Positions 1-64,000 of a stretch of DNA of 64,000 nucleotides are shown here, piece by piece. Made by a program: the position numbers and the translations under genes. The DNA is taken from positions 817,001-881,000 of the forward strand of contig NZ_CP121106.1 of NCBI RefSeq assembly GCF_029623755.1, given 5' to 3'. The stretch comes from Altererythrobacter sp. CAU 1644. GTDB taxonomy: Bacteria > Pseudomonadota > Alphaproteobacteria > Sphingomonadales > Sphingomonadaceae. How positions within the stretch are numbered: the stretch's first letter is position 1; every line of letters begins with the position of its first letter. Under the pieces are notes generated by a model. It was not told where the DNA came from. It saw only the letters and a program-made list of their open reading frames with translations, and ran no database searches.

Positions 1-2
1 CC

Positions 3-1577
3 GAGATGCGCGAGGACGCACTCCTGATGGCCCGCCGCATGGTTGGTGCAGGGATCGGCAAGGAAGACCGCGTTGCGCTGATCGCCGAAACCGGTCCGGA
101 CTTCGCTGCGCTGTTCTGCGCCTGCGTCTACGTCGGCGCCTGGCCGGTGCCGCTACCGTTGCCGACCACATTCGGTGGCAAGGAAAGCTATATCGACCAG
201 CTGGCGGTGCAGCTCGAAAGCTCCGACCCCAAGATCCTGATCTACCCCGCTGAGATTGCCGAGATGGCGCAGGCGGCTGCCGACAAGCAGGGTTGCGCCG
301 GCGAATCATGGGAAGACTTCGCCCAACGCGAAGCGCCCGAATGTGAGCTGCCCGAAGCGCAACCGGACGACATTTGCTACCTGCAATATTCTTCCGGTTC
401 GACCCGCTTTCCCACCGGCGTCGCGGTGACCCACCGCGCATTGCTGCACAATCTGTTCGGCCATGCAACCGGGGTCGACCTGGGCGAGAACGACCGCGTG
501 GTCAGCTGGCTGCCGTGGTATCACGATATGGGCCTCGTCGGCTGCTTCCTGTCGCCGATCGCAAACCAGGTCAGCTGCGACTACATCAAGACCGAGCATT
601 TCGCGCGCAGGCCGCTGGCCTGGCTCGACCTGATCAGCCGGAACGAGGGCAACACACTCTCCTATTCGCCGACCTTCGGCTACGACATTTGCGCGCGCCG
701 CATTTCGAGCCAGAGCCATGTCGGCGACCGGTTCGACCTGTCGCGCTGGCGCACCGCGGGCAATGGCGCGGACATGATCCGCCCCGACGTGATGCAGAGC
801 TTCGTTAACGCGTTTGCCGAGGCGGGATTCAAGGCGCAGGCCTTCACTCCCAGCTACGGTCTGGCCGAAGCAACGCTGGCGGTCACGGTCATGCCTCCGG
901 GTGAGGGGATCCGCGTGGAGCTGGTCGAGGAAGAGCGGCTGTCCGGCACACCGCGCGACCTGTCGCGCCCGGCCCGCTACCGGGCGATCGTCAATTGCGG
1001 CAAGGCCCTGCCGGGCATGGAGATCGAGATCCGCGGCGAGAACGGTCAGCTCAGGGGTGACCACCAGATCGGCAAGGTCTGGTGCCGCGGCGAGAGCGTG
1101 ATGCACTCCTATTTCCGCAACGAGGATGCGACCAACGACTGCCTCGTCGACGGCTGGCTCGACACGGGCGACATGGGTTACATGGCCGATGGCTACCTGT
1201 TTATCGTCGGCCGCGCCAAGGACATGATCATCATCAACGGCAAGAACCACTGGCCGCAGGACATCGAATGGGCGGTGGAGCAGCTGCCAGGCTTCAACCA
1301 CGGCGACATTGCCGCCTTCTCGGTCGAGACCGAGAGCGGCGAAGAAGCGCCCGCCGTGCTGGTCCATTGCCGCGTATCGGACCCGGTCGAGCGTATCCAC
1401 CTGCGCGACCTGATCGCCGACAAGGTCCGCTCCGTCACCGGCATGAGCTGCGTGGTCGAGCTGGTGCCCCCACGCACCCTGCCGCGCACCAGTTCGGGCA
1501 AGCTCAGCCGCGCCAAGGCCAAGCGGCTCTACCTCGCCGGAGAAATCCAGCCGATCGAATTGCGTGAGGCGGCCTGA
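3..1577 (+). CDS. Fatty-acyl-AMP ligase (adenylate-forming enzyme), 5' end missing
   Basis: Member of the AMP-forming acyl ligase superfamily, which activates a fatty acid with ATP to an acyl-adenylate. The P-loop-like motif reads YSSGSTRFPTGV followed by VTH, the form common in fatty-acyl-AMP ligases (FAALs) rather than acyl-CoA synthetases. The YGLAEATL and DTGDMGYM motifs and a C-terminal PRTSSGKLSR segment with the expected catalytic lysine are present. The frame is open to the window edge; about 523 residues are visible against roughly 580 for the family, so the true start probably lies just upstream. The FAAL versus CoA-ligase distinction is inferred from motif style; a partner acyl-carrier or PKS gene would lie outside the window. 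Confidence 0.85.
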   Translation, partial: EMREDALLMARRMVGAGIGKEDRVALIAETGPDFAALFCACVYVGAWPVPLPLPTTFGGKESYIDQLAVQLESSDPKILIYPAEIAEMAQAAADKQGCAGESWEDFAQREAPECELPEAQPDDICYLQYSSGSTRFPTGVAVTHRALLHNLFGHATGVDLGENDRVVSWLPWYHDMGLVGCFLSPIANQVSCDYIKTEHFARRPLAWLDLISRNEGNTLSYSPTFGYDICARRISSQSHVGDRFDLSRWRTAGNGADMIRPDVMQSFVNAFAEAGFKAQAFTPSYGLAEATLAVTVMPPGEGIRVELVEEERLSGTPRDLSRPARYRAIVNCGKALPGMEIEIRGENGQLRGDHQIGKVWCRGESVMHSYFRNEDATNDCLVDGWLDTGDMGYMADGYLFIVGRAKDMIIINGKNHWPQDIEWAVEQLPGFNHGDIAAFSVETESGEEAPAVLVHCRVSDPVERIHLRDLIADKVRSVTGMSCVVELVPPRTLPRTSSGKLSRAKAKRLYLAGEIQPIELREAA

Positions 1578-1584
1578 GCCTGAC

Positions 1585-2190
1585 TTATCGGCTCCGTCGC
1601 GTCAGATCTTCAATGTCATAGTTCATGGCTGGCGGCATCGGTGCGTCCGACCCAAGGACCATGCTTGCGACCTCGAGCCGACGGCCGTTGTCATTCCAGC
1701 GGTAGGTGACGATGCAGGAATCAGGGCCAGCCCCGCCGGGGCAGGTTGCTCCATGCTGGACTGCCTGGAGGTAGCCATCACCCGGCGTGAAGCCGTGCAT
1801 CTGCTGTTCGAGCAATAGCCGAACCGGTCCGCCGCTGCCGATCCAGAACTGGACATTCACTCCGCCCGTACCGCTGAAGACGGTTGGCCCGATATTGCAT
1901 TCGACCAACCCCATCGAAAGGGCGAGCTCGGGCAAGCCGCCACCGGTTATCTCGATGGGAATAAAGGCGTCATCGGGCGCGGTGATCCCTTCACAGCGTT
2001 TGTCGAAGGCAATCTTCAGATCTTGCCGGATCACGGATTTCATTCGGACCAGATGCGCCTCGATCTCGTCTGGCGCCTCCCCCGCACGATAAATCGTCTC
2101 CCCGGCCTGCTCGGACTCGGGCTGTGGTGGCGTCGGCGAACCATCCGCGCATCCGGCAAGCAATGCCATCGCAGTCGGCATCAGGCGCAT
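1585..2190 (-). CDS. Hypothetical lipoprotein
   Basis: Encodes 201 residues starting with a very short signal sequence and the lipobox LLAGC (Cys14), so it is probably lipidated and anchored in an envelope membrane. The following segment is rich in Pro, Ser and Glu, like a flexible linker. The mature part has several cysteines and no motif I recognise. It converges on the acyl ligase gene with only 7 bp between the stop codons. Function unknown. Confidence 0.7.
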   Translation of the reverse strand: MRLMPTAMALLAGCADGSPTPPQPESEQAGETIYRAGEAPDEIEAHLVRMKSVIRQDLKIAFDKRCEGITAPDDAFIPIEITGGGLPELALSMGLVECNIGPTVFSGTGGVNVQFWIGSGGPVRLLLEQQMHGFTPGDGYLQAVQHGATCPGGAGPDSCIVTYRWNDNGRRLEVASMVLGSDAPMPPAMNYDIEDLTRRSR

Positions 2191-2269
2191 CGCAATCCTC
2201 CATCGACAGTCGGGAAAGGACTATTGCGACGAAGGTGAATTATCGCTGAGTGGGGCGGCGTGGCGGTGC

Positions 2270-3820
2270 TCAATCGTCGCTGGCATCGCTCCAGCTGGGA
2301 GTGACAACCGAGCCATTGCGCGAGATCGCCCCGTCCCGCACAACGACACCTGCTGCCTCGAGCTCGCGCCGCACGAATGCGAGCAACTCGACAGGCCCGC
2401 TCAGTTCAACCGGGGCGCCGATGCGCTGCGCCGCCCATAGCGTCGTGGCAAGAGCCTCGGCGCCCTTGGCCGTCGGTGCCATCGTCGCGGAACCCTCCTC
2501 CCCGTCAGGTTTCTGTTCGAATGGGATCGGCGGCAATGTGCTGATCGGCGGCAGGATTTCGACGCTCCATTCGGGTTCAGTCGCAGCGATGCGCTGTTCG
2601 AGAATGCGATAGGTGCCGAGCGATGCCCCCTCGAGCCGGTCGGCACGGACCATGGCGTGGCGCCGCTGCCGGTCGACCACCACATCATCGTCGGGAACAC
2701 CCGCCACCAGCCCCAGTTGCCGGGCAAGCTCGTTGGCGCGGCGGACGCTGGCTTCCTCCTGCTCCTGCGCGGCTGCAAGCTGCGCCCGTTCGGCAGCAGC
2801 CTGGCCGACGCCGACTTCGACCTGGGTCAGCGTGACCTGGACCTCGTCGCCGACGATCCGCTCGACCGCACGGTCTACCGTAGCCTCGGCCCGCGGCTGG
2901 TAACGCGGCGTCAGCACGGTCGCCGTCACGATCACCGGGTCCGCATCCCAGTTGATCTGCAGGTCCGACAGGCGGGAGTTCTTGGCAAAACTGTCGAGCA
3001 CTGCGCCGCGTATCTGGCCCTGCGCGCGCGATTCATTGGCAATCCGCACCAGCGACAGGCCAAGCGGGATCGCAAGCGCGACGAAAGCAAACAATGTCAC
3101 GCCGAATTGCAGGCGCGTCTGCCGCTCGGTCAACGCGGTGCGGAAGCCGTATAGCTTGGCCAAGCCAAAGGCCGTGGCGGCAATGGTCACGAGGTTGGTT
3201 ACAAACAGCATCAATGCGCCGCCGAACACGGTCCAGTTGAAGGTGGCGAGACCGAAGCCGACCACCGCCAGCGGCGGCATCAAGGCCGTCGCAATCGCTA
3301 CGCCGACGATGGTGCCTTCACGGCCCCGGATCATCGCATAGGTCCCGGCAATCCCCGAGAACAGCGCAACCAACAGGTCGAACAGGTTCGGCTGGGTACG
3401 TGCCGCGATCTCCGAAGTGACTGTCTGGATCGGCGAGAGGAACACGATCAGCGCGCAGAACAGGATCGACAGCAGCGAACCCAGGAACAGCGACTTGGCG
3501 GACTGCTTGGTCCAGCTGAAATCGCCGATCGCCAGTCCGAAGCCGAGCCCCATGATCGGCCCCATCAATGGCGAGAGCAGCATGGCGCCGATGACCACGG
3601 CTGGCGATGACAGCAGCAGGCCGAGGATCGCGATGCCGGCCGACATCGACAGCATCAGCAGATAGCGGGCGCTGAGCAGGCAATCCTCGCGGCGCTTCTC
3701 GATCACCGCCTTCTGGTCGACCGTCCCCACGACTTCGCTGCTCCACCAGCTGCGGAGGCTGAAGACGACGTCGGAGAAGGTACTTTCGGACACGCCAGTT
3801 TGCGAATTCGTATCGGACAA
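2270..3820 (-). CDS. DUF389 family integral membrane protein
   Basis: Resembles the DUF389 (TIGR00341/TIGR00271-like) membrane proteins. Five or six hydrophobic segments occupy the N-terminal half and include the glycine-rich stretch VVIGAMLLSPLMGPIMG, a hallmark of the family. The C-terminal half is soluble and charged. The frame extends to a GTG at 3913, but the TTG at 3820 preceded by GGGGCGAG, giving MSDTNSQTG, is a more natural N-terminus; a GTG at 3832 is another option. The start is therefore uncertain. The gene is divergent from the TelA operon. The molecular role of the family is not established. Confidence 0.8.
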   Translation of the reverse strand: MSDTNSQTGVSESTFSDVVFSLRSWWSSEVVGTVDQKAVIEKRREDCLLSARYLLMLSMSAGIAILGLLLSSPAVVIGAMLLSPLMGPIMGLGFGLAIGDFSWTKQSAKSLFLGSLLSILFCALIVFLSPIQTVTSEIAARTQPNLFDLLVALFSGIAGTYAMIRGREGTIVGVAIATALMPPLAVVGFGLATFNWTVFGGALMLFVTNLVTIAATAFGLAKLYGFRTALTERQTRLQFGVTLFAFVALAIPLGLSLVRIANESRAQGQIRGAVLDSFAKNSRLSDLQINWDADPVIVTATVLTPRYQPRAEATVDRAVERIVGDEVQVTLTQVEVGVGQAAAERAQLAAAQEQEEASVRRANELARQLGLVAGVPDDDVVVDRQRRHAMVRADRLEGASLGTYRILEQRIAATEPEWSVEILPPISTLPPIPFEQKPDGEEGSATMAPTAKGAEALATTLWAAQRIGAPVELSGPVELLAFVRRELEAAGVVVRDGAISRNGSVVTPSWSDASDD

Positions 3821-3997
3821 TTCTCGCCCCACCCTGATTTCACCCCAGACCCAGCACTCTAGGCGCAGGCGCGACGGAACGAAAGCATGGACGAGAGGCT
3901 GCGAATGCGGCACAAATCTTGAAGTTCGTGTCTTACGGCACTAATACAGTATCGAGCGGCAGCGCGGCTGACCGCATATTGGAGATTGATTGCAGGC

Positions 3998-5215
3998 ATG
4001 AGCACGCCCGACACCACGCCCTCGACAACCGCCAAGACGGCCACCGATTTCGAGCTGGCGCCGCCCGATCCCGTACCTGCGGTTGCCCCCGAAAAGGCCG
4101 CCGGACTGGTGCCGGTCGATGCGGAGAAGCGCTCGAAACTGGACGAGAAGGTCGATAATTTCGTTGCCGACCTGGTGGCCCAGGACGCCAACTCGCCGGA
4201 ATTCGGCGAGAAGGTCGACCAGATCACCCGCATGGGCCAGGAACAGATCCGGGCTGCGGCGGCAATGTCGAACCGCTTCCTCGATCGTCCCGTCCGCGCA
4301 ATGGACTCGGACACCAGTGTCGGCGCCGACCTGGCCGAGCTTCGGCGTACGGTCGAAGACCTCGATCCGGGCCGCAAGGGCAAGATGCGTGGCCGCAAGC
4401 TGTTCGGCATCATCCCCTTCGGCGGGAAGCTGCAGCGCTATTTCGACAGCTACACCAGCGCGCAGGGGCATATCCAGGCGATCCTCGACCGGCTCGCCTC
4501 GGGCAAGCGTGAATTGCATGAAGACAATGCCGCGATCGACGTAGAGCGCCAGAAGCTGTGGGAGGCGATGGGCGAACTCGAGCAGATGATCCACATCGCC
4601 AAGACGCTCGACAAGCGGCTGGAGGACAAGGCCGAGGAACTCGAAAGCTCCGATCCGGCTAAGGCCAAGGCGATCCGCGAGAGCGCACTGTTCTATGTCC
4701 GCCAACGCACGCAGGACCTGCTGACGCAAATGGCGGTTTCGGTGCAGGGTTATCTCTCGCTCGACCTCGTCAAGAAGAACAACATCGAACTGGTGAAGGG
4801 CGTCGATCGTGCCAGCACCACGACCGTGGGCGCGCTCCGCACGGCGGTGACGGTGGCCCAGGCGATGACCAACCAGAAGCTGGTGCTCAAGCAGATTACC
4901 TCGCTCAACGAGACCACCGCGAACATCATCGATTCGACCAGCACCATGCTGCGCGAACAGACCGGCCAGATCCACGAGCAGGCGGCCTCGAGCACGATCC
5001 CGCTCGAGACGCTTCAACGCGCCTTCCAGAACATCTACGACACGATGGACGAAGTCGACGAGTTCAAGGTCAAGGCGCTCGCCAGCATGAAGCAGACGGT
5101 CGAAACGCTGTCGGGCGAAGTCGAGAAGTCGAAGGGCTATATCGCGCGCGCCGAAGGGCAGGCCCAGGCGCAGAAGAAGGCGCTCGAGCCTTCGCTGCTG
5201 GCGCTGGAAAGCTAG
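3998..5215 (+). CDS. TelA/KlaA-family toxic anion resistance protein
   Basis: About 405 residues of cytoplasmic, mostly alpha-helical, highly charged sequence with long predicted coiled coils, matching the TelA family (PF05816; KlaA/TelA of plasmid RK2, YaaN of Bacillus). Family-typical stretches are LFGIIPFG, QDLLTQMAVSVQGYLSLDLVKKNN and TTVGALRTAVTVAQAM. The ATG at 3998 is chosen; a TTG 12 bp upstream is possible. It is first in a tight three-gene operon (13-bp gap to the next gene). The family is linked to tellurite resistance and envelope stress, but the biochemical role is unclear. The partner gene fits the yaaN/xpaC-type pairing known in Firmicutes. Confidence 0.88.
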   Translation: MSTPDTTPSTTAKTATDFELAPPDPVPAVAPEKAAGLVPVDAEKRSKLDEKVDNFVADLVAQDANSPEFGEKVDQITRMGQEQIRAAAAMSNRFLDRPVRAMDSDTSVGADLAELRRTVEDLDPGRKGKMRGRKLFGIIPFGGKLQRYFDSYTSAQGHIQAILDRLASGKRELHEDNAAIDVERQKLWEAMGELEQMIHIAKTLDKRLEDKAEELESSDPAKAKAIRESALFYVRQRTQDLLTQMAVSVQGYLSLDLVKKNNIELVKGVDRASTTTVGALRTAVTVAQAMTNQKLVLKQITSLNETTANIIDSTSTMLREQTGQIHEQAASSTIPLETLQRAFQNIYDTMDEVDEFKVKALASMKQTVETLSGEVEKSKGYIARAEGQAQAQKKALEPSLLALES

Positions 5216-5228
5216 GACAGCACGCCAG

Positions 5229-5975
5229 ATGGTCGACACCACCCGCGAATCCGATCAGATCCTCGGCGCTGCCGGCAAGTCGCTGGCGTTGCAGCGCGAC
5301 GGCGGGGTGCATCGCCGTGCCTCGATCGGCAAGGCTTCGGCCGACCTCAAGGCGAAGCATTGGAAGAAGGTGATCAAGCGCCTGCTGATCGCTTTCGCCG
5401 CGATCTGGGCCACGGCGGTCGCCGTCGGCCTGATCATCGACGGGATCGGCTTCACCGGTATCATGCTGACCGTGCTTGCAGCGATGATAGCCGTCGGCGT
5501 GCTCACCCGGTATCCCAAGATGAAAGTACCCAAGCGGGCCGACCTCAAGAAGGGGGACGCACGCCAGATGGTGGGGCGAACGGAACTGTGGCTCGAAGCG
5601 CAACGGCCCGCCCTGCCGCCGCCCGCGGTGCAAGTGGTAGACCAGTTGGGCGTCCAGCTCGACGCCCTCGGCCTGCAGCTTGAGACGATCGATCAGAATA
5701 ACCCTGCGGTAAACGAAGTGCGCGAACTGGTAGGCGAATATATTCCCGAAACGATCGACAACTATCGCAAGATACCCGCCCATCTGCGCGGCGAGAAACA
5801 TGCCGGCAAGACCGCCGACGAACGCCTGACCGAAAGCCTCGACAAGATCAGCGGCGAGGTCGAACGCGTGACCCGCAGGCTGGCGGAAGGCGCGCTCGAC
5901 GATCTCGCGGTCAAGTCCCGCTACCTCGATTATCGCTTCGGCGGCGCCGAGGCCCTGGAGGATCACAGCAAGTGA
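5229..5975 (+). CDS. XpaC-like membrane protein, TelA partner
   Basis: A 248-residue protein with a basic N-terminal segment, two adjacent membrane helices (about residues 50-95: LLIAFAAIWATAVAVGLII and IMLTVLAAMIAVGVL) and a long helical cytoplasmic tail. Size, topology and position right after a telA gene resemble XpaC (5-bromo-4-chloroindolyl phosphate hydrolysis protein) of Bacillus, whose gene neighbours the TelA homologue yaaN. The assignment rests on topology and synteny rather than a decisive motif. Its stop overlaps the next start by 4 bp (GTGA), indicating translational coupling. Confidence 0.6.
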   Translation: MVDTTRESDQILGAAGKSLALQRDGGVHRRASIGKASADLKAKHWKKVIKRLLIAFAAIWATAVAVGLIIDGIGFTGIMLTVLAAMIAVGVLTRYPKMKVPKRADLKKGDARQMVGRTELWLEAQRPALPPPAVQVVDQLGVQLDALGLQLETIDQNNPAVNEVRELVGEYIPETIDNYRKIPAHLRGEKHAGKTADERLTESLDKISGEVERVTRRLAEGALDDLAVKSRYLDYRFGGAEALEDHSK

Positions 5976-6274
5976 GAATTGCCCTGCCGCACGACCTGGG
6001 CCGCGACGAAGTCCGCCGCCGCCTGAAGGAACGCAGCCACGAGATCGCCGATTACATTCCCGGCGGCCTGGCGAAGGTCGATACCAACTGGCGCAGCGAG
6101 GATCGCATGGAACTCGGCGTCAATGCGATGGGTCAGCAGATCACCGGCGATATCGAAGTCTACGACTCGGAAGTCGTGTTCCAGATCAAATTGCCGCCTG
6201 CGCTCTCATTCGTCCGTCCGATGATCGAAGGCGCGATCCGGGCCAACGGCACCAAGATGCTTGAAAAGAATTAG
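5972..6274 (+). CDS. Polyhydroxyalkanoic acid system family protein
   Basis: A 100-residue protein resembling the PHA_gran_rgn family (PF09650): an N-terminal MRIALPHDLGRDEVRRRL segment predicted as strand-helix, and a C-terminal hydrophobic strand. Homologues occur near PHA-granule genes but also elsewhere; their role is not firmly defined. It starts at GTG inside the preceding stop region (GTGA overlap) and closes the TelA / XpaC-like operon. The association of this family with TelA is unusual to me. Confidence 0.7.
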   Translation: MRIALPHDLGRDEVRRRLKERSHEIADYIPGGLAKVDTNWRSEDRMELGVNAMGQQITGDIEVYDSEVVFQIKLPPALSFVRPMIEGAIRANGTKMLEKN

Positions 6275-6512
6275 ATCTGGCCAAAAGCGCAACGATACCA
6301 GCGCTCTAGCCTATTTACATATATCATATGTTGTTGCAAACGGCAGACTATTGGGGATTCAATTGCGCGAATCCGTGCGTCTTGGCTGTTCCGGTGGGGG
6401 ATTCGGGCCAATAGCCTGATTCGCTCGGGCGAAATGCGCTCGCGGCGGTTGGACCACCATAATCGGGGAGCCTACGACGATCGAAAGCCGGCGCAACAAC
6501 AAGGCCCTGCGG

Positions 6513-7043
6513 TTGCAGTTGCGCGAAGCGACGAGCGTCGCACACGATCGGCTCGATGCATTGCTACAGCAAAGCGGCTGGTCCACGCTCGACAGCTACA
6601 CCCGATTCCTGCAGATCCAGTATGTCGCACGGCGTCCGATCGAACTATGGGCACGCGCCCACTGCCCGGCCAACCTGCTCCCGCCTGCACAGTCGCCGCT
6701 TATCGCGAACGATCTCGCCGCGCTCGGGGCGATGCTGCCGGCGGCGGAGGAAGCTTTCGCCATGCCGCCCGAAGCCGATGCGATCGGGCTGGCCTGGGCG
6801 CTGGCAGGATCGTCGCTTGGCAACCGCGTGATCCTGCGCGAGATCGAGCACGCCGGCAACCGGGGCTGGCCGCTGTCCTTCCTTTCCGACCAAGGCATGA
6901 CCGGTTTCTGGCAGAAGCTGCGTCCGCAGCTCGAACAGTCGGTCGGCGAACGCGAATCCTGGGCCGCGGGCCTCGCCGCGCTCGCCGTGTTTGCCCATTT
7001 CTCGCATTGCGCCCGCATGTCGAACCTGGAGCTCGCGGCATGA
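6513..7043 (+). CDS. bphO: Biliverdin-producing heme oxygenase (BphO)
   Basis: Small bacterial heme oxygenase that would open heme to biliverdin, the chromophore of the phytochrome encoded next. The N-terminal helix LREATSVAHDRLD carries the expected proximal heme-ligand histidine (His11 from this start). The distal-helix glycine motif is loose: GSSLGNRVI and the following region occupy its place. The stop overlaps the bphP start (ATGA). The start is problematic. The first usual in-frame start codon is TTG at 6513, with only AAGG upstream, whereas homology-like sequence continues upstream to a good GGGGAG at 6465-6470 followed 9 nt later by ATC. A noncanonical start near 6480 is possible. Confidence 0.82.
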   Translation: MQLREATSVAHDRLDALLQQSGWSTLDSYTRFLQIQYVARRPIELWARAHCPANLLPPAQSPLIANDLAALGAMLPAAEEAFAMPPEADAIGLAWALAGSSLGNRVILREIEHAGNRGWPLSFLSDQGMTGFWQKLRPQLEQSVGERESWAAGLAALAVFAHFSHCARMSNLELAA

Positions 7044-9598
7044 GCTTCGGGCCCAAGAAATACGACCTGACCGAATGCGATCGGGAGCCGATCCACAAGC
7101 TCGGCTTTATCCAGGGCTTCGGTGCGCTGCTCGCCATGACCAGCGATTGGCTGGTTGCCTATCACTCGGCCAATGCGGGCGAGGTCCTCTCGCTCAAGGG
7201 CGACATCGAGGTGGGCCAGCCGATCAAATCGGTGCTGTGCGAAGCGGCGATCAAGACCATTCGCGACACGCTCAAGGACCTCAACCACGATGATTCTGTC
7301 GAGCGCGTCTTTGGCCTGGAGCTGACTGCCGGGGGGGCGAAGTTCGACTGCGCCATCCATTGCACCGGGTCTCTGACGGTGATCGAGTTCGAGCCGCACG
7401 ATCCAACCTCTTACGCCCCGCATCTCGACCAGCTGCGGCCGATGATCAGCGAGATCGAGGGGGCGGATAGCGTCGAGGAACTGTGCAAACGCGGGGCGAC
7501 CATCGTCAAACGGCTGCTCGGTTTCGACCGGGTCATGCTCTACCGCTTTGCTTCGGACGGCAGTGGCGAAGTCGCGGCAGAGGCGAAGGAACCGCAGTTC
7601 GAATCCTTCCTGGGACTCCATTACCCTCGCACCGATGTGCCGGAGCAGGCCCGCGAACTCTACCTGCGCAATCGCTTCCGCATAATCTCCGACATAAACG
7701 AAACGCCGGTCCCGATCCTGCCCGAAATCACATTCGGGGACGAGACGCTCGACCTCAGCATGAGCACGCTGCGCGCCGTGTCGCCCATCCATATCGAGTA
7801 CCTGCAGAACATGGGGGTCGGCGCCTCGCTGTCGATCTCGATCGTGCATCAGGGCAAGCTGTGGGGCCTGTTCGCCTGCCACCACTATGGCCCGCGCATC
7901 CTGCCGTTTTCCCAGCGCACCGTCGCCGAACTATTCTCGCAGATGTTCTCGCTCACGCTCGATCGCGCCCTGCTCGACGGGGCGAACCGGTTGCGCCTGC
8001 TGGGCCGCGAGATCCATGACCAGTTGATGGTTCGGCTCGCCGGTGGCGAAGCGCTGGTCGACAGCCTGCCGTTGATCGACGAGGTACTCGAGCGCGCGAT
8101 CCCGCACGATGGCTCCTCGGTCTTTGCCGAGGGCATTTACCGCTCAAGGGGCTCCGCCCCGAACGAGGCCGAATTCCGCGCAATCCTGCCAGCCATAAAT
8201 GCTGCGCCCACCAGCAAGGTCATCGCGACCGATAGCCTTGCTGCGCAGTTGAAGTCGGCCCGCCCATTCGTCGATCGGGCCGCAGGCGCACTGATCTTCC
8301 CGATCTCGCGCGCACCGCGCGATTACCTGGTGCTATGGCGCAAGGAACTGCGGCAAACGGTTACCTGGGCAGGCAATCCGGAGAAGGCCGTCGCACGCGA
8401 GAACGATGCAGACCGGCTTACGCCCCGCAAGAGTTTCGAAGCCTGGGAGGAAACCGTTTCAGGCCAGAGTGCGGAATGGACCGAAGAGGAGCGCGGGATC
8501 GCCGAGAGCTTGCGCGTCACGCTGCTGGAGGTCATCCTCCGGCTGACGGACATGGCGGTGCAGGAACGCAGCCGGGCCCAGGAGCAGCAGGAACTGCTGA
8601 TCGCCGAGCTCAACCACCGCGTTCGCAACATCCTCAACCTCATCCGCAGCCTGGTGGCGCAATCGCAGCACGAGGCGAAGGACATCCTCGACTACAGCGA
8701 CATCATCGGCGGGCGCATCCGCGCCCTGGCGAGCGCGCATGACAATATCACGCGCAAGAACTGGTCGCCGGCCCCGATCTCGTCGCTCATTGAGGCGGAA
8801 GTCGAAGCCTATCTTCAGGAGAAGATGGATCGACTGCAAATATCCGGCGACGACGTCCTGATCGTGCCGGAAGCCTATACGGTGCTGGCGCTGGTGATGC
8901 ACGAGATGGTCACCAATTCCGCCAAGTACGGCAGCCTGTGCGATCGTCGCGGCACGCTCGCAATAGACCTGACCCGCGACAAGGATGGCGATCTTCGCAT
9001 CGCGTGGCGCGAAAGCGGTGGGCCGGAAGTCAGGGAGCCGACGCGGCGCGGCTTTGGATCGACCATTATCGAACGATCGATCCCGTTCGAGCTCAAGGGT
9101 GAGGCACAGGTTCGCTATGAGCGAAGCGGCCTCGAAGCCGATTTCCTGATTCCCGCACGATACATCGGGACCGCGACCGAAGAGGACGAACCGTTCGAAC
9201 CCGACACCAAGGCCCCAGCCTCCCGGCCGGCAAGCGGCGCGGCAGGGCAGGTGCCCGAGCGCGTACTGGTGGTCGAGGACAGCATGATCATCGCCCTCGA
9301 TACACAGGAGTGCCTGAAGCTGCTCGGCGTGCCCCATGTGGAGACGGTCGGTAGCGTCGCTGCCGCGCTCGACGCCATCTCTGCGGCAAGGCCCGACTTC
9401 GCCATCGTCGACTACAATCTGGGCAACGAGACCAGCGATCGGGTATTGGAGAAGCTACGCGAACTCGGCGTCAGCCACGTGCTCGCGACAGGCTATGGCG
9501 AAAAGCCGATCGACGGCAGCGACGATACGATGCTGGGCGTCATCACCAAGCCTTATGGCAAGGCCGAGATCGAACGGGCACTGTCGAACCTGGGTTGA
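7040..9598 (+). CDS. bphP: Bacteriophytochrome, HWE histidine kinase with C-terminal receiver domain
   Basis: An 852-residue red/far-red photoreceptor. The N-terminal PAS domain contains the biliverdin-binding Cys13 in the ECDREPIH context. A GAF domain follows with PRTDVP in place of the usual PASDIP, then a PHY domain (about residues 320-510). An HWE/HisKA_2 kinase core has phospho-acceptor His526 in LNHRVRN and the diagnostic WRE in the ATPase part. The C-terminal REC domain (about 735-850) has Asp791 in the VDYNLG context. The GAF, PHY and kinase modules are in the canonical order. It is translationally coupled to bphO. The fused receiver resembles other alphaproteobacterial phytochromes that pass phosphate internally or to separate regulators; no DNA-binding output is adjacent. 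Confidence 0.93.
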   Translation: MSFGPKKYDLTECDREPIHKLGFIQGFGALLAMTSDWLVAYHSANAGEVLSLKGDIEVGQPIKSVLCEAAIKTIRDTLKDLNHDDSVERVFGLELTAGGAKFDCAIHCTGSLTVIEFEPHDPTSYAPHLDQLRPMISEIEGADSVEELCKRGATIVKRLLGFDRVMLYRFASDGSGEVAAEAKEPQFESFLGLHYPRTDVPEQARELYLRNRFRIISDINETPVPILPEITFGDETLDLSMSTLRAVSPIHIEYLQNMGVGASLSISIVHQGKLWGLFACHHYGPRILPFSQRTVAELFSQMFSLTLDRALLDGANRLRLLGREIHDQLMVRLAGGEALVDSLPLIDEVLERAIPHDGSSVFAEGIYRSRGSAPNEAEFRAILPAINAAPTSKVIATDSLAAQLKSARPFVDRAAGALIFPISRAPRDYLVLWRKELRQTVTWAGNPEKAVARENDADRLTPRKSFEAWEETVSGQSAEWTEEERGIAESLRVTLLEVILRLTDMAVQERSRAQEQQELLIAELNHRVRNILNLIRSLVAQSQHEAKDILDYSDIIGGRIRALASAHDNITRKNWSPAPISSLIEAEVEAYLQEKMDRLQISGDDVLIVPEAYTVLALVMHEMVTNSAKYGSLCDRRGTLAIDLTRDKDGDLRIAWRESGGPEVREPTRRGFGSTIIERSIPFELKGEAQVRYERSGLEADFLIPARYIGTATEEDEPFEPDTKAPASRPASGAAGQVPERVLVVEDSMIIALDTQECLKLLGVPHVETVGSVAAALDAISAARPDFAIVDYNLGNETSDRVLEKLRELGVSHVLATGYGEKPIDGSDDTMLGVITKPYGKAEIERALSNLG

Positions 9599-9608
9599 AT
9601 TGCGGCTG

Positions 9609-9634
9609 AGAGCCCGAGCGAATGCCGGGCTTTA
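9609..9634 (+). terminator. Possible rho-independent terminator of bphO-bphP
   Basis: AGCCCG (9611-9616) and CGGGCT (9626-9631) form a 6-bp stem with a 9-nt loop, followed by a short TTTA. It sits 12 bp after the bphP stop and touches the 3' end of the convergent guanylyltransferase gene. The U-run is weak, so efficiency is uncertain. Confidence 0.45.
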
Positions 9635-10666
9635 CTGATCGCTCGGGCCGCCCAGCTTGCCGACCTGCTGGGCGCCGGCGCGTGACGTGACCAGCACTTC
9701 GTCACCATCGACGATGATGCAAACGTCCTCCAGCCCAACGACCGATATGCGTGGTCCATCGCTTACGGTCAGCACGTTGCGACTGCCGACAATCTCTGCC
9801 GGACCGACATTGTGGTTCGCCTCTTCGTCGCTGGGGAGCGCATCCTGCAAGGCCGCCCAATTGCCGATGTCAGACCACCCCATCGCGACGGGCACCATGG
9901 CGGCGCGCGAAGTATTCTCCATCACCGCGTAATCGATCGATTCACCCTCGATCGCAGCGAAGCACTCCGCATCCGGCAAGAAGCGCTGCCCGTCCTGCGA
10001 TCCGCATTCGGTAGCCTTGGCGACTGCCTCTGACATTGCCAGTCGATGGGTGGCGATCTCTTCCAGCAGCTGACCGGCGCGGAAGGCGAAGATGCCCCCG
10101 TTCCACGAGTAGTCCCCGCTTTCGAGGAAGGCTAGTGCACGCTCACGGTCGGGCTTCTCGACGAATCGCTCGACCGCATAGCCGCCGGACACGGTTTTCC
10201 CGCGCTTGATGTAGCCATATCCGGTCTCGGGCCGGTCGGGCGTGATGCCGAAGGACACCAGCCAGTTCTCATGGGCAAGCGCCGCCGCCGCCCGGGCAGC
10301 GTCGCGGAAGGCCGCGACGTCGGCAATGTAGTGGTCGCTGGGGCAGACCAGCATCACGTCGTCAGGCTGGAGCCTCGCTGCCGCAAGCGCGATGGCGGGG
10401 GCGGTGTTGCGCGCGCAAGGCTCGACAATCAGGCGAATTGGACGTCCGGCCGACTGCGCCTCGATCAGATCGACGTGGCTGGCCCCCGCGACCACGATCG
10501 GATCGGCAAACTCACTACCGCTGCACCGCTCGATCGCGGCCTGGAATAAAGTCCTGTCGCCGATCAGGGGGATGAACGGCTTGGGCCGCGCCTTGCGGCT
10601 CCTTGGCCACAGGCGGGTTCCGCTGCCGCCGCAGAGGATTACGGGATGAATGAGGGAGCCGGTCAT
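9632..10666 (-). CDS. Mannose-1-phosphate guanylyltransferase
   Basis: Transfers GMP from GTP to mannose-1-phosphate to form GDP-mannose for polysaccharide or glycan synthesis. The N-terminal signature ILCGGSGTRLWPRSRKARPKPF is the pyrophosphorylase motif of the ManC/AlgA class. VCPSDHYI, FVEKPDR and SWNGGIFAF motifs follow in order. At 344 residues it holds only the nucleotidyltransferase part, without the phosphomannose-isomerase domain of the roughly 470-residue bifunctional enzymes. It converges on bphP. No other GDP-mannose gene is adjacent. Confidence 0.9.
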   Translation of the reverse strand: MTGSLIHPVILCGGSGTRLWPRSRKARPKPFIPLIGDRTLFQAAIERCSGSEFADPIVVAGASHVDLIEAQSAGRPIRLIVEPCARNTAPAIALAAARLQPDDVMLVCPSDHYIADVAAFRDAARAAAALAHENWLVSFGITPDRPETGYGYIKRGKTVSGGYAVERFVEKPDRERALAFLESGDYSWNGGIFAFRAGQLLEEIATHRLAMSEAVAKATECGSQDGQRFLPDAECFAAIEGESIDYAVMENTSRAAMVPVAMGWSDIGNWAALQDALPSDEEANHNVGPAEIVGSRNVLTVSDGPRISVVGLEDVCIIVDGDEVLVTSRAGAQQVGKLGGPSDQ

Positions 10667-10715
10667 TGCGGGCGGGAACCTAGGCCTTTCTTGCTTGCGA
10701 TCGGGTTACGCGGGT

Positions 10716-11429
10716 TCAAAACCATCGTTGGCGCCAATAGAACGGCGCTGCAACCGGGTTGCCGCTGGAATCCTGCGCGGGCTTGAAGCGCAAGCGTTCG
10801 ACCACCAGCCGACAGGTGATCTGGTCGGCCTCCGGATCGGGACTGGCCCGGTACACCGAACAGTTCGAGGCGCGCCCGTCGACGCCGACTGTCACCCGAA
10901 CGATTACCTCGGTGCCGCGGCGTGCCTCGCGCCCGCCCGCCGGGACGGGATAATCGCGCGCATTGTTGATCCCGCCGGAGATATGGACCGGCTTGGTCGC
11001 GGCGACGCCGCCGGTCCCACCGCCTTCGCGCCCACTGCCCGTACCCAGGCCGCTGCCGTCGGCCCCCGTCCCCTCGCCCTGCTCGCGGGCGCCGGAGGTG
11101 TTGGCGGCACCGGTCGAGGAAGCGCGCGGCATCGGCGTGTCCTCCCGGTTGGGCACCTTGGGCGCCGTCACCGGTTTGGGGGTGGCCTTCTTGCCCGGGT
11201 CACCCTGCGCGCCCTCGTCTGGTTGGGGTTCGGTTACGGGGGTTTCTTCTTCGGGCGCGGTCACGGTCACGGTGAACGCCGAGACCACGCTCCGCTCGAC
11301 GCTCGCCGTCATGTCGGGCGCGAAGGCCCGCGCCAGCCCATAGAGCGCCGCGACGTGGAGCAGCACGATCAGGAAGATCACCCAGGGGCGCGGCCTGCGA
11401 CTGCGGTTTGCGAAACCCTCTTGCTGCAC
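10716..11429 (-). CDS. TonB-like energy transducer protein
   Basis: A 237-residue envelope protein: one N-terminal membrane helix (PWVIFLIVLLHVAALYGLA), a long Pro/Glu/Gly-rich periplasmic linker, and a C-terminal TonB-type domain (TEVIVRVTVGVDGRASNCSV ending in WRQRWF). It would couple proton motive force to outer-membrane receptors such as those at 14.4 and 34.5 kb. The frame is open far upstream, but the GTG at 11429 is preceded by AGGAG with a 5-nt spacer and gives a normal length, so it is preferred; ATG at 11456 is an alternative. It is divergent from the hybrid kinase gene with an 86-bp gap. Confidence 0.8.
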   Translation of the reverse strand: MQQEGFANRSRRPRPWVIFLIVLLHVAALYGLARAFAPDMTASVERSVVSAFTVTVTAPEEETPVTEPQPDEGAQGDPGKKATPKPVTAPKVPNREDTPMPRASSTGAANTSGAREQGEGTGADGSGLGTGSGREGGGTGGVAATKPVHISGGINNARDYPVPAGGREARRGTEVIVRVTVGVDGRASNCSVYRASPDPEADQITCRLVVERLRFKPAQDSSGNPVAAPFYWRQRWF

Positions 11430-11515
11430 CCTGGCTCCTCTCTCCGATCTACGCATTGCCGTTGCCGCCCGTTTAGCGCCGCTGCTCTCTATAATCCAAC
11501 CGTAAGGGGGGTGCG

Positions 11516-14317
11516 ATGAACGAGTTGAAGGTCGAAGCGACAGAATCTTCGGATAATTTTCGCAAGGATCGGCTGGCGCTCGTCTATGCCGCGCTGGGTG
11601 GCCTGGCGTTCTCGCTGCTGGCCTACGCCAGCATCGAACTGACCCGCGGTGATGGCCGCATTGCGGCAGTGTGGATCCCCAACGCGGTGGCGCTGGCATT
11701 CCTGCTGAGGGTGCGCGTGCCGCGAGAGCCGCTGTTCCTGTTCGCGCTGGTCGTCGGCAATATCTGCGCCAACCTGGCCGTGGGCGATCCACTGCCGCTG
11801 GCACTGGGCCTCGCCTGCGCCAACTCGATCGAGATCGGGGTGGCCGTGTGGCTGACCCGCCGGTTGTGCGGACCTCGCCCTGTTATGGAGAATCTCGACG
11901 ATCTCGCCCGGCTGGTCTTCGCGGCGGCCCTGGTGGCGCCGCTGCTGTCGGCCATTCCGGCCACGCTCGTCCTTGCGAAAGGCGAGGGCGCGGCGTTCGG
12001 GGTACTGGTCAAATGGGCCGCGACCGACGGGCTGGGCATGGCGATCATCACGCCGGCGCTGCTCATCTTCCATGACGCCTGGATCAACCGCCGCTGGCCG
12101 ACCAGGGCCGAGGCGGTGGAATGGGCCGCGCTGACCACCATCGGCACCTCCCTGACGATTGCGATCTTCGCCCAGAGCCAATACCCGCTGCTGTTCGCCC
12201 CGGCGCCGATCGTCCTGTCCCACGCTTTCCGGCTGGGACCGCTGGGGACCGCCTTCTCGGTGATCAAGATGGCCGCGATCGCCAGCATCTTCACCTCGAT
12301 GGGGCTCGGGCCGATAAACATCATCGATCATTCGAAGACGAACGAGATCATCGTCCTGCAGGCCTTCATCGCCTCGGCCTTCCTGATCGGACTGCCCGTT
12401 GCGGCGGCGCTTTCGGGCCGGGTCCGCATGCTCGAGCAGATCGAGAATGGCCGGCGCGAACTCGCGGTCCTGGCCGACAATATCACCGATGCCGTCCTGT
12501 GCTACGACCTGGCAGGCATGTGCACCTATGCCTCGCCATCGGTGGAGGAGGTCCTGGGCGAAGATGTCGAGAGTTTCCTGGGCAACCGGGCGAGCGACCG
12601 CGCCCACCCCGACGCGCGGCAGCAGATCGTCGAGGTCGAGCAGCGCCTGCTGACAGGCGAAAGCGAGAAGGAGCGCTTCACCTATCGCAGGTTTCTCGAT
12701 GATGCGGAGGGGAACCCCGTCTATATCGAGGCCGACTGCGCGATCGCGCGCAACATCGAGAATGGCGAGGTCGAGGGGATCATCGTCTCCGCCCGCGACG
12801 TCACCGAGCGGGTGGAGCTGGAGAAGCTGCTGGTCCGCGCGCGGCGCCATGCGGAGAATGCCGCCCACGCCAAGTCGGAATTCCTGGCCAATATGAGCCA
12901 CGAGATCCGCACCCCGATGAACGGCGTCCTCGGCTTTGCCGAGCTGCTGCTGCAGACGCCGCTGGAGAAGGAGCAGCGCCGCCACGCCGAGCTGATCGTG
13001 CAGTCCGGCCGCTCGATGATGCTGCTGCTCAATGACATCCTCGACCTGTCCAAGATCGAAGCCGGCCAGATCGTGATCGATCCGCAACCGGTCGAGCTCG
13101 AAGCCCTGCTCGAGGAGTGCGCGACGATCCAGCGCGCGAGCGCCGAGAAGAAGGGGCTCAAGCTGACCTTCGCGCAGGCCGCCACGCCAAACTGGGTTCT
13201 GACCGACGGATTGCGATTGCGCCAGATTGTGCTCAACCTGGTCGGAAATGCGGTCAAGTTCACCGAGCAGGGCATGATCTCGGTCGGGTACGAGCTGGCC
13301 GAAGGACAGTTCACCATCACGGTCACCGATACCGGCATCGGGATCAGCGCGGACCGGATCTACCGCATCTTCAAGCCCTTCGAGCAGGGCGAAAGCGATA
13401 CCGCGCGGCGCTATGGCGGTACTGGCCTCGGCCTGTCGATCAGCCGCCAACTGGCCGAGCTGCTCGGCGGTTATCTCGATGTCGCATCCACTCCGGGCAA
13501 GGGCACCACCTTCTCGCTCACGCTGCCGTTGGTCGAGGCAACCGCAGGTCCCCAGCCCGCTGCAGCCCCGGCCCCGCCCCAGCCCGCACATCTTCCGCGA
13601 GCATCACACATCCTGCTGGTTGAAGATCACGATGTGAACCGGCTGCTGGTCAAGGAAATGCTCCAACGCTGCGGCCAGACGGTCGCCATCGCCCATGATG
13701 GGACCGAGGCGGTAGCGGCCGTGCTCGACGCGCATATGCGCGGCGAGCCCTTCGACCTCGTGCTGATGGATATCCAGATGCCCGGCTGCGATGGATATGC
13801 CGCCACCCGCGCCATTCGCGGCGAAGGGATAAGGCCCGATACCCTCCCGATCATCGCGCTCACGGCCAACGCCTTTCCCGAGGACATTTCGGCCGCCCGC
13901 GATTCCGGCATGCAGGGACATCTGGCGAAGCCGCTCGTGTTCGCCGAACTTGTCGGAGCGTTACAGCGGTGGCTGCCCACGCGCATCGTCGAGGACGGCT
14001 GCGAGACCATGTCGGCCGACGGAACGGGCGCGAGTGAGCGGAACGGCGCTCATCACTCCCCTGCCCTGCTCGAACGCTGGCGCGCACGCCGCAGCGAGGC
14101 GATCGAGGCAGTTGGCGAAGCCTTGCGCAACGGGCGGCTGACCGGCTGCGACGGCGAGGAGCTGGCGCGGCTGGTGCATAAGCTGGCCGGGACCGCGGGC
14201 ATGTTCGGCGAGGATGAACTGGGCGAGCGCGCCGCGGCATTCGAGCGCGCCTTGCGCAGCGAAGTCGACCAGCTGGTACGCGAGGAACTGGCCCGCAACC
14301 TGCTCGAAGCGGCTTGA
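11516..14317 (+). CDS. MASE1 hybrid sensor histidine kinase with receiver and Hpt domains
   Basis: A 933-residue membrane phosphorelay kinase. Residues about 1-300 form a multi-helix MASE1 sensor, recognised by its SIELTRGDGRIAAVWIPNAVALAFLLR-like opening (quoted only in part elsewhere). A PAS domain follows (about 315-430), then HisKA with His462 in MSHEIRTPMNG, and HATPase_c with DTGIGI and GGTGLGLSI. A REC domain has Asp752 in LMDIQMPG. A C-terminal Hpt domain has His888 in LVHKLAGTAG. All relay residues are intact, so it could run a full His-Asp-His relay internally and hand phosphate to a separate response regulator. MASE1 ligands are generally unknown. Confidence 0.92.
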   Translation: MNELKVEATESSDNFRKDRLALVYAALGGLAFSLLAYASIELTRGDGRIAAVWIPNAVALAFLLRVRVPREPLFLFALVVGNICANLAVGDPLPLALGLACANSIEIGVAVWLTRRLCGPRPVMENLDDLARLVFAAALVAPLLSAIPATLVLAKGEGAAFGVLVKWAATDGLGMAIITPALLIFHDAWINRRWPTRAEAVEWAALTTIGTSLTIAIFAQSQYPLLFAPAPIVLSHAFRLGPLGTAFSVIKMAAIASIFTSMGLGPINIIDHSKTNEIIVLQAFIASAFLIGLPVAAALSGRVRMLEQIENGRRELAVLADNITDAVLCYDLAGMCTYASPSVEEVLGEDVESFLGNRASDRAHPDARQQIVEVEQRLLTGESEKERFTYRRFLDDAEGNPVYIEADCAIARNIENGEVEGIIVSARDVTERVELEKLLVRARRHAENAAHAKSEFLANMSHEIRTPMNGVLGFAELLLQTPLEKEQRRHAELIVQSGRSMMLLLNDILDLSKIEAGQIVIDPQPVELEALLEECATIQRASAEKKGLKLTFAQAATPNWVLTDGLRLRQIVLNLVGNAVKFTEQGMISVGYELAEGQFTITVTDTGIGISADRIYRIFKPFEQGESDTARRYGGTGLGLSISRQLAELLGGYLDVASTPGKGTTFSLTLPLVEATAGPQPAAAPAPPQPAHLPRASHILLVEDHDVNRLLVKEMLQRCGQTVAIAHDGTEAVAAVLDAHMRGEPFDLVLMDIQMPGCDGYAATRAIRGEGIRPDTLPIIALTANAFPEDISAARDSGMQGHLAKPLVFAELVGALQRWLPTRIVEDGCETMSADGTGASERNGAHHSPALLERWRARRSEAIEAVGEALRNGRLTGCDGEELARLVHKLAGTAGMFGEDELGERAAAFERALRSEVDQLVREELARNLLEAA

Positions 14318-14341
14318 GCCCGATCGGACCAGCGACCCAAA

Positions 14342-14371
14342 CAAAAACGGCGGAGCCCGAAGGCCCCGCCG
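14342..14371 (-). terminator. Rho-independent terminator of the TonB receptor gene
   Basis: On the minus strand a GC-rich stem (10 pairs with one mismatch; arms 14362-14371 and 14348-14357) closes a TTCG tetraloop and is followed by GTTTTTG. It lies 28 bp beyond the receptor stop. On the plus strand the same hairpin is followed by TGTTTGTTT, so it may also stop the hybrid kinase transcript. Confidence 0.8.
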
Positions 14372-14398
14372 CTGTTTGTTTCAGGCTGAATGCTACGA

Positions 14399-17300
14399 TC
14401 AGAATTCGTAGCGAACGCCAACCTGGATCTTCCAGACCGAAGCCGAGGTTCCGACATTGTCACGATCGTCGGGGTTGAATCCGCTGATCCGGTAGCGACC
14501 CTGGCTGTCGAAGCCGCCGTCGACGACGTCGACCAGCGCGCCGTCACCACCACCGAAGGTGCTGCCCGGCACAGAACGGAACACGTTCCAGCTGTTGTCG
14601 AGCATGTTCAGGAAGTTGTCGAAATCCGCGAACAGGGTGAAGCGATCGTTACCCTTGCCGAACATGTTCAGCGGTCCGGGAACTTCCTGGCTGATGCGCA
14701 GGTCCATGTCGAAATACCAGTCCGAACGGCAGGTATTGCGCTTGATGGTTTCACCCGGGGTATAATCGCAACCCGAGGCAGCCACGTAGTCGACCAGCGC
14801 CTGCACGGCGGTCATGTCGGAACTGGGCGAGACGTTCGGATCATTCACGCCTGTGGGTACGTAGAGGAGCTGCTGGTCGCGGCTGCTCGACAGTTCGGTG
14901 AAGGGAGCGCCGTCGAAGGTCAGGCTGTACGGCCGTCCCGAACGGGCAACGAACACCATGCCGATTTCCGTTCCGTAGTCACCGAAGAACTCTTCGCGCA
15001 GGTTCGCCGCGAAGGTCGCGACGTGAGCGGTCTGGTAGTTCGATGCCGAAGGAGCCGGATCGAGCACATCGAAAGTCGCCGATTTGCCGAAGTTCGAAGA
15101 TGCAGTCGAGCTACGGGCTTCGCGGCGGTTCTCCGCATCGGTGAAGGCATAACCGAGGTTGACCCGGAAACTGCCCGCATCCGTGAACAGGCCGCCGTTG
15201 AAGTTCTTCGACAGGATGATCGAGGCGACATGGCTATCGAAGCTGCCGGCATTGGTCAGCATGTACTCGTCTTCCCGGCGCGTGTTGAAGCACACGTCCG
15301 AAAGATTGTTCCACTGGCCCGGGCTTACGTAAACCGCATCGCATCCTGCGTTGAGGGGATCGATCGACGAATAGACCGGACGCCCGTCGACGAGGAAGCC
15401 GTTGTTGCCGGCGCGATAGTCCACGGCATAGGTCAGATCGACCCAGTTCACCGGGTTGCGGAAGCGGCTGTAGATGTAGTCGAGGTTCAGGTTCCAGTCG
15501 CTGAAGAAGCCCGTTTCGGTACCGAAGGTCGTGTTGAGGCCGATGTTGGCGCGAACCACGGTCGGGATCTTGAAGTTGGGATCGGTCGACTGGGTCGGCG
15601 CAGCACCATCTGCTGCGACCACGCTACCGGCATCCTTGGCGCACTGCGGGAAGCCGGTGAAGGTTCCGTTCACGACGACATCGATCTGGCCACCGACGGT
15701 CGGGAGACCGGCGCAACCCGCATCGAGCGTGGTGCCTTCCGCAGTCGAGAAGCCGGTGTTCGAGAACGCATTCGAGAACCACACGGTTGGATCGCCGCCG
15801 CCGAAGATCCCCACGCCACCCTTGATCGAGGTGTTGCGGAAGAACCCGGTGTCGTTGAACATTTCGTAGGTGAAACCGAAACGCGGTAGGAACACCGGAT
15901 CGATCGAACCGAACGAAGTCGAGTTGGAGTAGCCGTAACGCTGCACGAACAACGGATTGGGTCGCGGCGCGCTGCCGGCGTACCAATCCACACGGGCGCC
16001 CAGCAGGACACTCAGCTGATCGGAAACCTGCCATTCGTCCTGGCCATAAGCCGTGTAGATCGTGCGGCGGAAGTTTGCAGCCGCTTCGTTGATGTCACCG
16101 CTGCCGGTCGCTGCAATCACGCCGCCGCCAACGCTGTTGTTCACGACGTCGTCCGCACCGGTAAACTGGTTGGGGAAGCGGGTGCCGTTGGTGAGCAGGC
16201 CTTCACGGAAATCGGCCAGATTGGCGAAGAACAGCGTGCCGGTGGCATTGATCGCGAACAGGTTGTACGCGTCGAGGCGGTTCAGCTCCACGCCCAGGGT
16301 GAATTCATGGTCGCCTGCGACCAGGTTGCCCTTGATCTTCAGCTGGTCGACCTGCTGCTCGAGCGCGTTGGCCGAACGGAAGATGCCGGGGCCCGTGGTG
16401 AGCAGGCCGTTCTGGGTCGGGCCGACAACGCCGACTGCGAGGCGAACGGTCGGATCCGCGTCCTGCGCTTCGTTGAAGCCAAACGGACCCTGGCGGTCGG
16501 TGATGTCCGAACGCGCGACGATCACTTCGGTCGAGAAGTTGTCGCTCCACTGCGAGTAGAGGCGCGCCGAGTAGTAGTCCGACAGCGTGCCCTGCTCGTT
16601 GAAGCTGTTGATGCCGGTCAGGTTGTTTGATCCGGTATCGGAGGTGACGAAAGCTTCGTCGAGGCGCTGGTAGGACAGTTCGAGACGGTGTTCGTCGGTG
16701 ATGTAGGCGTCGAGGCGGCCGAAGTAGCGGACGCTGGCGTTCGGGAGGACGCGCGGGTAGCCGCCGACATCCTGGCCGTAAACGTCGCGCGCGATCTGCG
16801 CGAATTCGTCGAACTGGGCCTGGGTTGCGAAGTTCACCTCGTTGGAGAGACCGCTGCCGGTCGGTCCGGTGTCGAACGCATCGGGCAGGTCGGTTTCTTC
16901 ATAGCCGGCGAAGAAGAACAGCCGATCGGGAATGATCGGACCGCTGAGCGTGGCACCCCAGCGCTTTTCTTCGAACGGAAGCGTCGTGCGATCGCGTCCA
17001 TCGACCTTGTCGCCGCGCATGTCTTCGTTGCGGAAGGTGAAGAAGGCGGTGCCGTGGAAATCGTTCGAACCGGACTTGGTGATGACGTTGATCGCACAAC
17101 CGGTGAACTGGCCGTATTCGACATCGAACGGGGCGAATTCGACCGAGGTTTCGCGGACCACGTCGAACGGAACGGGAAGCGCACTACGGGCAGCGAACGG
17201 CGTATCGGTGAGGCCGAAGGAGTCAGCCTGGACAATGCCGTCGACAGTGAAGGTGTTCGAGCGATCGTTGCCCCCGAGGCACGAAATACGATCGACTTCG

Positions 17301-17827
17301 CTCGAGCGTTCGAGGCTGACACGCGGGTCGAGACGAACGATGTCACGAATGTCGCGCGAGATCGACGGGAAGCCTTCGAGGGCTTCGACGCCGAACGCCT
17401 GACCAGGGCCGATGGCGAGCTGGGTCACGCCGGCACGCGCGCCGGTAACGATAATGACGTTGTCGGAACCACCCGCGGCGGTCGACGCCAGTTCGAAGCT
17501 GAACGAGGTGTTGCCCGAGACCGAGATGAACTGGTTTTCCACCGACTGGCCTTCGAAGCCGGGTGCGGTGGCGGTAATCGTGTAGGGGCCGCCGGGAACC
17601 AGCGAGCCTGCACGGAACGAACCGTCCGCGCCGGCATCGAGCGTGCGGGTCTGGCCCGTACGCGTGTCGACGATGGTGACAGTTGCGCCGGGGAGAGCGG
17701 CGCCGGCTTCGTCGGTCACGCGACCTTCGATGCCCGAAGTGATTTGCTGTGCCGCAGCAGGTGCGACGAAAGTGGTGGCGGCAGAAAGCGAAACGACGCT
17801 GGCTGCCAGGAGATATTTGAGTTTCAT
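14399..17827 (-). CDS. TonB-dependent outer-membrane receptor with carboxypeptidase-regulatory domain (Oar-like)
   Basis: A 1142-residue outer-membrane protein. It has a signal peptide (MKLKYLLAASVVSL to APAAAQQ) and an immunoglobulin-like carboxypeptidase-regulatory domain (GRVTDEAGAALPGATVTIVD). A plug domain contains NTFTVDGIVQ and FAPFDVEYGQFTGCAINVITKSGSN, after which a long beta-barrel ends in VGVRYEF, the usual C-terminal aromatic signature. The start is set at the ATG that begins the signal peptide; the frame extends upstream without a better start. This architecture matches Oar-like receptors, often linked to uptake of peptides, glycans or large ligands in Sphingomonadales. The substrate is unknown. 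About 265 bp upstream is non-coding. Confidence 0.9.
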   Translation of the reverse strand: MKLKYLLAASVVSLSAATTFVAPAAAQQITSGIEGRVTDEAGAALPGATVTIVDTRTGQTRTLDAGADGSFRAGSLVPGGPYTITATAPGFEGQSVENQFISVSGNTSFSFELASTAAGGSDNVIIVTGARAGVTQLAIGPGQAFGVEALEGFPSISRDIRDIVRLDPRVSLERSSEVDRISCLGGNDRSNTFTVDGIVQADSFGLTDTPFAARSALPVPFDVVRETSVEFAPFDVEYGQFTGCAINVITKSGSNDFHGTAFFTFRNEDMRGDKVDGRDRTTLPFEEKRWGATLSGPIIPDRLFFFAGYEETDLPDAFDTGPTGSGLSNEVNFATQAQFDEFAQIARDVYGQDVGGYPRVLPNASVRYFGRLDAYITDEHRLELSYQRLDEAFVTSDTGSNNLTGINSFNEQGTLSDYYSARLYSQWSDNFSTEVIVARSDITDRQGPFGFNEAQDADPTVRLAVGVVGPTQNGLLTTGPGIFRSANALEQQVDQLKIKGNLVAGDHEFTLGVELNRLDAYNLFAINATGTLFFANLADFREGLLTNGTRFPNQFTGADDVVNNSVGGGVIAATGSGDINEAAANFRRTIYTAYGQDEWQVSDQLSVLLGARVDWYAGSAPRPNPLFVQRYGYSNSTSFGSIDPVFLPRFGFTYEMFNDTGFFRNTSIKGGVGIFGGGDPTVWFSNAFSNTGFSTAEGTTLDAGCAGLPTVGGQIDVVVNGTFTGFPQCAKDAGSVVAADGAAPTQSTDPNFKIPTVVRANIGLNTTFGTETGFFSDWNLNLDYIYSRFRNPVNWVDLTYAVDYRAGNNGFLVDGRPVYSSIDPLNAGCDAVYVSPGQWNNLSDVCFNTRREDEYMLTNAGSFDSHVASIILSKNFNGGLFTDAGSFRVNLGYAFTDAENRREARSSTASSNFGKSATFDVLDPAPSASNYQTAHVATFAANLREEFFGDYGTEIGMVFVARSGRPYSLTFDGAPFTELSSSRDQQLLYVPTGVNDPNVSPSSDMTAVQALVDYVAASGCDYTPGETIKRNTCRSDWYFDMDLRISQEVPGPLNMFGKGNDRFTLFADFDNFLNMLDNSWNVFRSVPGSTFGGGDGALVDVVDGGFDSQGRYRISGFNPDDRDNVGTSASVWKIQVGVRYEF

Positions 17828-18092
17828 GGTGGATAGACCCCTGATCGCATGAAGCTTGAGAATATGGAGATGGGAAGACGATTCCTTCGCTCCCCTTAGT
17901 AAGGAAGCTCGCCCCTCAAAAGGGCGCAATGTGACACCCTGATGAAGCCGAACGAGAGGGCTGCCCGAACCGACCCGAATCCAAGTTCCGCACCCCAACT
18001 TATTGCTAGGATTCCGTAGCGTTAATCGGCACTGTTGCCGCACTGCAACAATGGCCGTTATTCTGCCAATTTATCCAGATTGAGGGGCCCGC

Positions 18093-19022
18093 TCAGGCGA
18101 GATTGATCTCGCGCAGGCGCTGCTGGAGGAACTCGTGGCTCGAAATCGGCTCCGGCGCCTCCGACTCGCGGCCTTCCTCGATGCAGCCCGGCAGCGTTTC
18201 GATGACGTAGTCGGGCCGGAAGTGGAGGAAGAACGGCATCGAGAAGCGCGCCCGGCGCACGGCTTCGCCCTTGGGGTTCACCACGCGGTGCGTCGTCGAG
18301 CGCAATCTCGAATTGGTCAGCCGGTCGAGCATGTCGCCGACATTGATCACCAGCGCACCTTCGGGCACGTCGACCGCCTTCCAGGTTCCCTGCTTGGTCA
18401 GCAGTTCGAGGCCGGCTTCCTCGGCTCCCAGAAGCAGCGTGATCGTGTTGATATCGCCATGCGCGGCCGCGCGGATGGCTCCGTCCGGCGCGTCCTCGGG
18501 CAGCGGCGGGTAGTGCAACAGGCGCATCACCGAATTGCCGTCTTCGACGGTGGGCGCGAAGAACTGGCGATCGAGGCCGAGCGACAGCGCGATTGCCTCG
18601 AGCACGCGCCCCCCGGCCTTGTCGAAGGCGTTGTAGAGTTCGGTGAAGGTCTCGCGAAACCCCGCGACTTCGCTCGGCCAGACATTAGGAGCCATATATT
18701 CGGCTAGCTCGTGGTCGTCGGGCAGGCTGCGGCCGACGTGCCAGAACTCCTTGAGGTCGAAGATTTCGGCGTCCTTGGCCTTCTCGACCCCGAACGGCGT
18801 GTAGCCGCGCGCGCCGCCGCCACCTTCGATCTTGTAGGCCATCTTGGCCTCGGTCGGCAGCGCGAAGAACTCCTTCGACTTTGCTTCGGCGCGATCGATA
18901 AGGTCTTGCGGAATGCCGTGGTCGCGGATCACCGCGAATCCATATTCGGCGAAACTGCGACCCAGCTCGTCGGCGATGCTCTCGAGCGGCTGCTCGAGCG
19001 ATACAATAGCGATGTCACTCAT
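18093..19022 (-). CDS. 2-oxoglutarate/Fe(II) oxygenase, isopenicillin N synthase-like
   Basis: A 309-residue oxygenase of the isopenicillin N synthase-like family. Fe(II) ligands are readable as His188 and Asp190 (AHGD) and His245 (THRVV), and Arg259/Ser261 (RARFS) is the co-substrate-binding RxS pair. An N-terminal DIOX_N part contains GFAVIRDHGIP. It follows the nucleoside transporter gene with a 9-bp gap, so they form one transcription unit. Known family members include pyrimidine dioxygenases such as thymine 7-hydroxylase as well as enzymes of unrelated pathways. A nucleobase or nucleoside substrate is therefore plausible from context but not shown. Confidence 0.85.
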   Translation of the reverse strand: MSDIAIVSLEQPLESIADELGRSFAEYGFAVIRDHGIPQDLIDRAEAKSKEFFALPTEAKMAYKIEGGGGARGYTPFGVEKAKDAEIFDLKEFWHVGRSLPDDHELAEYMAPNVWPSEVAGFRETFTELYNAFDKAGGRVLEAIALSLGLDRQFFAPTVEDGNSVMRLLHYPPLPEDAPDGAIRAAAHGDINTITLLLGAEEAGLELLTKQGTWKAVDVPEGALVINVGDMLDRLTNSRLRSTTHRVVNPKGEAVRRARFSMPFFLHFRPDYVIETLPGCIEEGRESEAPEPISSHEFLQQRLREINLA

Positions 19023-19031
19023 GATTCGCCC

Positions 19032-20339
19032 TTAATACGGCAAGAACAGTCCCGCCAGAGCCGCGCTCATCAAATTGGCAAGCGAACCGGCGGCAAGCGC
19101 CCGGATACCCAGTTTCGCGATCACCGGTCTTTGATTTGGCGCAAGGCCCCCGGTCACGGCCATCTGGATCGCGATCGATGAGAAATTGGCAAAGCCACAC
19201 AGCGCGAAAGTCACGATCGCGCGGCTGCGTTCAGTCAAACCTTCGAGTTGTCCGAGGTCGATGAAGGCGACGAATTCGTTGAGCACGATCTTGGTCCCGA
19301 ACAGCCCCCCGGCGATGCCCGCCTCGTTCCACGGAATGCCGATCAGGAACATCACCGGCGCAAACACCCAGCCGAGAACCTGCTGGAAGCTGAGCTCGGG
19401 ATAGCCGAACAGGCCGCCGGCAGCGCCAAGCAGGCCGTTGGCGAGCGCAACCAGGGCAACGAAGGCCAACACCATCGCGCCGACCGCCACTGCCAACTTC
19501 ACGCCGGTCTGTGCACCCTGGGCCGCCGCTTCGATCACATTGGCCGGCTTCTGCCCCTCCTCGAAGGTCTCGGCGACTTCGACCTCGTGCGCTTTGCCGC
19601 CTTCGACCAGCGCGCCAGGGCCTTCGGCGCTGATCCTGGTCTTGGGCAGGGCGACCTCGCCCTCCGCCTCGGGAGAGGCTTCATCTTCATCCGGCATGAT
19701 GATCTTGGCCATCAGGATCCCGCCGGGCGCCGACATAAAGGCCGCGGCGAGAAGAAACGGGAGATATTCGTTGCCGAGCAGGCCCGCATAGGCAGCCAGG
19801 ATCGTACCGGCGACCCCCGCCATGCCGACGCTCATGAGCGTGAACAGGCGTGAAGGCGCCAGTGCCGCAAGATAGGGGCGTACCACCAGCGGGCTTTCCG
19901 ACTGTCCGACGAAGATATTGGCCGCCGCGCCTAGGCTTTCGACCTTGCTGATGCCCGTCACCCAGGCGATCGCCCCGCCGACCCAGCGCACCACCCGCTG
20001 CATGATGCCGAGATAATAGAGGATCGACACCAGCGAGGCGAAGAACACGATCACCGGCAGCGCACCCAAAGCAAAGGTATTCTGCAGCGGATTGTCCGCC
20101 CCGAACAGGAAGGCGGTTCCCGCATCGGCGTAGGATAGCAGCGCGGCGACGCCGTTCGACATTCCCTGGATGACGGCCCGGCCCCAGCTGGTCGCCAGCA
20201 CGAGGAACGCCATCAGCGCCTGGAGCGCGAATGCCGCGCCAACGACGCGCAACCTGATCCGTTTCTTGCCGGTCGAGAGCAGGAAGGCGATCGAGAGGAT
20301 CACCGCGATACCGGCGATGTTGATGAGGAATGGAGGCAT
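19032..20339 (-). CDS. Concentrative nucleoside transporter (CNT/NupC family)
   Basis: A 435-residue polytopic inner-membrane protein of the CNT family, which imports nucleosides with H+ or Na+. Recognisable family segments include VGQSESPLVVRPYL and the C-terminal FALCGFANFSSIAIQMAVTGGLAPNQR, with the gate/core motif GTKIVLNEFVAF before it. A hydrophilic loop of about 55 residues (after MAKIIMPDEDEASPEAEG) is typical of longer bacterial members. It is the first gene of an operon with the downstream dioxygenase. The ion specificity cannot be read reliably. Confidence 0.93.
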   Translation of the reverse strand: MPPFLINIAGIAVILSIAFLLSTGKKRIRLRVVGAAFALQALMAFLVLATSWGRAVIQGMSNGVAALLSYADAGTAFLFGADNPLQNTFALGALPVIVFFASLVSILYYLGIMQRVVRWVGGAIAWVTGISKVESLGAAANIFVGQSESPLVVRPYLAALAPSRLFTLMSVGMAGVAGTILAAYAGLLGNEYLPFLLAAAFMSAPGGILMAKIIMPDEDEASPEAEGEVALPKTRISAEGPGALVEGGKAHEVEVAETFEEGQKPANVIEAAAQGAQTGVKLAVAVGAMVLAFVALVALANGLLGAAGGLFGYPELSFQQVLGWVFAPVMFLIGIPWNEAGIAGGLFGTKIVLNEFVAFIDLGQLEGLTERSRAIVTFALCGFANFSSIAIQMAVTGGLAPNQRPVIAKLGIRALAAGSLANLMSAALAGLFLPY

Positions 20340-20488
20340 GAGACCCCTTAGAAGTCAGACAAGTTGCGGATGAAATCAGCTGCTGTCTTGCGCGCGGCGC
20401 ACCATTAGTCAATTTTCACCGCACCCGGGCCGCGCGTCCGTTCACAGAAGATTTCCTGAAGATATCCTGACAAGGGGCGCATCGAGCC

Positions 20489-21181
20489 ATGAGCGAAGCC
20501 GGAAACCCTCCCGCCACGGACAAGATGCTGGCAGCCATCGCCACCCCGCGTGGGCTGTTCGTCTATCTGCTGCTTTATGGCGGAATGACCGTGCTCGCCG
20601 GGGTGTTGGCGTTCAAGCAGGTGCAATTGCCGCCGACCGACCTCTCGGTCGAGGCGGGGATCTTTCCCTACCTCATTCTCGTGGTCATCTCGAGCACCGT
20701 GGCGCAGCTTTATGGCCAGAAGACAGCCAACACGATCGTGTGGTGGGGGTTCGTCCCGCTGGTCATTTCCGCGCTGCTGATGCAGTTCGTCCTCGGGCTG
20801 CCGGCATCGACCGAGATGCTCGATTTTCGGCCCGACGATCTTGCCGCCTTCGAGCAGGTCCACCGCGCAACCTGGCGCGTCTGGCTGGCTGGCCCCGCAG
20901 CCTACATCACTTCGCTGCTGCTCAATGTCTGGATCTTCTCCAAGCTTCGCGGTTCGGGCGAGACCAATACCCTCGGCCTGATGGTGCGCGGCGCGATCGC
21001 ATCGGCGATCAGCCAAGCGATCGATTCGGTGATCTTCATCACGCTCGCCTTCTACGGCGAATTCGACATCACCAACCTGATGATCGGCCAGATCCTCGCT
21101 AAGGTGGTGCTGAGCCTGGTGCTGGTGCCCTTCCTTATCACCGGCGGAGTTGCTCTCGCCAAGAAGCTGGACAGCAACTGA
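20489..21181 (+). CDS. Queuosine precursor transporter family protein (YhhQ/VUT-like)
   Basis: A 230-residue inner-membrane protein with about six hydrophobic segments, matching the vitamin-uptake-transporter family PF02592 that includes the queuosine-precursor transporter YhhQ. Typical stretches are LVVISSTVAQLYGQK and RGAIASAISQAIDSVIFITLAFYG. E. coli YhhQ takes up 7-cyano-7-deazaguanine/7-aminomethyl-7-deazaguanine for tRNA queuosine synthesis. I see no preQ1 riboswitch in the short 5' region. Only 3 bp separate it from the amino-acid permease gene, so the two are probably co-transcribed. Confidence 0.82.
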   Translation: MSEAGNPPATDKMLAAIATPRGLFVYLLLYGGMTVLAGVLAFKQVQLPPTDLSVEAGIFPYLILVVISSTVAQLYGQKTANTIVWWGFVPLVISALLMQFVLGLPASTEMLDFRPDDLAAFEQVHRATWRVWLAGPAAYITSLLLNVWIFSKLRGSGETNTLGLMVRGAIASAISQAIDSVIFITLAFYGEFDITNLMIGQILAKVVLSLVLVPFLITGGVALAKKLDSN

Positions 21182-21184
21182 GCC

Positions 21185-22495
21185 ATGAGCGGGCCTGACA
21201 CGGAAGGCCCGCAGGGCAACGCCGAAGCGCCGAAGCGCAAGCTGGGCCTGATCGCAGCGATTGCGCTGATCATGGGCAATATGATCGGGTCGGGCGTGTT
21301 CCTGCTCCCGGCCAGCCTGGCTCCCTTCGGCTGGAACGCCGTTTTCGCGTGGATCATTGTGACGGCGGGCACCATGGTGCTGGCCTGGGTTTTCGCCTCG
21401 CTCACCAAGATGATGCCCGAGGCGCGCGTTCCGGCGGGCTTTGTCACCGCAGCATTCGGCGAAGTTCCGGCCTTCCTCGTCAACTGGGCTTACTGGGTTT
21501 CGGTCTGGACCGCAGTCATCTCGATTGCCGTCGCTGCGGTGAGCTACCTCTCTTCATTCGTTCCGGCCATCGGAGAGACTGCGCTTGCTCCGGCGCTCAG
21601 CGCGATTGGGCTGGTTTGGGCGATGACGCTCATCAACCTGCGGGGCGTGCGTGCGGCCGGGAATTTCCAGATCGTGACCTTGCTGCTCAAGGTCATTCCC
21701 CTGCTCGCTATCATCGTCATCGCGGCAATCGCCTTCGGCGACGGATCGGCCGAGGTAAGGCCGTTTGCGATGCGCGAGATCAACGGGCTGGACCTGCGCG
21801 CTGCAGCCGCGCTGACATTCTTCGCGCTGCTTGGCTTCGAATGCGCGAGCATGGCGGCGGCGCGCGTGGAAAACCCCGAGATCAATGTTCCGCGCGCGAC
21901 CATGTGGGGGACCGCGCTGACGGGGATGATCTACCTGCTGGTGTGCTCGGCAGTCGGGCTGATGCTTCCCGAGGCGGTGGCGACAACTTCGCCCGCCCCC
22001 CTTGCCACCTTTGTCGAGTATTACTGGTCGCCCGGCCCGGCTGCGCTGGTCGCACTCTTCGCGATCATCAGCTGCGTCGGCGCGGTAAACGGATGGATCC
22101 TGATGCAGGGCGAACTCCCGCGTAGCATGGCGGAGCAGCGAACGCTGCCGCGCTGGTTCGGGGCGACCGATGCGCGCGGAACTCCGGCGCGTGCGCTGAT
22201 CGTTTCGAGCGTCATCGCGACCATCTGCCTCGCCCTCAACTCAAGCCGCAGCATGCAAGGCATCTACGAATTCGTGCTGCTGCTTTCGACCAGCGCCGCC
22301 TTGTGGCTCTACCTCGCGGTCGCACTGGCAGCATGGCGGCTCAAGGTCGTGCGCCCCTTCGCCGCCATCGGTGCAGCCTATGCGCTGTGGACGCTGTGGG
22401 GGGCAGGGATCGAAGCGAGCGGGTGGAGCCTTGTGTTGATGCTCTCCGGTTACCCGCTCTACTGGTGGGCGAAGCGCGAGAAGGCGACGGCCTAG
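21185..22495 (+). CDS. APC-superfamily amino-acid permease
   Basis: A 436-residue transporter with 12 predicted membrane helices. The first helix contains GNMIGSGVFLLPASL, the amino-acid-binding G-S-G signature of the APC superfamily; the overall form is AdiC/basic-amino-acid antiporter-like. LTFFALLGFECASMAAARVENPEINVPRA matches the helix 6 region of that subgroup. The substrate cannot be fixed from sequence. It is co-directional with the YhhQ-like gene, and its stop codon overlaps the convergent tetR stop by 4 bp. Confidence 0.9.
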   Translation: MSGPDTEGPQGNAEAPKRKLGLIAAIALIMGNMIGSGVFLLPASLAPFGWNAVFAWIIVTAGTMVLAWVFASLTKMMPEARVPAGFVTAAFGEVPAFLVNWAYWVSVWTAVISIAVAAVSYLSSFVPAIGETALAPALSAIGLVWAMTLINLRGVRAAGNFQIVTLLLKVIPLLAIIVIAAIAFGDGSAEVRPFAMREINGLDLRAAAALTFFALLGFECASMAAARVENPEINVPRATMWGTALTGMIYLLVCSAVGLMLPEAVATTSPAPLATFVEYYWSPGPAALVALFAIISCVGAVNGWILMQGELPRSMAEQRTLPRWFGATDARGTPARALIVSSVIATICLALNSSRSMQGIYEFVLLLSTSAALWLYLAVALAAWRLKVVRPFAAIGAAYALWTLWGAGIEASGWSLVLMLSGYPLYWWAKREKATA

Positions 22496-23091
22496 CGAGC
22501 GAGGCTCTCCATCCACCTCTCGGCCAGCGCTTCGGCCTCTGCCGCGGTGAAGGGCGCATCGCCCAGCGATAGTTCAAGCCACAATCCATCGATCAAGGCG
22601 GTGAGCGCGATTGCCGCACGCGCGGGATCGGCAATATCGGGGCGCCAGTCGAGCAAGAGGCGCTCGAGACCGGCGCGAAAATCGCCATATACCTCGGCCC
22701 TGACGGCGGCGACGCGGGCGTCGCTATGCGTCAGGCTCCAGAAGCCAACATAACTCGCAAGCAGTTCGGAAGAGGCGATCGGTGGGCGGAAGCTGGCCGT
22801 GACATAGGCGAGCAGGCGCGCTCTCGGGTCCGGCGCGGCAGCTGCAACCGCGCGGTCGAGCGCCTCGGCGATCTGCTGGCCGGTCCAGCGATAGCTCTCC
22901 GCCATCGCTTCCGACACACCTGAGAAGTAGTGCCGCAGCAGCCCGGGCGAGACCCCGGCTTCCGCGCAGATCGCGCGTACGGAGACGCCTGCGGCCCCGT
23001 CGCGCGCCAGCACGCGCGCGGTCGCCTCGATCAGGCTCTGCCGCCGTTCATCAGGATCGGCACGGGTAAAGGCTTTCGCAGCACTGCTCAT
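22492..23091 (-). CDS. TetR-family transcriptional regulator (BetI-like)
   Basis: A 199-residue regulator with an N-terminal helix-turn-helix (ARVLARDGAAGVSVRAICAE then AGVSPGLLRHYF), the arrangement of TetR proteins and close in style to BetI. The C-terminal helices form the ligand-binding/dimer part. The start at 23091 is chosen because the HTH then lies at the usual distance from the N-terminus; the longer open frame is antisense to the Rieske gene. It is divergent from the Rieske oxygenase operon with 33 bp between start codons, and that gap is almost filled by a 24-bp palindrome. Repression of both units is the obvious inference. Confidence 0.9.
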   Translation of the reverse strand: MSSAAKAFTRADPDERRQSLIEATARVLARDGAAGVSVRAICAEAGVSPGLLRHYFSGVSEAMAESYRWTGQQIAEALDRAVAAAAPDPRARLLAYVTASFRPPIASSELLASYVGFWSLTHSDARVAAVRAEVYGDFRAGLERLLLDWRPDIADPARAAIALTALIDGLWLELSLGDAPFTAAEAEALAERWMESLAR

Positions 23092-23115
23092 CTTGTTATA
23101 CGATCGTATAGCAAG
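23092..23115. promoter_or_regulatory. Near-perfect 24-bp palindromic operator between tetR and the Rieske operon
   Basis: The core TATACGATCGTATA (23097-23110) is a perfect 14-bp palindrome. It is extended by CTTG on the left and CAAG on the right, with a single non-matching pair (23096/23111). It starts one base from the tetR start codon and ends 9 bp before the Rieske ATG, overlapping the Rieske AAGGAG. Length and position fit a TetR-family dimer or dimer-pair operator that would block both divergent units. Confidence 0.8.
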
Positions 23116-23124
23116 GAGCGATTC

Positions 23125-24291
23125 ATGGCAACGCAGCTGCGCAATTCTGTCGATCCCGACCCGCTCGATGGGTGGAGCCTGCCGGCCTGGACCTACCATG
23201 ATGCCGAGTTCCATCGGCTCGAACTCAACCGCGTGTTTCGCCCCAGCTGGCAAGTCGTCTGCCACGTCAGCGACATGCCCGGACACGGCGACTGGCACAC
23301 GCTCGACTATTGCGGCGAGAGCGTGATCGTCGTGCGCGGCAGAGACGACGTCTTGCGCGCCTTTACCAATGTCTGCCGTCATCGCGGATCGCGCCTGGTC
23401 GATGGTGCGGTCGGCTGTGCGAAGAAACTGGTGTGCCCCTATCACGCCTGGACCTACGACCTCGACGGCAAGCTTACAGGCGTGCCCGACAGCGCGAGCT
23501 ATCCCACGCTCGACCGCGACCGCGCAAGGCTGGTGCAGGTCGAGCTGGAGATCTGGCGCGGCTTTGTCTTCGTCCGGCTCGAGGATGACGGCGGGCCGAG
23601 CGTCGCCGAGATGATGGCGCCCTATGAAGCCATGATCGAACCCTATCGCTTCGAGGAACTCGGCGCGCTGGGCCGCGTGACACTGCGGCCGCGCGAGGTG
23701 AACTGGAAGAACGTCGGCGACAATTATTCGGACGGCCTCCATATCCCCGTCGCCCATCCCGGCCTCACTCGCCTGTTCGGCAAGAGCTACGGCGTCGAGG
23801 CGGAGGAGAATGTCGACCGCATGTGGGGCGACATGGTGGAGCGCGAGAGCGCCAACTGGTCGGAACGCATGTACCAGAGGCTGCTGCCGCCGGTCGCGCA
23901 CCTGCCCGAGGACCGCCAGCGCCACTGGAACTACTTCAAGCTGTGGCCCAATGTCGCCTTCGACATCTATCCCGACCAGGTCGACTTCATGCAGTGGCTG
24001 CCGACCGGCCCGACCACCTGCCTGATCCGCGAAATCAGCTATGTCCTGCCCGATGACCGCCGCGAAATGCGCGCTGCGCGCTACCTCAACTGGCGCATCA
24101 ACCGGCAGGTCAATGCCGAGGATACAGAGCTGATCAGCCGTGTGCAGCAGGGCATGGCCTCGCGCAGCTTCTCGATGGGGCCGCTGTCGGACAAGGAAGT
24201 CTGCCTCAAGCACTTCTGCAAGCGGATGCGCGACATCATTCCCGAGGCGCGTCTCGAAACCCAACCACCCGCCGGCTGGAGCCACACATGA
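23125..24291 (+). CDS. Rieske non-heme iron oxygenase, alpha subunit
   Basis: A 388-residue ring-hydroxylating/demethylating-type oxygenase. The N-terminal Rieske domain has Cys84-His86 (CRHRGS) and Cys104-His107 (CPYHAW). The catalytic domain has mononuclear-iron histidines His206 and His211 in DNYSDGLHIPVAHPG, with a bridging Asp nearby. It resembles single-component oxygenases acting on quaternary amines and related small substrates (GbcA/CntA/stachydrine type), but the substrate is not readable. The start has AAGGAG at proper spacing; the longer upstream frame belongs to the tetR region. It overlaps the following oxidoreductase by ATGA. Confidence 0.92.
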   Translation: MATQLRNSVDPDPLDGWSLPAWTYHDAEFHRLELNRVFRPSWQVVCHVSDMPGHGDWHTLDYCGESVIVVRGRDDVLRAFTNVCRHRGSRLVDGAVGCAKKLVCPYHAWTYDLDGKLTGVPDSASYPTLDRDRARLVQVELEIWRGFVFVRLEDDGGPSVAEMMAPYEAMIEPYRFEELGALGRVTLRPREVNWKNVGDNYSDGLHIPVAHPGLTRLFGKSYGVEAEENVDRMWGDMVERESANWSERMYQRLLPPVAHLPEDRQRHWNYFKLWPNVAFDIYPDQVDFMQWLPTGPTTCLIREISYVLPDDRREMRAARYLNWRINRQVNAEDTELISRVQQGMASRSFSMGPLSDKEVCLKHFCKRMRDIIPEARLETQPPAGWSHT

Positions 24292-25889
24292 CCAAACAAT
24301 ACGACGCCGTGATCATCGGCGCAGGGCACAACGGGCTCGTCTGCGCCTTCTACCTCGCGCAGGCCGGGCTGAAGGTCCGCATCGTCGAGCGGCGCGACGT
24401 GGTCGGCGGCGCGGCGGTGACCGAGGAATTCCACCCGGGGTTCCGCAATTCGGTGGCCAGCTACACGGTCAGCCTGCTCCAGCCCAAGGTCATCCGCGAC
24501 ATGCGGCTGCACGACCATGGCTATCGCGTGATCGAGCGCCCGATCTCGAACTTCCTGCCGCAGGAGGATGGCGGCTACCTCAAGCTCGGCGGCGGGCTCG
24601 AACGCACGCAGGCCGAGTTCTGCAAGTTCTCCGATGCCGATGCCGAGGCGCTGCCCGCCTATTACGACGCGCTCGAAGGCGTGGCGGAGGTGCTGCGCGA
24701 CCTGGCGCTCAAGTCCCCGCCCAATGTCGGCGAGGGGCTGCGCACGCTGATCGCCGGCGCAACGCAGGGCTGGGGCATGTCGCGCCTCGACCTTGCAGCC
24801 AAGCGCGACATTCTCGACCTCTTCACCAAGTCTGCGACCAGCTTCCTCGGCCAGTGGTTCGAGAGCGAGGCGGTCAAGGCCGCTTTCGGCTTCGACGCCG
24901 TCGTCGGAAATTACGCTTCGCCTGACACGCCGGGCAGCGCCTATGTCCTGCTGCACCACGTCTTCGGCGAGGTGAACGGTAAAAAGGGCGCATGGGGCCA
25001 CTCGGTCGGCGGCATGGGCACGATCACGCAGATCATGGCCGATGTCTGCCGCCAGTGCGGGGTCGAGATCAGCCTCGAGGCGCCGGTCGACGAGGTCCTG
25101 GTCGATGGCGATAAGGTCGCCGGCGTCCGACTCGAAAGCGGCGAGGAGATCGCTGCCAAACGGGTGATCGCCAATGTCGGGCCCAAGCTGCTCTACGGCA
25201 AGATGCTCGACGAGAGCCATCAGCCTGAGGATTTCCGGCGCCGGATGCGCGGGTTCAAGGCGGGCGGTGGGACCTTCCGCATGAATGTGGCGCTGAGCGA
25301 ATTGCCGCGCTTCACCGCGCTGCCAGAGCCGGGCGAGCATCACCAATCGGGCATCATCCTCGCCCCCACGCTCGACTACATGGACAAGGCCTTCCTCGAC
25401 GCGAAAGCGCATGGCTGGTCGAAGAAGCCGATCGTCGAGATGCTGATCCCGTCGACGGTCGACGATAGCCTCGCGCCCGAAGGCCAGCATGTCGCCAGCC
25501 TGTTCTGCCAGCAGTTCGCGCCCGAACTACCGGACGGTCGCGACTGGGACGACGAGGAGGATGCCGCCGCCGACACGATCATCGACACGGTCGAGGCTGC
25601 GGCGCCGGGTTTCCGTGCCTCGATCCTCGGGCGGCAGGTGCTCAGCCCCAAGGGTCTCTACAAGAAGTTCGGCCTCGTCGGCGGCGATATCATGCATGGC
25701 CACATGAGCCTCGACCAGCTGTGGTCGGCGCGCCCGGTGCTCGGCAATGGCGCCTATCGCGGGCCGGTGACGGGGCTCTACATGTGCGGCGCTGGCACGC
25801 ATCCGGGCGGCGGCGTCACCGGCGCACCGGGGCACAATTGCGCGCGCGAAGTCATCACCGACGGCGGCGGCTTCCGCCGCTTCGCCTAG
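24288..25889 (+). CDS. FAD-dependent oxidoreductase, phytoene desaturase/PYROXD2-like
   Basis: A 533-residue flavoprotein. The N-terminal dinucleotide-binding motif is VIIGAGHNGLVCAFYLA followed by the acidic end of strand 2 (VERRDVVGGAA). A C-terminal FAD motif is GLYMCGAGTHPGGGVTGAPGHN. The overall pattern is that of the phytoene-desaturase-like NAD(P)/FAD amine oxidoreductases (PYROXD2 type). It is translationally coupled to the Rieske oxygenase. It may oxidise the product of that enzyme rather than act as its reductase, since no NAD(P)-ferredoxin reductase domain is visible. The carotenoid pathway is not suggested by any neighbour. Confidence 0.87.
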   Translation: MTKQYDAVIIGAGHNGLVCAFYLAQAGLKVRIVERRDVVGGAAVTEEFHPGFRNSVASYTVSLLQPKVIRDMRLHDHGYRVIERPISNFLPQEDGGYLKLGGGLERTQAEFCKFSDADAEALPAYYDALEGVAEVLRDLALKSPPNVGEGLRTLIAGATQGWGMSRLDLAAKRDILDLFTKSATSFLGQWFESEAVKAAFGFDAVVGNYASPDTPGSAYVLLHHVFGEVNGKKGAWGHSVGGMGTITQIMADVCRQCGVEISLEAPVDEVLVDGDKVAGVRLESGEEIAAKRVIANVGPKLLYGKMLDESHQPEDFRRRMRGFKAGGGTFRMNVALSELPRFTALPEPGEHHQSGIILAPTLDYMDKAFLDAKAHGWSKKPIVEMLIPSTVDDSLAPEGQHVASLFCQQFAPELPDGRDWDDEEDAAADTIIDTVEAAAPGFRASILGRQVLSPKGLYKKFGLVGGDIMHGHMSLDQLWSARPVLGNGAYRGPVTGLYMCGAGTHPGGGVTGAPGHNCAREVITDGGGFRRFA

Positions 25890-25947
25890 GACTAAGGTCG
25901 GTCATCGCACTTGCGCCATGCGCCGCTTCCGCTAGGCACGCACGAGC

Positions 25948-26472
25948 ATGACCGATAGGCCAACCATTCCCCCGATCGGGCGCGACGAGTTTCGCGCGGC
26001 GATGGCGCGCATCGCGACCGCAGTCAGCGTCATTACCACCGATGGTCCCGAAGGGCGCCACGGTATGACCGCATCGGCGGTCGCCAGCGTTTCCGACGAG
26101 CCGGCGACGATCCTCGCTTGCATCCATCGCTCGACCCTCATGAATTCGCGGCTGAAGTCCAACGGCGTGATGTGCGTCAACGTGCTGAGCGACCGCCACG
26201 ATGCCTTGTCGCGGCTCTTCGCCAATGCGGGCTCGACCCTTGACGAACGTTTCGCCAGCAGCGCCTGGGATATGCTCGCGACCGGCGCCCCGGTAATGCA
26301 GGACGCAGCGATCGCGCTCGATTGCGAGATCGTCGAAGTGGCGGAGGTCGCGACCCACAGCGTCTTTTTCGGAGAGTTGCGCGCACTGCGGTTGGCGGAG
26401 AGCGCCTCGCCGCTGCTCTACTACAACCGCGGCTTCCACTCGATCGGCACAGGGATCCTGTCCGAAGATTGA
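25948..26472 (+). CDS. Flavin reductase family protein
   Basis: A 174-residue FMN-binding split-barrel protein of the flavin-reductase-like domain family (HpaC/NtaB type). Family features are FRAAMARIATAVSVITTDGPEGRHGMTASAVASVS and the C-terminal LLYYNRGFHSIG. Such proteins supply reduced flavin to two-component monooxygenases. It lies 58 bp after the oxidoreductase and probably belongs to the TetR-controlled operon. No cognate flavin monooxygenase is adjacent, so its partner is unclear. Confidence 0.88.
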   Translation: MTDRPTIPPIGRDEFRAAMARIATAVSVITTDGPEGRHGMTASAVASVSDEPATILACIHRSTLMNSRLKSNGVMCVNVLSDRHDALSRLFANAGSTLDERFASSAWDMLATGAPVMQDAAIALDCEIVEVAEVATHSVFFGELRALRLAESASPLLYYNRGFHSIGTGILSED

Positions 26473-26545
26473 CGGAATTTCGTGTTCGATCCGGAGATAA
26501 GGTGGTGAATGGCGCAGTCGCGACCTAACCAGTCTCGCCTCTGTT

Positions 26546-26718
26546 TTCCCTGATAAACAGGGAATTTACAGGGAATTCGGATTTTTCCAGCCCAGAATCC
26601 AAGTCTCCCGCCCTTTGAGAACGGCAGAATTCTGCCATTTCTGGAATGAAATTCCCTGCAGACGGAACAGGGAATTATCAGGTGAGGATCAGGGAAGCAT
26701 TTTGCGACGAGCAGGGAA
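26546..26718. repeat. Cluster of seven CAGGGAA repeats
   Basis: Non-coding stretch between the flavin reductase gene and the XRE-ImmA island. CAGGGAA occurs forward at 26558, 26569, 26668, 26690 and 26712 and inverted (TTCCCTG) at 26546 and 26652. Two pairs form hairpins: a 7-bp stem with a 5-nt loop at 26546-26564, and AATTCCCTG/CAGGGAATT with a 9-nt loop near 26650-26676. A perfect GGCAGAATTCTGCC palindrome lies at 26623-26636. The density is far above chance and marks the left flank of the probable island. Binding site array, recombination site or decayed mobile repeat are all possible. Confidence 0.75.
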
Positions 26719-26780
26719 TAGGTCGGCAGCTAACAGCGATCACATTATCAAACTGCAAGACGCGGTCAGCCGATGTGTGG

Positions 26781-27611
26781 TCAGCCCTCTTCGCCGAGCT
26801 CAGCGTGAAGCAAAATGGTCGCATAGCCATTGCGTTGGCAAAGAATCTGTTCGCATAGCACTTCGACGGATCGCGAAGCGCGTTCCCCAAGCCAGGTTTC
26901 CGGGTCGCATTCTTCCACCTCAGATAACTCGCCTGGCATCAGACGGTGATCCGAAGCAATTGAATCGTACGGCACCTGCGTGCCTATTCTTGGTTCGACC
27001 CAAGGGAAGTCGTCGGGCCGGTACGTGCGGTCGATATGCCCATCCTTGAGGATAACGACGGCCAGCGTTTCACGATGAGCATCGACGTAGCTGCGCGCCA
27101 TCGCTTCCTTGCTGACGCGGAAATCGCGCGCGAGGCGCACGACCTCGGCAAGATCAGGTTGTCGCGACTGGAGCTGAGCGCGGATCTTCCTGGGAGGCAT
27201 CAGCAGGCTGGCAGCAAAGCGATTGGCCTCTGCTTCGATCCGCCTGTGACGATCTTTCTCCTTGGTGTCGGATGCGCGCAGATCCGCATGCGAGCAGGCG
27301 AATTGCTCGCTCTCGCGTGGTCGATGTGTAGGAATGAGAAAGTGGCCAAGCTCATGGCCGATAGAGTACCTCTGACGCTTCGGGCTACTGCCTCGCGCAA
27401 GGAGGATCGAACCCGAAGCCTTGTTGGCATCCATGATCAAGGCTGCTTCGAATGCAGAAGTGTCCATCTGTTCGATCCCGACAATATCGAGCTGCTTGCA
27501 CAAGGCTTCGATTGAAAAGTCGAGCGGGAGATCGGGTTGAAGCTGATGGATCAGCTCAGCGATACCGGTCGGAGACCCGACCCCGTCAAGATCGAGACGA
27601 CTGAAGCTCAA
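26781..27611 (-). CDS. ImmA/IrrE-family metallopeptidase
   Basis: A 276-residue predicted cytoplasmic zinc peptidase. HELGH (His86, Glu87, His90) is followed by the third-ligand region EAEANRFAASLLMP (Glu128), the ImmA/IrrE arrangement. Family members cleave a partner XRE-type repressor, as ImmA does to ImmR in ICEBs1 or IrrE does to DdrO. The upstream gene encodes exactly such an XRE protein and overlaps by TTGA. The start codon is therefore TTG inside the preceding stop. The C-terminal 110 residues lack an obvious motif and could be a sensor region. Confidence 0.88.
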   Translation of the reverse strand: MSFSRLDLDGVGSPTGIAELIHQLQPDLPLDFSIEALCKQLDIVGIEQMDTSAFEAALIMDANKASGSILLARGSSPKRQRYSIGHELGHFLIPTHRPRESEQFACSHADLRASDTKEKDRHRRIEAEANRFAASLLMPPRKIRAQLQSRQPDLAEVVRLARDFRVSKEAMARSYVDAHRETLAVVILKDGHIDRTYRPDDFPWVEPRIGTQVPYDSIASDHRLMPGELSEVEECDPETWLGERASRSVEVLCEQILCQRNGYATILLHAELGEEG

Positions 27612-27940
27612 CTGCGCTTGTCCTTGCGCTTTCTCTTCATCGTTTCCATCAGCATTTGAATTGTCTGCCGATCGCTTTCGTCAAGGCTCTTGAGGTCGCG
27701 GAACATGGCGACCATTTCGGCAGGCTCGTCTTCGTTGTGAGGGTTCTCCCCTACGAGATCGGACACCCGCACCCGAAAGTATTCGGCGAGGTTGACGACG
27801 ATCTCCATGGAAGGGTTCGCAGTCTTGCCCTTTTCGAGGTTGAAGACGTGCGCCTTGGTGACGCCAACCGCGTCGGCGACATCCTGGAGCGAGCGGCGAT
27901 GGGCGATGCGAAGATCGTGGAGTTTGCTGGCAAAGCTCAT
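27608..27940 (-). CDS. XRE-family transcriptional regulator
   Basis: A 110-residue Cro/CI-type regulator: HTH in residues about 5-60 (LHDLRIAHRRSLQDVADAVG then VTKAHVFNLEKGK), followed by a charged C-terminal tail with a basic end (MKRKRKDKRS). It is coupled to the ImmA-like peptidase gene and divergent from the methylase operon over a 104-bp region holding both promoters. By analogy with ImmR/ImmA pairs it probably represses the divergent operon and/or itself, with relief by cleavage. That regulatory role is inference. Confidence 0.85.
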   Translation of the reverse strand: MSFASKLHDLRIAHRRSLQDVADAVGVTKAHVFNLEKGKTANPSMEIVVNLAEYFRVRVSDLVGENPHNEDEPAEMVAMFRDLKSLDESDRQTIQMLMETMKRKRKDKRS

Positions 27941-27967
27941 AAGAACTCGTTTAATCTGAAATACCGA

Positions 27968-28014
27968 TATTATGCCACCTGATTGACTTTTGCAAGCGTT
28001 TAGTCTATAATGCC
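27968..28014 (+). promoter_or_regulatory. Near-consensus sigma-70 promoter with paired 9-bp repeats
   Basis: TTGACT (27983-27988) and TATAAT (28006-28011) are separated by exactly 17 bp and lie about 30 bp before the methylase start. TATTATGCC (27968-27976) and TATAATGCC (28006-28014) are direct repeats differing at one base. The second covers the plus-strand -10; the first, read on the minus strand as GGCATAATA, is a likely -10 for the XRE gene. They are candidate XRE operators controlling both directions. Confidence 0.7.
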
Positions 28015-28044
28015 GATCTCGTTCACAATGATTCGGGGTCGCAC

Positions 28045-29370
28045 ATGGGAAACACATCGCTGGTCGAGCGCGACATTGCGTCGCTCAAACCCTACTCGCG
28101 CAATGCGCGCACGCATTCCAGGAAGCAGATCAAGCAGATCGCCTCGTCGATCGAGCGCTTCGGGTTTACCAACCCGGTGCTCGTATCCGACAATGGCCAA
28201 ATCATCGCAGGCCATGGTCGGGTCGAGGCGGCGAAGGTCCTGGGCTGGACTTCGGTGCCCACCCTTGCCCTATCTCATCTCAGTGAAGCCGAGCGGCGGG
28301 CCTATGTGCTTGCGGACAACAAACTCGCGCTCAATGCTGGATGGGACAGCGAGATTCTTGCGATCGAGCTCCAGGGCCTGATCGACCTCGACTTTGATCT
28401 TGAGGTCACCGGCTTCAGCCTCGCCGAGATCGACTTCGCTCTTGATAGCGCCAGCGAGGCCAAGCCAGACGGAACCGATGCTCCGGAAGATGTCGTCCCC
28501 GAGACCACCGGATTGGCAGTTTGTGCATTGGGTGACCTGTGGCTCCTTGGTCGCCATCGCCTGCTCTGCGGCGATACGCGAAATGCCGAGGCCATGGACC
28601 GGCTGATGGACGGGCAGACGGCCGACCTTGTCTTTACTGATCCCCCCTACAATGTCGCGATCGACGGCAATGTCTGTGGCCTCGGCTCGGTCAAGCACCG
28701 CGAGTTCGCCTTCGCATCGGGCGAAATGAACCGCAGCCAGTTCACGCGATTCCTTACCGAAACGCTTGGCAATTTGGCGCGGGTCATGCGCGACGGGGCA
28801 ATTGCCTTTGTCTGCATGGACTGGCGCCACATGGGTGAACTGCTTGAAGCTGGTGAAACAGCCTTCACAGAGCTCAAGAACCTGGTTGTTTGGAACAAGA
28901 CCAATGGCGGCATGGGCGCCTTTTACCGTTCGAAGCATGAGCTGATCTTCGTCTTCAAGCAGGGCACGGCCCGGCACACCAACAGCTTCGGCTTGGGCGA
29001 GACTGGCCGGTATCGCACCAATGTGTGGGACTATGCAGGGATCAGCTCAATGGGCGCTGACCGCTCTGATGAATTGGCCATGCATCCAACGGTCAAACCT
29101 GTCGCCCTGGTGGCAGATGCGATCCGCGACTGCTCGCGCCGCGGCGAGATTGTGTTAGACGGGTTTGGAGGCTCGGGCTCGACGCTGATTGCCGCTGAGA
29201 AGACAGGCCGCGCCGCACGGCTCATCGAGTATGATCCGCTCTACTGCGACACCATCATTCGCCGCTGGCAGACTTATACCGGCAAGCAGGCTGTCCTCGC
29301 TGAAACCGGCGCCAGCTTTGAGGATGTCACCGACGAGCGCTGCGACCTCGCCCTGGAGGTCGCAGAATGA
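28045..29370 (+). CDS. ParB-like nuclease domain / DNA methyltransferase fusion
   Basis: A 441-residue fusion. Residues about 5-110 form a ParB/Srx-type N-terminal domain (NPVLVSDNGQIIAGHGRVEAAKVLG). The C-terminal part is an N4/N6 DNA methyltransferase with catalytic DPPYN (Asp199) before the SAM-binding FGGSGST (Phe374), the order of the beta class. This fusion is frequent in prophages and islands as an orphan methylase. No restriction endonuclease is recognisable nearby. The next gene overlaps by ATGA. Sequence target and any defence or anti-restriction role cannot be read. Confidence 0.9.
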   Translation: MGNTSLVERDIASLKPYSRNARTHSRKQIKQIASSIERFGFTNPVLVSDNGQIIAGHGRVEAAKVLGWTSVPTLALSHLSEAERRAYVLADNKLALNAGWDSEILAIELQGLIDLDFDLEVTGFSLAEIDFALDSASEAKPDGTDAPEDVVPETTGLAVCALGDLWLLGRHRLLCGDTRNAEAMDRLMDGQTADLVFTDPPYNVAIDGNVCGLGSVKHREFAFASGEMNRSQFTRFLTETLGNLARVMRDGAIAFVCMDWRHMGELLEAGETAFTELKNLVVWNKTNGGMGAFYRSKHELIFVFKQGTARHTNSFGLGETGRYRTNVWDYAGISSMGADRSDELAMHPTVKPVALVADAIRDCSRRGEIVLDGFGGSGSTLIAAEKTGRAARLIEYDPLYCDTIIRRWQTYTGKQAVLAETGASFEDVTDERCDLALEVAE

Positions 29371-30197
29371 ACAAGCCAGCCCGCCAGCCCGACACCGAAC
29401 CCGGCGAATATGGCAACCGTTCCGACCGCTACGAGGTCGGCTACGGCAGGCCGCCTTCCGAACACCGGTTCCAGAAAGGTCAGTCCGGCAATCCCAACGG
29501 TCGGCCGAAAGGCGCGAAAAACAAGCCTCCCAGGGGCCAAGGTATGGACTTCGGGACCCAGCCCGCCAACCAGATGCTGCTCGAGGAAGCCTACCGCACC
29601 GTCACCATCCGCGAAGGCGAGAAATTCGTCGATCTACCAGTGATCAAAGCGGTGTTCCGCTCGATGGGGGTCTCAGCGATGAAGGGTAACCGCCTGGCCC
29701 AGGCAACCATGACCGAGTTGGTGCGCGGGATCGAGGAAGAAGACCGCCAGATCCGTTCAAGCTATTTCGACACCGCCTGCGAGTATAAATGGAACTGGGA
29801 GCAGGCAATCGCCCATGCCCGCAAGCACGGGTTGGAGGTCCCTGAACCTATTCCGCATCCGGATGACGTAATCGTCGACATTCGCAAGGCGGAGGTCCGC
29901 TACGAAGGACCGATGACGCCCGAGGAAAAGAAGCGCTGGGATCGCATGCTCGAGTTCCGCGACGAGCTGCAGGCGGATGTGTCAATGCATGCCTCTGCCT
30001 ACCGCGAATGCGCGGCAATGAAAGAACCGCCGATTGGCCACATGCGATCAACCGCGGGGTTCTGGGAACGATACACCGAAATGTATGACCGGATAAACGA
30101 ACCTTTGCCCGATCGATATCGCAAGCGGCTCCAGGACAGGTTCTATCCCGGAGTCTCAAACGCAACCAACAGCGATGAAGCGGAGCAAAGCAAATGA
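29367..30197 (+). CDS. DUF5681 domain protein
   Basis: A 276-residue protein whose N-terminal part contains the DUF5681 signature FQKGQSGNPNGRPKGAKNK (about residues 30-50), a short basic Gly/Pro motif common in phage-derived proteins. The remainder is charged and helical, with no known catalytic motif. The gene is coupled on both sides (ATGA at each end) between the methylase and the unknown protein. DUF5681 proteins often sit near phage terminases, so phage origin is likely; function unknown. Confidence 0.8.
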   Translation: MNKPARQPDTEPGEYGNRSDRYEVGYGRPPSEHRFQKGQSGNPNGRPKGAKNKPPRGQGMDFGTQPANQMLLEEAYRTVTIREGEKFVDLPVIKAVFRSMGVSAMKGNRLAQATMTELVRGIEEEDRQIRSSYFDTACEYKWNWEQAIAHARKHGLEVPEPIPHPDDVIVDIRKAEVRYEGPMTPEEKKRWDRMLEFRDELQADVSMHASAYRECAAMKEPPIGHMRSTAGFWERYTEMYDRINEPLPDRYRKRLQDRFYPGVSNATNSDEAEQSK

Positions 30198-31129
30198 GCG
30201 GTCGCAAGGTCAAGATCAGCAAGGCCCTCCAGCGCCAATTGGACCAGATCAAGGGTGACAGGATCGTCGTCGCGACGGTCCAGACTCTCATGCGCAAGGA
30301 TATCGACCGCTACAGTCATCTTGGACTGCTCTTTGATGATGGCGGGATCCTCGCAGGCCCGCCTGCCCCGCCGCCGCCTAGCTGCGGGATCCAGGCGCTT
30401 CGCAATCTCGATGGCTGGGACCAGGTACGCAAGGATCTGCCGATGGAAGATCGCGAAATCTCCGCATACGTACCCAGCTGGAACAGCGGCAGCTACCACT
30501 CGGTCAACTGGACGACCAAGGCCTACCCGCGCGACCATCATCCTGCACGATTACTGACGATCACGGCAACGGTTCTTGAACCTCTCAATGACGGTGCGTT
30601 TGTCCGTTTTCGGGTGGACCAGCCGCTTGATCGCGTGGATCCAAACTTCGCCTGGCATCTTGTACAGAATGTGAAACTGCTGCGGGAAGCAGTCGGTGAT
30701 GCCCAGCTGTTCGACGCCGACATGAGCGACGAGGAATTCGCAAACATCCAGCACGTCGATTGGGAGCTCTTGCCAACCGGGTCGGCGGATCGCGTCCTGG
30801 CACATCTTGCATCACACAGCGGTGCAGGCGAAGCACGGCTCGAGGTTGCAAAAGAGCGGGTCAAGACCCTTGATCGACTTGGCCACGACGGCTTCATTGT
30901 TGGGACGGGGAAATTCGCGCGCTATTTCGGCGCGAAGTTCGGCGAGCGGGCCGCGGTGCTCGAATCCCTCGAATACGGGAATGCGATCTATGTCTTTGAG
31001 ACAGACTGGGAGAAGTTGAGCCAGCTTAGCAGGACCGAGCTCATTAAACGGCGCGATCCGTTCGTTCACCGTATTCCGCACAAGTCCGGGTGGCAATCTG
31101 TGCTTCGCAAGCTCATTCGCACGTTATGA
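30194..31129 (+). CDS. Unknown protein, third gene of the methylase operon
   Basis: A 311-residue soluble protein that I do not recognise. The N-terminal third begins with a basic KVKISKALQRQLDQIKG helix and a proline run (GPPAPPPPS). The central part is rich in Asp and aromatic residues, as in a beta-rich domain (LLTITATVLEPLNDGAFVRF). The C-terminal part ends with HRIPHKSGWQSVLRKLIRTL. No transmembrane segment, signal peptide or clear nuclease motif is visible. The ATGA overlap with the DUF5681 gene shows it is made together with that protein. Codon use appears less GC-biased than in the flanking chromosome, in keeping with transfer. Confidence 0.75.
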   Translation: MSGRKVKISKALQRQLDQIKGDRIVVATVQTLMRKDIDRYSHLGLLFDDGGILAGPPAPPPPSCGIQALRNLDGWDQVRKDLPMEDREISAYVPSWNSGSYHSVNWTTKAYPRDHHPARLLTITATVLEPLNDGAFVRFRVDQPLDRVDPNFAWHLVQNVKLLREAVGDAQLFDADMSDEEFANIQHVDWELLPTGSADRVLAHLASHSGAGEARLEVAKERVKTLDRLGHDGFIVGTGKFARYFGAKFGERAAVLESLEYGNAIYVFETDWEKLSQLSRTELIKRRDPFVHRIPHKSGWQSVLRKLIRTL

Positions 31130-31321
31130 CTGCTTTGCGCCCTCAAGTCGGTCATTTCAGAAGCGAATGAGAATGCCTGAAAGCTGACATTGATGTTCTA
31201 GTTGCCGGCGGCCAAAAATTGCGGGTCTGATTGCTCATGGCTGTGCTTCAAGCAGCCTTCCATTGACGATGCGCTGAAAGGGGAAGCACCTGCGCCTGGG
31301 CCGCTTTCAAAGTCGCGCTCG

Positions 31322-32575
31322 TCACGCCCGCTCCGCCGCTTCGTCGCCCATCGCGGTAGCGCTGGCACTCGTCTCGCAGGCCTCGGCGAAACGTGCTGCC
31401 ACGGGGTGGGCGCTCGTGCCGTGAAGGAGGATACTCAGCAGGACGGTCAGGGTGACGCAGGCCAGCAGTTCGTCAGCGCCAGGAATGGCGTAGCTTTCGA
31501 GCACCAGGAGAGCGAACAAGATTGACGCGAGACCACGCGGACCGAACCATCCCAGGAAGAACTTCTCAAGCAGGCGCAACCCGGTCCCCGACAGCGAGAG
31601 CACGATCGGAACGACCCGAACGAAAGTGAGGAAACCGATCGCCAGAACCAGCGTGCGCCAGCCCGCATGCTCCCACCCAAACGGTGCCAGCACGGCGCCG
31701 AACACGAAGAAGGTTGCCATCGTGAACAGCTGGCCTTCCGTCTCCATGAATTCGGAAACGAAATGGCTCGAACACGACAGCCGGTTGCCGAAAACCAGCC
31801 CTCCCACAAAGGCCGCGATGAGCCCGTTACCGCCGATCGCCTCGGCTCCGACAAAGCACAGGAAGGCTGCGGCGAGGAAGTATATGCCTTGATAGGCTTC
31901 GGTAGCGAAGCCGCGGCGCACGGCAAGGTCCAGGAGCCAGGCAGCGCTCCATCCAACGACGATCCCGGCGATCGGACCCAGGACGACCTGCTTGAGCCCG
32001 AAACCGACGAGACTGGAAGCGCTTTCGCCATCCATACCACCAGCCTGACCGACCGCAGCCAGCGCGGCGATGATCACCACCGGCAGGGCGAGGCCGTCAT
32101 TGAGACCGCTTTCGACCAGCACACCCTGCCGCAGACGCTGCGGGATGGCCTTGTCGGATACCACGGCCTGGCCGAGCGCCGCATCGGTCGGCGTCAGGAT
32201 CGCCGCGACCAGCAGGCCGAGCGCCCATGGTTGATCGGGCGAGACCCACATCGCCAATAGTGTTCCTAGCGCAATAGTCAGTGGCATCCCGATGAGCAGC
32301 ATCCGCGCCGGAATGCCCGCATTGCCGAGCAACTCCCCGATCCTGACCCGCGTGGCGTCGGCGAACAGCACTAGGATTAGTGTCACCTCTGCGAACAGGT
32401 GCAGGACTCCGCGCCCATCTCCTCTGCCGATCAGCTCGGCGCCGAGCAAATAGGTCAGCCAACCGAGGCCAGTGAATATGATCGGCATCGTTACAACCGA
32501 CATCTCGGCCCGCTTCGATAACGCAGCAAAGACGAGTACGACGAGGAGCAGCCCAGCCAGGACGAAATAGTTCAT
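31322..32575 (-). CDS. Cation:proton antiporter, CPA1/NhaP type
   Basis: A 417-residue inner-membrane protein with about 12 hydrophobic segments, of the Na+/H+ exchanger family (PF00999). Conserved polar residues inside helices appear in AAILTPTDAALGQAVV and LVESGLNDGLALPVVI, matching the TD and ND ion-binding motifs of CPA1 members. It would exchange Na+ or K+ for H+ and support pH or salt tolerance. It follows the AhpD-like gene after 4 bp and is probably the last gene of the msrB-msrA unit. Confidence 0.9.
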   Translation of the reverse strand: MNYFVLAGLLLVVLVFAALSKRAEMSVVTMPIIFTGLGWLTYLLGAELIGRGDGRGVLHLFAEVTLILVLFADATRVRIGELLGNAGIPARMLLIGMPLTIALGTLLAMWVSPDQPWALGLLVAAILTPTDAALGQAVVSDKAIPQRLRQGVLVESGLNDGLALPVVIIAALAAVGQAGGMDGESASSLVGFGLKQVVLGPIAGIVVGWSAAWLLDLAVRRGFATEAYQGIYFLAAAFLCFVGAEAIGGNGLIAAFVGGLVFGNRLSCSSHFVSEFMETEGQLFTMATFFVFGAVLAPFGWEHAGWRTLVLAIGFLTFVRVVPIVLSLSGTGLRLLEKFFLGWFGPRGLASILFALLVLESYAIPGADELLACVTLTVLLSILLHGTSAHPVAARFAEACETSASATAMGDEAAERA

Positions 32576-32579
32576 TCGC

Positions 32580-33050
32580 CTATCGTTCGAAGACGGGAGT
32601 GGCTCCCTGCGCCAGCTTCAGCCGCGTCCAGAGGTTCATGTTGATGACGATGGCGGCCATTTCCGCGATCTCCTTTTGAGAGAAATGTTCCGCGACCTCG
32701 TCGTGCACCGGTTGGAAATCGCGCCCCTTACCAGCGGTTAGTGCATCGCAATAGGCAAGCGCCGCCCGTTCCGGAGGCGAGTAGAGATCGCTCTCCCACC
32801 AACTAGCGAGATTGTCGATCTTCGCGGTCTCGATATCCTGGTCACGCGCCGCCTTCGAATGCAGTATCAGGCAATAAGAACATGTATTCAACTGAGCTAC
32901 GCGCAGGCGCAGTAGCTGGGCGAGTTTTCCGTCGAGATCGAGGTCGGCGGTGTAGCCGAACGCCCCGGCCAATTGTTTGGCGAGATCATGGAACGGGGTG
33001 AGGTCCGGATCGAAACGGCGGTCCTCGAATTTCGGTTCGGCGTCAGGCAT
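32580..33050 (-). CDS. Carboxymuconolactone decarboxylase family (AhpD-like) protein
   Basis: A 156-residue helical protein of the CMD/AhpD family. The redox motif [11 protein letters not shown] holds the CxxC and following His found in alkylhydroperoxidase-like members. The ATG at 33050 is chosen because AAGGAG precedes it by a suitable spacer; a frame extends 14 codons upstream. It overlaps the msrA stop by 8 bp. Context with two methionine sulfoxide reductases suggests peroxide or oxidant stress defence. Confidence 0.85.
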
Positions 33051-33567
33051 CGCTGGTCGCTCCTTCTCTTCGGGGCAGTTTCCAATCCGCACGGGGGAAG
33101 TGACAGCTGTATCCGTTCGGATAGCGTTCGAGATAGTCCTGGTGCTCGGGTTCCGCCTCCCAGAAATCTTGGGCCGGGGAAACTCTCGTCACCACCGGTC
33201 CGGGCCAAAGGCCGGAAACGTTGACGTCCTCGATAGTGTCGAGCGCCATGCGGCGCTGTTCGTCGTCAAGATAGAATATCTCCGAGCGGTAAGATGTACC
33301 GACATCGCCGCCCTGGCGGTTCTTCGTCGTCGGGTCGTGGATCTGGAAGAACAATTCGAGCAGGTCGCGATAGCTCACCACGTCCGGGTCGTATTCGATT
33401 TCGATTGCCTCGGCATGTCCGGGATGGTTGCGACAGGTGGGATTGTCGTTGTCCCCGCCTGTGTAGCCGACGCGAGTCGCGGTGACCCCATCACGCTTTC
33501 GGATGAGATCCTGCATTCCCCAGAAACAGCCTCCAGCGAGGATCGCTCGCGCTTTCTCGTCAGTCAT
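33043..33567 (-). CDS. msrA: Peptide-methionine (S)-S-oxide reductase MsrA (copy 1)
   Basis: A 174-residue MsrA that reduces the S-epimer of methionine sulfoxide. The catalytic motif is GGCFWGM near the N-terminus, followed by GYTGG and the family stretch [12 protein letters not shown]. No signal peptide is present, so it is cytoplasmic. It lies between msrB and the AhpD-like gene in one transcription unit. A second, divergent msrA lies at 57695; their sequences differ clearly, so this is not a recent duplication. Confidence 0.93.
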
Positions 33568-33594
33568 GATCTTTCTACCTGGTTTGTGCCTGTT

Positions 33595-34041
33595 TCAACC
33601 GATGTCCTCGACCTGGTCGAGATAATCGCCGTATCCTTCACCCTCCATCTGATCACGCGGGACAAAGCGCAAAGCTGCGGAGTTGATACAATAGCGCAGG
33701 CCGCCGCGATCCTGCGGCCCATCGGGAAAGACGTGGCCGAGATGGCTGTCTCCATGAGCGGAACGGACCTCGGTGCGGACCATGCCGTGGCTCTTGTCGC
33801 GCAGCTCGTTCAGATTGCCCTTGTCGATAGGTTTGGTGAAGCTGGGCCATCCACATCCGGACTCGTATTTGTCGGAAGACGCGAAAAGCGGTTCGCCGCT
33901 TACGATATCGACATAGATGCCTGGCTCCTTGTTATCGAGGTATTCGCTGGAACCAGGGCGCTCGGTGCCGTTTTCCTGAGTAACGCGAAACTGCTCTGGC
34001 GTGAGCTGCGCGATGGCAGCGTCGTTCTTCTTGTAGGTCAT
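33595..34041 (-). CDS. msrB: Peptide-methionine (R)-S-oxide reductase MsrB
   Basis: A 148-residue MsrB that reduces the R-epimer of methionine sulfoxide. [12 protein letters not shown] and the catalytic-cysteine motif [11 protein letters not shown] are present. The two CxxC pairs that bind zinc in many MsrBs are absent, so this is the zinc-free type. The ATG at 34041 gives the usual [13 protein letters not shown] N-terminus; a frame runs 23 codons further upstream without support. It heads the msrB-msrA-CMD-antiporter cluster. Confidence 0.92.
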
Positions 34042-34112
34042 GGATATGGGCACTTCTCTTGATCCGATTGGTTGCCCCAAACCTTCATGCGTGAATCTGG
34101 GAGTGTGCATTG

Positions 34113-34307
34113 TTAATACGGTCCAGACCGGCGAATTGTTTCTTCAGGATCGATATTCTTCTCGATGATCGAGGCCGGGACGACGGTGACGTAGCGAGCA
34201 TCGGTGTCAGACGGCACAGCTTTCCGATCTGCCGGATCGAGTGTCGGACGGTGAATTTTCCCATGCCATAACAAGTTCTGGCAGGTGGCAGCCTCCTGCC
34301 GACCCAA
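34113..34307 (-). CDS. Possible small or decayed gene upstream of msrB
   Basis: A 64-codon frame on the minus strand ends in [31 protein letters not shown], which looks like a genuine folded protein end rather than antisense noise. No convincing ribosome-binding site or N-terminal domain is visible. It may be the 3' remnant of a larger gene. The rest of 34042-34488 shows nothing else that I can support. Confidence 0.3.
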
Positions 34308-34488
34308 GGCCTGAGCGGCGCAATGAAACCGTTCAGTGATCGCACTTCGGGAGGGCTCAGATCTCGCCCTTAGATCGATCGGTCCTAAAGAAAATTGGCG
34401 TCAAGTGCATCCAATGTGTCGTTTCCGGTGTTGCTACTCCTGCATGCACGCAAGAAAAACTACGGACAGGCCCCGAAAGTCCACCTCG

Positions 34489-36600
34489 ATGCGGACCATT
34501 TGCTCTGTCCGCTATCCGGGTCGTGGCCCCCCGAGCCTTGCAGCCTTGGCCCTAGTAATACTCGGCATTGTGCCGAGCACCGACGCCCGCGCACAACCCT
34601 TGGCTCAAATCCCTGATCCGGCTTTATCCGACGTTGCATCCTCGCCCGAGATCATCTCCGCAGACGCATTCGATCAATATTCACCGCAAACCGCCCTAGA
34701 CGCGGTCGAACTGATACCTGGTTTCAACATCCGAGAAGTCGAGACCCGGCGAGGGATCGGTACCAATGAAACGAATGTTCTGATCAATGGTCGCCGCGTT
34801 ACGGGCAAACTCGACGATGTGGTGGCGACGCTCAGGCGCATCCCGTTCGAAGATGTGATCCGCATCGAAATCGGCGACGCTGCAGATTTCAATATCGTCG
34901 GCGTCGCTGGCGATGCCGTGAATATCGTAACGGGCACAAATGACCTATCGGGGCAATTCTCATGGAATCCCGTTTTCCGAATCCGGCGAACCGACCCCGT
35001 ATTGCTCGACGGTTCAGTCTCGCTAAGCGGCAGTAGCGGGCCATTCGAATATACCTTCGGTTTCGAGAACACTTCGCTGCGCGACGGGGCAGCCGGACCG
35101 GAACTGGTTTTTCTGGCCGATGGTTCGCTGGTCGATCGTCGTGATGAAGTGTTCGAGCTCGATCTGGATCGCCCCCGCATCAGCGGCAATCTTCGCTACG
35201 AAGGGTCCAATTCTCACGAAGGAAACGTGAGTTTCGCAGCGGCACGATCCTATTTCGACTTCGAGGAAGTTTCGTTTCGCCTGACTGGCGACCCGATGGA
35301 GCAGACCAGGACGCTTGCCCAGCGGCAGCGCGAGCGGTCCTGGGAGGTGTCCGCGGACTACCAGTTCCCATTCATTGGCGGCACTTTGAAACTGATTGGC
35401 GTGCGCCGCGAAGAAAGCTTGCCGGTCACCACGAGCGTGACGACCGAGATTGCCGCGACCCAATCAGCCAGCGCGACTGTTTTCACCGAAGACCGCCAGG
35501 AGCGGCAGACAACTTTTCGAGCCGAGCAGCGCTTTGGCGGAAAGTCGGGCAACTGGCTCATCGCGGGCGAATACGGGTTCAACCGGTTTCGCAACGACAC
35601 GTTGCTCGAATTCGTTGGCCCGGATGGAGACCGGACGGAAATACCGTTGAGCGGAAGCGACGGAACGATCGAGGAAGAGCGTGTTGAAGCCACGCTGTCC
35701 TATTCCGGGCAGGTTGCACGCGACGTCGCTCTGCAGGCCACAGCGGGCGGCGAGGTATCGTGGATCGAGCAGACCGGCAACACACTCAGCAACAGGCGAT
35801 TTTTCCGTCCCAAGGGAGTCGTCACCGTCAACTGGCAGGCAAGCGAGGACCTTAAGGTCTTCGCCGAAGTGGAACGACGCATCGGGCAGATCGAGTTCAT
35901 CGATTTCCTCGCCTCGGTGAACCTTACGGATGACCAGCAGAACCTCGCCAATCCAGACCTTCGTCCCCCGCAGAGCTGGGATTTCGAGATCGGCGCGACC
36001 AAGCAGTTTTCAGGAATTACCCGCTCGACCGTGCGGATCTTCGCGCGGGATATCAGTGATTTGGTTGACCGGATTCCAGTCGGTGACCTTGGGGATGCCA
36101 TCGGCAATATCGAGTCGGCATGGCTATACGGGGTCGAATGGGACAGCACCCTGGATCTTTCCGGAATCCTGACCAGGGGAATGCGGCTAGACGCGAGAAT
36201 TCAACTACAGGAAAGCGAGCTTGAAGATCCGGTGACAGGCCGGGAACGGCGGATCTCCAACAATTTGCGTCATCTGGTCGACATCGGCTTCCGCCACGAC
36301 GTTTCCGGCAGCAATTGGGTCTGGGGCGGCAATCTCGAATATGTCCGACGAGCCGCCGATTTCCGTTTCGACGAGTTCTCCGTGTTTCGACAGGGGGCCG
36401 TGGGTTCAGTGTTCGTCGAGCACAAGGACGTGTTTGCCGGAATTGGGATCAAGGCAACGGTCGAACAGTCGCTGGGAGACTTTCAGCAGGTCGACCGGAC
36501 CCGCTTCGTGGCGCGTCGTGGCAGGGAAATTGATTTCATCGAGCGGCGAGAGCGAAACAAGGGCCTCATTTTCCGATTTTCCGTGAGCGGCACATTCTGA
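34489..36600 (+). CDS. TonB-dependent outer-membrane receptor
   Basis: About 703 residues. A hydrophobic leader (LAALALVILGIVPSTDARAQ) is followed by a plug domain (SPQTALDAVELIPGFNIRE, VLINGRRVTGK, EDVIRIEIGDAADFNIVGVAGDAVNIVT). A beta-barrel ends in FRFSVSGTF with the terminal Phe expected for outer-membrane insertion. The ATG at 34489 yields a plausible signal peptide but has only a weak Shine-Dalgarno; the frame is open 51 codons further upstream, so the start is uncertain. The receptor is followed within 40 bp by a DUF4198 gene, which suggests metal or metal-chelate uptake. Confidence 0.85.
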   Translation: MRTICSVRYPGRGPPSLAALALVILGIVPSTDARAQPLAQIPDPALSDVASSPEIISADAFDQYSPQTALDAVELIPGFNIREVETRRGIGTNETNVLINGRRVTGKLDDVVATLRRIPFEDVIRIEIGDAADFNIVGVAGDAVNIVTGTNDLSGQFSWNPVFRIRRTDPVLLDGSVSLSGSSGPFEYTFGFENTSLRDGAAGPELVFLADGSLVDRRDEVFELDLDRPRISGNLRYEGSNSHEGNVSFAAARSYFDFEEVSFRLTGDPMEQTRTLAQRQRERSWEVSADYQFPFIGGTLKLIGVRREESLPVTTSVTTEIAATQSASATVFTEDRQERQTTFRAEQRFGGKSGNWLIAGEYGFNRFRNDTLLEFVGPDGDRTEIPLSGSDGTIEEERVEATLSYSGQVARDVALQATAGGEVSWIEQTGNTLSNRRFFRPKGVVTVNWQASEDLKVFAEVERRIGQIEFIDFLASVNLTDDQQNLANPDLRPPQSWDFEIGATKQFSGITRSTVRIFARDISDLVDRIPVGDLGDAIGNIESAWLYGVEWDSTLDLSGILTRGMRLDARIQLQESELEDPVTGRERRISNNLRHLVDIGFRHDVSGSNWVWGGNLEYVRRAADFRFDEFSVFRQGAVGSVFVEHKDVFAGIGIKATVEQSLGDFQQVDRTRFVARRGREIDFIERRERNKGLIFRFSVSGTF

Positions 36601-36638
36601 TCATGACCGCGCAACTCCATCATTTGGGAAAACCTTCA

Positions 36639-37523
36639 ATGCGTTTCACACAATCGATACTAGGCATCTTACTGGCGACCGGGCTTCTTGGCGCGACTTC
36701 GTCCTCTGCCCATGATGGATGGCTCGAGCTTTCAAATGCCGAGCCCAAGAGCGATGACGCGGTCGAGGTTACGCTGCAGATCGGTCATGGTAGCGAACGG
36801 AGGACGGTCGATCTGACTCCACTTCCGATCTGGGTTCGCAGGGCCGTTGTTGTCGCTCCCAGCCCTTCTTCCGGAGCTTCCAAGACACACGAGATCGAAG
36901 CCGACAAGGGTTTCGATCTCGCGCTCAATGAGTCGGGCACTCATGTCATGGCCCTGACGACATTTGCCTTCACCAATGAGATGTCGCCCAAAGCCTTCAA
37001 TGAATACCTGAGACAACAAGGGCTGGCCGCTTCGATCGAAGACAGGGAAACGCGCGGGCTGCTCGACGAGGTCGGGCGTGAAATCTACCATCGTACAGCA
37101 AAATTGATCTTGGCCGGTGATAGCGCAGGCGAAAGCGACATCGCGACTACGCCGCTCGGATTGAATCTCGAAATCGTCCCGCAATGTATTCCGATGGCTG
37201 GCGGTTGCGAGCGTCTCCTTCCAGTCCAATTGCTTTTCAATGGACGCCCTCTCGACGGAGCGCGTGTCATTCTCAACGATCTGGCTTCGAATGACTGGCC
37301 AACTGCGGCGTCAAAGACAGACTCTCATGGAATAGCGCACCTCGAACTTCCGCATGAAGGTAACTGGATGATCAGCACGATCTGGTCATGGCCGATCAAG
37401 AACGACGAGCGCGGAGACTACGAAACCATATTCAGCAGCCTCGTACTCTCCAAGCGCAACAGCATGGGTTCCGACCTGGCGAAAACGCCAAGCGAGGAGA
37501 GTTCTTCGGAACAAACGCATTGA
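36639..37523 (+). CDS. DUF4198-like periplasmic protein
   Basis: About 294 residues with a signal peptide (MRFTQSILGILLATGLLGAT) and a mature N-terminus AHDGWLEL, resembling the AHDFWLEP-type start of DUF4198/NikM-like periplasmic proteins. The mature His could contribute to metal binding. The C-terminal half contains a carboxypeptidase-regulatory-like beta domain (GRPLDGARVILND). ATG at 36639 is preferred over 36603 because it starts the leader. It follows the TonB receptor directly and may hand over the same ligand, probably a metal; this is inference from family context. Confidence 0.72.
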   Translation: MRFTQSILGILLATGLLGATSSSAHDGWLELSNAEPKSDDAVEVTLQIGHGSERRTVDLTPLPIWVRRAVVVAPSPSSGASKTHEIEADKGFDLALNESGTHVMALTTFAFTNEMSPKAFNEYLRQQGLAASIEDRETRGLLDEVGREIYHRTAKLILAGDSAGESDIATTPLGLNLEIVPQCIPMAGGCERLLPVQLLFNGRPLDGARVILNDLASNDWPTAASKTDSHGIAHLELPHEGNWMISTIWSWPIKNDERGDYETIFSSLVLSKRNSMGSDLAKTPSEESSSEQTH

Positions 37524-37612
37524 ATCTCCGTAGTTTACCTGAGCTGCATGTGCCATTGCAGGTCGCTCAGGCTGATTAGAACAATGGCAAACGTAGTAGA
37601 GAGGACTTCGAT

Positions 37613-37858
37613 ATGAAGAAGACTATTCTGATAGCCACCGCGGGAGCGCTCGCATTCGCGGCGTCTCCCGCATTTGCAAAGGGTCATGCCCAACCGGCTG
37701 ACTCCGCCGAGTTTGGTCAAGATAATGCTGGGGCATCCGGTGCGAAGAACGCCGATGCCCGCGGTCTGACCGACGGAGAAAAGGGCGTGGACGGAAATCA
37801 GACTTCCGACGACGCCAAGAACCGGACCCGTCCGGCCTCTGATCCAGAATCTTCGTAA
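37613..37858 (+). CDS. Small secreted hydrophilic protein
   Basis: An 81-residue protein with a clear signal peptide (MKKTILIATAGALAFAASPAFA) and a mature region of about 59 residues rich in Asp, Gly, Asn and Ala, predicted disordered. It lacks cysteine and known motifs. It is 90 bp downstream of the DUF4198 gene and is followed by a strong terminator, so it could be the last gene of the receptor unit or a separate gene. Function unknown. Confidence 0.65.
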   Translation: MKKTILIATAGALAFAASPAFAKGHAQPADSAEFGQDNAGASGAKNADARGLTDGEKGVDGNQTSDDAKNRTRPASDPESS

Positions 37859-37908
37859 CGACTTTTTTCGCAACGAAGTAAGCTGGCCAATTCATGGTCA
37901 GAAGAAGA

Positions 37909-37935
37909 GCCCGCAGCTATTGGTTGCGGGCTTTT
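37909..37935 (+). terminator. Rho-independent terminator
   Basis: GCCCGCA (37909-37915) and TGCGGGC (37925-37931) form a perfect 7-bp stem around a 9-nt loop, followed by TTTT. It lies about 50 bp after the small secreted protein gene and just before the convergent amine oxidase stop. Confidence 0.85.
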
Positions 37936-37960
37936 CATTGGCTTGAGTCCATCTCCAGGA

Positions 37961-39874
37961 CTATTCGACCGAAGAGAGTGCAGGATTGCTCGATTGAAAG
38001 CCGAAGGGCCTTATCACGATACTTCGCGTCATCGTCGGCATGATAGGCCATTCTTCGGGTCTCGGCACGTGCCGCATTCCGAGTGTAGGCCAAAGGACGA
38101 CGTCCGCGTCGGAGACGCTTTCGCCATTCAGATATTCGGGCAGGCCGCGATCGGGCGTGCTCTGGTTGGGGAAGCGTCCTGCAGCGAATTGCTCGCCGGG
38201 ATTGAACCGGGTGATCCAGATGGGGGCGGTTGAAAATCGCGAACGGGCGAGCGACCAGTCTCCGTCCGAATAAATCGAAGTCGCGGACGGACCTTTGAGC
38301 ACCTGGTACCCTGGATGCTGACCCAGCGAATTGAGCACACCATTGTTCGTGACTCGCCAACCGAGCACATCGGGTCCGGCAAGCAACGCACCTTCGACAG
38401 TCACCGGCGTGGAGTCAGTTTTCCATATCCTGCGGGGAGAAAGGTCGCTGTCCTCGGCAGGCACTATTCGATCGATCTGGACCCGGTTATTTTTGCTTTC
38501 GATATCGAAGTCGAGCCGGAACGAGAAAAAATGGTCGTGATTGACGGCTTCCAGATCGGGCGCGATACGGGCCGCGTCGTCCGAGAAATGCGCAGACCGA
38601 TCAATTCCGCGAACGGCGAGAATTCCGGTGGCACCCACTTCGATACGTATCTCGCCGGTCGCAGCGAAGACCCAGTCGATAATGTAATCATAGTTCCCGA
38701 CCGTCGGGATGGTTCGCAACACCAGCTCCCGCCCCGGTTCTATCGAGCGCGAGGAGTTATAGATCTCGCTGTGACGCCACAAAGGTTGTTCAGACGATCG
38801 AACAAAGAGACAGGCGTTGTTCGCAATCGAGTAGGGCTGGCCCGCGTCATTCGCAAAGGTGCTCGAGATCATCCTGGCGCCATTGGGACAGTCCTGCCCC
38901 GGGATCAGTCGCGATGCAGCACCAAATCCGTACTCGCCGACATCCATGTAGGTCCGGTAGAACCAGGATCGATCTTCCGACATGTAGGGAACTACGAGTT
39001 CCGAGAGGCTGGCTTGATAGAGGACGCTACGCCTCTCACCCTTGTGACCGAACTGGATCAGCGAGAGGATTGGTCCGAAACGGAAATCGTTTCGCAGATG
39101 GAACGACCAGTTTCCCCATTCGACCATGGATGCATTCATTTCGGGCAGGACTTCGACTTGGTCGCGCGTTACAAGGCTACCGGCGTCTGCGACTGAACGC
39201 CCCAAACCCAAATCGCTCTTGGAACCTGCTATTATCGGACCCTCATAGACGCTTGCAACGGCCTCCCGGTCAAGGTCGACGGTTGCTTCGACTCCCTCTA
39301 TGGGCCGCGCATAAATATTGGGTCCGCCTGCCGAAATGTCGTAACAGGGCATGCGCACCAACCGACGCGTTTCGGCGTTGTCGAAATTCCCGACCGTCAG
39401 CGTCGCGCAATAGACCTGATCGAAATCGCGGATGCCGCGGCGTTCCATTGCTGAGCGCCATCGCTGATCGCCGCGAACAAGGCGATTGGCCAACGCCCAT
39501 TCGGTATTCAAAATATTGGGCTGAACTCCATCGATTTCGCCCCAGGAATCCACCTTTCGACCTGTCAGGTCGATCATTGCTTCGAACGTCTTTGCGTCTT
39601 TCCTGACAATTGCGACTGCTTGCCTCTGCGTTGGAACATGGGACAGTGCTGCCAACACCCTACTCTTGGGTGGATCGACCAGGCCGACATAGTGAAACAG
39701 CGTCCGGTCTGTTGCGTGACCTCGAGCGCGCAACAACTCGACCGCGAGTGAAATTTCGTCCGAGTCCAGCCCGTCGAGTGGATGCTTCTGATCGGCCCCG
39801 TGCGCCTGAGCCGGAGCAGCAGCCATCAGGGGTAGAAGTGCAATCACGATCAGGAATTTGCAAAAACGCAACAT
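37961..39874 (-). CDS. Copper-containing primary amine oxidase
   Basis: A 637-residue exported enzyme that oxidises primary amines to aldehydes, ammonia and peroxide. A signal peptide (MLRFCKFLIVIALLPLMAAA to AQA) is present. The topaquinone precursor is Tyr395 in VGNYDY. The catalytic base is Asp311 in YMDVGEYGFG, 84 residues earlier as in well-studied bacterial enzymes. Copper ligands are His446 and His448 (NHDHFFSFRLD) and His602 (GMRHVPRPEEWP). All essential residues are intact. ATG at 39874 starts the leader; ATG at 39889 is possible. It is divergent from the ECF sigma gene. Periplasmic location and amine substrate are inferred. Confidence 0.9.
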   Translation of the reverse strand: MLRFCKFLIVIALLPLMAAAPAQAHGADQKHPLDGLDSDEISLAVELLRARGHATDRTLFHYVGLVDPPKSRVLAALSHVPTQRQAVAIVRKDAKTFEAMIDLTGRKVDSWGEIDGVQPNILNTEWALANRLVRGDQRWRSAMERRGIRDFDQVYCATLTVGNFDNAETRRLVRMPCYDISAGGPNIYARPIEGVEATVDLDREAVASVYEGPIIAGSKSDLGLGRSVADAGSLVTRDQVEVLPEMNASMVEWGNWSFHLRNDFRFGPILSLIQFGHKGERRSVLYQASLSELVVPYMSEDRSWFYRTYMDVGEYGFGAASRLIPGQDCPNGARMISSTFANDAGQPYSIANNACLFVRSSEQPLWRHSEIYNSSRSIEPGRELVLRTIPTVGNYDYIIDWVFAATGEIRIEVGATGILAVRGIDRSAHFSDDAARIAPDLEAVNHDHFFSFRLDFDIESKNNRVQIDRIVPAEDSDLSPRRIWKTDSTPVTVEGALLAGPDVLGWRVTNNGVLNSLGQHPGYQVLKGPSATSIYSDGDWSLARSRFSTAPIWITRFNPGEQFAAGRFPNQSTPDRGLPEYLNGESVSDADVVLWPTLGMRHVPRPEEWPIMPTMTRSIVIRPFGFQSSNPALSSVE

Positions 39875-40038
39875 GGTGGCGGGTCTCATTCGGGACAAAG
39901 GGGGGAAACAATTTGCAAGCAGCCAAGATCTGAGTTGTATTATTGGGACTTGGCTTGCTCCGCAACTCCCCTCCACGTTATCCACCCTTGTAACCCAATG
40001 AGTTGCGCGTAAGATCGCCGATGCTCAGGGGGCACATT

Positions 40039-40590
40039 ATGGAACTGCGCCGGGAAAGGCTTGATAGGGCGATGCAAGCGATGGCCAGCGGCGATCGCAA
40101 CGCGCTGGCGACGGTCTATGAAATGACCTCTGCCAAGCTCTTCGGCACGATCGTTCGGATCGTGCGAAGCCGCGAGCGAACCGAAGACCTGCTCCAGGAT
40201 GTCTATGTGAAGGCATGGCGCCGTGCCGGACGTTTCGATGCGGCCAAGGGAAGCCCGATAACTTGGCTCTGCACGATCGCGCGAAACGCTGCACTCAACG
40301 AACTCAGGCACTCGAACCGCAACCGGGAGATCGCAGGGGACGAACTTCCTGAGGTCGTCGATGAAGACGTCGTTCCTGCAGATGAGTGGCTGTGCAACCT
40401 CGAAGACAGCGAAGCGCTTCGGCGATGCCTCGAGGGATTGCAGCAGGACCACAGGCGCTCGATCGTGCTGGCCTTTTTCGACGGCTACTCGCATTCCGAG
40501 CTCGCCGAGAAAGTCAAGGTCCCGCTTGGCACGATGAAGAGCTGGATAAGGCGCGGGCTCGCCGGACTGAGGGGCTGTCTCGATGGCTGA
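40039..40590 (+). CDS. ECF-type RNA polymerase sigma factor
   Basis: A 183-residue group IV sigma factor: region 2 contains RTEDLLQDVYVKAWRRAGRFD, and region 4 contains GYSHSELAEKVKVPLGTMKSWIRRGL as a helix-turn-helix. The style is that of SigK-like ECF factors paired with RskA-type anti-sigma proteins. ATG at 40039 follows AGGGGG with a 7-nt spacer; other in-frame starts lie at 40021 and 40003. It overlaps the anti-sigma gene by 8 bp. Direct targets are unknown, but the downstream autotransporter and the divergent amine oxidase are candidates. Confidence 0.92.
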   Translation: MELRRERLDRAMQAMASGDRNALATVYEMTSAKLFGTIVRIVRSRERTEDLLQDVYVKAWRRAGRFDAAKGSPITWLCTIARNAALNELRHSNRNREIAGDELPEVVDEDVVPADEWLCNLEDSEALRRCLEGLQQDHRRSIVLAFFDGYSHSELAEKVKVPLGTMKSWIRRGLAGLRGCLDG

Positions 40591-41344
40591 CCCGACCGAA
40601 CCCGAACTCGACGATCCGTTCCTGCTCGCGGGCGAATATGTACTCGGCACGCTCGAAGGCGGGGAATTGAACGAGGCGCGTCGCGCGCAACTTTCGAGGC
40701 CCGATTTCGCAAGCGCAGTCGAATGGTGGGAATGGAAACTCGGCGCGATGGCAGAAGCGGCCGGTGAGTTCCAAGCGTCCGCCGATGTTTGGCGCGGAAT
40801 AGTTGCAAGGCTTGATGCCGCGGAAGCAGGCGAGCGCGAAGGTTCTGGTGTCATGCCGATCGAACAGCCTATGGCGCGGCCGGCTGGATGGAGCATCGCA
40901 ACTGCACTTGCCGGTGCCGCAATGGCCGCCTTCGGTATATTCATGTGGACCACCGCGCCGTCGGGGCCGGGCGTCGAAGCGCCGCCCGTCGTCGCGCCCG
41001 CTCCTTCGCGCCAGCTCGTCGCCCAATTGCAGGACGAGGAAAGTGGTCGCAGGCTGGCGAGCGTGATCGATACGGAAAACCGCCGACTGGCGCTCAATAT
41101 CACCGGACTTACAGCGGAAGAAGGGCAGGCCCCCGAGCTCTGGGTTATTCCGGAGGGCGGCGCGCCCGTATCGCTCGGCTACATTCCGGAGGAAGGCGAT
41201 TTCCGCCGCGACCTCTCGGATGAGGAATCCGGGCTGCTTGCTCGAGGAGCGACGCTGGCGGTAACTTTCGAGGAAGACGTCGGAACGCGGCACGAGGCAC
41301 CCACCCCTCCGATCCTGCTGGCTGGCGCGCTCGACGAGGTCTGA
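40583..41344 (+). CDS. RskA-like membrane anti-sigma factor
   Basis: A 253-residue protein. The N-terminal cytoplasmic part (AGEYVLGTLEGGELNEARRAQ) is the anti-sigma domain. A single membrane helix lies at about residues 105-125 (WSIATALAGAAMAAFGIFMW). The C-terminal periplasmic domain with LWVIPEGGAPVSLGYI matches the RskA C-terminal family (PF10099). No zinc-binding HxxxCxxC motif is present. It holds the coupled sigma factor at the membrane until an unknown envelope signal releases it. Confidence 0.88.
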   Translation: MADPTEPELDDPFLLAGEYVLGTLEGGELNEARRAQLSRPDFASAVEWWEWKLGAMAEAAGEFQASADVWRGIVARLDAAEAGEREGSGVMPIEQPMARPAGWSIATALAGAAMAAFGIFMWTTAPSGPGVEAPPVVAPAPSRQLVAQLQDEESGRRLASVIDTENRRLALNITGLTAEEGQAPELWVIPEGGAPVSLGYIPEEGDFRRDLSDEESGLLARGATLAVTFEEDVGTRHEAPTPPILLAGALDEV

Positions 41345-41605
41345 ACGAGGCATTCTTCCCCTCATTCAGGGCCCGACACTGTAAGTTGTGTCGATTCCGA
41401 GAATATTTTCAGTCCACTGCATCCGATTGGATAGCTGCGGTGTAGCTGCGCGCGTCATTCACATCGAATGGCAGGCCGACACACGTAGGTCATCGCGTGG
41501 CGACGATAACAGGCAGCGAGAAGACTGCCGCTGATTACTCGGCATCCGGTGGAGGAGACGACCCGCGTCAGGCGGCTTTCTGGTCCAATAGGAAGGGAAA
41601 CTGCA

Positions 41606-43654
41606 ATGACATATCAGGAAAAACGTACCGTGGCCGCGCTGCTGGCTGGCTCGGCGATGCTTGCCATTTCGAGTCAGGCGCAAGCCGACGCGACCCCCGA
41701 ATGCAATGACGGCACCGGTGTCGAATCGACCGAATGCGGCACCGATTCCGATACCGGTGGAGCCGACGGCGCAACAGCGGTCGGCAATGGTGCCTCTGCA
41801 ACGGGAACCGATGCGGTAGCTATCGGCGGTGACGACGCCGGGACCGATCCCGCAACCGCCAGTGCGCCCTCGACGGTGGCTATCGGTGGTGAAAGTGATG
41901 CGACCACCCCGGGGGCAACGGCGATCGGCTGGCAGGCACAGGCCACTGGTGCCATGGGCACCGCAGTCGGCCACCAGTCAACTGCATCGGGCGACCAGAG
42001 CTTCGCCGGTGGCGAAGACTCGGTGGCGTCTGGAAGTAACTCGATCGCCATCGGCAACACAGCGCAGGCAACCGGCGGCGACTCGATCGCCATTGGTGGC
42101 AATCGCGATGGTGCGGGCGGCACAGCAACAATCGCCAGTGGACCTTCGACCACTGTGGTCGGCGGACAGGCACAGGCGATCGGGCCGGGTGCGACGACAT
42201 TCGGCTGGCGAGCAGCCGCAACGGCAGAGCGAGCTACTGCAATCGGACACCTCGCAACAGCACAAGGCATTCGCTCGACTGCAATCGGCGAGAATGCCGA
42301 TGCGCAGACCGACTTTGCGACCGCCATCGGGAATGAATCGATTGCCAACGGCATTGATGCGCTCGCGGTTGGCGATACTTCAGTCGCAATGGGCAACTCG
42401 ACGACCGCGGTCGGTGGGGAAAGTGTTGCCACCGGGCCGGGTGCAACCGCCTTCGGGTGGCGGTCCAACGCCTTGGCGGAGCGAGCGACGGCTATCGGCC
42501 ATCTAGCCACCGCCCAGGGCGTACGATCGGTTGCGGTCGGTGAGAATGCCGATGCGCAAACCGATTTCGCCACGGCAATCGGTAACGAGTCGATAGCCAA
42601 TGGCATCGACGCGCTCGCGGTGGGCGATAGCGCCCTCGCAATGGGCAACTCGACGACTGCCATTGGTGGCGAGAGCCTCGCGACCACACCGGGAGCGACT
42701 GCGCTCGGCTGGCAGGCCGTAGCGTCGGGAGCAATGGGCACCGCCGTCGGCCACCAGACGACCGCTTCAGGTGACCAGAGCTTCGCCGGCGCAGAGGATG
42801 CGGTCGCTTCCGGGAGCAACGCGATTGCCATCGGAAACACCGCGCTTGCCGAGGGTGGCGACTCTATCGCTATCGGCGGCAATCGCGACGGAGCAGCAGG
42901 CTTCCAGACCATTGCTAGCGGGCCTTCGACTACAGTGGTCGGTGGTCAATCTTCCGCGGTCGGTCCGGGTGCCACCGCATTCGGTTGGCGTACGAATGCC
43001 ACGGCCGAAAGAGCCACTGCTCTGGGTCACCTGGCGACAGCCTCGGGTGTTCGCTCGGTCGCGGTTGGTGAAGCAGCCACCGCAAGCGGCGACGGTTCGA
43101 TTGCGATGGGCAATCAGGCCGTTGCATCGGGCGCCAACTCCGTCGCGATCGGCAATGGTGCCACTGCCACCAATGACGGTCAGGTCGTGGTTGCTTCGCT
43201 CGATACCAGCACTGGTTCGCAGGTTGGACCGCTGGCATTCGTCACGACCGATTCGAACGGCACGCTGGGGGTCAGCAGTTCGGGGGGCATAAGCAATCTC
43301 GCCAGCTTTACCGATGTGCAGACGAACAGCATGCTCATCGCTAACAATTCGATGGCGATTAGTCAGTTGCAGGATCGCCAGACCTTGCTGTTCGATCTGG
43401 CAAACGAAAATAGCCTCGAAGCGCGCCGTGCCAACGAGGGTGCCGCTCTCGCACTGGCGATGGAATCGCCGATCGTGATGCCGGGCAAGACATTCGGCCT
43501 CGCGGGCGGATTCGGCTATTACAACGACCGCGTTGCCGGTTCGGCCTCGATTGCCTACCGGATCAGCGAAAGCACCGTGTTTACAGGCGGTGTCGGTGTT
43601 GGCTTTGATTCCGGCGAAGTGGGGGCACGCGCCGGATTCCAAGCGTCATGGTAA
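41606..43654 (+). CDS. YadA-like trimeric autotransporter adhesin
   Basis: A 682-residue outer-membrane protein. A signal peptide (MTYQEKRTVAALLAGSAMLA to SQAQA) leads into a short Cys-containing segment. Then come about 30 head repeats of the AIG-x-x-A-x-A-x-G type (Hep_Hag/YadA head), which fold as a trimeric left-handed beta-roll. After the head come a short helical segment (SMLIANNSMAISQLQDRQTLLF) and a C-terminal YadA-type anchor (GKTFGLAGGFGYYNDRVAGSAS to AGFQASW). ATG at 41606 follows GGAAGGG. The stalk is very short, so the head would sit close to the cell surface. The C-terminal residue is Trp, not the more usual Phe. Adhesion or aggregation is the likely role. Confidence 0.85.
   Translation: MTYQEKRTVAALLAGSAMLAISSQAQADATPECNDGTGVESTECGTDSDTGGADGATAVGNGASATGTDAVAIGGDDAGTDPATASAPSTVAIGGESDATTPGATAIGWQAQATGAMGTAVGHQSTASGDQSFAGGEDSVASGSNSIAIGNTAQATGGDSIAIGGNRDGAGGTATIASGPSTTVVGGQAQAIGPGATTFGWRAAATAERATAIGHLATAQGIRSTAIGENADAQTDFATAIGNESIANGIDALAVGDTSVAMGNSTTAVGGESVATGPGATAFGWRSNALAERATAIGHLATAQGVRSVAVGENADAQTDFATAIGNESIANGIDALAVGDSALAMGNSTTAIGGESLATTPGATALGWQAVASGAMGTAVGHQTTASGDQSFAGAEDAVASGSNAIAIGNTALAEGGDSIAIGGNRDGAAGFQTIASGPSTTVVGGQSSAVGPGATAFGWRTNATAERATALGHLATASGVRSVAVGEAATASGDGSIAMGNQAVASGANSVAIGNGATATNDGQVVVASLDTSTGSQVGPLAFVTTDSNGTLGVSSSGGISNLASFTDVQTNSMLIANNSMAISQLQDRQTLLFDLANENSLEARRANEGAALALAMESPIVMPGKTFGLAGGFGYYNDRVAGSASIAYRISESTVFTGGVGVGFDSGEVGARAGFQASW
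41927..43080 (+). repeat. Internal duplication in the autotransporter head
   Basis: A unit of about 125 codons beginning GWQ (41927) is repeated at 42707, exactly 780 bp (260 residues) later; both copies contain AVGHQ, ASGDQSFAG, GGNRDGA and ASGPSTTVVGGQ in order. Between them a second unit starting ENADAQTDFATAIGNESIAN recurs after 252 bp (84 residues; near 42290 and 42542). The reading frame is preserved throughout, so the array could expand or contract without a frameshift. Confidence 0.8.
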
Positions 43655-43697
43655 GTAACTACCTGCCGTGACGTCATCCTGTGGACCAGGATGGAAT

Positions 43698-43731
43698 GGG
43701 GTCGGGACCAGACAGGTTCCGGCCCCTTTTT
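43698..43731 (+). terminator. Strong rho-independent terminator of the autotransporter gene
   Basis: A 12-bp stem with two G-U pairs (arms 43698-43709 and 43715-43726) closes a 5-nt loop and is followed by TTTTT. It lies about 45 bp after the autotransporter stop. Confidence 0.9.
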
Positions 43732-43917
43732 CTTGGTAACTTCCCTTGAACCGAGAGCTCAGGACTCCTCTGCATGACTTGTCGATTGAAGGCACGCTCT
43801 CGCCTTCCGGTCTAAAGCAAATGTCACCCGATTGGGCGGCCCCATCGAGACCGAGTGGGCAAGGTTTCCTTAGGCTGAGGCACTCAAACGGCCGCTTTCG
43901 CTCATGAGACAATAAAA

Positions 43918-44001
43918 CGGACTATCCGCTTCCGGCCCAGATTCGGGCGTTTCCGCAAGCAAACTCTGAATGACCGATCAGGGCCGGAAGCGGACCGTCC
44001 G
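43918..44001. repeat. 21-bp imperfect inverted repeat in a 416-bp intergenic region
   Basis: Arms 43918-43938 and 43981-44001 are reverse complements with two mismatches; the core is CCGCTTCCGGCCC / GGGCCGGAAGCGG. The spacer is 42 nt. It lies between the autotransporter terminator and the hydrolase gene. No coding sequence is supported in 43655-44070. The form suggests a dispersed intergenic element or a regulatory hairpin. Confidence 0.6.
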
Positions 44002-44070
44002 CTCTTGGCCTCGCCTTCGGCAATATAGACATTCACGGGGCCATAAGTCGGTGCGAGACGTTACCACTAC

Positions 44071-44862
44071 ATGACCATGCACTACACGCGCACTGGGCGC
44101 GGAAAACCCCTCCTCCTCGTCCATGGACTAGGGGCGACCTGCGACTCGTGGGACATTATCTCGGCTGCGCTTTCTCAAGTCAGGGAGGTAATTGCCGTAG
44201 ACCTGCCCGGCCATGGGAAGACACGCGAAGAGGCCGACAGCGGCACGTTCGAAGGGCTCGCGCGCAGTCTGGACGAATGGCTCGGCGCGGAGAATTTCAC
44301 AGGCATTGATATGGTTGGCAGCTCGCTGGGTGCTCGCCTAGTGCTCGAGATGGCGCGGCGCGGCCAAGCGGGCGCGGTTGTCGCACTGGATCCGGGCGGC
44401 TTCTGGCAGGGGTGGGAGCGCACCTTCTTCAAAGCCACCATAACGCCATCAATTGCTCTGGTTCGCGCGCTGCGGCCGGTGCTTCCTGCTATCACCGGAA
44501 ATGTCGCAGGACGGACCGTACTCATGGCCCAGCTCTCTGCAAGGCCGTGGGCGCTCGACCCGGCATTCGTTGCGCGTGAACTGAAATCATTGGCTAATAC
44601 GCACACCGTCAATTCGCTTGTTAAGGATCTCGCCAACGGCGCAATGCAGGAGGGCCCTGCGAACACGGCTGCGCCCGTTGTCATCGGCTGGGGACGTAAG
44701 GATCGGCTGTGTCTACCGCAGCAGGCGGATCGCGCGATCAAAGCCTTCCCTGATGCGACGATGCACTGGTTCGAGCGTAGCGGACACTTCCCGATGTGGG
44801 ATCAGCCAGAGGAGACCGTTCGCGTGATCCTGGATGCAACGAGCATTTCGGAATCGAAATAA
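44071..44862 (+). CDS. Alpha/beta-hydrolase fold enzyme
   Basis: A 263-residue serine hydrolase. The oxyanion-hole motif HGLGATCDSW is near the N-terminus. Nucleophile Ser85 sits in VGSSLGA. The acid is probably Asp in GWGRKDRLC, and the base His in RSGHFPMW. The catalytic set is complete, and there is no signal peptide. Substrate unknown; relatives include esterases, haloperoxidase-like proteins and C-C bond hydrolases. It is apparently monocistronic, with a 223-bp gap to fumC. Confidence 0.88.
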   Translation: MTMHYTRTGRGKPLLLVHGLGATCDSWDIISAALSQVREVIAVDLPGHGKTREEADSGTFEGLARSLDEWLGAENFTGIDMVGSSLGARLVLEMARRGQAGAVVALDPGGFWQGWERTFFKATITPSIALVRALRPVLPAITGNVAGRTVLMAQLSARPWALDPAFVARELKSLANTHTVNSLVKDLANGAMQEGPANTAAPVVIGWGRKDRLCLPQQADRAIKAFPDATMHWFERSGHFPMWDQPEETVRVILDATSISESK

Positions 44863-44961
44863 TACTGCAACTGGCCGGTTAGCAAATCGACGGCTTATGC
44901 AAAGGGAGCGTAGTCACATTGTAAGGTTCTTCGTTGTGCCGATTGGCGAAGTTCCGCTTCT

Positions 44962-44983
44962 AGTTTATCAGCGTAGATAAACT
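44962..44983. promoter_or_regulatory. Perfect inverted repeat upstream of fumC
   Basis: AGTTTATC (44962-44969) and GATAAACT (44976-44983) are perfect reverse complements separated by AGCGTA. The dyad is AT-rich compared with its surroundings and lies about 100 bp before the fumC ATG, so it is a candidate regulator-binding site. The protein binding it is unknown. Confidence 0.45.
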
Positions 44984-45085
44984 GCCATCAAACTGCTGCT
45001 CGAGCTAGCAAAAGTGGCGGGTTTGTTTAAAACTCCTTGATGAGCATTTAGGTTATCGGTCACCGAAGGTGTACTGGGCAGTTCC

Positions 45086-46471
45086 ATGAGCGAAACACGC
45101 ACTGAAATCGACAGCATTGGACCGATTGATGTTCCTGCGACCGCCTACTGGGGCGCGCAGACGCAGCGCAGCCTGCTGAACTTCCCCTTCCCGGCACACC
45201 AGCGCATGCCGATCCAGATCGTGCATGCGCAAGTAGCGGTCAAGCAGGCCGCAGCACGGGTGAACCGCAAACATGGACTCGATCCGGTGTTGGCGGAGGC
45301 GATCGAGACAGCGGCGAAGGCTGTGAGGGCTGCCGATTTTGACGACCAGTTCCCGCTCACCATCTTCCAGACTGGCAGCGGCACGCAGACCAACATGAAT
45401 GTCAACGAGGTAATCGCCGGGATCGCCAATGAGAGTCTTGCTGGGACACGCGGGGGTAAGCAACCAGTCCACCCGAACGATCACGTCAACAAGTCGCAAA
45501 GTTCTAACGATAGCTTTCCCACTGCTTTACACATAGCGGCGACCCAGACCTCGCGCGAACAACTGATACCTGCCATCAACACGCTGCATTCTGCGCTCGA
45601 CGCCAAGGCTCGGGCGTTCGCTGATATAGTCAAAATCGGACGCACGCATACGCAGGATGCAACACCGTTAACACTGGGTCAGGAATTTTCTGGCTATGCC
45701 GCGCAGATTGCCAGTTGCCGTGAGCGTATCCAGACTTCTCTCGATCGCGACCTCGGCGTTCTCGCAATCGGCGGGACAGCGGTTGGAACCGGGCTAAACG
45801 CGCCTGAAGGCTGGCGCAGCGACATCGTAGCGGAAATTTGTGACATTACCGGTGAGCAATTCCGGCCGGCCGAGAACTCCTTTGAGCAACTCGCAGCAAA
45901 GGACGGCCTCGTTTCATTTTCGGGCGCGCTCAATACGCTCGCCGTTGCGCTGAACAAGATTGCCAACGACATCCGCCTGCTCTCCTCGGGTCCGCGCTCC
46001 GGCCTGGGTGAATTATCGCTACCGGCGAACGAACCCGGAAGTTCGATCATGCCCGGCAAGGTCAATCCAACGCAGATCGAGATGCTGACGATGGTTGCCG
46101 CCCAAGTGATAGGTAATCACCAGGCTGTCACGGTAGGCGGAATGCAGGGCCAGTTCGAATTGAACACCTACATGCCACTGATCGGATCCAACGTTCTGCG
46201 ATCAATAGAATTGCTCGCCGTGGGAATGGACAGCTTCGCGCACCGCTGCATCGAAGGGATCGAGCCGAACGAGGAGCGGATTGCCGAACTGGTCGAACGC
46301 TCTCTGATGCTGGTCACCGCGCTGGTTCCCGAAATTGGGTACGATGCCGCCGCTAAAATCGCCAAACACGCGTTGGAAAATGGCCAGACGCTCAAAGAAG
46401 CTGGATTGGAACTCGGCCTCGTCGATGATGAAACCTTTGAGCGCCTCGTCCAGCCGAGCAAAATGGTCTAA
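45086..46471 (+). CDS. fumC: Class II fumarate hydratase
   Basis: A 461-residue fumarase C that interconverts fumarate and malate in the TCA cycle. The fumarase/aspartase superfamily signature GSSIMPGKVNPTQ is present, as are SGTQTNMNVNEVIA, the SSNDSFPTA-like substrate loop and GRTHTQDATPLTLGQE. Length is normal. Class II enzymes need no iron-sulfur cluster and tolerate oxidants, fitting the oxidative-stress genes elsewhere in the window. Codon use looks slightly less GC-rich than in the flanking core genes. Confidence 0.95.
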   Translation: MSETRTEIDSIGPIDVPATAYWGAQTQRSLLNFPFPAHQRMPIQIVHAQVAVKQAAARVNRKHGLDPVLAEAIETAAKAVRAADFDDQFPLTIFQTGSGTQTNMNVNEVIAGIANESLAGTRGGKQPVHPNDHVNKSQSSNDSFPTALHIAATQTSREQLIPAINTLHSALDAKARAFADIVKIGRTHTQDATPLTLGQEFSGYAAQIASCRERIQTSLDRDLGVLAIGGTAVGTGLNAPEGWRSDIVAEICDITGEQFRPAENSFEQLAAKDGLVSFSGALNTLAVALNKIANDIRLLSSGPRSGLGELSLPANEPGSSIMPGKVNPTQIEMLTMVAAQVIGNHQAVTVGGMQGQFELNTYMPLIGSNVLRSIELLAVGMDSFAHRCIEGIEPNEERIAELVERSLMLVTALVPEIGYDAAAKIAKHALENGQTLKEAGLELGLVDDETFERLVQPSKMV

Positions 46472-46657
46472 GATCGTGAATGGCCTTTCGGTCGATCACC
46501 GGCTTGCTTCATTCGACGATCGGAACGCGGAAGGCTGCCGTTACGATGATGGCCAGAATGCTTGAATTGGCCGATCATTCTTCGACTCTTGGCTTTTCGC
46601 CTTCATTTATCTCAATTGAGGGGATTCTCCCACGGCCCGATATCTGCCATCTCTTGG

Positions 46658-47731
46658 CTAAAGTGCTGATACCTTCGGCATCGGCACGGCGTTCGTTCTT
46701 TCCGCATCCTCGTGCCGGATGGATATGCGCGTGCCCGGTTCGGCGCCTGATATAGAAACCTTGGCCTGTAGCTGCCGTGCAAGCGCTTCGACGATGCTGG
46801 TCCCAAGGCCGGCGACGGCCTGAGGCTTGTCTCCCACGGGCATCCCGATGCCATTGTCTTCGACTTCCAGCGTCCACCCGCGACCTGTTGTCACGTAGCG
46901 AACGCTTATCGTCCCGCCATGATCGATAGGATAGGCGTGCTTGAGCGCGTTGATAACCAGTTCGGTGACGATCAAACCCAGACTCACTGAATCGGCCGAA
47001 CTCACGCTCTCATCCACGACATCAACGTCGATTGTCAGGATTTCGGGGTCCGCGATCATCGAAATCCCGATGCTCTCGCAAAGCTGCTCCAGATAAGGCA
47101 GCAGTTTGACGTCGTCCGATCCAGACCGCGAAAGCTGCTTCTGGATCGTGGCGATCGAGAGGACGCGGTTCTGCGCCATCTGCAGGTGGTTCCGCGTCTC
47201 GTCATTGCTCACCCGGCGGGCTGATTGCATCAGCACCGAAGCGATGATCTGGAGGCTATTGGCCACCCGGTGCTGGAGTTCCTGCATCAGCATCACGTTG
47301 TTGGCGACCAGGCTCTCCATCTCCCTCCGCGACAGCTCCGCCTCGGTCATATCGACAACCGTCAGGAGCAGGCGGATGTCTTGCGCACCCTGATATTCGA
47401 GCCTGTGCGCCGAAAGCTTGAGAAACCGATCCAAACGGCCCTTTGCCGCAGGCAGCATCATTTCATAATTGTCGATATCGGCTCCGCCCGAACTCGTCGC
47501 ACGCAACAGCGAACGCAAGCGGGCAATATCCCATTCGCCTTCGCCCATGGTAAGAATGGACCTGCCCGGCAGCAATGCGCAGTCCATGCCGAATGCACGG
47601 CAGAACGACAGGCTGGCGGCGATGACCGTGAGGTTCTCATCCAGCATGATCAGCGGGGTATCGGAGTTGACGACCATAGCCTCAGCAAGACTGGTCACGG
47701 GGTCGGCAGCGGGTGTGGGTGGCGGGGCCAT
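46658..47731 (-). CDS. PAS-HisKA_2 sensor histidine kinase
   Basis: A 357-residue soluble sensor kinase. An N-terminal PAS domain covers about residues 20-130. The HisKA_2 dimerisation region has His154 in LQHRVANSLQIIASVL. A HATPase_c domain has VTELVINALKHAYP (N box) and DNGIGMP. There is no membrane segment. HisKA_2 kinases of this form often signal to single-domain or PhyR-type regulators in alphaproteobacteria; no response regulator is adjacent. I looked for EcfG-type promoters (GGAAC with CGTT) nearby and found none convincing. Confidence 0.88.
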   Translation of the reverse strand: MAPPPTPAADPVTSLAEAMVVNSDTPLIMLDENLTVIAASLSFCRAFGMDCALLPGRSILTMGEGEWDIARLRSLLRATSSGGADIDNYEMMLPAAKGRLDRFLKLSAHRLEYQGAQDIRLLLTVVDMTEAELSRREMESLVANNVMLMQELQHRVANSLQIIASVLMQSARRVSNDETRNHLQMAQNRVLSIATIQKQLSRSGSDDVKLLPYLEQLCESIGISMIADPEILTIDVDVVDESVSSADSVSLGLIVTELVINALKHAYPIDHGGTISVRYVTTGRGWTLEVEDNGIGMPVGDKPQAVAGLGTSIVEALARQLQAKVSISGAEPGTRISIRHEDAERTNAVPMPKVSAL

Positions 47732-47931
47732 TGGAGCCCCCTTTCGTTAGTAGACCGGCACAGCGCAGTTCGCGGGTAATTCCGGCTCGTTCGGCTAGGC
47801 CGAGCTGTCGCCGTCGACTAACGGTCGCCAGCGATCGGCAAACCGCTTGTAACACGGCGCGGTGCAATGCGCCCCACTATATCTTGGCAGTTACCATTTG
47901 GCCGCCCGGTTGGCAGTGGCATCCGGCGAGG

Positions 47932-48543
47932 TCAGCCCGTTGCCTTCGCTTGCGGGTCCTGCTCGGCAAGCCCGAACGGTAGGCGGGCCCAGATCCGCTC
48001 GTGAAAGAAATACAGCACCAGCTTGGTGAAGATCTCCAAGCCGCCAATCGAAGCAGCTGTTGCTACGCTCCCGGTGAAGAACCAAGCGAGGGCGAAGGTG
48101 TCTAGCGACGCGATAAAACGCCACAGCCCGGTCTTGATGCTCGTCCGTCTCATCGTCTCGCGATGTCGGTCCTTGCGAAAAACGATACCCCAGCCGGTGA
48201 GCGACCAGGCCCGCTCGTGCAGGAAATAGAGGATGAACTTCGTCACCACCTCGGTGATCGCGATGTATCCCGCCGTCTCCAGGGCATCGCCAGTGGCGAC
48301 AGGCGCTCCAAAGATCGGTCCGAGATAGGTTATCAGGAGGAATGAGAGAAGCAGTGTGTCGATGGTGCCAACCACGCGCCATGAAACAGCCTTGGCGACA
48401 GAGCGCCAGGGCTTGATGGCAGGCCGTTCCGGCGGATCGAGCCGGGGTGTTTCCGGGCCAAAGAAGGGCTTCTCCGGACGTTCTCGCATGGATTGCCGCT
48501 GCGAACCGCGTGTGACCGGATGCCCTGCGCCCGGTTCGCTCAT
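47932..48543 (-). CDS. DUF2061 membrane protein with two repeats
   Basis: A 203-residue protein with two copies of the DUF2061 module: AVSWRVVGTIDTLLLSFLLI followed by TEVVTKFILYFLHERAW, and GLWRFIASLDTFALAWFFTG followed by FTKLVLYFFHERIW. Each carries two membrane helices. ATG at 48543 overlaps the preceding small gene stop (ATGA), which fixes the start; a competing frame on the same strand lacks the conserved motifs. Function unknown; it is coupled to the small-protein cluster. Confidence 0.82.
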   Translation of the reverse strand: MSEPGAGHPVTRGSQRQSMRERPEKPFFGPETPRLDPPERPAIKPWRSVAKAVSWRVVGTIDTLLLSFLLITYLGPIFGAPVATGDALETAGYIAITEVVTKFILYFLHERAWSLTGWGIVFRKDRHRETMRRTSIKTGLWRFIASLDTFALAWFFTGSVATAASIGGLEIFTKLVLYFFHERIWARLPFGLAEQDPQAKATG

Positions 48544-48746
48544 TTTGCCGCTTGGCGGCGCTGCTCTGCCATTGCGTCGTCCAGGTTGGTGTAACGATAC
48601 TGCCCGACCCGGTACTCGTTTGACGTAACCGCGATGATCCCTTCCGGCAGATCGGTCGCAGGTTTCGGCTTGAGGGCACCGCCTTCGCTTTCCCACGCGT
48701 TGGTTCCAACCTGGTTGGGAACGGCTGTGGTTGACTGGTCGCTCAT
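48540..48746 (-). CDS. Small hypothetical protein
   Basis: A 68-residue hydrophilic cytoplasmic protein (MSDQSTTAVPNQ to AEQRRQAAK) with the core NEYRVGQYRYTNLDDAMAEQRR. AAGGA lies 8 nt before the ATG. It is 1 bp downstream of the previous small gene and overlaps the DUF2061 gene by ATGA, so its reality is supported by tight operon packing rather than homology. Function unknown. Confidence 0.72.
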   Translation of the reverse strand: MSDQSTTAVPNQVGTNAWESEGGALKPKPATDLPEGIIAVTSNEYRVGQYRYTNLDDAMAEQRRQAAK

Positions 48747-48747
48747 C

Positions 48748-48951
48748 TCAAATGTCCTTCTCGGCTACTTCGGGCCGTTCGTCCCGCGGCCAGCCAGCGT
48801 TGGGCAGGCCATTCGCCTTGCGCCAATCGGCCATCCGCCTCGCACGGCTGCCGACCAGCTCGGCCTTGGCGCTGCGTTCCTCGGCAGTGCCAGAGCCGTC
48901 GACCTTCATTGCCGCCAACTGGTGATCGAAGAGAAATTTGTTCATCGGCAT
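48748..48951 (-). CDS. Small hypothetical protein
   Basis: A 67-residue charged protein (MPMNKFLFDHQLAAMKVDG) with an Arg/Ala-rich middle (ARRMADWRKANGLPNAGWP). An AGGA lies 8 nt before the ATG. It sits between the cold-shock-like gene (60 bp upstream) and the next small gene (1-bp gap). Predicted mostly helical. Unknown function, but part of a four-gene unit. Confidence 0.68.
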   Translation of the reverse strand: MPMNKFLFDHQLAAMKVDGSGTAEERSAKAELVGSRARRMADWRKANGLPNAGWPRDERPEVAEKDI

Positions 48952-49011
48952 CGGAAATGTCCTGGGTACAAGAGCCGGGAGCGCAATGCTCCCGGCCTCC
49001 GTGTGTCGGTG

Positions 49012-49260
49012 TCAGCCCTGCTGCTTGCTGGCCTGTTCCTCCTGGCCGTCACCCTGCTGATGCTGCAGGTTCACGGCACATTCCTTGCCGCCATCGGCCT
49101 GGCTGGTTTCGTAGCTGAAACGCTGATCGACCTTCGGCATCGCAGCTTCCTGCTGCAGGTCCGCCTTCTTGAACCGCAGCGCGTCACCACCTGCTTCAGG
49201 GGTGATCGAGCCGGTGCCCGAGCTGCTGTCATAGTTCTTGATCTTGCCATAATTTGTCAT
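49012..49260 (-). CDS. Divergent cold-shock-domain-like small protein
   Basis: An 82-residue protein whose first 65 residues follow the cold-shock domain layout (YGKIKNYDSSSGTGSITPEAG then DALRFKKADLQ). The aromatic RNA-binding motifs are lost: RNP1 (KGFGFI type) reads SGTGSI and RNP2 (VFVH type) reads ALRF. The C-terminal tail is Gln-rich (NLQHQQGDGQEEQASKQQG). Nucleic-acid binding is therefore doubtful. It opens the small-protein operon and has a distinctive leader shared with another unit. Confidence 0.75.
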   Translation of the reverse strand: MTNYGKIKNYDSSSGTGSITPEAGGDALRFKKADLQQEAAMPKVDQRFSYETSQADGGKECAVNLQHQQGDGQEEQASKQQG

Positions 49261-49385
49261 CTGTCATTCCTTCGAACGAGTGTGCAGCGCGCCAGAATAG
49301 ACCCAGCTGCGACTAAGAGGCGAAACTGAAGGAAAGGGCTTCCGAAGGTGGAAGCAGTGACCGTCGATTGCGACTGGTAGCTGTA
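49261..49385 (-). ncRNA. Leader copy A: structured 5'-UTR candidate of the cold-shock-like operon
   Basis: This region aligns with 50103-50226 over its whole length. Blocks of 26 identical bases (49360-49385), 14 (49319-49332, GGCGAAACTGAAGG on the plus strand) and 11 (CGCGCCAGAAT), plus a conserved GTCATTCCTTC next to the start codon, are shared. Between the first two blocks GCTTCC/GGAAGC forms a 6-bp stem; in copy B a different sequence forms a stem at the same place. The shared part begins where a candidate promoter predicts the transcript start. A cis-acting RNA element is inferred. Confidence 0.6.
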
Positions 49386-49387
49386 CT

Positions 49388-49417
49388 TTAATATGGAGAC
49401 TGGACTGCGCTTTACAA
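49388..49417 (-). promoter_or_regulatory. Candidate promoter of the cold-shock-like operon
   Basis: On the minus strand TTGTAA (49412-49417) and TATTAA (49388-49393) are separated by 18 bp. The predicted start point falls at the edge of the conserved leader block. A TTGCAA box lies at exactly the same distance in leader copy B. Confidence 0.5.
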
Positions 49418-49496
49418 GCCCGGCGGGCCCTTGTGAGCGCCTTATGCGACCGACCGAAAAACAGGCATCTTGAGAAGCCCAGCCCAACGGGGTTGC

Positions 49497-49913
49497 CTAG
49501 TTGTCCGGGGTGTCGCGGAGGTTTGCGGGGTCGGCGGAGGGTCCTGCCCTGACTGCTGCATAATCTTCCTCGGCCTGGCGCATTTCTTCGCTTCCGTTGG
49601 CAACAAGCCGTTCGGCCGCGTCCTTGTCCTGCTGCGCAGCGCGCAGCCGGTCTTCGGCGCTGGCCAGTGCTTCGCGAGCATCGGCCATCTGCGATTGCGC
49701 CCGTTCGATGCTGCGGTCGCTCTTCGAGATGGTCCGCTCACCCTCGGCGACATCCGCCCGGCCGGATGACCATGCATCGCCATATTGATTGATCTGATTT
49801 CCTTGTTGCGAGATTCGCTCGCCGGTATTCATCGGCGCGTTTCCAGTCCCGGCGCAGGCGGCGAGTGCGAGGATTGACGATGCGGCGATTGCCGCGAGAG
49901 GCAGATTTCTCAT
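49497..49913 (-). CDS. Coiled-coil lipoprotein
   Basis: A 138-residue lipoprotein: signal peptide MRNLPLAAIAASSILAL with lipobox LAAC (Cys20), followed by a Gln/Asn-rich linker and a long heptad-like helix (AQSQMADAREALASAEDRLR then AAQQDKDAAERL). Ala- and Glu-rich coiled-coil lipoproteins of this kind are often envelope spacers, but no family is recognised. ATG at 49913 has AAGGA at 7 nt. The second copy of the conserved leader lies about 190 bp upstream, so it is probably the main gene of that unit. Confidence 0.75.
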   Translation of the reverse strand: MRNLPLAAIAASSILALAACAGTGNAPMNTGERISQQGNQINQYGDAWSSGRADVAEGERTISKSDRSIERAQSQMADAREALASAEDRLRAAQQDKDAAERLVANGSEEMRQAEEDYAAVRAGPSADPANLRDTPDN

Positions 49914-50057
49914 TGGGATTTCCTTTGCGTTTGTTGCCGGGTGCCGGAGTTGACGCAGACCGCGGTGCTCAGAAGGCGAACCACCAGAATATTGCTCAGA
50001 GGAACAGCACTGGAAACAGGCCGGCAAAGTAGCTGGGGCCGTCTGAGTGCCGGGCGT

Positions 50058-50102
50058 TCACTTGGTGGCCTGCTGGCATAATGTCTTGCCGAGATGCTGC
50101 AT
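50058..50102 (-). CDS. Possible 14-residue peptide behind leader copy B
   Basis: ATG at 50102 occupies the same place relative to the conserved leader and its GAAGGAATGAC Shine-Dalgarno region as the start codon of the cold-shock-like gene does in copy A. The frame encodes MQHLGKTLCQQATK and stops. It could be a leader peptide, a remnant of a duplicated gene, or chance. Confidence 0.3.
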   Translation of the reverse strand: MQHLGKTLCQQATK

Positions 50103-50226
50103 GGTCATTCCTTCACATGACTCCGCGCGCCAGAATTGGCCGCAGAGCAACTAAAAGGCGAAACTGAAGGGAGTTGGCGTTCTACGAGTGAACGCCTTGA
50201 ACCGTCGATTGCGACTGGTAGCTGTA
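50103..50226 (-). ncRNA. Leader copy B: structured 5'-UTR candidate of the lipoprotein unit
   Basis: Direct repeat of 49261-49385, with 26 identical bases at 50201-50226 and 14 at 50157-50170. The intervening hairpin is GGCGTTC / GAACGCC (7 bp, 7-nt loop), unlike copy A in sequence but alike in position and pairing. This is the pattern of compensatory change expected for a conserved RNA structure. Confidence 0.6.
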
Positions 50227-50228
50227 TC

Positions 50229-50258
50229 CAAGATGGTGTGTGGCGGGGATGGTTGCAA
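50229..50258 (-). promoter_or_regulatory. Candidate promoter of the lipoprotein unit
   Basis: On the minus strand TTGCAA (50253-50258) lies 18 bp before ATCTTG (50229-50234), aligned exactly with the copy A promoter. The -10 is poor, so the -35 match and alignment carry the argument. Confidence 0.35.
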
Positions 50259-50610
50259 CCTGGGTGACGGCTTGCGCGACTTAAACGCGAGGCTCTGAGA
50301 TCGAATCTCGATGGCCGCTTTCCGGATGAGCGGACTGCAAGGTCAAGTTGACCAAGCGACCAAAATCACAAAATGGTGCGGTACAGTGTCAAAGACCGCT
50401 TCCTACTCAATCATAGGCACTGGATCAGACGTAATCGCGGCTTGCAAGCGGCCCTTCGGCTCTCAGGCTCTTGGGCGCCGGTCTCGAATGTCCAAAATTA
50501 GGGCGCATTTCCGCCATTCAGCATCCAACAAAATGAGAATGGTCGAATGCTGGTAGAAAGAACTCGACTAGTGCGGACATTCGAGCATCCATGGCTGTCA
50601 GGAGAATGTG
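50259..50610. other. Intergenic region without supported gene
   Basis: Between leader copy B and the DUF2924 gene. Short open frames occur on both strands, but none has protein-like composition together with a ribosome-binding site. The end of the region holds the GGAG of the DUF2924 gene (50601-50604). The left boundary of the recombinase module probably lies here; I saw no obvious repeat marking it. Confidence 0.5.
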
Positions 50611-51063
50611 ATGACGGTGGATGCAAAGATCGAAACGCTCGAGAGAATGACGCCTGCCGAGCTCCATCAAGAGTGGCGCAGGACTTTTGGATCTGCTGCA
50701 CCGCCCGCCTTTGGGTTGGCCCTCATGACCCGAGCACTTGCTGCAAAGTACCAAGAAAAAGAGCAAGGCAAGCTCACCAAAGCTGAATTGAGACAAATGT
50801 CCTCATTAGGTCGCAAGGACGAGCGCCGCAAAGAAGGTCGAGTCTCCACGCAAGCTAAACCAGGGACATGGCTCTCACGGACCTGGCATGGCGATGTGCA
50901 TGAGGTGATCGTGCTCGAAAGCGGCTTCGAGTATCGCGGCAAGACGTTTGGCTCGCTCAGTGCAGTGGCGCAGTACATAACCGGTGCCAAGTGGTCCGGT
51001 CCGCGCTTCTTTGGTCTTGCCAGTCCGCGCCTTGGCGAACTGAAGATCGCCGCCAATGGCTAG
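50611..51063 (+). CDS. DUF2924 domain protein
   Basis: A 150-residue basic protein of the DUF2924 family, recognised by PAELHQEWRRTFG at the start and the C-terminal VLESGFEYRGKTFGSLSAVA then ITGAKWSGPRFFGL, a small beta-rich module. Such proteins are regularly encoded directly before large serine recombinases in alphaproteobacterial mobile elements, and here it overlaps the recombinase gene by 8 bp. A role as accessory DNA-binding factor is inferred from that linkage. ATG at 50611 has GGAG at 6 nt. Confidence 0.85.
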   Translation: MTVDAKIETLERMTPAELHQEWRRTFGSAAPPAFGLALMTRALAAKYQEKEQGKLTKAELRQMSSLGRKDERRKEGRVSTQAKPGTWLSRTWHGDVHEVIVLESGFEYRGKTFGSLSAVAQYITGAKWSGPRFFGLASPRLGELKIAANG

Positions 51064-52723
51064 CCGCGAGAAGCAAATGCGCTGCGCCATTTATACGCGC
51101 AAGTCGACCGATGAGGGCTTGGACAAGGAATTCAATAGCCTTGATGCCCAGCGCGAAGCGTGTGCAGCCTATGTCATGAGCCAACAGCATGAGGGTTGGA
51201 CGCTTATCCCTGATCTCTACGACGATGGGGGCCACTCGGGCGGCACCTTGGAGCGCCCTGCACTTAAACAGCTCTTAGCCGATGTTGAGAACGGCAAGGT
51301 GGATGTGGTCGTCGTCTATAAGATCGATCGTTTAACGCGGAGCCTGGCGGACTTTGCCAAGATCGTAGATGTACTGGACGAGGCTGAAGCTTCATTCGTG
51401 AGCGTGACTCAGGCCTTCTCTACAACTAGTTCAATGGGCCGGTTGACCCTGAATGTGCTGCTTTCCTTTGCACAGTTTGAACGCGAGGTCGGAGCGGAGC
51501 GCATTCGGGACAAGATCGCGGCATCCAAGGCGAAAGGCATGTGGATGGGAGGCGGTTTGCCGCTTGGCTACGACGCTGTTGAGCGCAAGCTCGTTCCCCT
51601 TCCTGAGGAGGCCGAGACTGTCCGAATAATCATGCAGCGCTATCTCAAGTCGAGCTCAATCAGATCACTTGTGCAGGAGCTGGAGCGCGACGGCTTTGTC
51701 AGCAAAAGGCGCGTGTCAAAGAAAGGAAACGTATCAGGCGGCTTGCCCTTCAGGCGCGGCGCACTCAAATGGCTCTTATCCAACCCGATCTATGTCGGAA
51801 AGATCAGGCACAAGGATAAAGTCTATCCCGGTCTGCACGAGGCGATTATTGATCGTGAGTTGTTCGATGCTGTCCAGGAAAAACTGAAAGCAAACACAAC
51901 ATCAGATGGTAAAGCGGGATCGCATCGAAGGGTATCACTGCTGGCCGGCATGATCCGAGATGATCGCGGTAGACCCATGTCGCCCACTCACACGCAGAAC
52001 CATGGTAGACGCTACACTTACTACGCTTCCAACCTCAACGATGATCCAGGCGCGCCAGCATTAAGATTACCTGCTGGCGAAATCGAACAGTCAGTTCGTA
52101 GCGCAGTGGCCCAATGGCTGAATGACCAACCCAACCTGCAAAAGCTGGCCGAAGGTCAACCAGCAGACAGGAAGCAGTCGATCTTTGAGAAGGCCGGTGA
52201 GCTGTCTGTTGACATCCAAAGCGCACCAAACGGAGAAGCACGCGCTGATCTAAGGAAGCTGAAGCTCAAAATATCAGTCAGCGATAAACGCATCAAAGGC
52301 ACCTTTAGCCCTAGCGAGGCACTGGACCTTGAGGATGAAGAGCATGCAGAGCGAACCGTAGCTCAGTTTGCTGTCCCGATTGATCGCCAGACTTATGGCC
52401 ACGAACCGCGTCTGCGATTGGTCCCTACCCTCCAAGACAAGGTCGAACGAGACCAACGCATGGTGGAGCTACTTGGCCGGGCCTTTCAAGCCCGCGATGC
52501 TCTGCTCGCGATGAGTGAATCCGAGACGAAGTCGATGAAGACCACCCGGCTCAGGCATCTCCAGCGGCTAGCAAGACTGAGTTACCTCGACCCTAGCATC
52601 GTGCGCGGTATCCTGCATGGAACGCAGCCTAAGAAAATCAGCGCACGCAGCCTGTGGCGCATGGGAGATCTCCCATTGCGCTGGGCAGACCAGCGAAGGG
52701 CCCTGAGCTTCGATCCTTCCTAA
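51056..52723 (+). CDS. Large serine recombinase
   Basis: A 555-residue site-specific recombinase. The N-terminal resolvase domain starts with the catalytic Ser17 in IYTRKSTDEG. VVVYKIDRLTRSLADF and LLSFAQFEREVGAERIRDKI give the conserved Arg/Asp residues and helix E. A recombinase domain follows (about 175-280, GLPLGYD then PIYVGKIRHKDKVYPGLH). The middle lacks the Cys4 zinc ribbon of many large serine integrases. The C-terminal segment is charged. It is paired with DUF2924 and lies 185 bp from the 3' end of tRNA-Lys, suggesting an integration module, now short on cargo. Confidence 0.9.
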   Translation: MASREKQMRCAIYTRKSTDEGLDKEFNSLDAQREACAAYVMSQQHEGWTLIPDLYDDGGHSGGTLERPALKQLLADVENGKVDVVVVYKIDRLTRSLADFAKIVDVLDEAEASFVSVTQAFSTTSSMGRLTLNVLLSFAQFEREVGAERIRDKIAASKAKGMWMGGGLPLGYDAVERKLVPLPEEAETVRIIMQRYLKSSSIRSLVQELERDGFVSKRRVSKKGNVSGGLPFRRGALKWLLSNPIYVGKIRHKDKVYPGLHEAIIDRELFDAVQEKLKANTTSDGKAGSHRRVSLLAGMIRDDRGRPMSPTHTQNHGRRYTYYASNLNDDPGAPALRLPAGEIEQSVRSAVAQWLNDQPNLQKLAEGQPADRKQSIFEKAGELSVDIQSAPNGEARADLRKLKLKISVSDKRIKGTFSPSEALDLEDEEHAERTVAQFAVPIDRQTYGHEPRLRLVPTLQDKVERDQRMVELLGRAFQARDALLAMSESETKSMKTTRLRHLQRLARLSYLDPSIVRGILHGTQPKKISARSLWRMGDLPLRWADQRRALSFDPS

Positions 52724-52907
52724 ATCAAAGCAGTAGGTCACTAAATCGAGCGCGGAGAACTTAGCTCGTTCTCGCCTCGAATGAGTTGGTCAGCGGGTCT
52801 CCGCTTCCAGCCCTATTCGTATCCAACCCAGCAAAGCCCCGGAATTGCGGGCACAATCTGGACCGAACCAGATGTCCAAACAGGACACGGAGCTTTAAGG
52901 AGAATGG

Positions 52908-52983
52908 TGGTGAGCCCTGCTGGGCTCGAACCAGCGACCTACTGATTAAAAGTCAGTTGCTCTACCGACTGAGCTAAGGGCCC
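52908..52983 (-). tRNA. tRNA-Lys (anticodon TTT)
   Basis: A 76-nt cloverleaf on the minus strand: acceptor GGGCCCT pairs with AGGGCTC (one G-U), D stem GCTC/GAGC, anticodon stem ACTGA/TCAGT with loop CTTTTAA and anticodon TTT at 52948-52950, T stem GCTGG/CCAGC with loop TTCGAGC. Discriminator A and an encoded CCA are present. The 3' end faces the serine recombinase. Confidence 0.95.
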
Positions 52984-53027
52984 ACCTGACAAGTGCTGAC
53001 CCGGCACAGGCCGTGGAGCACGTGCGG

Positions 53028-53528
53028 TCAACTAGGGACGCGGCGGGGCCGGGTCAAGCGTGCAAATAGCTGCGCGACGGTCGCGCCCGAAATCGGGTCG
53101 CGCCATTCGCCCGCGATGGTGTGCGCGGGGCCGAGAACGAAGTCCCGGCGCCGGAATTCGGGATGCGGGACGGCCAGCCTGTCGCTCTGCCAATGGCCCT
53201 CGCTCCACAGGATCAGGTCGCAATCGAGCACGCGGTCGCCCCAGCGCTGGCCGGAACGGCGACCGAATTCGCGCTCCATGCGCTTGAGTGCGGACAGCAT
53301 GGCCTCCGGGTCGAGCTCCGTCTCGACGATCGCCGCGGCATTCGCAAAGCGGCGCTGCGCCGGGCCGAGCGGCGCGGTGTCGATAACCGGCGAGCGCGCC
53401 GTGACCGTCCCCAGTGCGGCCAGTTCTTCCATCGCGGCCGCCACCACTTCGCGCGGCGAACCCACTCGGTGTCGCCGCCGGTTGGAACCCAGCGCGACCA
53501 GGTATCGAGATGCGCTTGCGCCGTTCAT
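53028..53528 (-). CDS. folK: 2-amino-4-hydroxy-6-hydroxymethyldihydropteridine diphosphokinase
   Basis: A 166-residue HPPK that transfers pyrophosphate from ATP to the pterin in folate synthesis. Markers are YLVALGSNRRR at the start, NAAAIVETELDP, and the Mg/ATP-binding signature RWGDRVLDCDLILW. Length is normal. The gene lies directly beyond tRNA-Lys and marks the return to core chromosome. No other folate gene is adjacent. Confidence 0.93.
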   Translation of the reverse strand: MNGASASRYLVALGSNRRRHRVGSPREVVAAAMEELAALGTVTARSPVIDTAPLGPAQRRFANAAAIVETELDPEAMLSALKRMEREFGRRSGQRWGDRVLDCDLILWSEGHWQSDRLAVPHPEFRRRDFVLGPAHTIAGEWRDPISGATVAQLFARLTRPRRVPS

Positions 53529-53577
53529 GGCAGCGCCCTAGCTACTTCGCCACAAAGAGCAAACGGGAGAATCGTGG

Positions 53578-54999
53578 ATGAAGTTGAAGGCGTTCTTGCT
53601 GGCCGGGGTACTGGCTGTCGCAGGCCAGGCTGTCGCCCAGGATTCCTCACCCCGCGCGCTCACTGCGCACGAACAGCGCATGCGCGACATCTATCGTGAC
53701 ATCATCGCTTTTCGCACCGCCAAGGGGCACGACCAGGTCGACGAGATGGTTGCCTACCTCACCGGGCGACTTTCCGAAGCAGGCTTCGCCAATGAAGATC
53801 TGATGGTGACCGACTACGATAGCGAGGGCACCCCGACGCAGGGATTGGTCGTACGCTATCGCGGCAACGGCAGTTCGGGCGAGAAGCCGATCGTGCTGCT
53901 GGCGCATATGGACGTGGTCGACGCCCTGCCCGAAGACTGGGTCCGCGACCCTTTCACCCTGACCGAGGAGGGTGGCTATTTCTACGGTCGCGGCACGATG
54001 GACAACAAGTACGGCGTCGCCAACCTCACCGGGACCTTCATCCGGTTGAAGGAGGAGGGCTGGACGCCGAACCGCGACCTCTATCTGGTGTTCTCGGGCG
54101 ATGAGGAAACCGGGATGATCTCCACCCGCGCGCAGGCCAAGTGGGTGGCGGAGAATGTCGATCCGGCTTTCATCCTCAACAGCGATGCTGGCGGGATCGG
54201 CCTCGATGACGAATTCCAGCCGCTGGCGCAGCGCGTGCAGGCGGCAGAGAAGACCTTTGCCACCTGGGAACTGACGATCACCAATCCGGGCGGCCACTCC
54301 TCGCGCCCGCGCACCGATAATGCGATCTACGAACTGTCCGAGGCCGTGCTGAAGATCCGCGACCACGAGTTCCCGGTGCAGGCGACGCCGCTGACACGCA
54401 GCTATTTCGGCGCGCTCGGCCAGGCCGTGCCCGGCCCGTTGGGCGTGGCCATGCGGACCTTCGCCGCAGATCCCACCGATGCGGATGCGATCGCCACGCT
54501 GCAGGCCAACCCCGAAACCAAGGGCTCGCTGAGCACGACTTGCGTCGCCACGATGCTGCGCGGCGGCCACGCGGAAAATGCGTTGCCCCAGAGCGCGACG
54601 GCAACGGTCAACTGCCGCATTTTCCCGGGTATCGGGGCGGCTGCGACCGAGGCGACCCTCCGCGAAGTTACTGGCAACAACGACATCGCCTTCAAGCTGA
54701 TGACCAACGTCACCGAGAGCCCCGAAAGCACTCTGCGCGACGACGTGCGCGCTGCCCTGGAGAAATCGCTGGCGCAGCGCTTCGGTCGCCCGATCCCGAT
54801 CCTGCCCTACATGGAATCGGGCGGGACCGACGGCATGCACTACCGGACGCTCGGCTATGACACCGTGGCGATCTCAGCGGGCAGCAGCCGACCGCAAGAC
54901 ATGTTCGCGCACGGACTGAACGAACGCATGCGGGTCGACGCCTACTACGGCGGGCTCGACCACTGGACCATTATCCTGAAGGAACTCGCTGGAGGCTGA
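53578..54999 (+). CDS. Exported M20-family metallopeptidase
   Basis: A 473-residue dizinc peptidase/deacylase of the M20/M25/M40 family. A signal peptide (MKLKAFLLAGVLAVAGQAVA) predicts export. Metal and catalytic residues are His110 and Asp112 (LLAHMDVV), Asp142 (GTMDNKYG), Glu176/Glu177 (SGDEETG) and a late His in GGTDGMHY. A dimerisation domain sits in the middle (GGHSSRP). Substrate may be a dipeptide or acyl amino acid. Confidence 0.92.
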   Translation: MKLKAFLLAGVLAVAGQAVAQDSSPRALTAHEQRMRDIYRDIIAFRTAKGHDQVDEMVAYLTGRLSEAGFANEDLMVTDYDSEGTPTQGLVVRYRGNGSSGEKPIVLLAHMDVVDALPEDWVRDPFTLTEEGGYFYGRGTMDNKYGVANLTGTFIRLKEEGWTPNRDLYLVFSGDEETGMISTRAQAKWVAENVDPAFILNSDAGGIGLDDEFQPLAQRVQAAEKTFATWELTITNPGGHSSRPRTDNAIYELSEAVLKIRDHEFPVQATPLTRSYFGALGQAVPGPLGVAMRTFAADPTDADAIATLQANPETKGSLSTTCVATMLRGGHAENALPQSATATVNCRIFPGIGAAATEATLREVTGNNDIAFKLMTNVTESPESTLRDDVRAALEKSLAQRFGRPIPILPYMESGGTDGMHYRTLGYDTVAISAGSSRPQDMFAHGLNERMRVDAYYGGLDHWTIILKELAGG

Positions 55000-55006
55000 G
55001 CCGCGC

Positions 55007-55870
55007 TCAGATATCCTCGCAGATGCGCCCGTAAAGCTGCGGGCGGCGATCGCGAAAGAACCCCATTCCCGCACGGTGTTTGGCCGCGCGATCGAGATCG
55101 AGCGTCGCCACCAACACGCCCTCCTCGGTCTTGCCGAATTCCTCGATCTTGTCGCCCCACTCGTCGGTAATGAAGCTGTGGCCGTAGAAGGCCTGCTCAC
55201 TACCGGTTTCGGCCTCGGCTCCGATCCGGTTCGCGGCAATCACCGGCATGCAGTTCGACACCGCATGGCCCAGCATTGCGCGCTGCCACATCCGCGACGT
55301 GTCGAGATCGGCGTCATAGGGCTCCGAGCCGATCGCGGTGGGGTAGAACAGCAGTTCGGCGCCCATCAGCGCCATCACCCGCGCGCACTCGGGATACCAT
55401 TGGTCCCAGCAGATGCCGACGCCGATGCGGGTGCCCATGACGTCCCACACCTTGAACCCGTCATTGCCGGGGCGGAAATAGTACTTCTCTTCGTACCCCG
55501 GCCCATCGGGAATGTGGCTCTTGCGATAGGTGCCCATGACCTCGCCATCCGCATCGATCATGGCGAGGGTGTTGTAAAAATGGTGCCCGTCGCGCTCGAA
55601 GAAGCTGGTCGGGATTGCGACCTTCAGCTTCTTCGCGAGTTCGGTCATCGCGATGACCGAAGGATGGTCAAGCGTCGGGCGGGCCAGCGCAAACAGCGCC
55701 TCTTCTTCGGTCTTGCAGAAATAGGGGCCGGAGAAGAGTTCGGGCGGCAGGATGATCTGCGCGCCCTGCGCCGCCGCCTGCTCCACCAGCGCGGCGACGG
55801 CGGCGATGTTTTCACTCTCGTCAGCTCGCCCTAGCGCAAGCTGGAGGGCAGCTACGGTGATCTCTCTCAT
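55007..55870 (-). CDS. aguB: N-carbamoylputrescine amidase
   Basis: A 287-residue carbon-nitrogen hydrolase (nitrilase superfamily) that turns N-carbamoylputrescine into putrescine, CO2 and ammonia. The Glu44-Lys117-Cys154 triad is visible in PPELFSGPYF, YRKSHIPDGPGY and GICWDQWYPE. The long family stretches around the triad favour AguB over other amidases. An agmatine deiminase gene is not in the window. The gene converges on the M20 peptidase gene with 7 bp between. Confidence 0.92.
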   Translation of the reverse strand: MREITVAALQLALGRADESENIAAVAALVEQAAAQGAQIILPPELFSGPYFCKTEEEALFALARPTLDHPSVIAMTELAKKLKVAIPTSFFERDGHHFYNTLAMIDADGEVMGTYRKSHIPDGPGYEEKYYFRPGNDGFKVWDVMGTRIGVGICWDQWYPECARVMALMGAELLFYPTAIGSEPYDADLDTSRMWQRAMLGHAVSNCMPVIAANRIGAEAETGSEQAFYGHSFITDEWGDKIEEFGKTEEGVLVATLDLDRAAKHRAGMGFFRDRRPQLYGRICEDI

Positions 55871-55895
55871 GCCAAGCCTTTCATGGCAGTGGCGT

Positions 55896-56639
55896 CTATT
55901 TCTCCTTTAGCGCGAAGTCCACTTGAACCGACACGCGGCTGCGCGTCTGGCCCGGCATGATGGCAGAGCTTGCATCATTGGCAGACTGCTCCATCGCCTC
56001 GACATAGGCGGTGCGGACCGGCGGAGGCGGCGCACCGGGGAGATAGCGATTGCCCTGCGCCCCGCCGCCGTCGCGGATGGTAAGTACGCGGCTGATCTCC
56101 ATGCCAGCAGCCTCGGCATAGGCTTCGGCGCGTGACTTGGCGGCCTTGAAGGCTTCGCCATAGGCAGCGTTGGCGGCTTTCTCGCTGTCCGAGATGCGCA
56201 GGTCCGGGCCGGAAAGGACGTTGGCGCCGGCCTCGGTCGCTGCGGTCAGCGCAGCCCCGGCCTTCTCGACATCGCGTACGGTCACGGCGACGACATTGCT
56301 GGCCTGGAACTGGCCCTTGTTCGGACCCCAATCGACCTTCTGGATGCCGACGGTGCGGGTCTGGATATCCTTCTCAGCGACGCCCGCCGACTTGAGCGCT
56401 GCGACCACTTCGGCGATGTCCTTGGCGTTGGCCTCCGAGGCGGAAGTGGCGCTGCGCGACCAGCTGTTGATGCCGACCTGGAAGAAGGCCTCGTCGGGGC
56501 GGATCTCGCTTTCGCCGGTGGCCGAGACCGACAGCAGCGTCTCGTCATGATCGACACCACGCGGGTCGAAGGGCGCGTCGCCGCAGGCGGCGAGGCCGAG
56601 CGGCAGACAGGCGGCAAGGGCAAGGGATTTGTAGTTCAT
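55896..56639 (-). CDS. SIMPL-domain (DUF541) lipoprotein
   Basis: A 247-residue envelope protein. A signal peptide with lipobox LAAC (Cys20) is followed by the SIMPL/DUF541 domain: LLSVSATGESEIRPDEAFFQVG and the central ANAAYGEAFKAAKSRAEAYA, typical of this family of beta-alpha proteins. Family roles are loosely linked to oxidative or envelope stress. It lies 26 bp upstream of aguB and may be co-transcribed. Confidence 0.87.
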   Translation of the reverse strand: MNYKSLALAACLPLGLAACGDAPFDPRGVDHDETLLSVSATGESEIRPDEAFFQVGINSWSRSATSASEANAKDIAEVVAALKSAGVAEKDIQTRTVGIQKVDWGPNKGQFQASNVVAVTVRDVEKAGAALTAATEAGANVLSGPDLRISDSEKAANAAYGEAFKAAKSRAEAYAEAAGMEISRVLTIRDGGGAQGNRYLPGAPPPPVRTAYVEAMEQSANDASSAIMPGQTRSRVSVQVDFALKEK

Positions 56640-56750
56640 GGCGGCTCTCCCGGCGACGCCGGGATGGCGCCGCGCAGGATGGCCTTATTTCGGCCATAAT
56701 CTGAATGGCGACTTAATGTTACCCTATATCATTTGATGCAAGCTGTTGAC

Positions 56751-57587
56751 TCACGGGCGCTTTTTGAACAGCAGGGTCATGCGGTCGCTTTCGCCGATGG
56801 CCTTCTTCGCCTCATCCTGCGAGGCCCACCGCGGCGGGATCTGCCAAACTCCGCCTTCGTGATCGGCGGTATCCTTGGGATTGGCGTTTATCTCGCTACT
56901 CGCGACCAGCTCAAAACCATGCGCCTCCACAAGCTTAATGACGTCTTCCTGCCGCATGTAGCCATTGTTGCCATCGGCGTAGGAATAGGGCGCATCTGCC
57001 CGGGCCCGGTGCTGTACGATTCCCAGCATGCCATCGTTTTTCAGCAGCTTGCGAAAATTGCTCAATTCCTCTGGCACCAAGCCCCATCGATGGAGATTGT
57101 GCATCATCCGGAACACCAACACCCGATCGGCGGTCCCGTGCATTTCCTCTGGTATGTAGATCGTGTTGAGGCCCTCGATCTTCGCGGCATTCTCGATCGA
57201 ATTCTTTTCCATGTCCTCGCGGGTTAGCCTCGGGAAAACCTCGGGGAAGACGCGTTGACGGGCCTGCCCCTCCGGCGAACCACCTTCGAATGTGCGGATT
57301 GTGGCAACATAGGTGCCTTTCGATCCGAGATAGGGGACCAGAATCTTGGTGTACCAGCCCGGCGGCGGCACATAATCAACCACTGTCATTCCCGGCTTGA
57401 TTTGGAAGAACTCGATCGTTTCGACCGGGTGGCGGTATTGATCACGCTCGCGATCCTCGCCGCGCCAATCCGCAGCCACGGCGGCTTCTAACGCCGCTCG
57501 CGTTTCACTCTCACTGTGATGATCCGCGGCAGCCGGAGCGGCGAAAGCCATCGTGCAGGCGGCGGCGGCAAAAAGTAACTTTTTCAT
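56751..57587 (-). CDS. Exported class I methyltransferase-like protein
   Basis: A 278-residue protein with a methyltransferase-like core (QIKPGMTVVDYVPPPGWYTKIL, VFRMMHNLHRWG, FRKLLKNDGMLGIVQHRA) preceded by a clear signal peptide (MKKLLFAAAACTMAFAAPAAA). It resembles the predicted methyltransferases of COG4798. The SAM-binding glycine motif is altered: VDYVPPPGW replaces D-x-G-x-G-x-G. Periplasm contains little SAM, so catalysis there is puzzling and the fold may have another role. Confidence 0.8.
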   Translation of the reverse strand: MKKLLFAAAACTMAFAAPAAADHHSESETRAALEAAVAADWRGEDRERDQYRHPVETIEFFQIKPGMTVVDYVPPPGWYTKILVPYLGSKGTYVATIRTFEGGSPEGQARQRVFPEVFPRLTREDMEKNSIENAAKIEGLNTIYIPEEMHGTADRVLVFRMMHNLHRWGLVPEELSNFRKLLKNDGMLGIVQHRARADAPYSYADGNNGYMRQEDVIKLVEAHGFELVASSEINANPKDTADHEGGVWQIPPRWASQDEAKKAIGESDRMTLLFKKRP

Positions 57588-57694
57588 GTTGCGGTCCTAA
57601 CCCAGATGCATGCAGCTCCTGTTCTAGACCTTGCAGGAGCGATGACAAGTGTTCCGCTCACGCCTATCTCTTGGTTACAAAGGAGAATGATCGA

Positions 57695-58228
57695 ATGACA
57701 CAGGCCATTATCGCTGGTGGATGTTTCTGGTGCACCGAGGCGGTCTTCCGCGACGTTGTGGGCGTAAGCGAGGTCGAAAGCGGCTATATCGGCGGCACGG
57801 TGGAGAACCCGACCTACAAGGAAGTGTGTTCAGGCACGACCGGCCATGCCGAAGCGATCCGCGTCACCTTCGACCCGCACACGATCTCGCTCGCCGAGAT
57901 CCTCGATGTCTTCATGGGGACGCACGACCCGACGCAGCTCAACCGCCAGGGCAACGATGTCGGCACGCAATACCGCAGCGCGATCTTCCTCAGCGACGAC
58001 CTCGCCCATGACGACGCCGAAGCGGCGATCGCCCGCTGGAATAGCGAGCATTCGGGCCAGAACGCGGTGACCACGATCGAAGGCCCGGCCAAATGGTATC
58101 CGGCCGAAGACTACCACCAGGAGTATTGGGAAGGCGAAGGCCAGCGCAATCCCTATTGCCTGGCGGTGATCCCGCCCAAGCTGATGAAACTGAGGAAGAG
58201 CTTCCAGGACAAGGTCAAGGCGGACTGA
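57695..58228 (+). CDS. msrA: Peptide-methionine (S)-S-oxide reductase MsrA (copy 2)
   Basis: A 177-residue MsrA with catalytic motif GGCFWCTEAVF, the common type that has a second Cys in the motif, and GHAEAIRVTFDP. No leader peptide. ATG at 57695 follows AGGAG by 9 nt; a frame runs 8 codons upstream. It is divergent from the exported methyltransferase-like gene. It is distinct from copy 1 at 33043, whose motif is GGCFWGM and which is operonic with msrB. Confidence 0.93.
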   Translation: MTQAIIAGGCFWCTEAVFRDVVGVSEVESGYIGGTVENPTYKEVCSGTTGHAEAIRVTFDPHTISLAEILDVFMGTHDPTQLNRQGNDVGTQYRSAIFLSDDLAHDDAEAAIARWNSEHSGQNAVTTIEGPAKWYPAEDYHQEYWEGEGQRNPYCLAVIPPKLMKLRKSFQDKVKAD

Positions 58229-58557
58229 AGCATCCTCACAAATCCTACGCGATGGAACACATGGAACACGGTCCAAGGCTGAAAAGCCCCTTTCCGTGAC
58301 TGTAGCGGCCCAAACTGTGGCGTTACGCGCACAAGTGTGACTCTGGGACGCCCAATGTGTCAGCTTATTCGGCCGAAGTGTGACCCACCGGCGCATACGC
58401 TTTCGCCAGTTGCCAATGCTTGCCGGGGATGATGTTGACACGATGAAAGAGCCGGTGCTGCGTCACACGAGAGCGCGCAGCACAACGAACCATGGCACTG
58501 CCGGCGACGAGTAGGAAAGCTCGAACGTCTCTTTACGACCCAATTGCGGACATCCCG
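58229..58557. other. Intergenic region, no supported gene
   Basis: Contains GTGTGAC-like repeats (near 58335 and 58377). On the minus strand an open stretch reads NIIPGKHWQLAKAYAPVGHT before a stop, protein-like but without a visible start or ribosome-binding site. It may be a remnant of a mobile or dispersed sequence. Confidence 0.4.
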
Positions 58558-58941
58558 TCAGCATGGGCTTTGAGAACGTCGCTGGTAATCGCGAATAATC
58601 CCGTTCGGTCCAAACACAATCCGAATGACCGGCCTGCCACCACTCCAGATCACTCGATAGAAGTGCTCCTTGCCGCCGCTTAACTGCCACTCGCCCTCAG
58701 CAACCGATGCAACCATCGGAATTCTCAGGACCATGCCCACTTTGTGTTGCTCATATCGAAGGGGGAGAATTTCAGAGCTAGGTCCAATCCGAACACCAGC
58801 CCGCTCGACGCTCAAATGAGGTGCGTCGGGTGCGACGTAACATCCCAACACAGGAGCAGGGTCAACAGCGTCCGGTTCAGGGAAGTCTGCGCATCCGAAT
58901 AGAACCAGTGCCCCTGCAAGGTACAAAAGTTGTTTGACCAT
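58558..58941 (-). CDS. Small hypothetical lipoprotein
   Basis: A 127-residue lipoprotein with signal peptide MVKQLLYLAGALVLFGC (lipobox LFGC, Cys17) and a mature beta-rich region (LRIPMVASVAEGEWQLSGG, VIWSGGRPVIRIVFGPNG). Two more cysteines could form a disulfide. No family recognised. It lies 111 bp downstream of the TonB-domain-like gene on the same strand. Confidence 0.65.
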   Translation of the reverse strand: MVKQLLYLAGALVLFGCADFPEPDAVDPAPVLGCYVAPDAPHLSVERAGVRIGPSSEILPLRYEQHKVGMVLRIPMVASVAEGEWQLSGGKEHFYRVIWSGGRPVIRIVFGPNGIIRDYQRRSQSPC

Positions 58942-59052
58942 AGAGCTTGAAGCGTAACGTTGGTCAAATGCCAGTCAATGTCCGCTTTCCACCCCATCTC
59001 AGACATTAGGAAGTTGAAAATCGGGCATGTCTTCTTACGATCCTGGTTGCGA

Positions 59053-59757
59053 TCAGTCAGGACTTTTAGCCGAAAGGGCGAAACGAACCTCAAGCGCTCG
59101 AACATGAGCGACCGGCTGTTCATCGACTGAAAGGGGTTCCGTAACCTGCATTCCCTTTAGTTGCTGACAGGCAGCAATTCCGTAGCCTGCTTTGACATCA
59201 ACTTGCTTGAGTGCGGCGCAATCTGCCACAGTACCCGTTGGATCGATGGCGACATTGACCCGCTGATCGACAAAATCGTGGTCAACTTCCGGTAAAGCCT
59301 CGACGTCAAAAGTGACCATCGGCCAAGCGACGATTTGAGATTCTCGGGCTGACTCCAGTTGTGGAGGCCGCGACCCGCGCCTAGCAATTGTGCCTACCAC
59401 TGTGAATGTGATTTCCGATGCAACAAGCCGATCAATTTGCATTCCTTGCTCCGAGCCCGCCAAGACGTATTTGATAAATGCACGGACGACCCCGTAGGTA
59501 TTTTCGCCGACCTCGCTTTGCGCTGGCGTAAATCTGGCGTTGCGCTGAAGGTTACAAATGTCTTGGCCCAGCTCATTAGCGCCGACAACAGTCAGCACTA
59601 CGCAACTCAATCGCTGACCTTTGGGGTCAACAGCAATTTCAACGAGGGCAGCTGCTGACTGACCATTGAGCATGGCATCGCGTGGATAAGAACCATAGTC
59701 CGGTTCAATCGCAGGCGCGGTTAGCATGCCGCTGGCTGCGGCTAAGAGAGAAATCAT
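59053..59757 (-). CDS. Protein with two TonB-C-like repeats
   Basis: A 234-residue protein, possibly exported (short hydrophobic start MISLLAAASGMLTAPA). Two segments follow the TonB C-terminal pattern of strand, IDP-G, Cys and a later Cys: ALVEIAVDPKGQRLSCVVL with a later CNLQRNARFTPA, and VNVAIDPTGTVADCAALK with a later CQQLKG. No membrane anchor or Pro-rich linker is present, so it is not a classical energy transducer. It may be a periplasmic decoy or a ligand-binding duplicate of the fold. Confidence 0.6.
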   Translation of the reverse strand: MISLLAAASGMLTAPAIEPDYGSYPRDAMLNGQSAAALVEIAVDPKGQRLSCVVLTVVGANELGQDICNLQRNARFTPAQSEVGENTYGVVRAFIKYVLAGSEQGMQIDRLVASEITFTVVGTIARRGSRPPQLESARESQIVAWPMVTFDVEALPEVDHDFVDQRVNVAIDPTGTVADCAALKQVDVKAGYGIAACQQLKGMQVTEPLSVDEQPVAHVRALEVRFALSAKSPD

Positions 59758-59843
59758 TGATTAGATTTACTGCAGAAATCTAAGGAGCACAATTTCCGCT
59801 TCCCACCCAATTGCGGACATCACTCGTCAATCCGGATGTCTCG

Positions 59844-60329
59844 CTAGAAGCGCGCGCTGATCGCCAGGATCAGCAAGACCAGAGACACGGTGCAGGCAAG
59901 TGTTCGCAGGTGGTTCCAGAGTGTCCACCTGGCCAGATATGTGGCCCACATCGCTTCCCCGTCAGGCCCCTTTGCATCGGTGGCCTCCAGCCGATTGTTG
60001 AGCGGAACATTGCCTGCGACCGTCACGACAAACATGCCGAGGACGTAGAGACCGCTCCCCAGCAGCGCCCATCCTGCACCGGGCACTGACGGCTCCAGCA
60101 GGGTCAATACTACCAGCGCGGCCGCGGCGAGCGAGCTTGCGAAGAATATCGGCAGGAAAATCGATTTCAGGATCACGCGATTGATCGACTGCATCGCGAG
60201 CATTCCGGCCGGGGCGGCGATTTCATCCAGCGATCGCATCACGAAAGTAGAGAAGGTGAAATAGACCCCGGCCATAATCGCAACCGAGATGACGGTGAAC
60301 CAGAGCAAACCATCGATCACAACTCCCAC
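59844..60329 (-). CDS. DUF1772 membrane protein
   Basis: A 161-residue protein with four hydrophobic segments and the DUF1772 pattern, with NVPLNNRLE in the third loop and a WTLWNHLRTLAC-like fourth helix start (the family includes fungal anthrone oxygenase-like proteins). The start is GTG, with a perfect AGGAGG 5 nt upstream. Function in bacteria is uncertain. Apparently monocistronic. Confidence 0.85.
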   Translation of the reverse strand: MGVVIDGLLWFTVISVAIMAGVYFTFSTFVMRSLDEIAAPAGMLAMQSINRVILKSIFLPIFFASSLAAAALVVLTLLEPSVPGAGWALLGSGLYVLGMFVVTVAGNVPLNNRLEATDAKGPDGEAMWATYLARWTLWNHLRTLACTVSLVLLILAISARF

Positions 60330-60469
60330 AATACCCTCCTTCGCAGCGCGTCCCTCCTTCCCAGACTATCAAGCCTCGCCGCGAGCGCCAAACCGGCGCA
60401 CCCGGTCTGGAATTCCAAGCGATGGCGCAATTGCTTTGCGTGCAGGCAGAAAGCGGATAGCCAAGGGCC

Positions 60470-61294
60470 ATGCCCGGGCCCACCGACAAAGCCTATACCT
60501 TCGATCACGCGGTGAGCGCTGACGGCTCGGTCGCGTTCCGCTGTTCGCAGGATGTCGATGAGTGGCGTTGGCTCGAGCTTCCCGCATGGCATCCGGTTGC
60601 GATGCAAACGATAAACTATTGGGTCTCGGTCGAATGCTCGGCGGCGCGCGAGACGTTGGATCGCGACAAGTGGAGCGCGCTCACCTGGATGGATTGGAAA
60701 GTCGGCGATTTCGCGGCCGGAATTCCGGCGCGCGGCGAGATGGAAAACGCCGGCATCGATGGCGAAGTCGGGTTCGCAATCCGGCTCTATGACACTGCCG
60801 ACCGGCTGATCTACTCGAGCCGCGGCAAGGGCGTGGTGTTCCGCACCCGCGATTTCGAGGGCTGGCGCAAGGAAGCCAAGACCAGCCTGCTCGGCAAGGT
60901 TCCGCATGGCGACTTCAGCTATGCCGATCCGGCATCACTGGGCATCGGGCCGCACGAGTTCCCGCTGATCTCGCCCGTTCGGAGCGACGCCCAGCCCTAT
61001 GTCGACGCACTCGTCACGCGCGACAATGGCATGCCCCCTGCGGCGCGCTACATGAGCGGCTCGGGCGACCATGTGAATGCGACCCACCTTGCCGAATGCG
61101 CTCGCCAGTTCGTCGCCGCGCTGACCGGCAATCCCGCTGTGCGGTTTCCCCGAGGCGAGATCCGCTTCACGCGCTACGTCGAACTCGGGGCGCCATTTCG
61201 GATTGAGCTCCTGTCGCGAGAAGGGAGCGTAATCACGCTTTCGGTCGAACAGGGCGGCAAGCCCTGCACCGCGATTAAGCTGGTCGCAGCCTAG
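60470..61294 (+). CDS. Hypothetical protein, possibly double hotdog fold
   Basis: A 274-residue soluble protein. Alternating strands and a long amphipathic helix (HVNATHLAECARQFVAALTG) followed by paired strands (ITLSVEQGGKPCTAIKLV) at the C-terminus recall a hotdog fold, perhaps two in tandem as in AfsA-like or acyl-ACP-related proteins. No catalytic residue can be assigned. The stop overlaps the convergent rsmB stop by 4 bp. The fold suggestion is inference only. Confidence 0.65.
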   Translation: MPGPTDKAYTFDHAVSADGSVAFRCSQDVDEWRWLELPAWHPVAMQTINYWVSVECSAARETLDRDKWSALTWMDWKVGDFAAGIPARGEMENAGIDGEVGFAIRLYDTADRLIYSSRGKGVVFRTRDFEGWRKEAKTSLLGKVPHGDFSYADPASLGIGPHEFPLISPVRSDAQPYVDALVTRDNGMPPAARYMSGSGDHVNATHLAECARQFVAALTGNPAVRFPRGEIRFTRYVELGAPFRIELLSREGSVITLSVEQGGKPCTAIKLVAA

Positions 61295-62526
61295 GGTTTG
61301 CGCCAGCGGGCGATGAAGAATCCGTCGAGTCCGCCCTGGGCCGCGAGCATGCCGGGATCGGTGCGGAGCCAGCCTTCCGGCGAAGGTTCGATGCCTGCAG
61401 GCAGCTCGTCCGCAGAGATCGGCATGGGTTCGAGCGCGACCCTTGCCGCCTGCTCCTCGCCCTCTTCGCGTTCGAGCGAACACACCGCGTAGACGAGCAC
61501 GCCACCCGGCTTGAGCCACTGCGCCGCCCGCTCGAGCAAGGCCTGCTGTATCTCGGCCATCTCCGCGATCTGGCGCGGCCCGATGCGATGGAGCACGTCG
61601 GGGTGGCGCCGGCAGGTGCCGGTCGCGGTGCACGGCGCGTCGATCAGCACCGCGTCGAACTTGTGCTTGGGCTCCCACGTCAGGGCATCGGCTCTGACCG
61701 GCGAGGCGCCGAGGCCGGTCCGCTTGAGGTTCTGGCGCAGCACATCGAGCCGCCGCTTGCTGAGGTCGAGCGCGGTGACGTTCCACCCGGCCGCGGCGAG
61801 CTGCATGGTCTTGCCCCCCGGCGCTGCGCACAGGTCGAGCGCGTGGCGACCTTCGCCCTGTCCCAGCAACCGCGCGGGCAGCGAAGCGGCGAGGTCCTGC
61901 ACCCACCATTCGCCGTCTCGGTAACCTTCGATCTTCTCGACCGCTTCGCCGCGCGACAGGCGCACATGCCCCGGCGCCAGGCTGTCGCCACCCAACTGCA
62001 ATGCCCAATGCGCGGCTCTTTCGGCATCCTTCAGAGTCAGGTCGAGCGACGGCGGCTCGACCAGCCCCTTAGCAATCTCGCCCGCGCGGTCGCCCCAGCG
62101 CGCCGCCACATGCTCCGGCAGGGTTGGCGCCGCGGGAAGCGAGACGTCCTGCTTGGCCAGCGTCGAGAACACGCCATGCGCGAGACGGCGCGGGCCACCG
62201 CTCAGCAAGGGCAGGCAGGTCGCGATCACCGCGTGCGGCGGCGTTTCGAGCCGCAGCCATTGCGCCAGCATCAGCCGCAGCACGCTGCGCGCCTTGGCAT
62301 CGTGGGGCAGTCGTTTCTGGGTCGCGCTGTCGATCAGCATGTCGAGATCGACCAGCCAGCGCAGCGCCTCATTGGCGATAGCGAGCGCGAGCGCCTTGTC
62401 CGGCCCTTCGCGCAGGCTGCGGATTGCATTGCGCCCGGCCACCTCCAGCGTTTCGCCGCGATGGAGCACCGCGTCGATCATCTGGAGCGCGGCGCGGCGC
62501 GCGGGAAATCCGGGGGTGTGGGCCAT
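61291..62526 (-). CDS. RsmB-family rRNA (cytosine-C5) methyltransferase
   Basis: A 411-residue RNA m5C methyltransferase. An N-terminal NusB-like helical domain (residues about 1-130) precedes the Rossmann core with LCAAPGGKTMQLA (SAM binding), DAPCTATGT (motif IV with the first Cys) and YAVCSLEREE (motif VI with the nucleophilic Cys). Both catalytic cysteines are intact. The NusB-like fusion points to the RsmB group acting on 16S rRNA, rather than RsmF or a tRNA enzyme. GC-rich, normal core gene. Confidence 0.9.
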   Translation of the reverse strand: MAHTPGFPARRAALQMIDAVLHRGETLEVAGRNAIRSLREGPDKALALAIANEALRWLVDLDMLIDSATQKRLPHDAKARSVLRLMLAQWLRLETPPHAVIATCLPLLSGGPRRLAHGVFSTLAKQDVSLPAAPTLPEHVAARWGDRAGEIAKGLVEPPSLDLTLKDAERAAHWALQLGGDSLAPGHVRLSRGEAVEKIEGYRDGEWWVQDLAASLPARLLGQGEGRHALDLCAAPGGKTMQLAAAGWNVTALDLSKRRLDVLRQNLKRTGLGASPVRADALTWEPKHKFDAVLIDAPCTATGTCRRHPDVLHRIGPRQIAEMAEIQQALLERAAQWLKPGGVLVYAVCSLEREEGEEQAARVALEPMPISADELPAGIEPSPEGWLRTDPGMLAAQGGLDGFFIARWRKP

Positions 62527-62581
62527 CGCGCGCGCCCTACATGGCCTTGCATGTCAGCGCCAGAGCGCACATCTTCTGCCC

Positions 62582-62740
62582 ATGACGACGAAGAAGTCCG
62601 AAGCGGCAAAGAATTTTGCCAAGCCCAAGCACTGGAGCAACGAGCCTGCGCCCAAGCCGAAGAAGGGCGAGGTCGAGGAAGAGCTGTCCCCCACCCGCTA
62701 TGGCGACTGGGAAAAGAACGGCATCGCGATCGATTTTTAG
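62582..62740 (+). CDS. DUF1674 / succinate dehydrogenase assembly factor 4-like protein
   Basis: A 52-residue protein with the family hallmark PTRYGDWEKNGIAIDF at the C-terminus. SdhAF4-type proteins bind flavinylated SdhA and aid assembly of succinate dehydrogenase. The short basic N-terminal part (TKKSEAAKNFAKPKHW) is variable in the family. ATG at 62582 gives the usual bacterial length; the upstream open frame is antisense to rsmB. The stop overlaps that of the convergent P450 by 4 bp. Confidence 0.85.
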   Translation: MTTKKSEAAKNFAKPKHWSNEPAPKPKKGEVEEELSPTRYGDWEKNGIAIDF

Positions 62741-64000
62741 AAGCTCTTGAACGTCACCTTCAGCCCGTCCTTGGGCTTGGGAATCGGCCACGCCTGCCAT
62801 TCGGGATCGTAGCCCTCGGCAATCTCGATCGAATAGCGTTGCAGCAGCTGCGCCATCAAGATCTTCACCTGCATGTAGGCAAAGTGCAGGCCGAGGCACA
62901 TATGCGCGCCGCCACCGAACGGCACCCACGCATATTTGTGGCGCTCCTTCACCTTGTCGGGGGTGAAGCGCAGCGGGTCAAACTTCTCGGGCTCGGCCCA
63001 GTGCTCGGGATCGTGATGCACCATGTGGGCGCTGATACCCACGCTCGCCCCCGCCGGAATGGTGTAACCGCCGTACTCGAAGCTCTTGAGCGCGCGGCGC
63101 GGGGTCGAGGGAACCGGCGGGACGATCCGCAAGGCTTCCTTGAACGCCATCTCGGTCAGGTCGAGCTTGCCTAGATCGTCATAGTCGAGCGGCCGCGGAT
63201 GGCCGCTTGCGTCGGGACCGCCTGTCACCGCGACGATCTCCTGTCGCAGCTTCTCCTGCCATTCGGGATGCTTGGCGAGGAGATAGATCAGCGACGTTGC
63301 CGAGGACGTGATCGTGTCATGCGCCGCCATCATCAGGAAGTTCATGTGATCGACCACCTCGTCGACCGGCAGCAGCGAGCCATCCTCGCGCGTCGCGGTG
63401 GCGAACTGGCTGAACATGTCCTGCCCGCCGCCTTCCTTGCGGCGCCGATGGGTTTCCCTGGTGAAATAATCGACCAGGAATTTGCGCCCGTCGACGCCCT
63501 TCTTCATCTGCGTGAAGGGTAACGGCGCGCGGACCGGCGCTACCGAGGCCTGCACCATGTCGACGAATGCCTGGTTGATCTTGTCGGCTTCGGGCCCCCA
63601 CGGGATGCCGATGAAGCTGTCGGCGGCAAGATCGAGCGTGAGCTGCTTGATCGCCGGATAGAACAGCATTTTGTGATCGGCCCAGCCCTTGACCGTCTCG
63701 GCAATGCCGCGATTGAGGCTCCCCGAATAATGCCGCATCGGCCCCGGCTTGAAAGCAATCGACAGCGCGCGCCGGTCGATCCGGTGATGATCGAAATCGA
63801 GCAGCATCAGCCCGCGCGGAAACAGCCGGTCGAGGATCGGGCCCCAGCCCTGCTCGCTTGAGAAGATCTTGTCGCGATCGAACAGCATCAGCTCGTTGGC
63901 GTCCGCCCCGATCAGCGCAACCTGCCAGCCGCCAAAGGCGCGGTTCTTGTAAACCTTGCCGTATTTCTCGACCATTTCCCGGCCGAAACGGTGCGGGTCG
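62737..64000 (-). CDS. Cytochrome P450, N-terminus beyond the window
   Basis: A P450 monooxygenase with about 421 residues visible. The I-helix oxygen-activation region is AAHDTITSS. The K-helix ExxR is EALR. The heme loop is FGGGAHMCLGLHFA with the axial Cys. The frame continues in the same reading to the window end (DPHRFGREMVEKYG), so the true start is upstream of the visible part and ATG at 63975 is internal. The family (possibly CYP51-like in its wide AHDT/FGGG pattern, or another sphingomonad clan) and the substrate are not assignable. No ferredoxin is in view. Confidence 0.92.
   Translation of the reverse strand, partial: DPHRFGREMVEKYGKVYKNRAFGGWQVALIGADANELMLFDRDKIFSSEQGWGPILDRLFPRGLMLLDFDHHRIDRRALSIAFKPGPMRHYSGSLNRGIAETVKGWADHKMLFYPAIKQLTLDLAADSFIGIPWGPEADKINQAFVDMVQASVAPVRAPLPFTQMKKGVDGRKFLVDYFTRETHRRRKEGGGQDMFSQFATATREDGSLLPVDEVVDHMNFLMMAAHDTITSSATSLIYLLAKHPEWQEKLRQEIVAVTGGPDASGHPRPLDYDDLGKLDLTEMAFKEALRIVPPVPSTPRRALKSFEYGGYTIPAGASVGISAHMVHHDPEHWAEPEKFDPLRFTPDKVKERHKYAWVPFGGGAHMCLGLHFAYMQVKILMAQLLQRYSIEIAEGYDPEWQAWPIPKPKDGLKVTFKSF

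Follow-up and report, generated by a model that had tools for sequence, protein, structure and literature searches.

The window analyzed here is a 64,000-nucleotide stretch of the Altererythrobacter sp. CAU 1644 genome, C1:817001-881000. On its minus strand lie two related leader regions, A (49259..49381) and B (50100..50222). The distance from the first base of one to that of the other is 841 bp, as an earlier note on this DNA had recorded. The 26-base block of identity that it described is present as stated (TACAGCTACCAGTCGCAATCGACGGT), and so is the shared GAAGGAATGAC of 11 identical bases; the two other blocks, given as 14 and 11 bases, proved to be 15 and 12 bases long when the sequences were aligned. 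In a search of the whole genome with A as the query, B was recovered with an E-value of 4.3e-16 and three further copies with E-values of 3.5e-47, 8.4e-23, and 4.1e-13, so the likeness of A and B is not due to chance. The observation is real, and larger than first described: the genome contains five leader copies, A to E. A covariance model built from 17 copies (R1), A and B included, scored A at 127.8 bits and B at 103.4 bits. Near 0.47 Mb, C and D lie at a distance of 266 bp from each other, and E is found near 2.26 Mb; C and E are upstream of paralogous cold-shock-like operons, and D has no good Shine-Dalgarno sequence. For L054, the canonical csp gene of the host, a fuzzy pattern showed no clear leader copy, and none is among the five R1 matches in the genome. 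Leaders in tandem, at distances of ~190-270 bp, occur at L006:822-1227, at L013:1507-1820, and in L081 with L056; in these pairs the upstream leader precedes its own short ORF.

Copy A stands ahead of a cold-shock-like operon, as the note had proposed. Its first gene encodes an 82-residue divergent cold-shock-domain protein (49012..49260, minus strand), assigned by a profile match and an AlphaFold model, and is followed by two small operon partners on the same strand, of 67 residues (MPMNKFLFDHQ..., 48748..48951) and 68 residues (WESEGG, 48540..48746). The 67-residue partner is 68% identical to the second gene of the copy C operon, and a distant relative of it is encoded directly under a leader in L085 (29% identity, E 8e-9). 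The 68-residue partner has no NCBIfam match; similar ORFs were seen by eye behind C and E. The proposed link between copy B and a lipoprotein is supported by a relative. In L073, a leader lies directly before the gene for a lipoprotein that is 56% identical to the 138-residue predicted lipoprotein downstream of B (49497..49913, minus strand; N-terminus judged by eye). In the window, however, a 14-codon ORF (MQHLGKTLCQQATK, 50058..50102, minus strand) comes first after B, and the lipoprotein gene begins ~190 bases beyond it with a Shine-Dalgarno sequence of its own. By eye, the 14-codon ORF is perhaps the remnant of a cold-shock-like gene. The relatives in L073 and L085 suggest that the leader serves a regulon rather than a single gene. 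Also on the minus strand, downstream of the cold-shock-like operon, lie genes for an HWE/HisKA_2-type histidine kinase (46658-47731), of a type known from general stress signalling, and for a DUF2061 membrane protein (47932-48543). On the other side, a DUF2924 ORF and a large serine recombinase gene beside a tRNA (52911-52983) abut the leader region, and the stretch they occupy (50608-52983) is probably an integrated module.

How widespread is the element? The note had called for a covariance-model search of related genomes, and such models do find further copies, with the pairing kept, upstream of genes in relatives. At the DNA level, a search gave matches in 9 of 61 relatives, and all nine belong to the window's own genus. 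R1 matched 31 of 249 genomes of the window's family (21 of 96 genera), leaving 218 with no match under strict filters; because of these filters, and because 14 candidates were scored per genome, 31 is probably an undercount. A second model, R2, built from 46 copies, gave matches in 100 of the 346 genomes searched in the order (15 of 83 genera), all of them within the same family, and 3 of 337 genomes of the class, again all three in that family; outside it, the 337 class genomes gave no R2 match. The order-wide search added 80 loci to the copy set, its weakest matches being left out. The collection comprised 146 copies, 142 of them distinct. An exact-pattern scan of named genomes returned 66 stretches from Erythrobacter, Qipengyuania, Altererythrobacter, Aurantiacibacter, Croceicoccus, Tsuneonella, Parerythrobacter, Citromicrobium, Novosphingobium, Sphingomonas, Sphingopyxis, and Blastomonas, with some records named to family or class only. 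An exact-pattern match in a Rhodocyclaceae MAG (L193) has no recognisable leader, and no block 2 in the ~80 bases behind it. Plasmids gave no match to the leader. Spread by viruses was considered on account of one viral contig; its copy is by eye the same as that of the bacterial locus L033, and the contig is probably host DNA.

The genes that follow the leaders are mostly of one kind. Among the 142 copies, the first gene encodes a canonical cold-shock-domain protein in 53, a cold-shock-like protein in 71, and something other, as classified by a regular expression, in 18, with the caveat that the start-codon score favours cold-shock-like ORFs and the counts lean that way. By eye, four of the 18 are cold-shock-like as well (L084, L103, L107, and L143), and the remaining 14 copies stand before other or decayed ORFs. 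In the exact-pattern set, whose copies are partly shared with the 142, 60 of 68 lie directly before a cold-shock-domain gene or one like it; of the other eight, three are too near a sequence end (L193, L203, and L217), one is cold-shock-like by eye (L184), and four precede other genes. Thus, with 53 canonical and 71 cold-shock-like genes behind 142 copies, this is a leader before cold-shock-domain genes, as is the E. coli cspA thermoregulator (RF01766).

The divergent proteins resemble the canonical ones at the level of profile and fold. A profile of 75 divergent sequences, including the four identified by eye and added by hand, matched the canonical cold-shock-domain family with 99.0% probability (E 5.2e-18), compared with at most 0.5% for five column-shuffled controls. 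The AlphaFold model of the 82-residue protein (pLDDT 82) has CspA (2l15), human CRHSP-24, and CspA (1mjc) as its best PDB matches, and the Pfam cold-shock domain gave no match to this protein even at E 10. Canonical proteins carry KGYGFI and AFVHI, positions that we take to be the RNP motifs, where the divergent ones have sequences like KGTGTI and ALPF. Judging from these residues, the RNA binding of the divergent proteins may differ.

Each leader is predicted to form three hairpins. In copy A, hairpin 1 (ACC-A-GUCG/CGAC-GGU, 49360..49378, minus strand, as are all that follow) appears in the centroid fold and is nearly invariant in sequence; hairpin 2 (GCTTCC/GGAAGC, 49338..49355) is conserved in shape and free in sequence; and hairpin 3 (GCAGC/GCTGC, 49284..49310) has double changes and contains the top covarying columns. 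The corresponding hairpins in the fold of copy B are at 50201..50219, 50176..50196 (GGCGTTC/GAACGCC), and 50121..50147 (CTCTGCG/CGCGGAG, the same stem as in A made of other bases). The two inverted repeats that the note had pointed to between the first two blocks of A and B, namely hairpin 2 of each, do both fold as hairpins. When 46 copies were aligned to R1, 86.7% of the cells paired. Helix 1 was paired in 96.5% of cells and had no double changes, while double changes occurred in 6 of 6 pairs of helix 2 and in 5 of 5 pairs of helix 3 (2 of 3 in its inner part). The covariation score was 0.309, as compared with 0.153 in shuffles (0 of 500 reached the real value) and 0.05-0.10 in slid versions. 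Since this alignment was fitted to the structure, we repeated the test on a structure-free MAFFT alignment of the 142 copies. Column pairs of hairpin 3 ranked first (77-92), second (76-93), fourth (79-90), and fifth (80-89), those of hairpin 2 (27-42 and 30-39) came somewhat below, and several pairs outside the helices also ranked high, including 59-65 in third place.

In the 139 copies whose start codon is at position 105 or later, hairpin 2 segments folded with a mean of -6.5 kcal/mol (shuffled, -2.8) and formed at least 5 pairs in 129 copies, versus 45% of shuffles, and hairpin 3 segments reached -15.6 kcal/mol (shuffled, -10.9). When single whole sequences were folded, only B (z -3.2) and D (z -2.5) had an unusual energy, the values for A (-1.0), C (-1.2), and E (-1.8) being modest; the argument for structure therefore comes from comparison and not from stability. 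Hairpins 2 and 3 covary in copies from across the family, and as read from the alignments they are kept by compensatory change, which bears out the structured 5' leader proposed earlier. That the element is a structured cis-acting RNA we regard as practically certain. Hairpin 2 is nearly fixed in leaders of canonical csp genes (GGCGCTTTGCGG; part of L041-L052 and of L100-L160), in contrast to its free sequence in the cold-shock-like class, and may there have gained a sequence-specific role. A candidate pseudoknot would join 5' GCU(A) to (U)AGC beyond block 2. Only 12 of the 142 copies begin with four bases other than GCTA; TAGT stands opposite ACTA in both copies that have it, and the TCTA copy does not fit.

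What might this structure do? Within block 2 is a CCUUC strand that can pair with the GAAGGA ahead of the start codon, and hairpin 3 caps the resulting stem. In copy A these strands are TTCCTTC (49328..49334, minus strand) and the Shine-Dalgarno sequence GAAGGAA (49267..49273, minus strand), before the start codon at 49260. If the two strands evolve together, each should pair better with its own partner than with that of another leader. In 98 representatives below 80% identity, the anti-Shine-Dalgarno strand paired with its own Shine-Dalgarno sequence at -10.96 kcal/mol and with swapped ones at -9.53 (z -7.8; none of 5000 permutations did as well); for the two halves of hairpin 3 the value was z -9.6, and eight control segment pairs gave z from -2.0 to +2.3. 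The result for the two strands also holds inside each gene class (139 leaders). In 119 leaders, with the genes classed as other and the copies that lack a clear Shine-Dalgarno sequence left out, the Shine-Dalgarno sequence is predicted to be 10% free, as opposed to 30% behind shuffled leaders; 81% of it is predicted to pair with the anti-Shine-Dalgarno window, and in 84% of leaders more than one half does so. Evidence on the other side comes from single folds. The minimum-energy fold of A places the Shine-Dalgarno sequence in a small local hairpin and pairs block 1 with block 2, the anti-Shine-Dalgarno stem being visible only in the centroid fold, and that of B pairs its Shine-Dalgarno sequence (TGAAGGAA, 50108..50115, minus strand) with a neighbouring CCUUU, not with CCUUC. 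A conserved anti-Shine-Dalgarno strand that co-evolves with its target is nonetheless present, as in a translational leader of the sequestering type. Sequestration of the Shine-Dalgarno sequence is thus very likely, and by comparison it is well supported that translation would be off by default.

The TTGNAA boxes noted earlier (TTGTAA in A and TTGCAA in B, each 26 bases before the first block) align, and belong to a promoter-like pair, CTTGnAA and CCCATnT, that is conserved upstream of leaders across the family. In copy A the pair reads CTTGTAA - 14 - TCCATAT (49391..49418, minus strand), which is heat-shock-sigma-like and one mismatch from CTTGNAA-N14-CCCATNT; in copy B, alignment places TTGCAA ... 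CCATCT at 50231..50258 (minus strand). All five positions of the -10 part, with a shift of at most 2 bases, are found in 89 of 142 copies, as against 1.1% of shuffles and 2 of the 142 neighbouring windows. Four or more are found in 124 of 142 (15% and 14 of 142), and TTG in 112 of 142 (17% and 16 of 142). These positions agree with those of RpoHI and RpoHII promoters of R. sphaeroides as they are described in PMC3441632, with TTG near -35, A at -12, T at -11 and -9, and C near -14, and would put the transcription start at the first leader base; in copy A, C,C at -14/-13 is obtained only with a shift. The exact pair occurs twice in the genome, once at copy E, and with one mismatch at spacing 14 it occurs eight times, once at copy A, versus once for a reversed control. 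By eye, one groES copy of the host genome has CCCCATTT upstream. On these sequence grounds, an RpoH-type promoter is somewhat favoured.

Leaders of csp genes are known as a kind, from E. coli, from A. tumefaciens (PMC3738593), and from Caulobacter (cited in PMC8552747), as far as those accounts describe them. The E. coli cspA thermoregulator (RF01766) is likewise the 5' leader of a cold-shock-domain gene, one in which structure governs ribosome access, as is proposed here. It differs in sequence and layout from the present leader of ~120 nt with its anti-Shine-Dalgarno stem, which has a promoter of another type and also serves non-csp genes. RF01766 has no match in the window or the host genome, and gave sub-threshold matches at 2 of 12 loci from relatives (28.4 and 22.3 bits, cut-off 78). 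In A. tumefaciens, the csp 5' UTR C1_109596F, of 227 nt, was named an RNA thermosensor by Rfam similarity (PMC3738593), and a role of the UTR of Caulobacter cspA and cspB is cited in PMC8552747. Both are described as 5' UTRs of csp genes from the same class; the longer A. tumefaciens leader and the confinement of R2 matches among 337 class genomes to one family set them apart from ours, as far as their descriptions go. Rfam 15 has no leader match in the window at the gathering score, nor a relevant one at relaxed thresholds in 49200-50300 or at relatives' loci, and the element was not found in searches of open-licence PMC papers. We call it an RNA restricted to one family, whose functional kind is known but whose sequence and layout are its own. 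As a structured RNA family that is well supported, has no match in Rfam 15, and occurs in a widespread bacterial family, it offers a compact system for studying the gating of csp messages outside E. coli.

The best explanation of the whole, which we consider probable, is a cis-acting 5' leader RNA that holds translation off in a stress or cold-shock regulon; the interpretation in the earlier note is partly supported. The leader, of ~120 nt, would be common to cold-shock-domain genes and some small operon partners in one alphaproteobacterial family. Transcription would begin at an RpoH-type promoter, at or near the first leader base. By default, CCUUC would pair with the Shine-Dalgarno sequence and hold translation off, hairpin 1 would be the part that is recognised, and the block would be lifted under stress, most likely with the aid of a cold-shock protein that acts on the mRNA encoding it, or through another cold-dependent step. 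E. coli CspA is described as stimulating, in the cold, the translation of the mRNA from which it is made (PMC9947658), and a complex of CspB with GUCUUUA is described under 3pf4. CspB-like words after hairpin 1 are present in 24 of 53 canonical leaders but in 0 of 71 cold-shock-like ones, so no general binding site for the protein was found. Relief by a cold-shock protein or by cold is a tentative proposal, to which we give slightly less than an even chance; as the opening signal we rank it ahead of another trans-acting factor, and that ahead of heat. If this reading is correct, canonical Csp, divergent Csp-like proteins, and a lipoprotein would be tied into one putative post-transcriptional regulon, and a heat-shock-type promoter before cold-shock genes is a surprise that can be tested. 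More speculatively, the leader could represent a new class of RNA regulator, a two-key stress switch, in which a heat-shock-type sigma factor makes the message, a portable, family-specific leader silences it until a cold-shock-domain protein or cold frees the Shine-Dalgarno sequence, and hairpin 1 is a dedicated recognition site reused for each regulon member. We regard this version as doubtful; were it true, the regulon would comprise canonical Csp, divergent Csp-like proteins with altered RNA-binding motifs, the lipoprotein, and the small partners.

Other ways of opening the leader have to be weighed. The one that survives best, though we think it unlikely, is a cold thermoswitch that works without a protein, as in the E. 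coli cspA leader: in the cold, another strand would take the anti-Shine-Dalgarno strand and so free the Shine-Dalgarno sequence. The cold-shock genes downstream are consistent with it, and so is the minimum-energy fold of A, where block 1 pairs with block 2, the holder of the anti-Shine-Dalgarno strand. As a general feature, however, this long-range pairing was rejected: blocks 1 and 2 of the same leader pair no better than swapped ones, and even slightly worse (a comparison of little power for such highly conserved blocks), and in 93 leaders with a clear TAG and Shine-Dalgarno sequence, folded in a scheme free of pseudoknots and kinetics, the pairing has a mean predicted probability of 0.02-0.09 between 45 and 10 C. 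Likewise, pseudoknot-free predictions show no refolding that would expose the Shine-Dalgarno sequence in the cold. A trans factor of another kind, such as a ligand (making the leader a riboswitch), a small RNA, Hfq, or a ribosomal protein on hairpin 1, is a shade less likely again. It would account for a hairpin 1 that is nearly invariant over 142 copies beside a hairpin 2 of free sequence, but we saw no gene type linked to a ligand, and the downstream genes encode proteins of RNA-binding type.

Opening by heat is improbable. ROSE thermometers are chains of hairpins, the last of which hides the Shine-Dalgarno sequence, and the leader resembles them in this layout and in its RpoH-like promoter pair. 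Unlike a heat-opened thermometer, it precedes cold-shock-like genes, and neither ROSE nor fourU has an Rfam match in the window, or at relaxed thresholds in 49200-50300. Moreover, the predicted exposure of the Shine-Dalgarno sequence in the 119 leaders is 0.12, 0.11, 0.10, 0.10, 0.10, 0.11, and 0.15 at 5, 15, 25, 37, 45, 55, and 65 C; with closure almost constant over this range, the predictions give no support to simple melting, and the stem is predicted to stay unmelted below 65 C, through the physiological range. A transcription attenuator, with hairpin 2 or 3 as the terminator, is very improbable: hairpin 2 of A and its tail are listed as terminator-like, but two such sites against 2.4 expected in shuffles is chance level, and the tail (CCTTTCCTTC) has no T run. 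Scarcely credible is a merely mobile or duplicated DNA repeat or recombination site, as the recombinase gene nearby (51056-52723, plus strand) and the tandem leader copies might suggest, given that diverged segments keep their pairing, the same gene class follows the leader across genera, and plasmids gave no match.

Another noncoding stretch, TGCATCTGC...ATGCGACCCGAGAGA followed by a GC hairpin and a run of T, has two copies in the genome, at L006:1985-2125 and at C1:2256639-2256761 (outside the window), and no Rfam match above the gathering score. It lies behind the cold-shock-like operons of copies C and E and is followed by a small ORF, MNRxSxFVMLHRTDGSGV.
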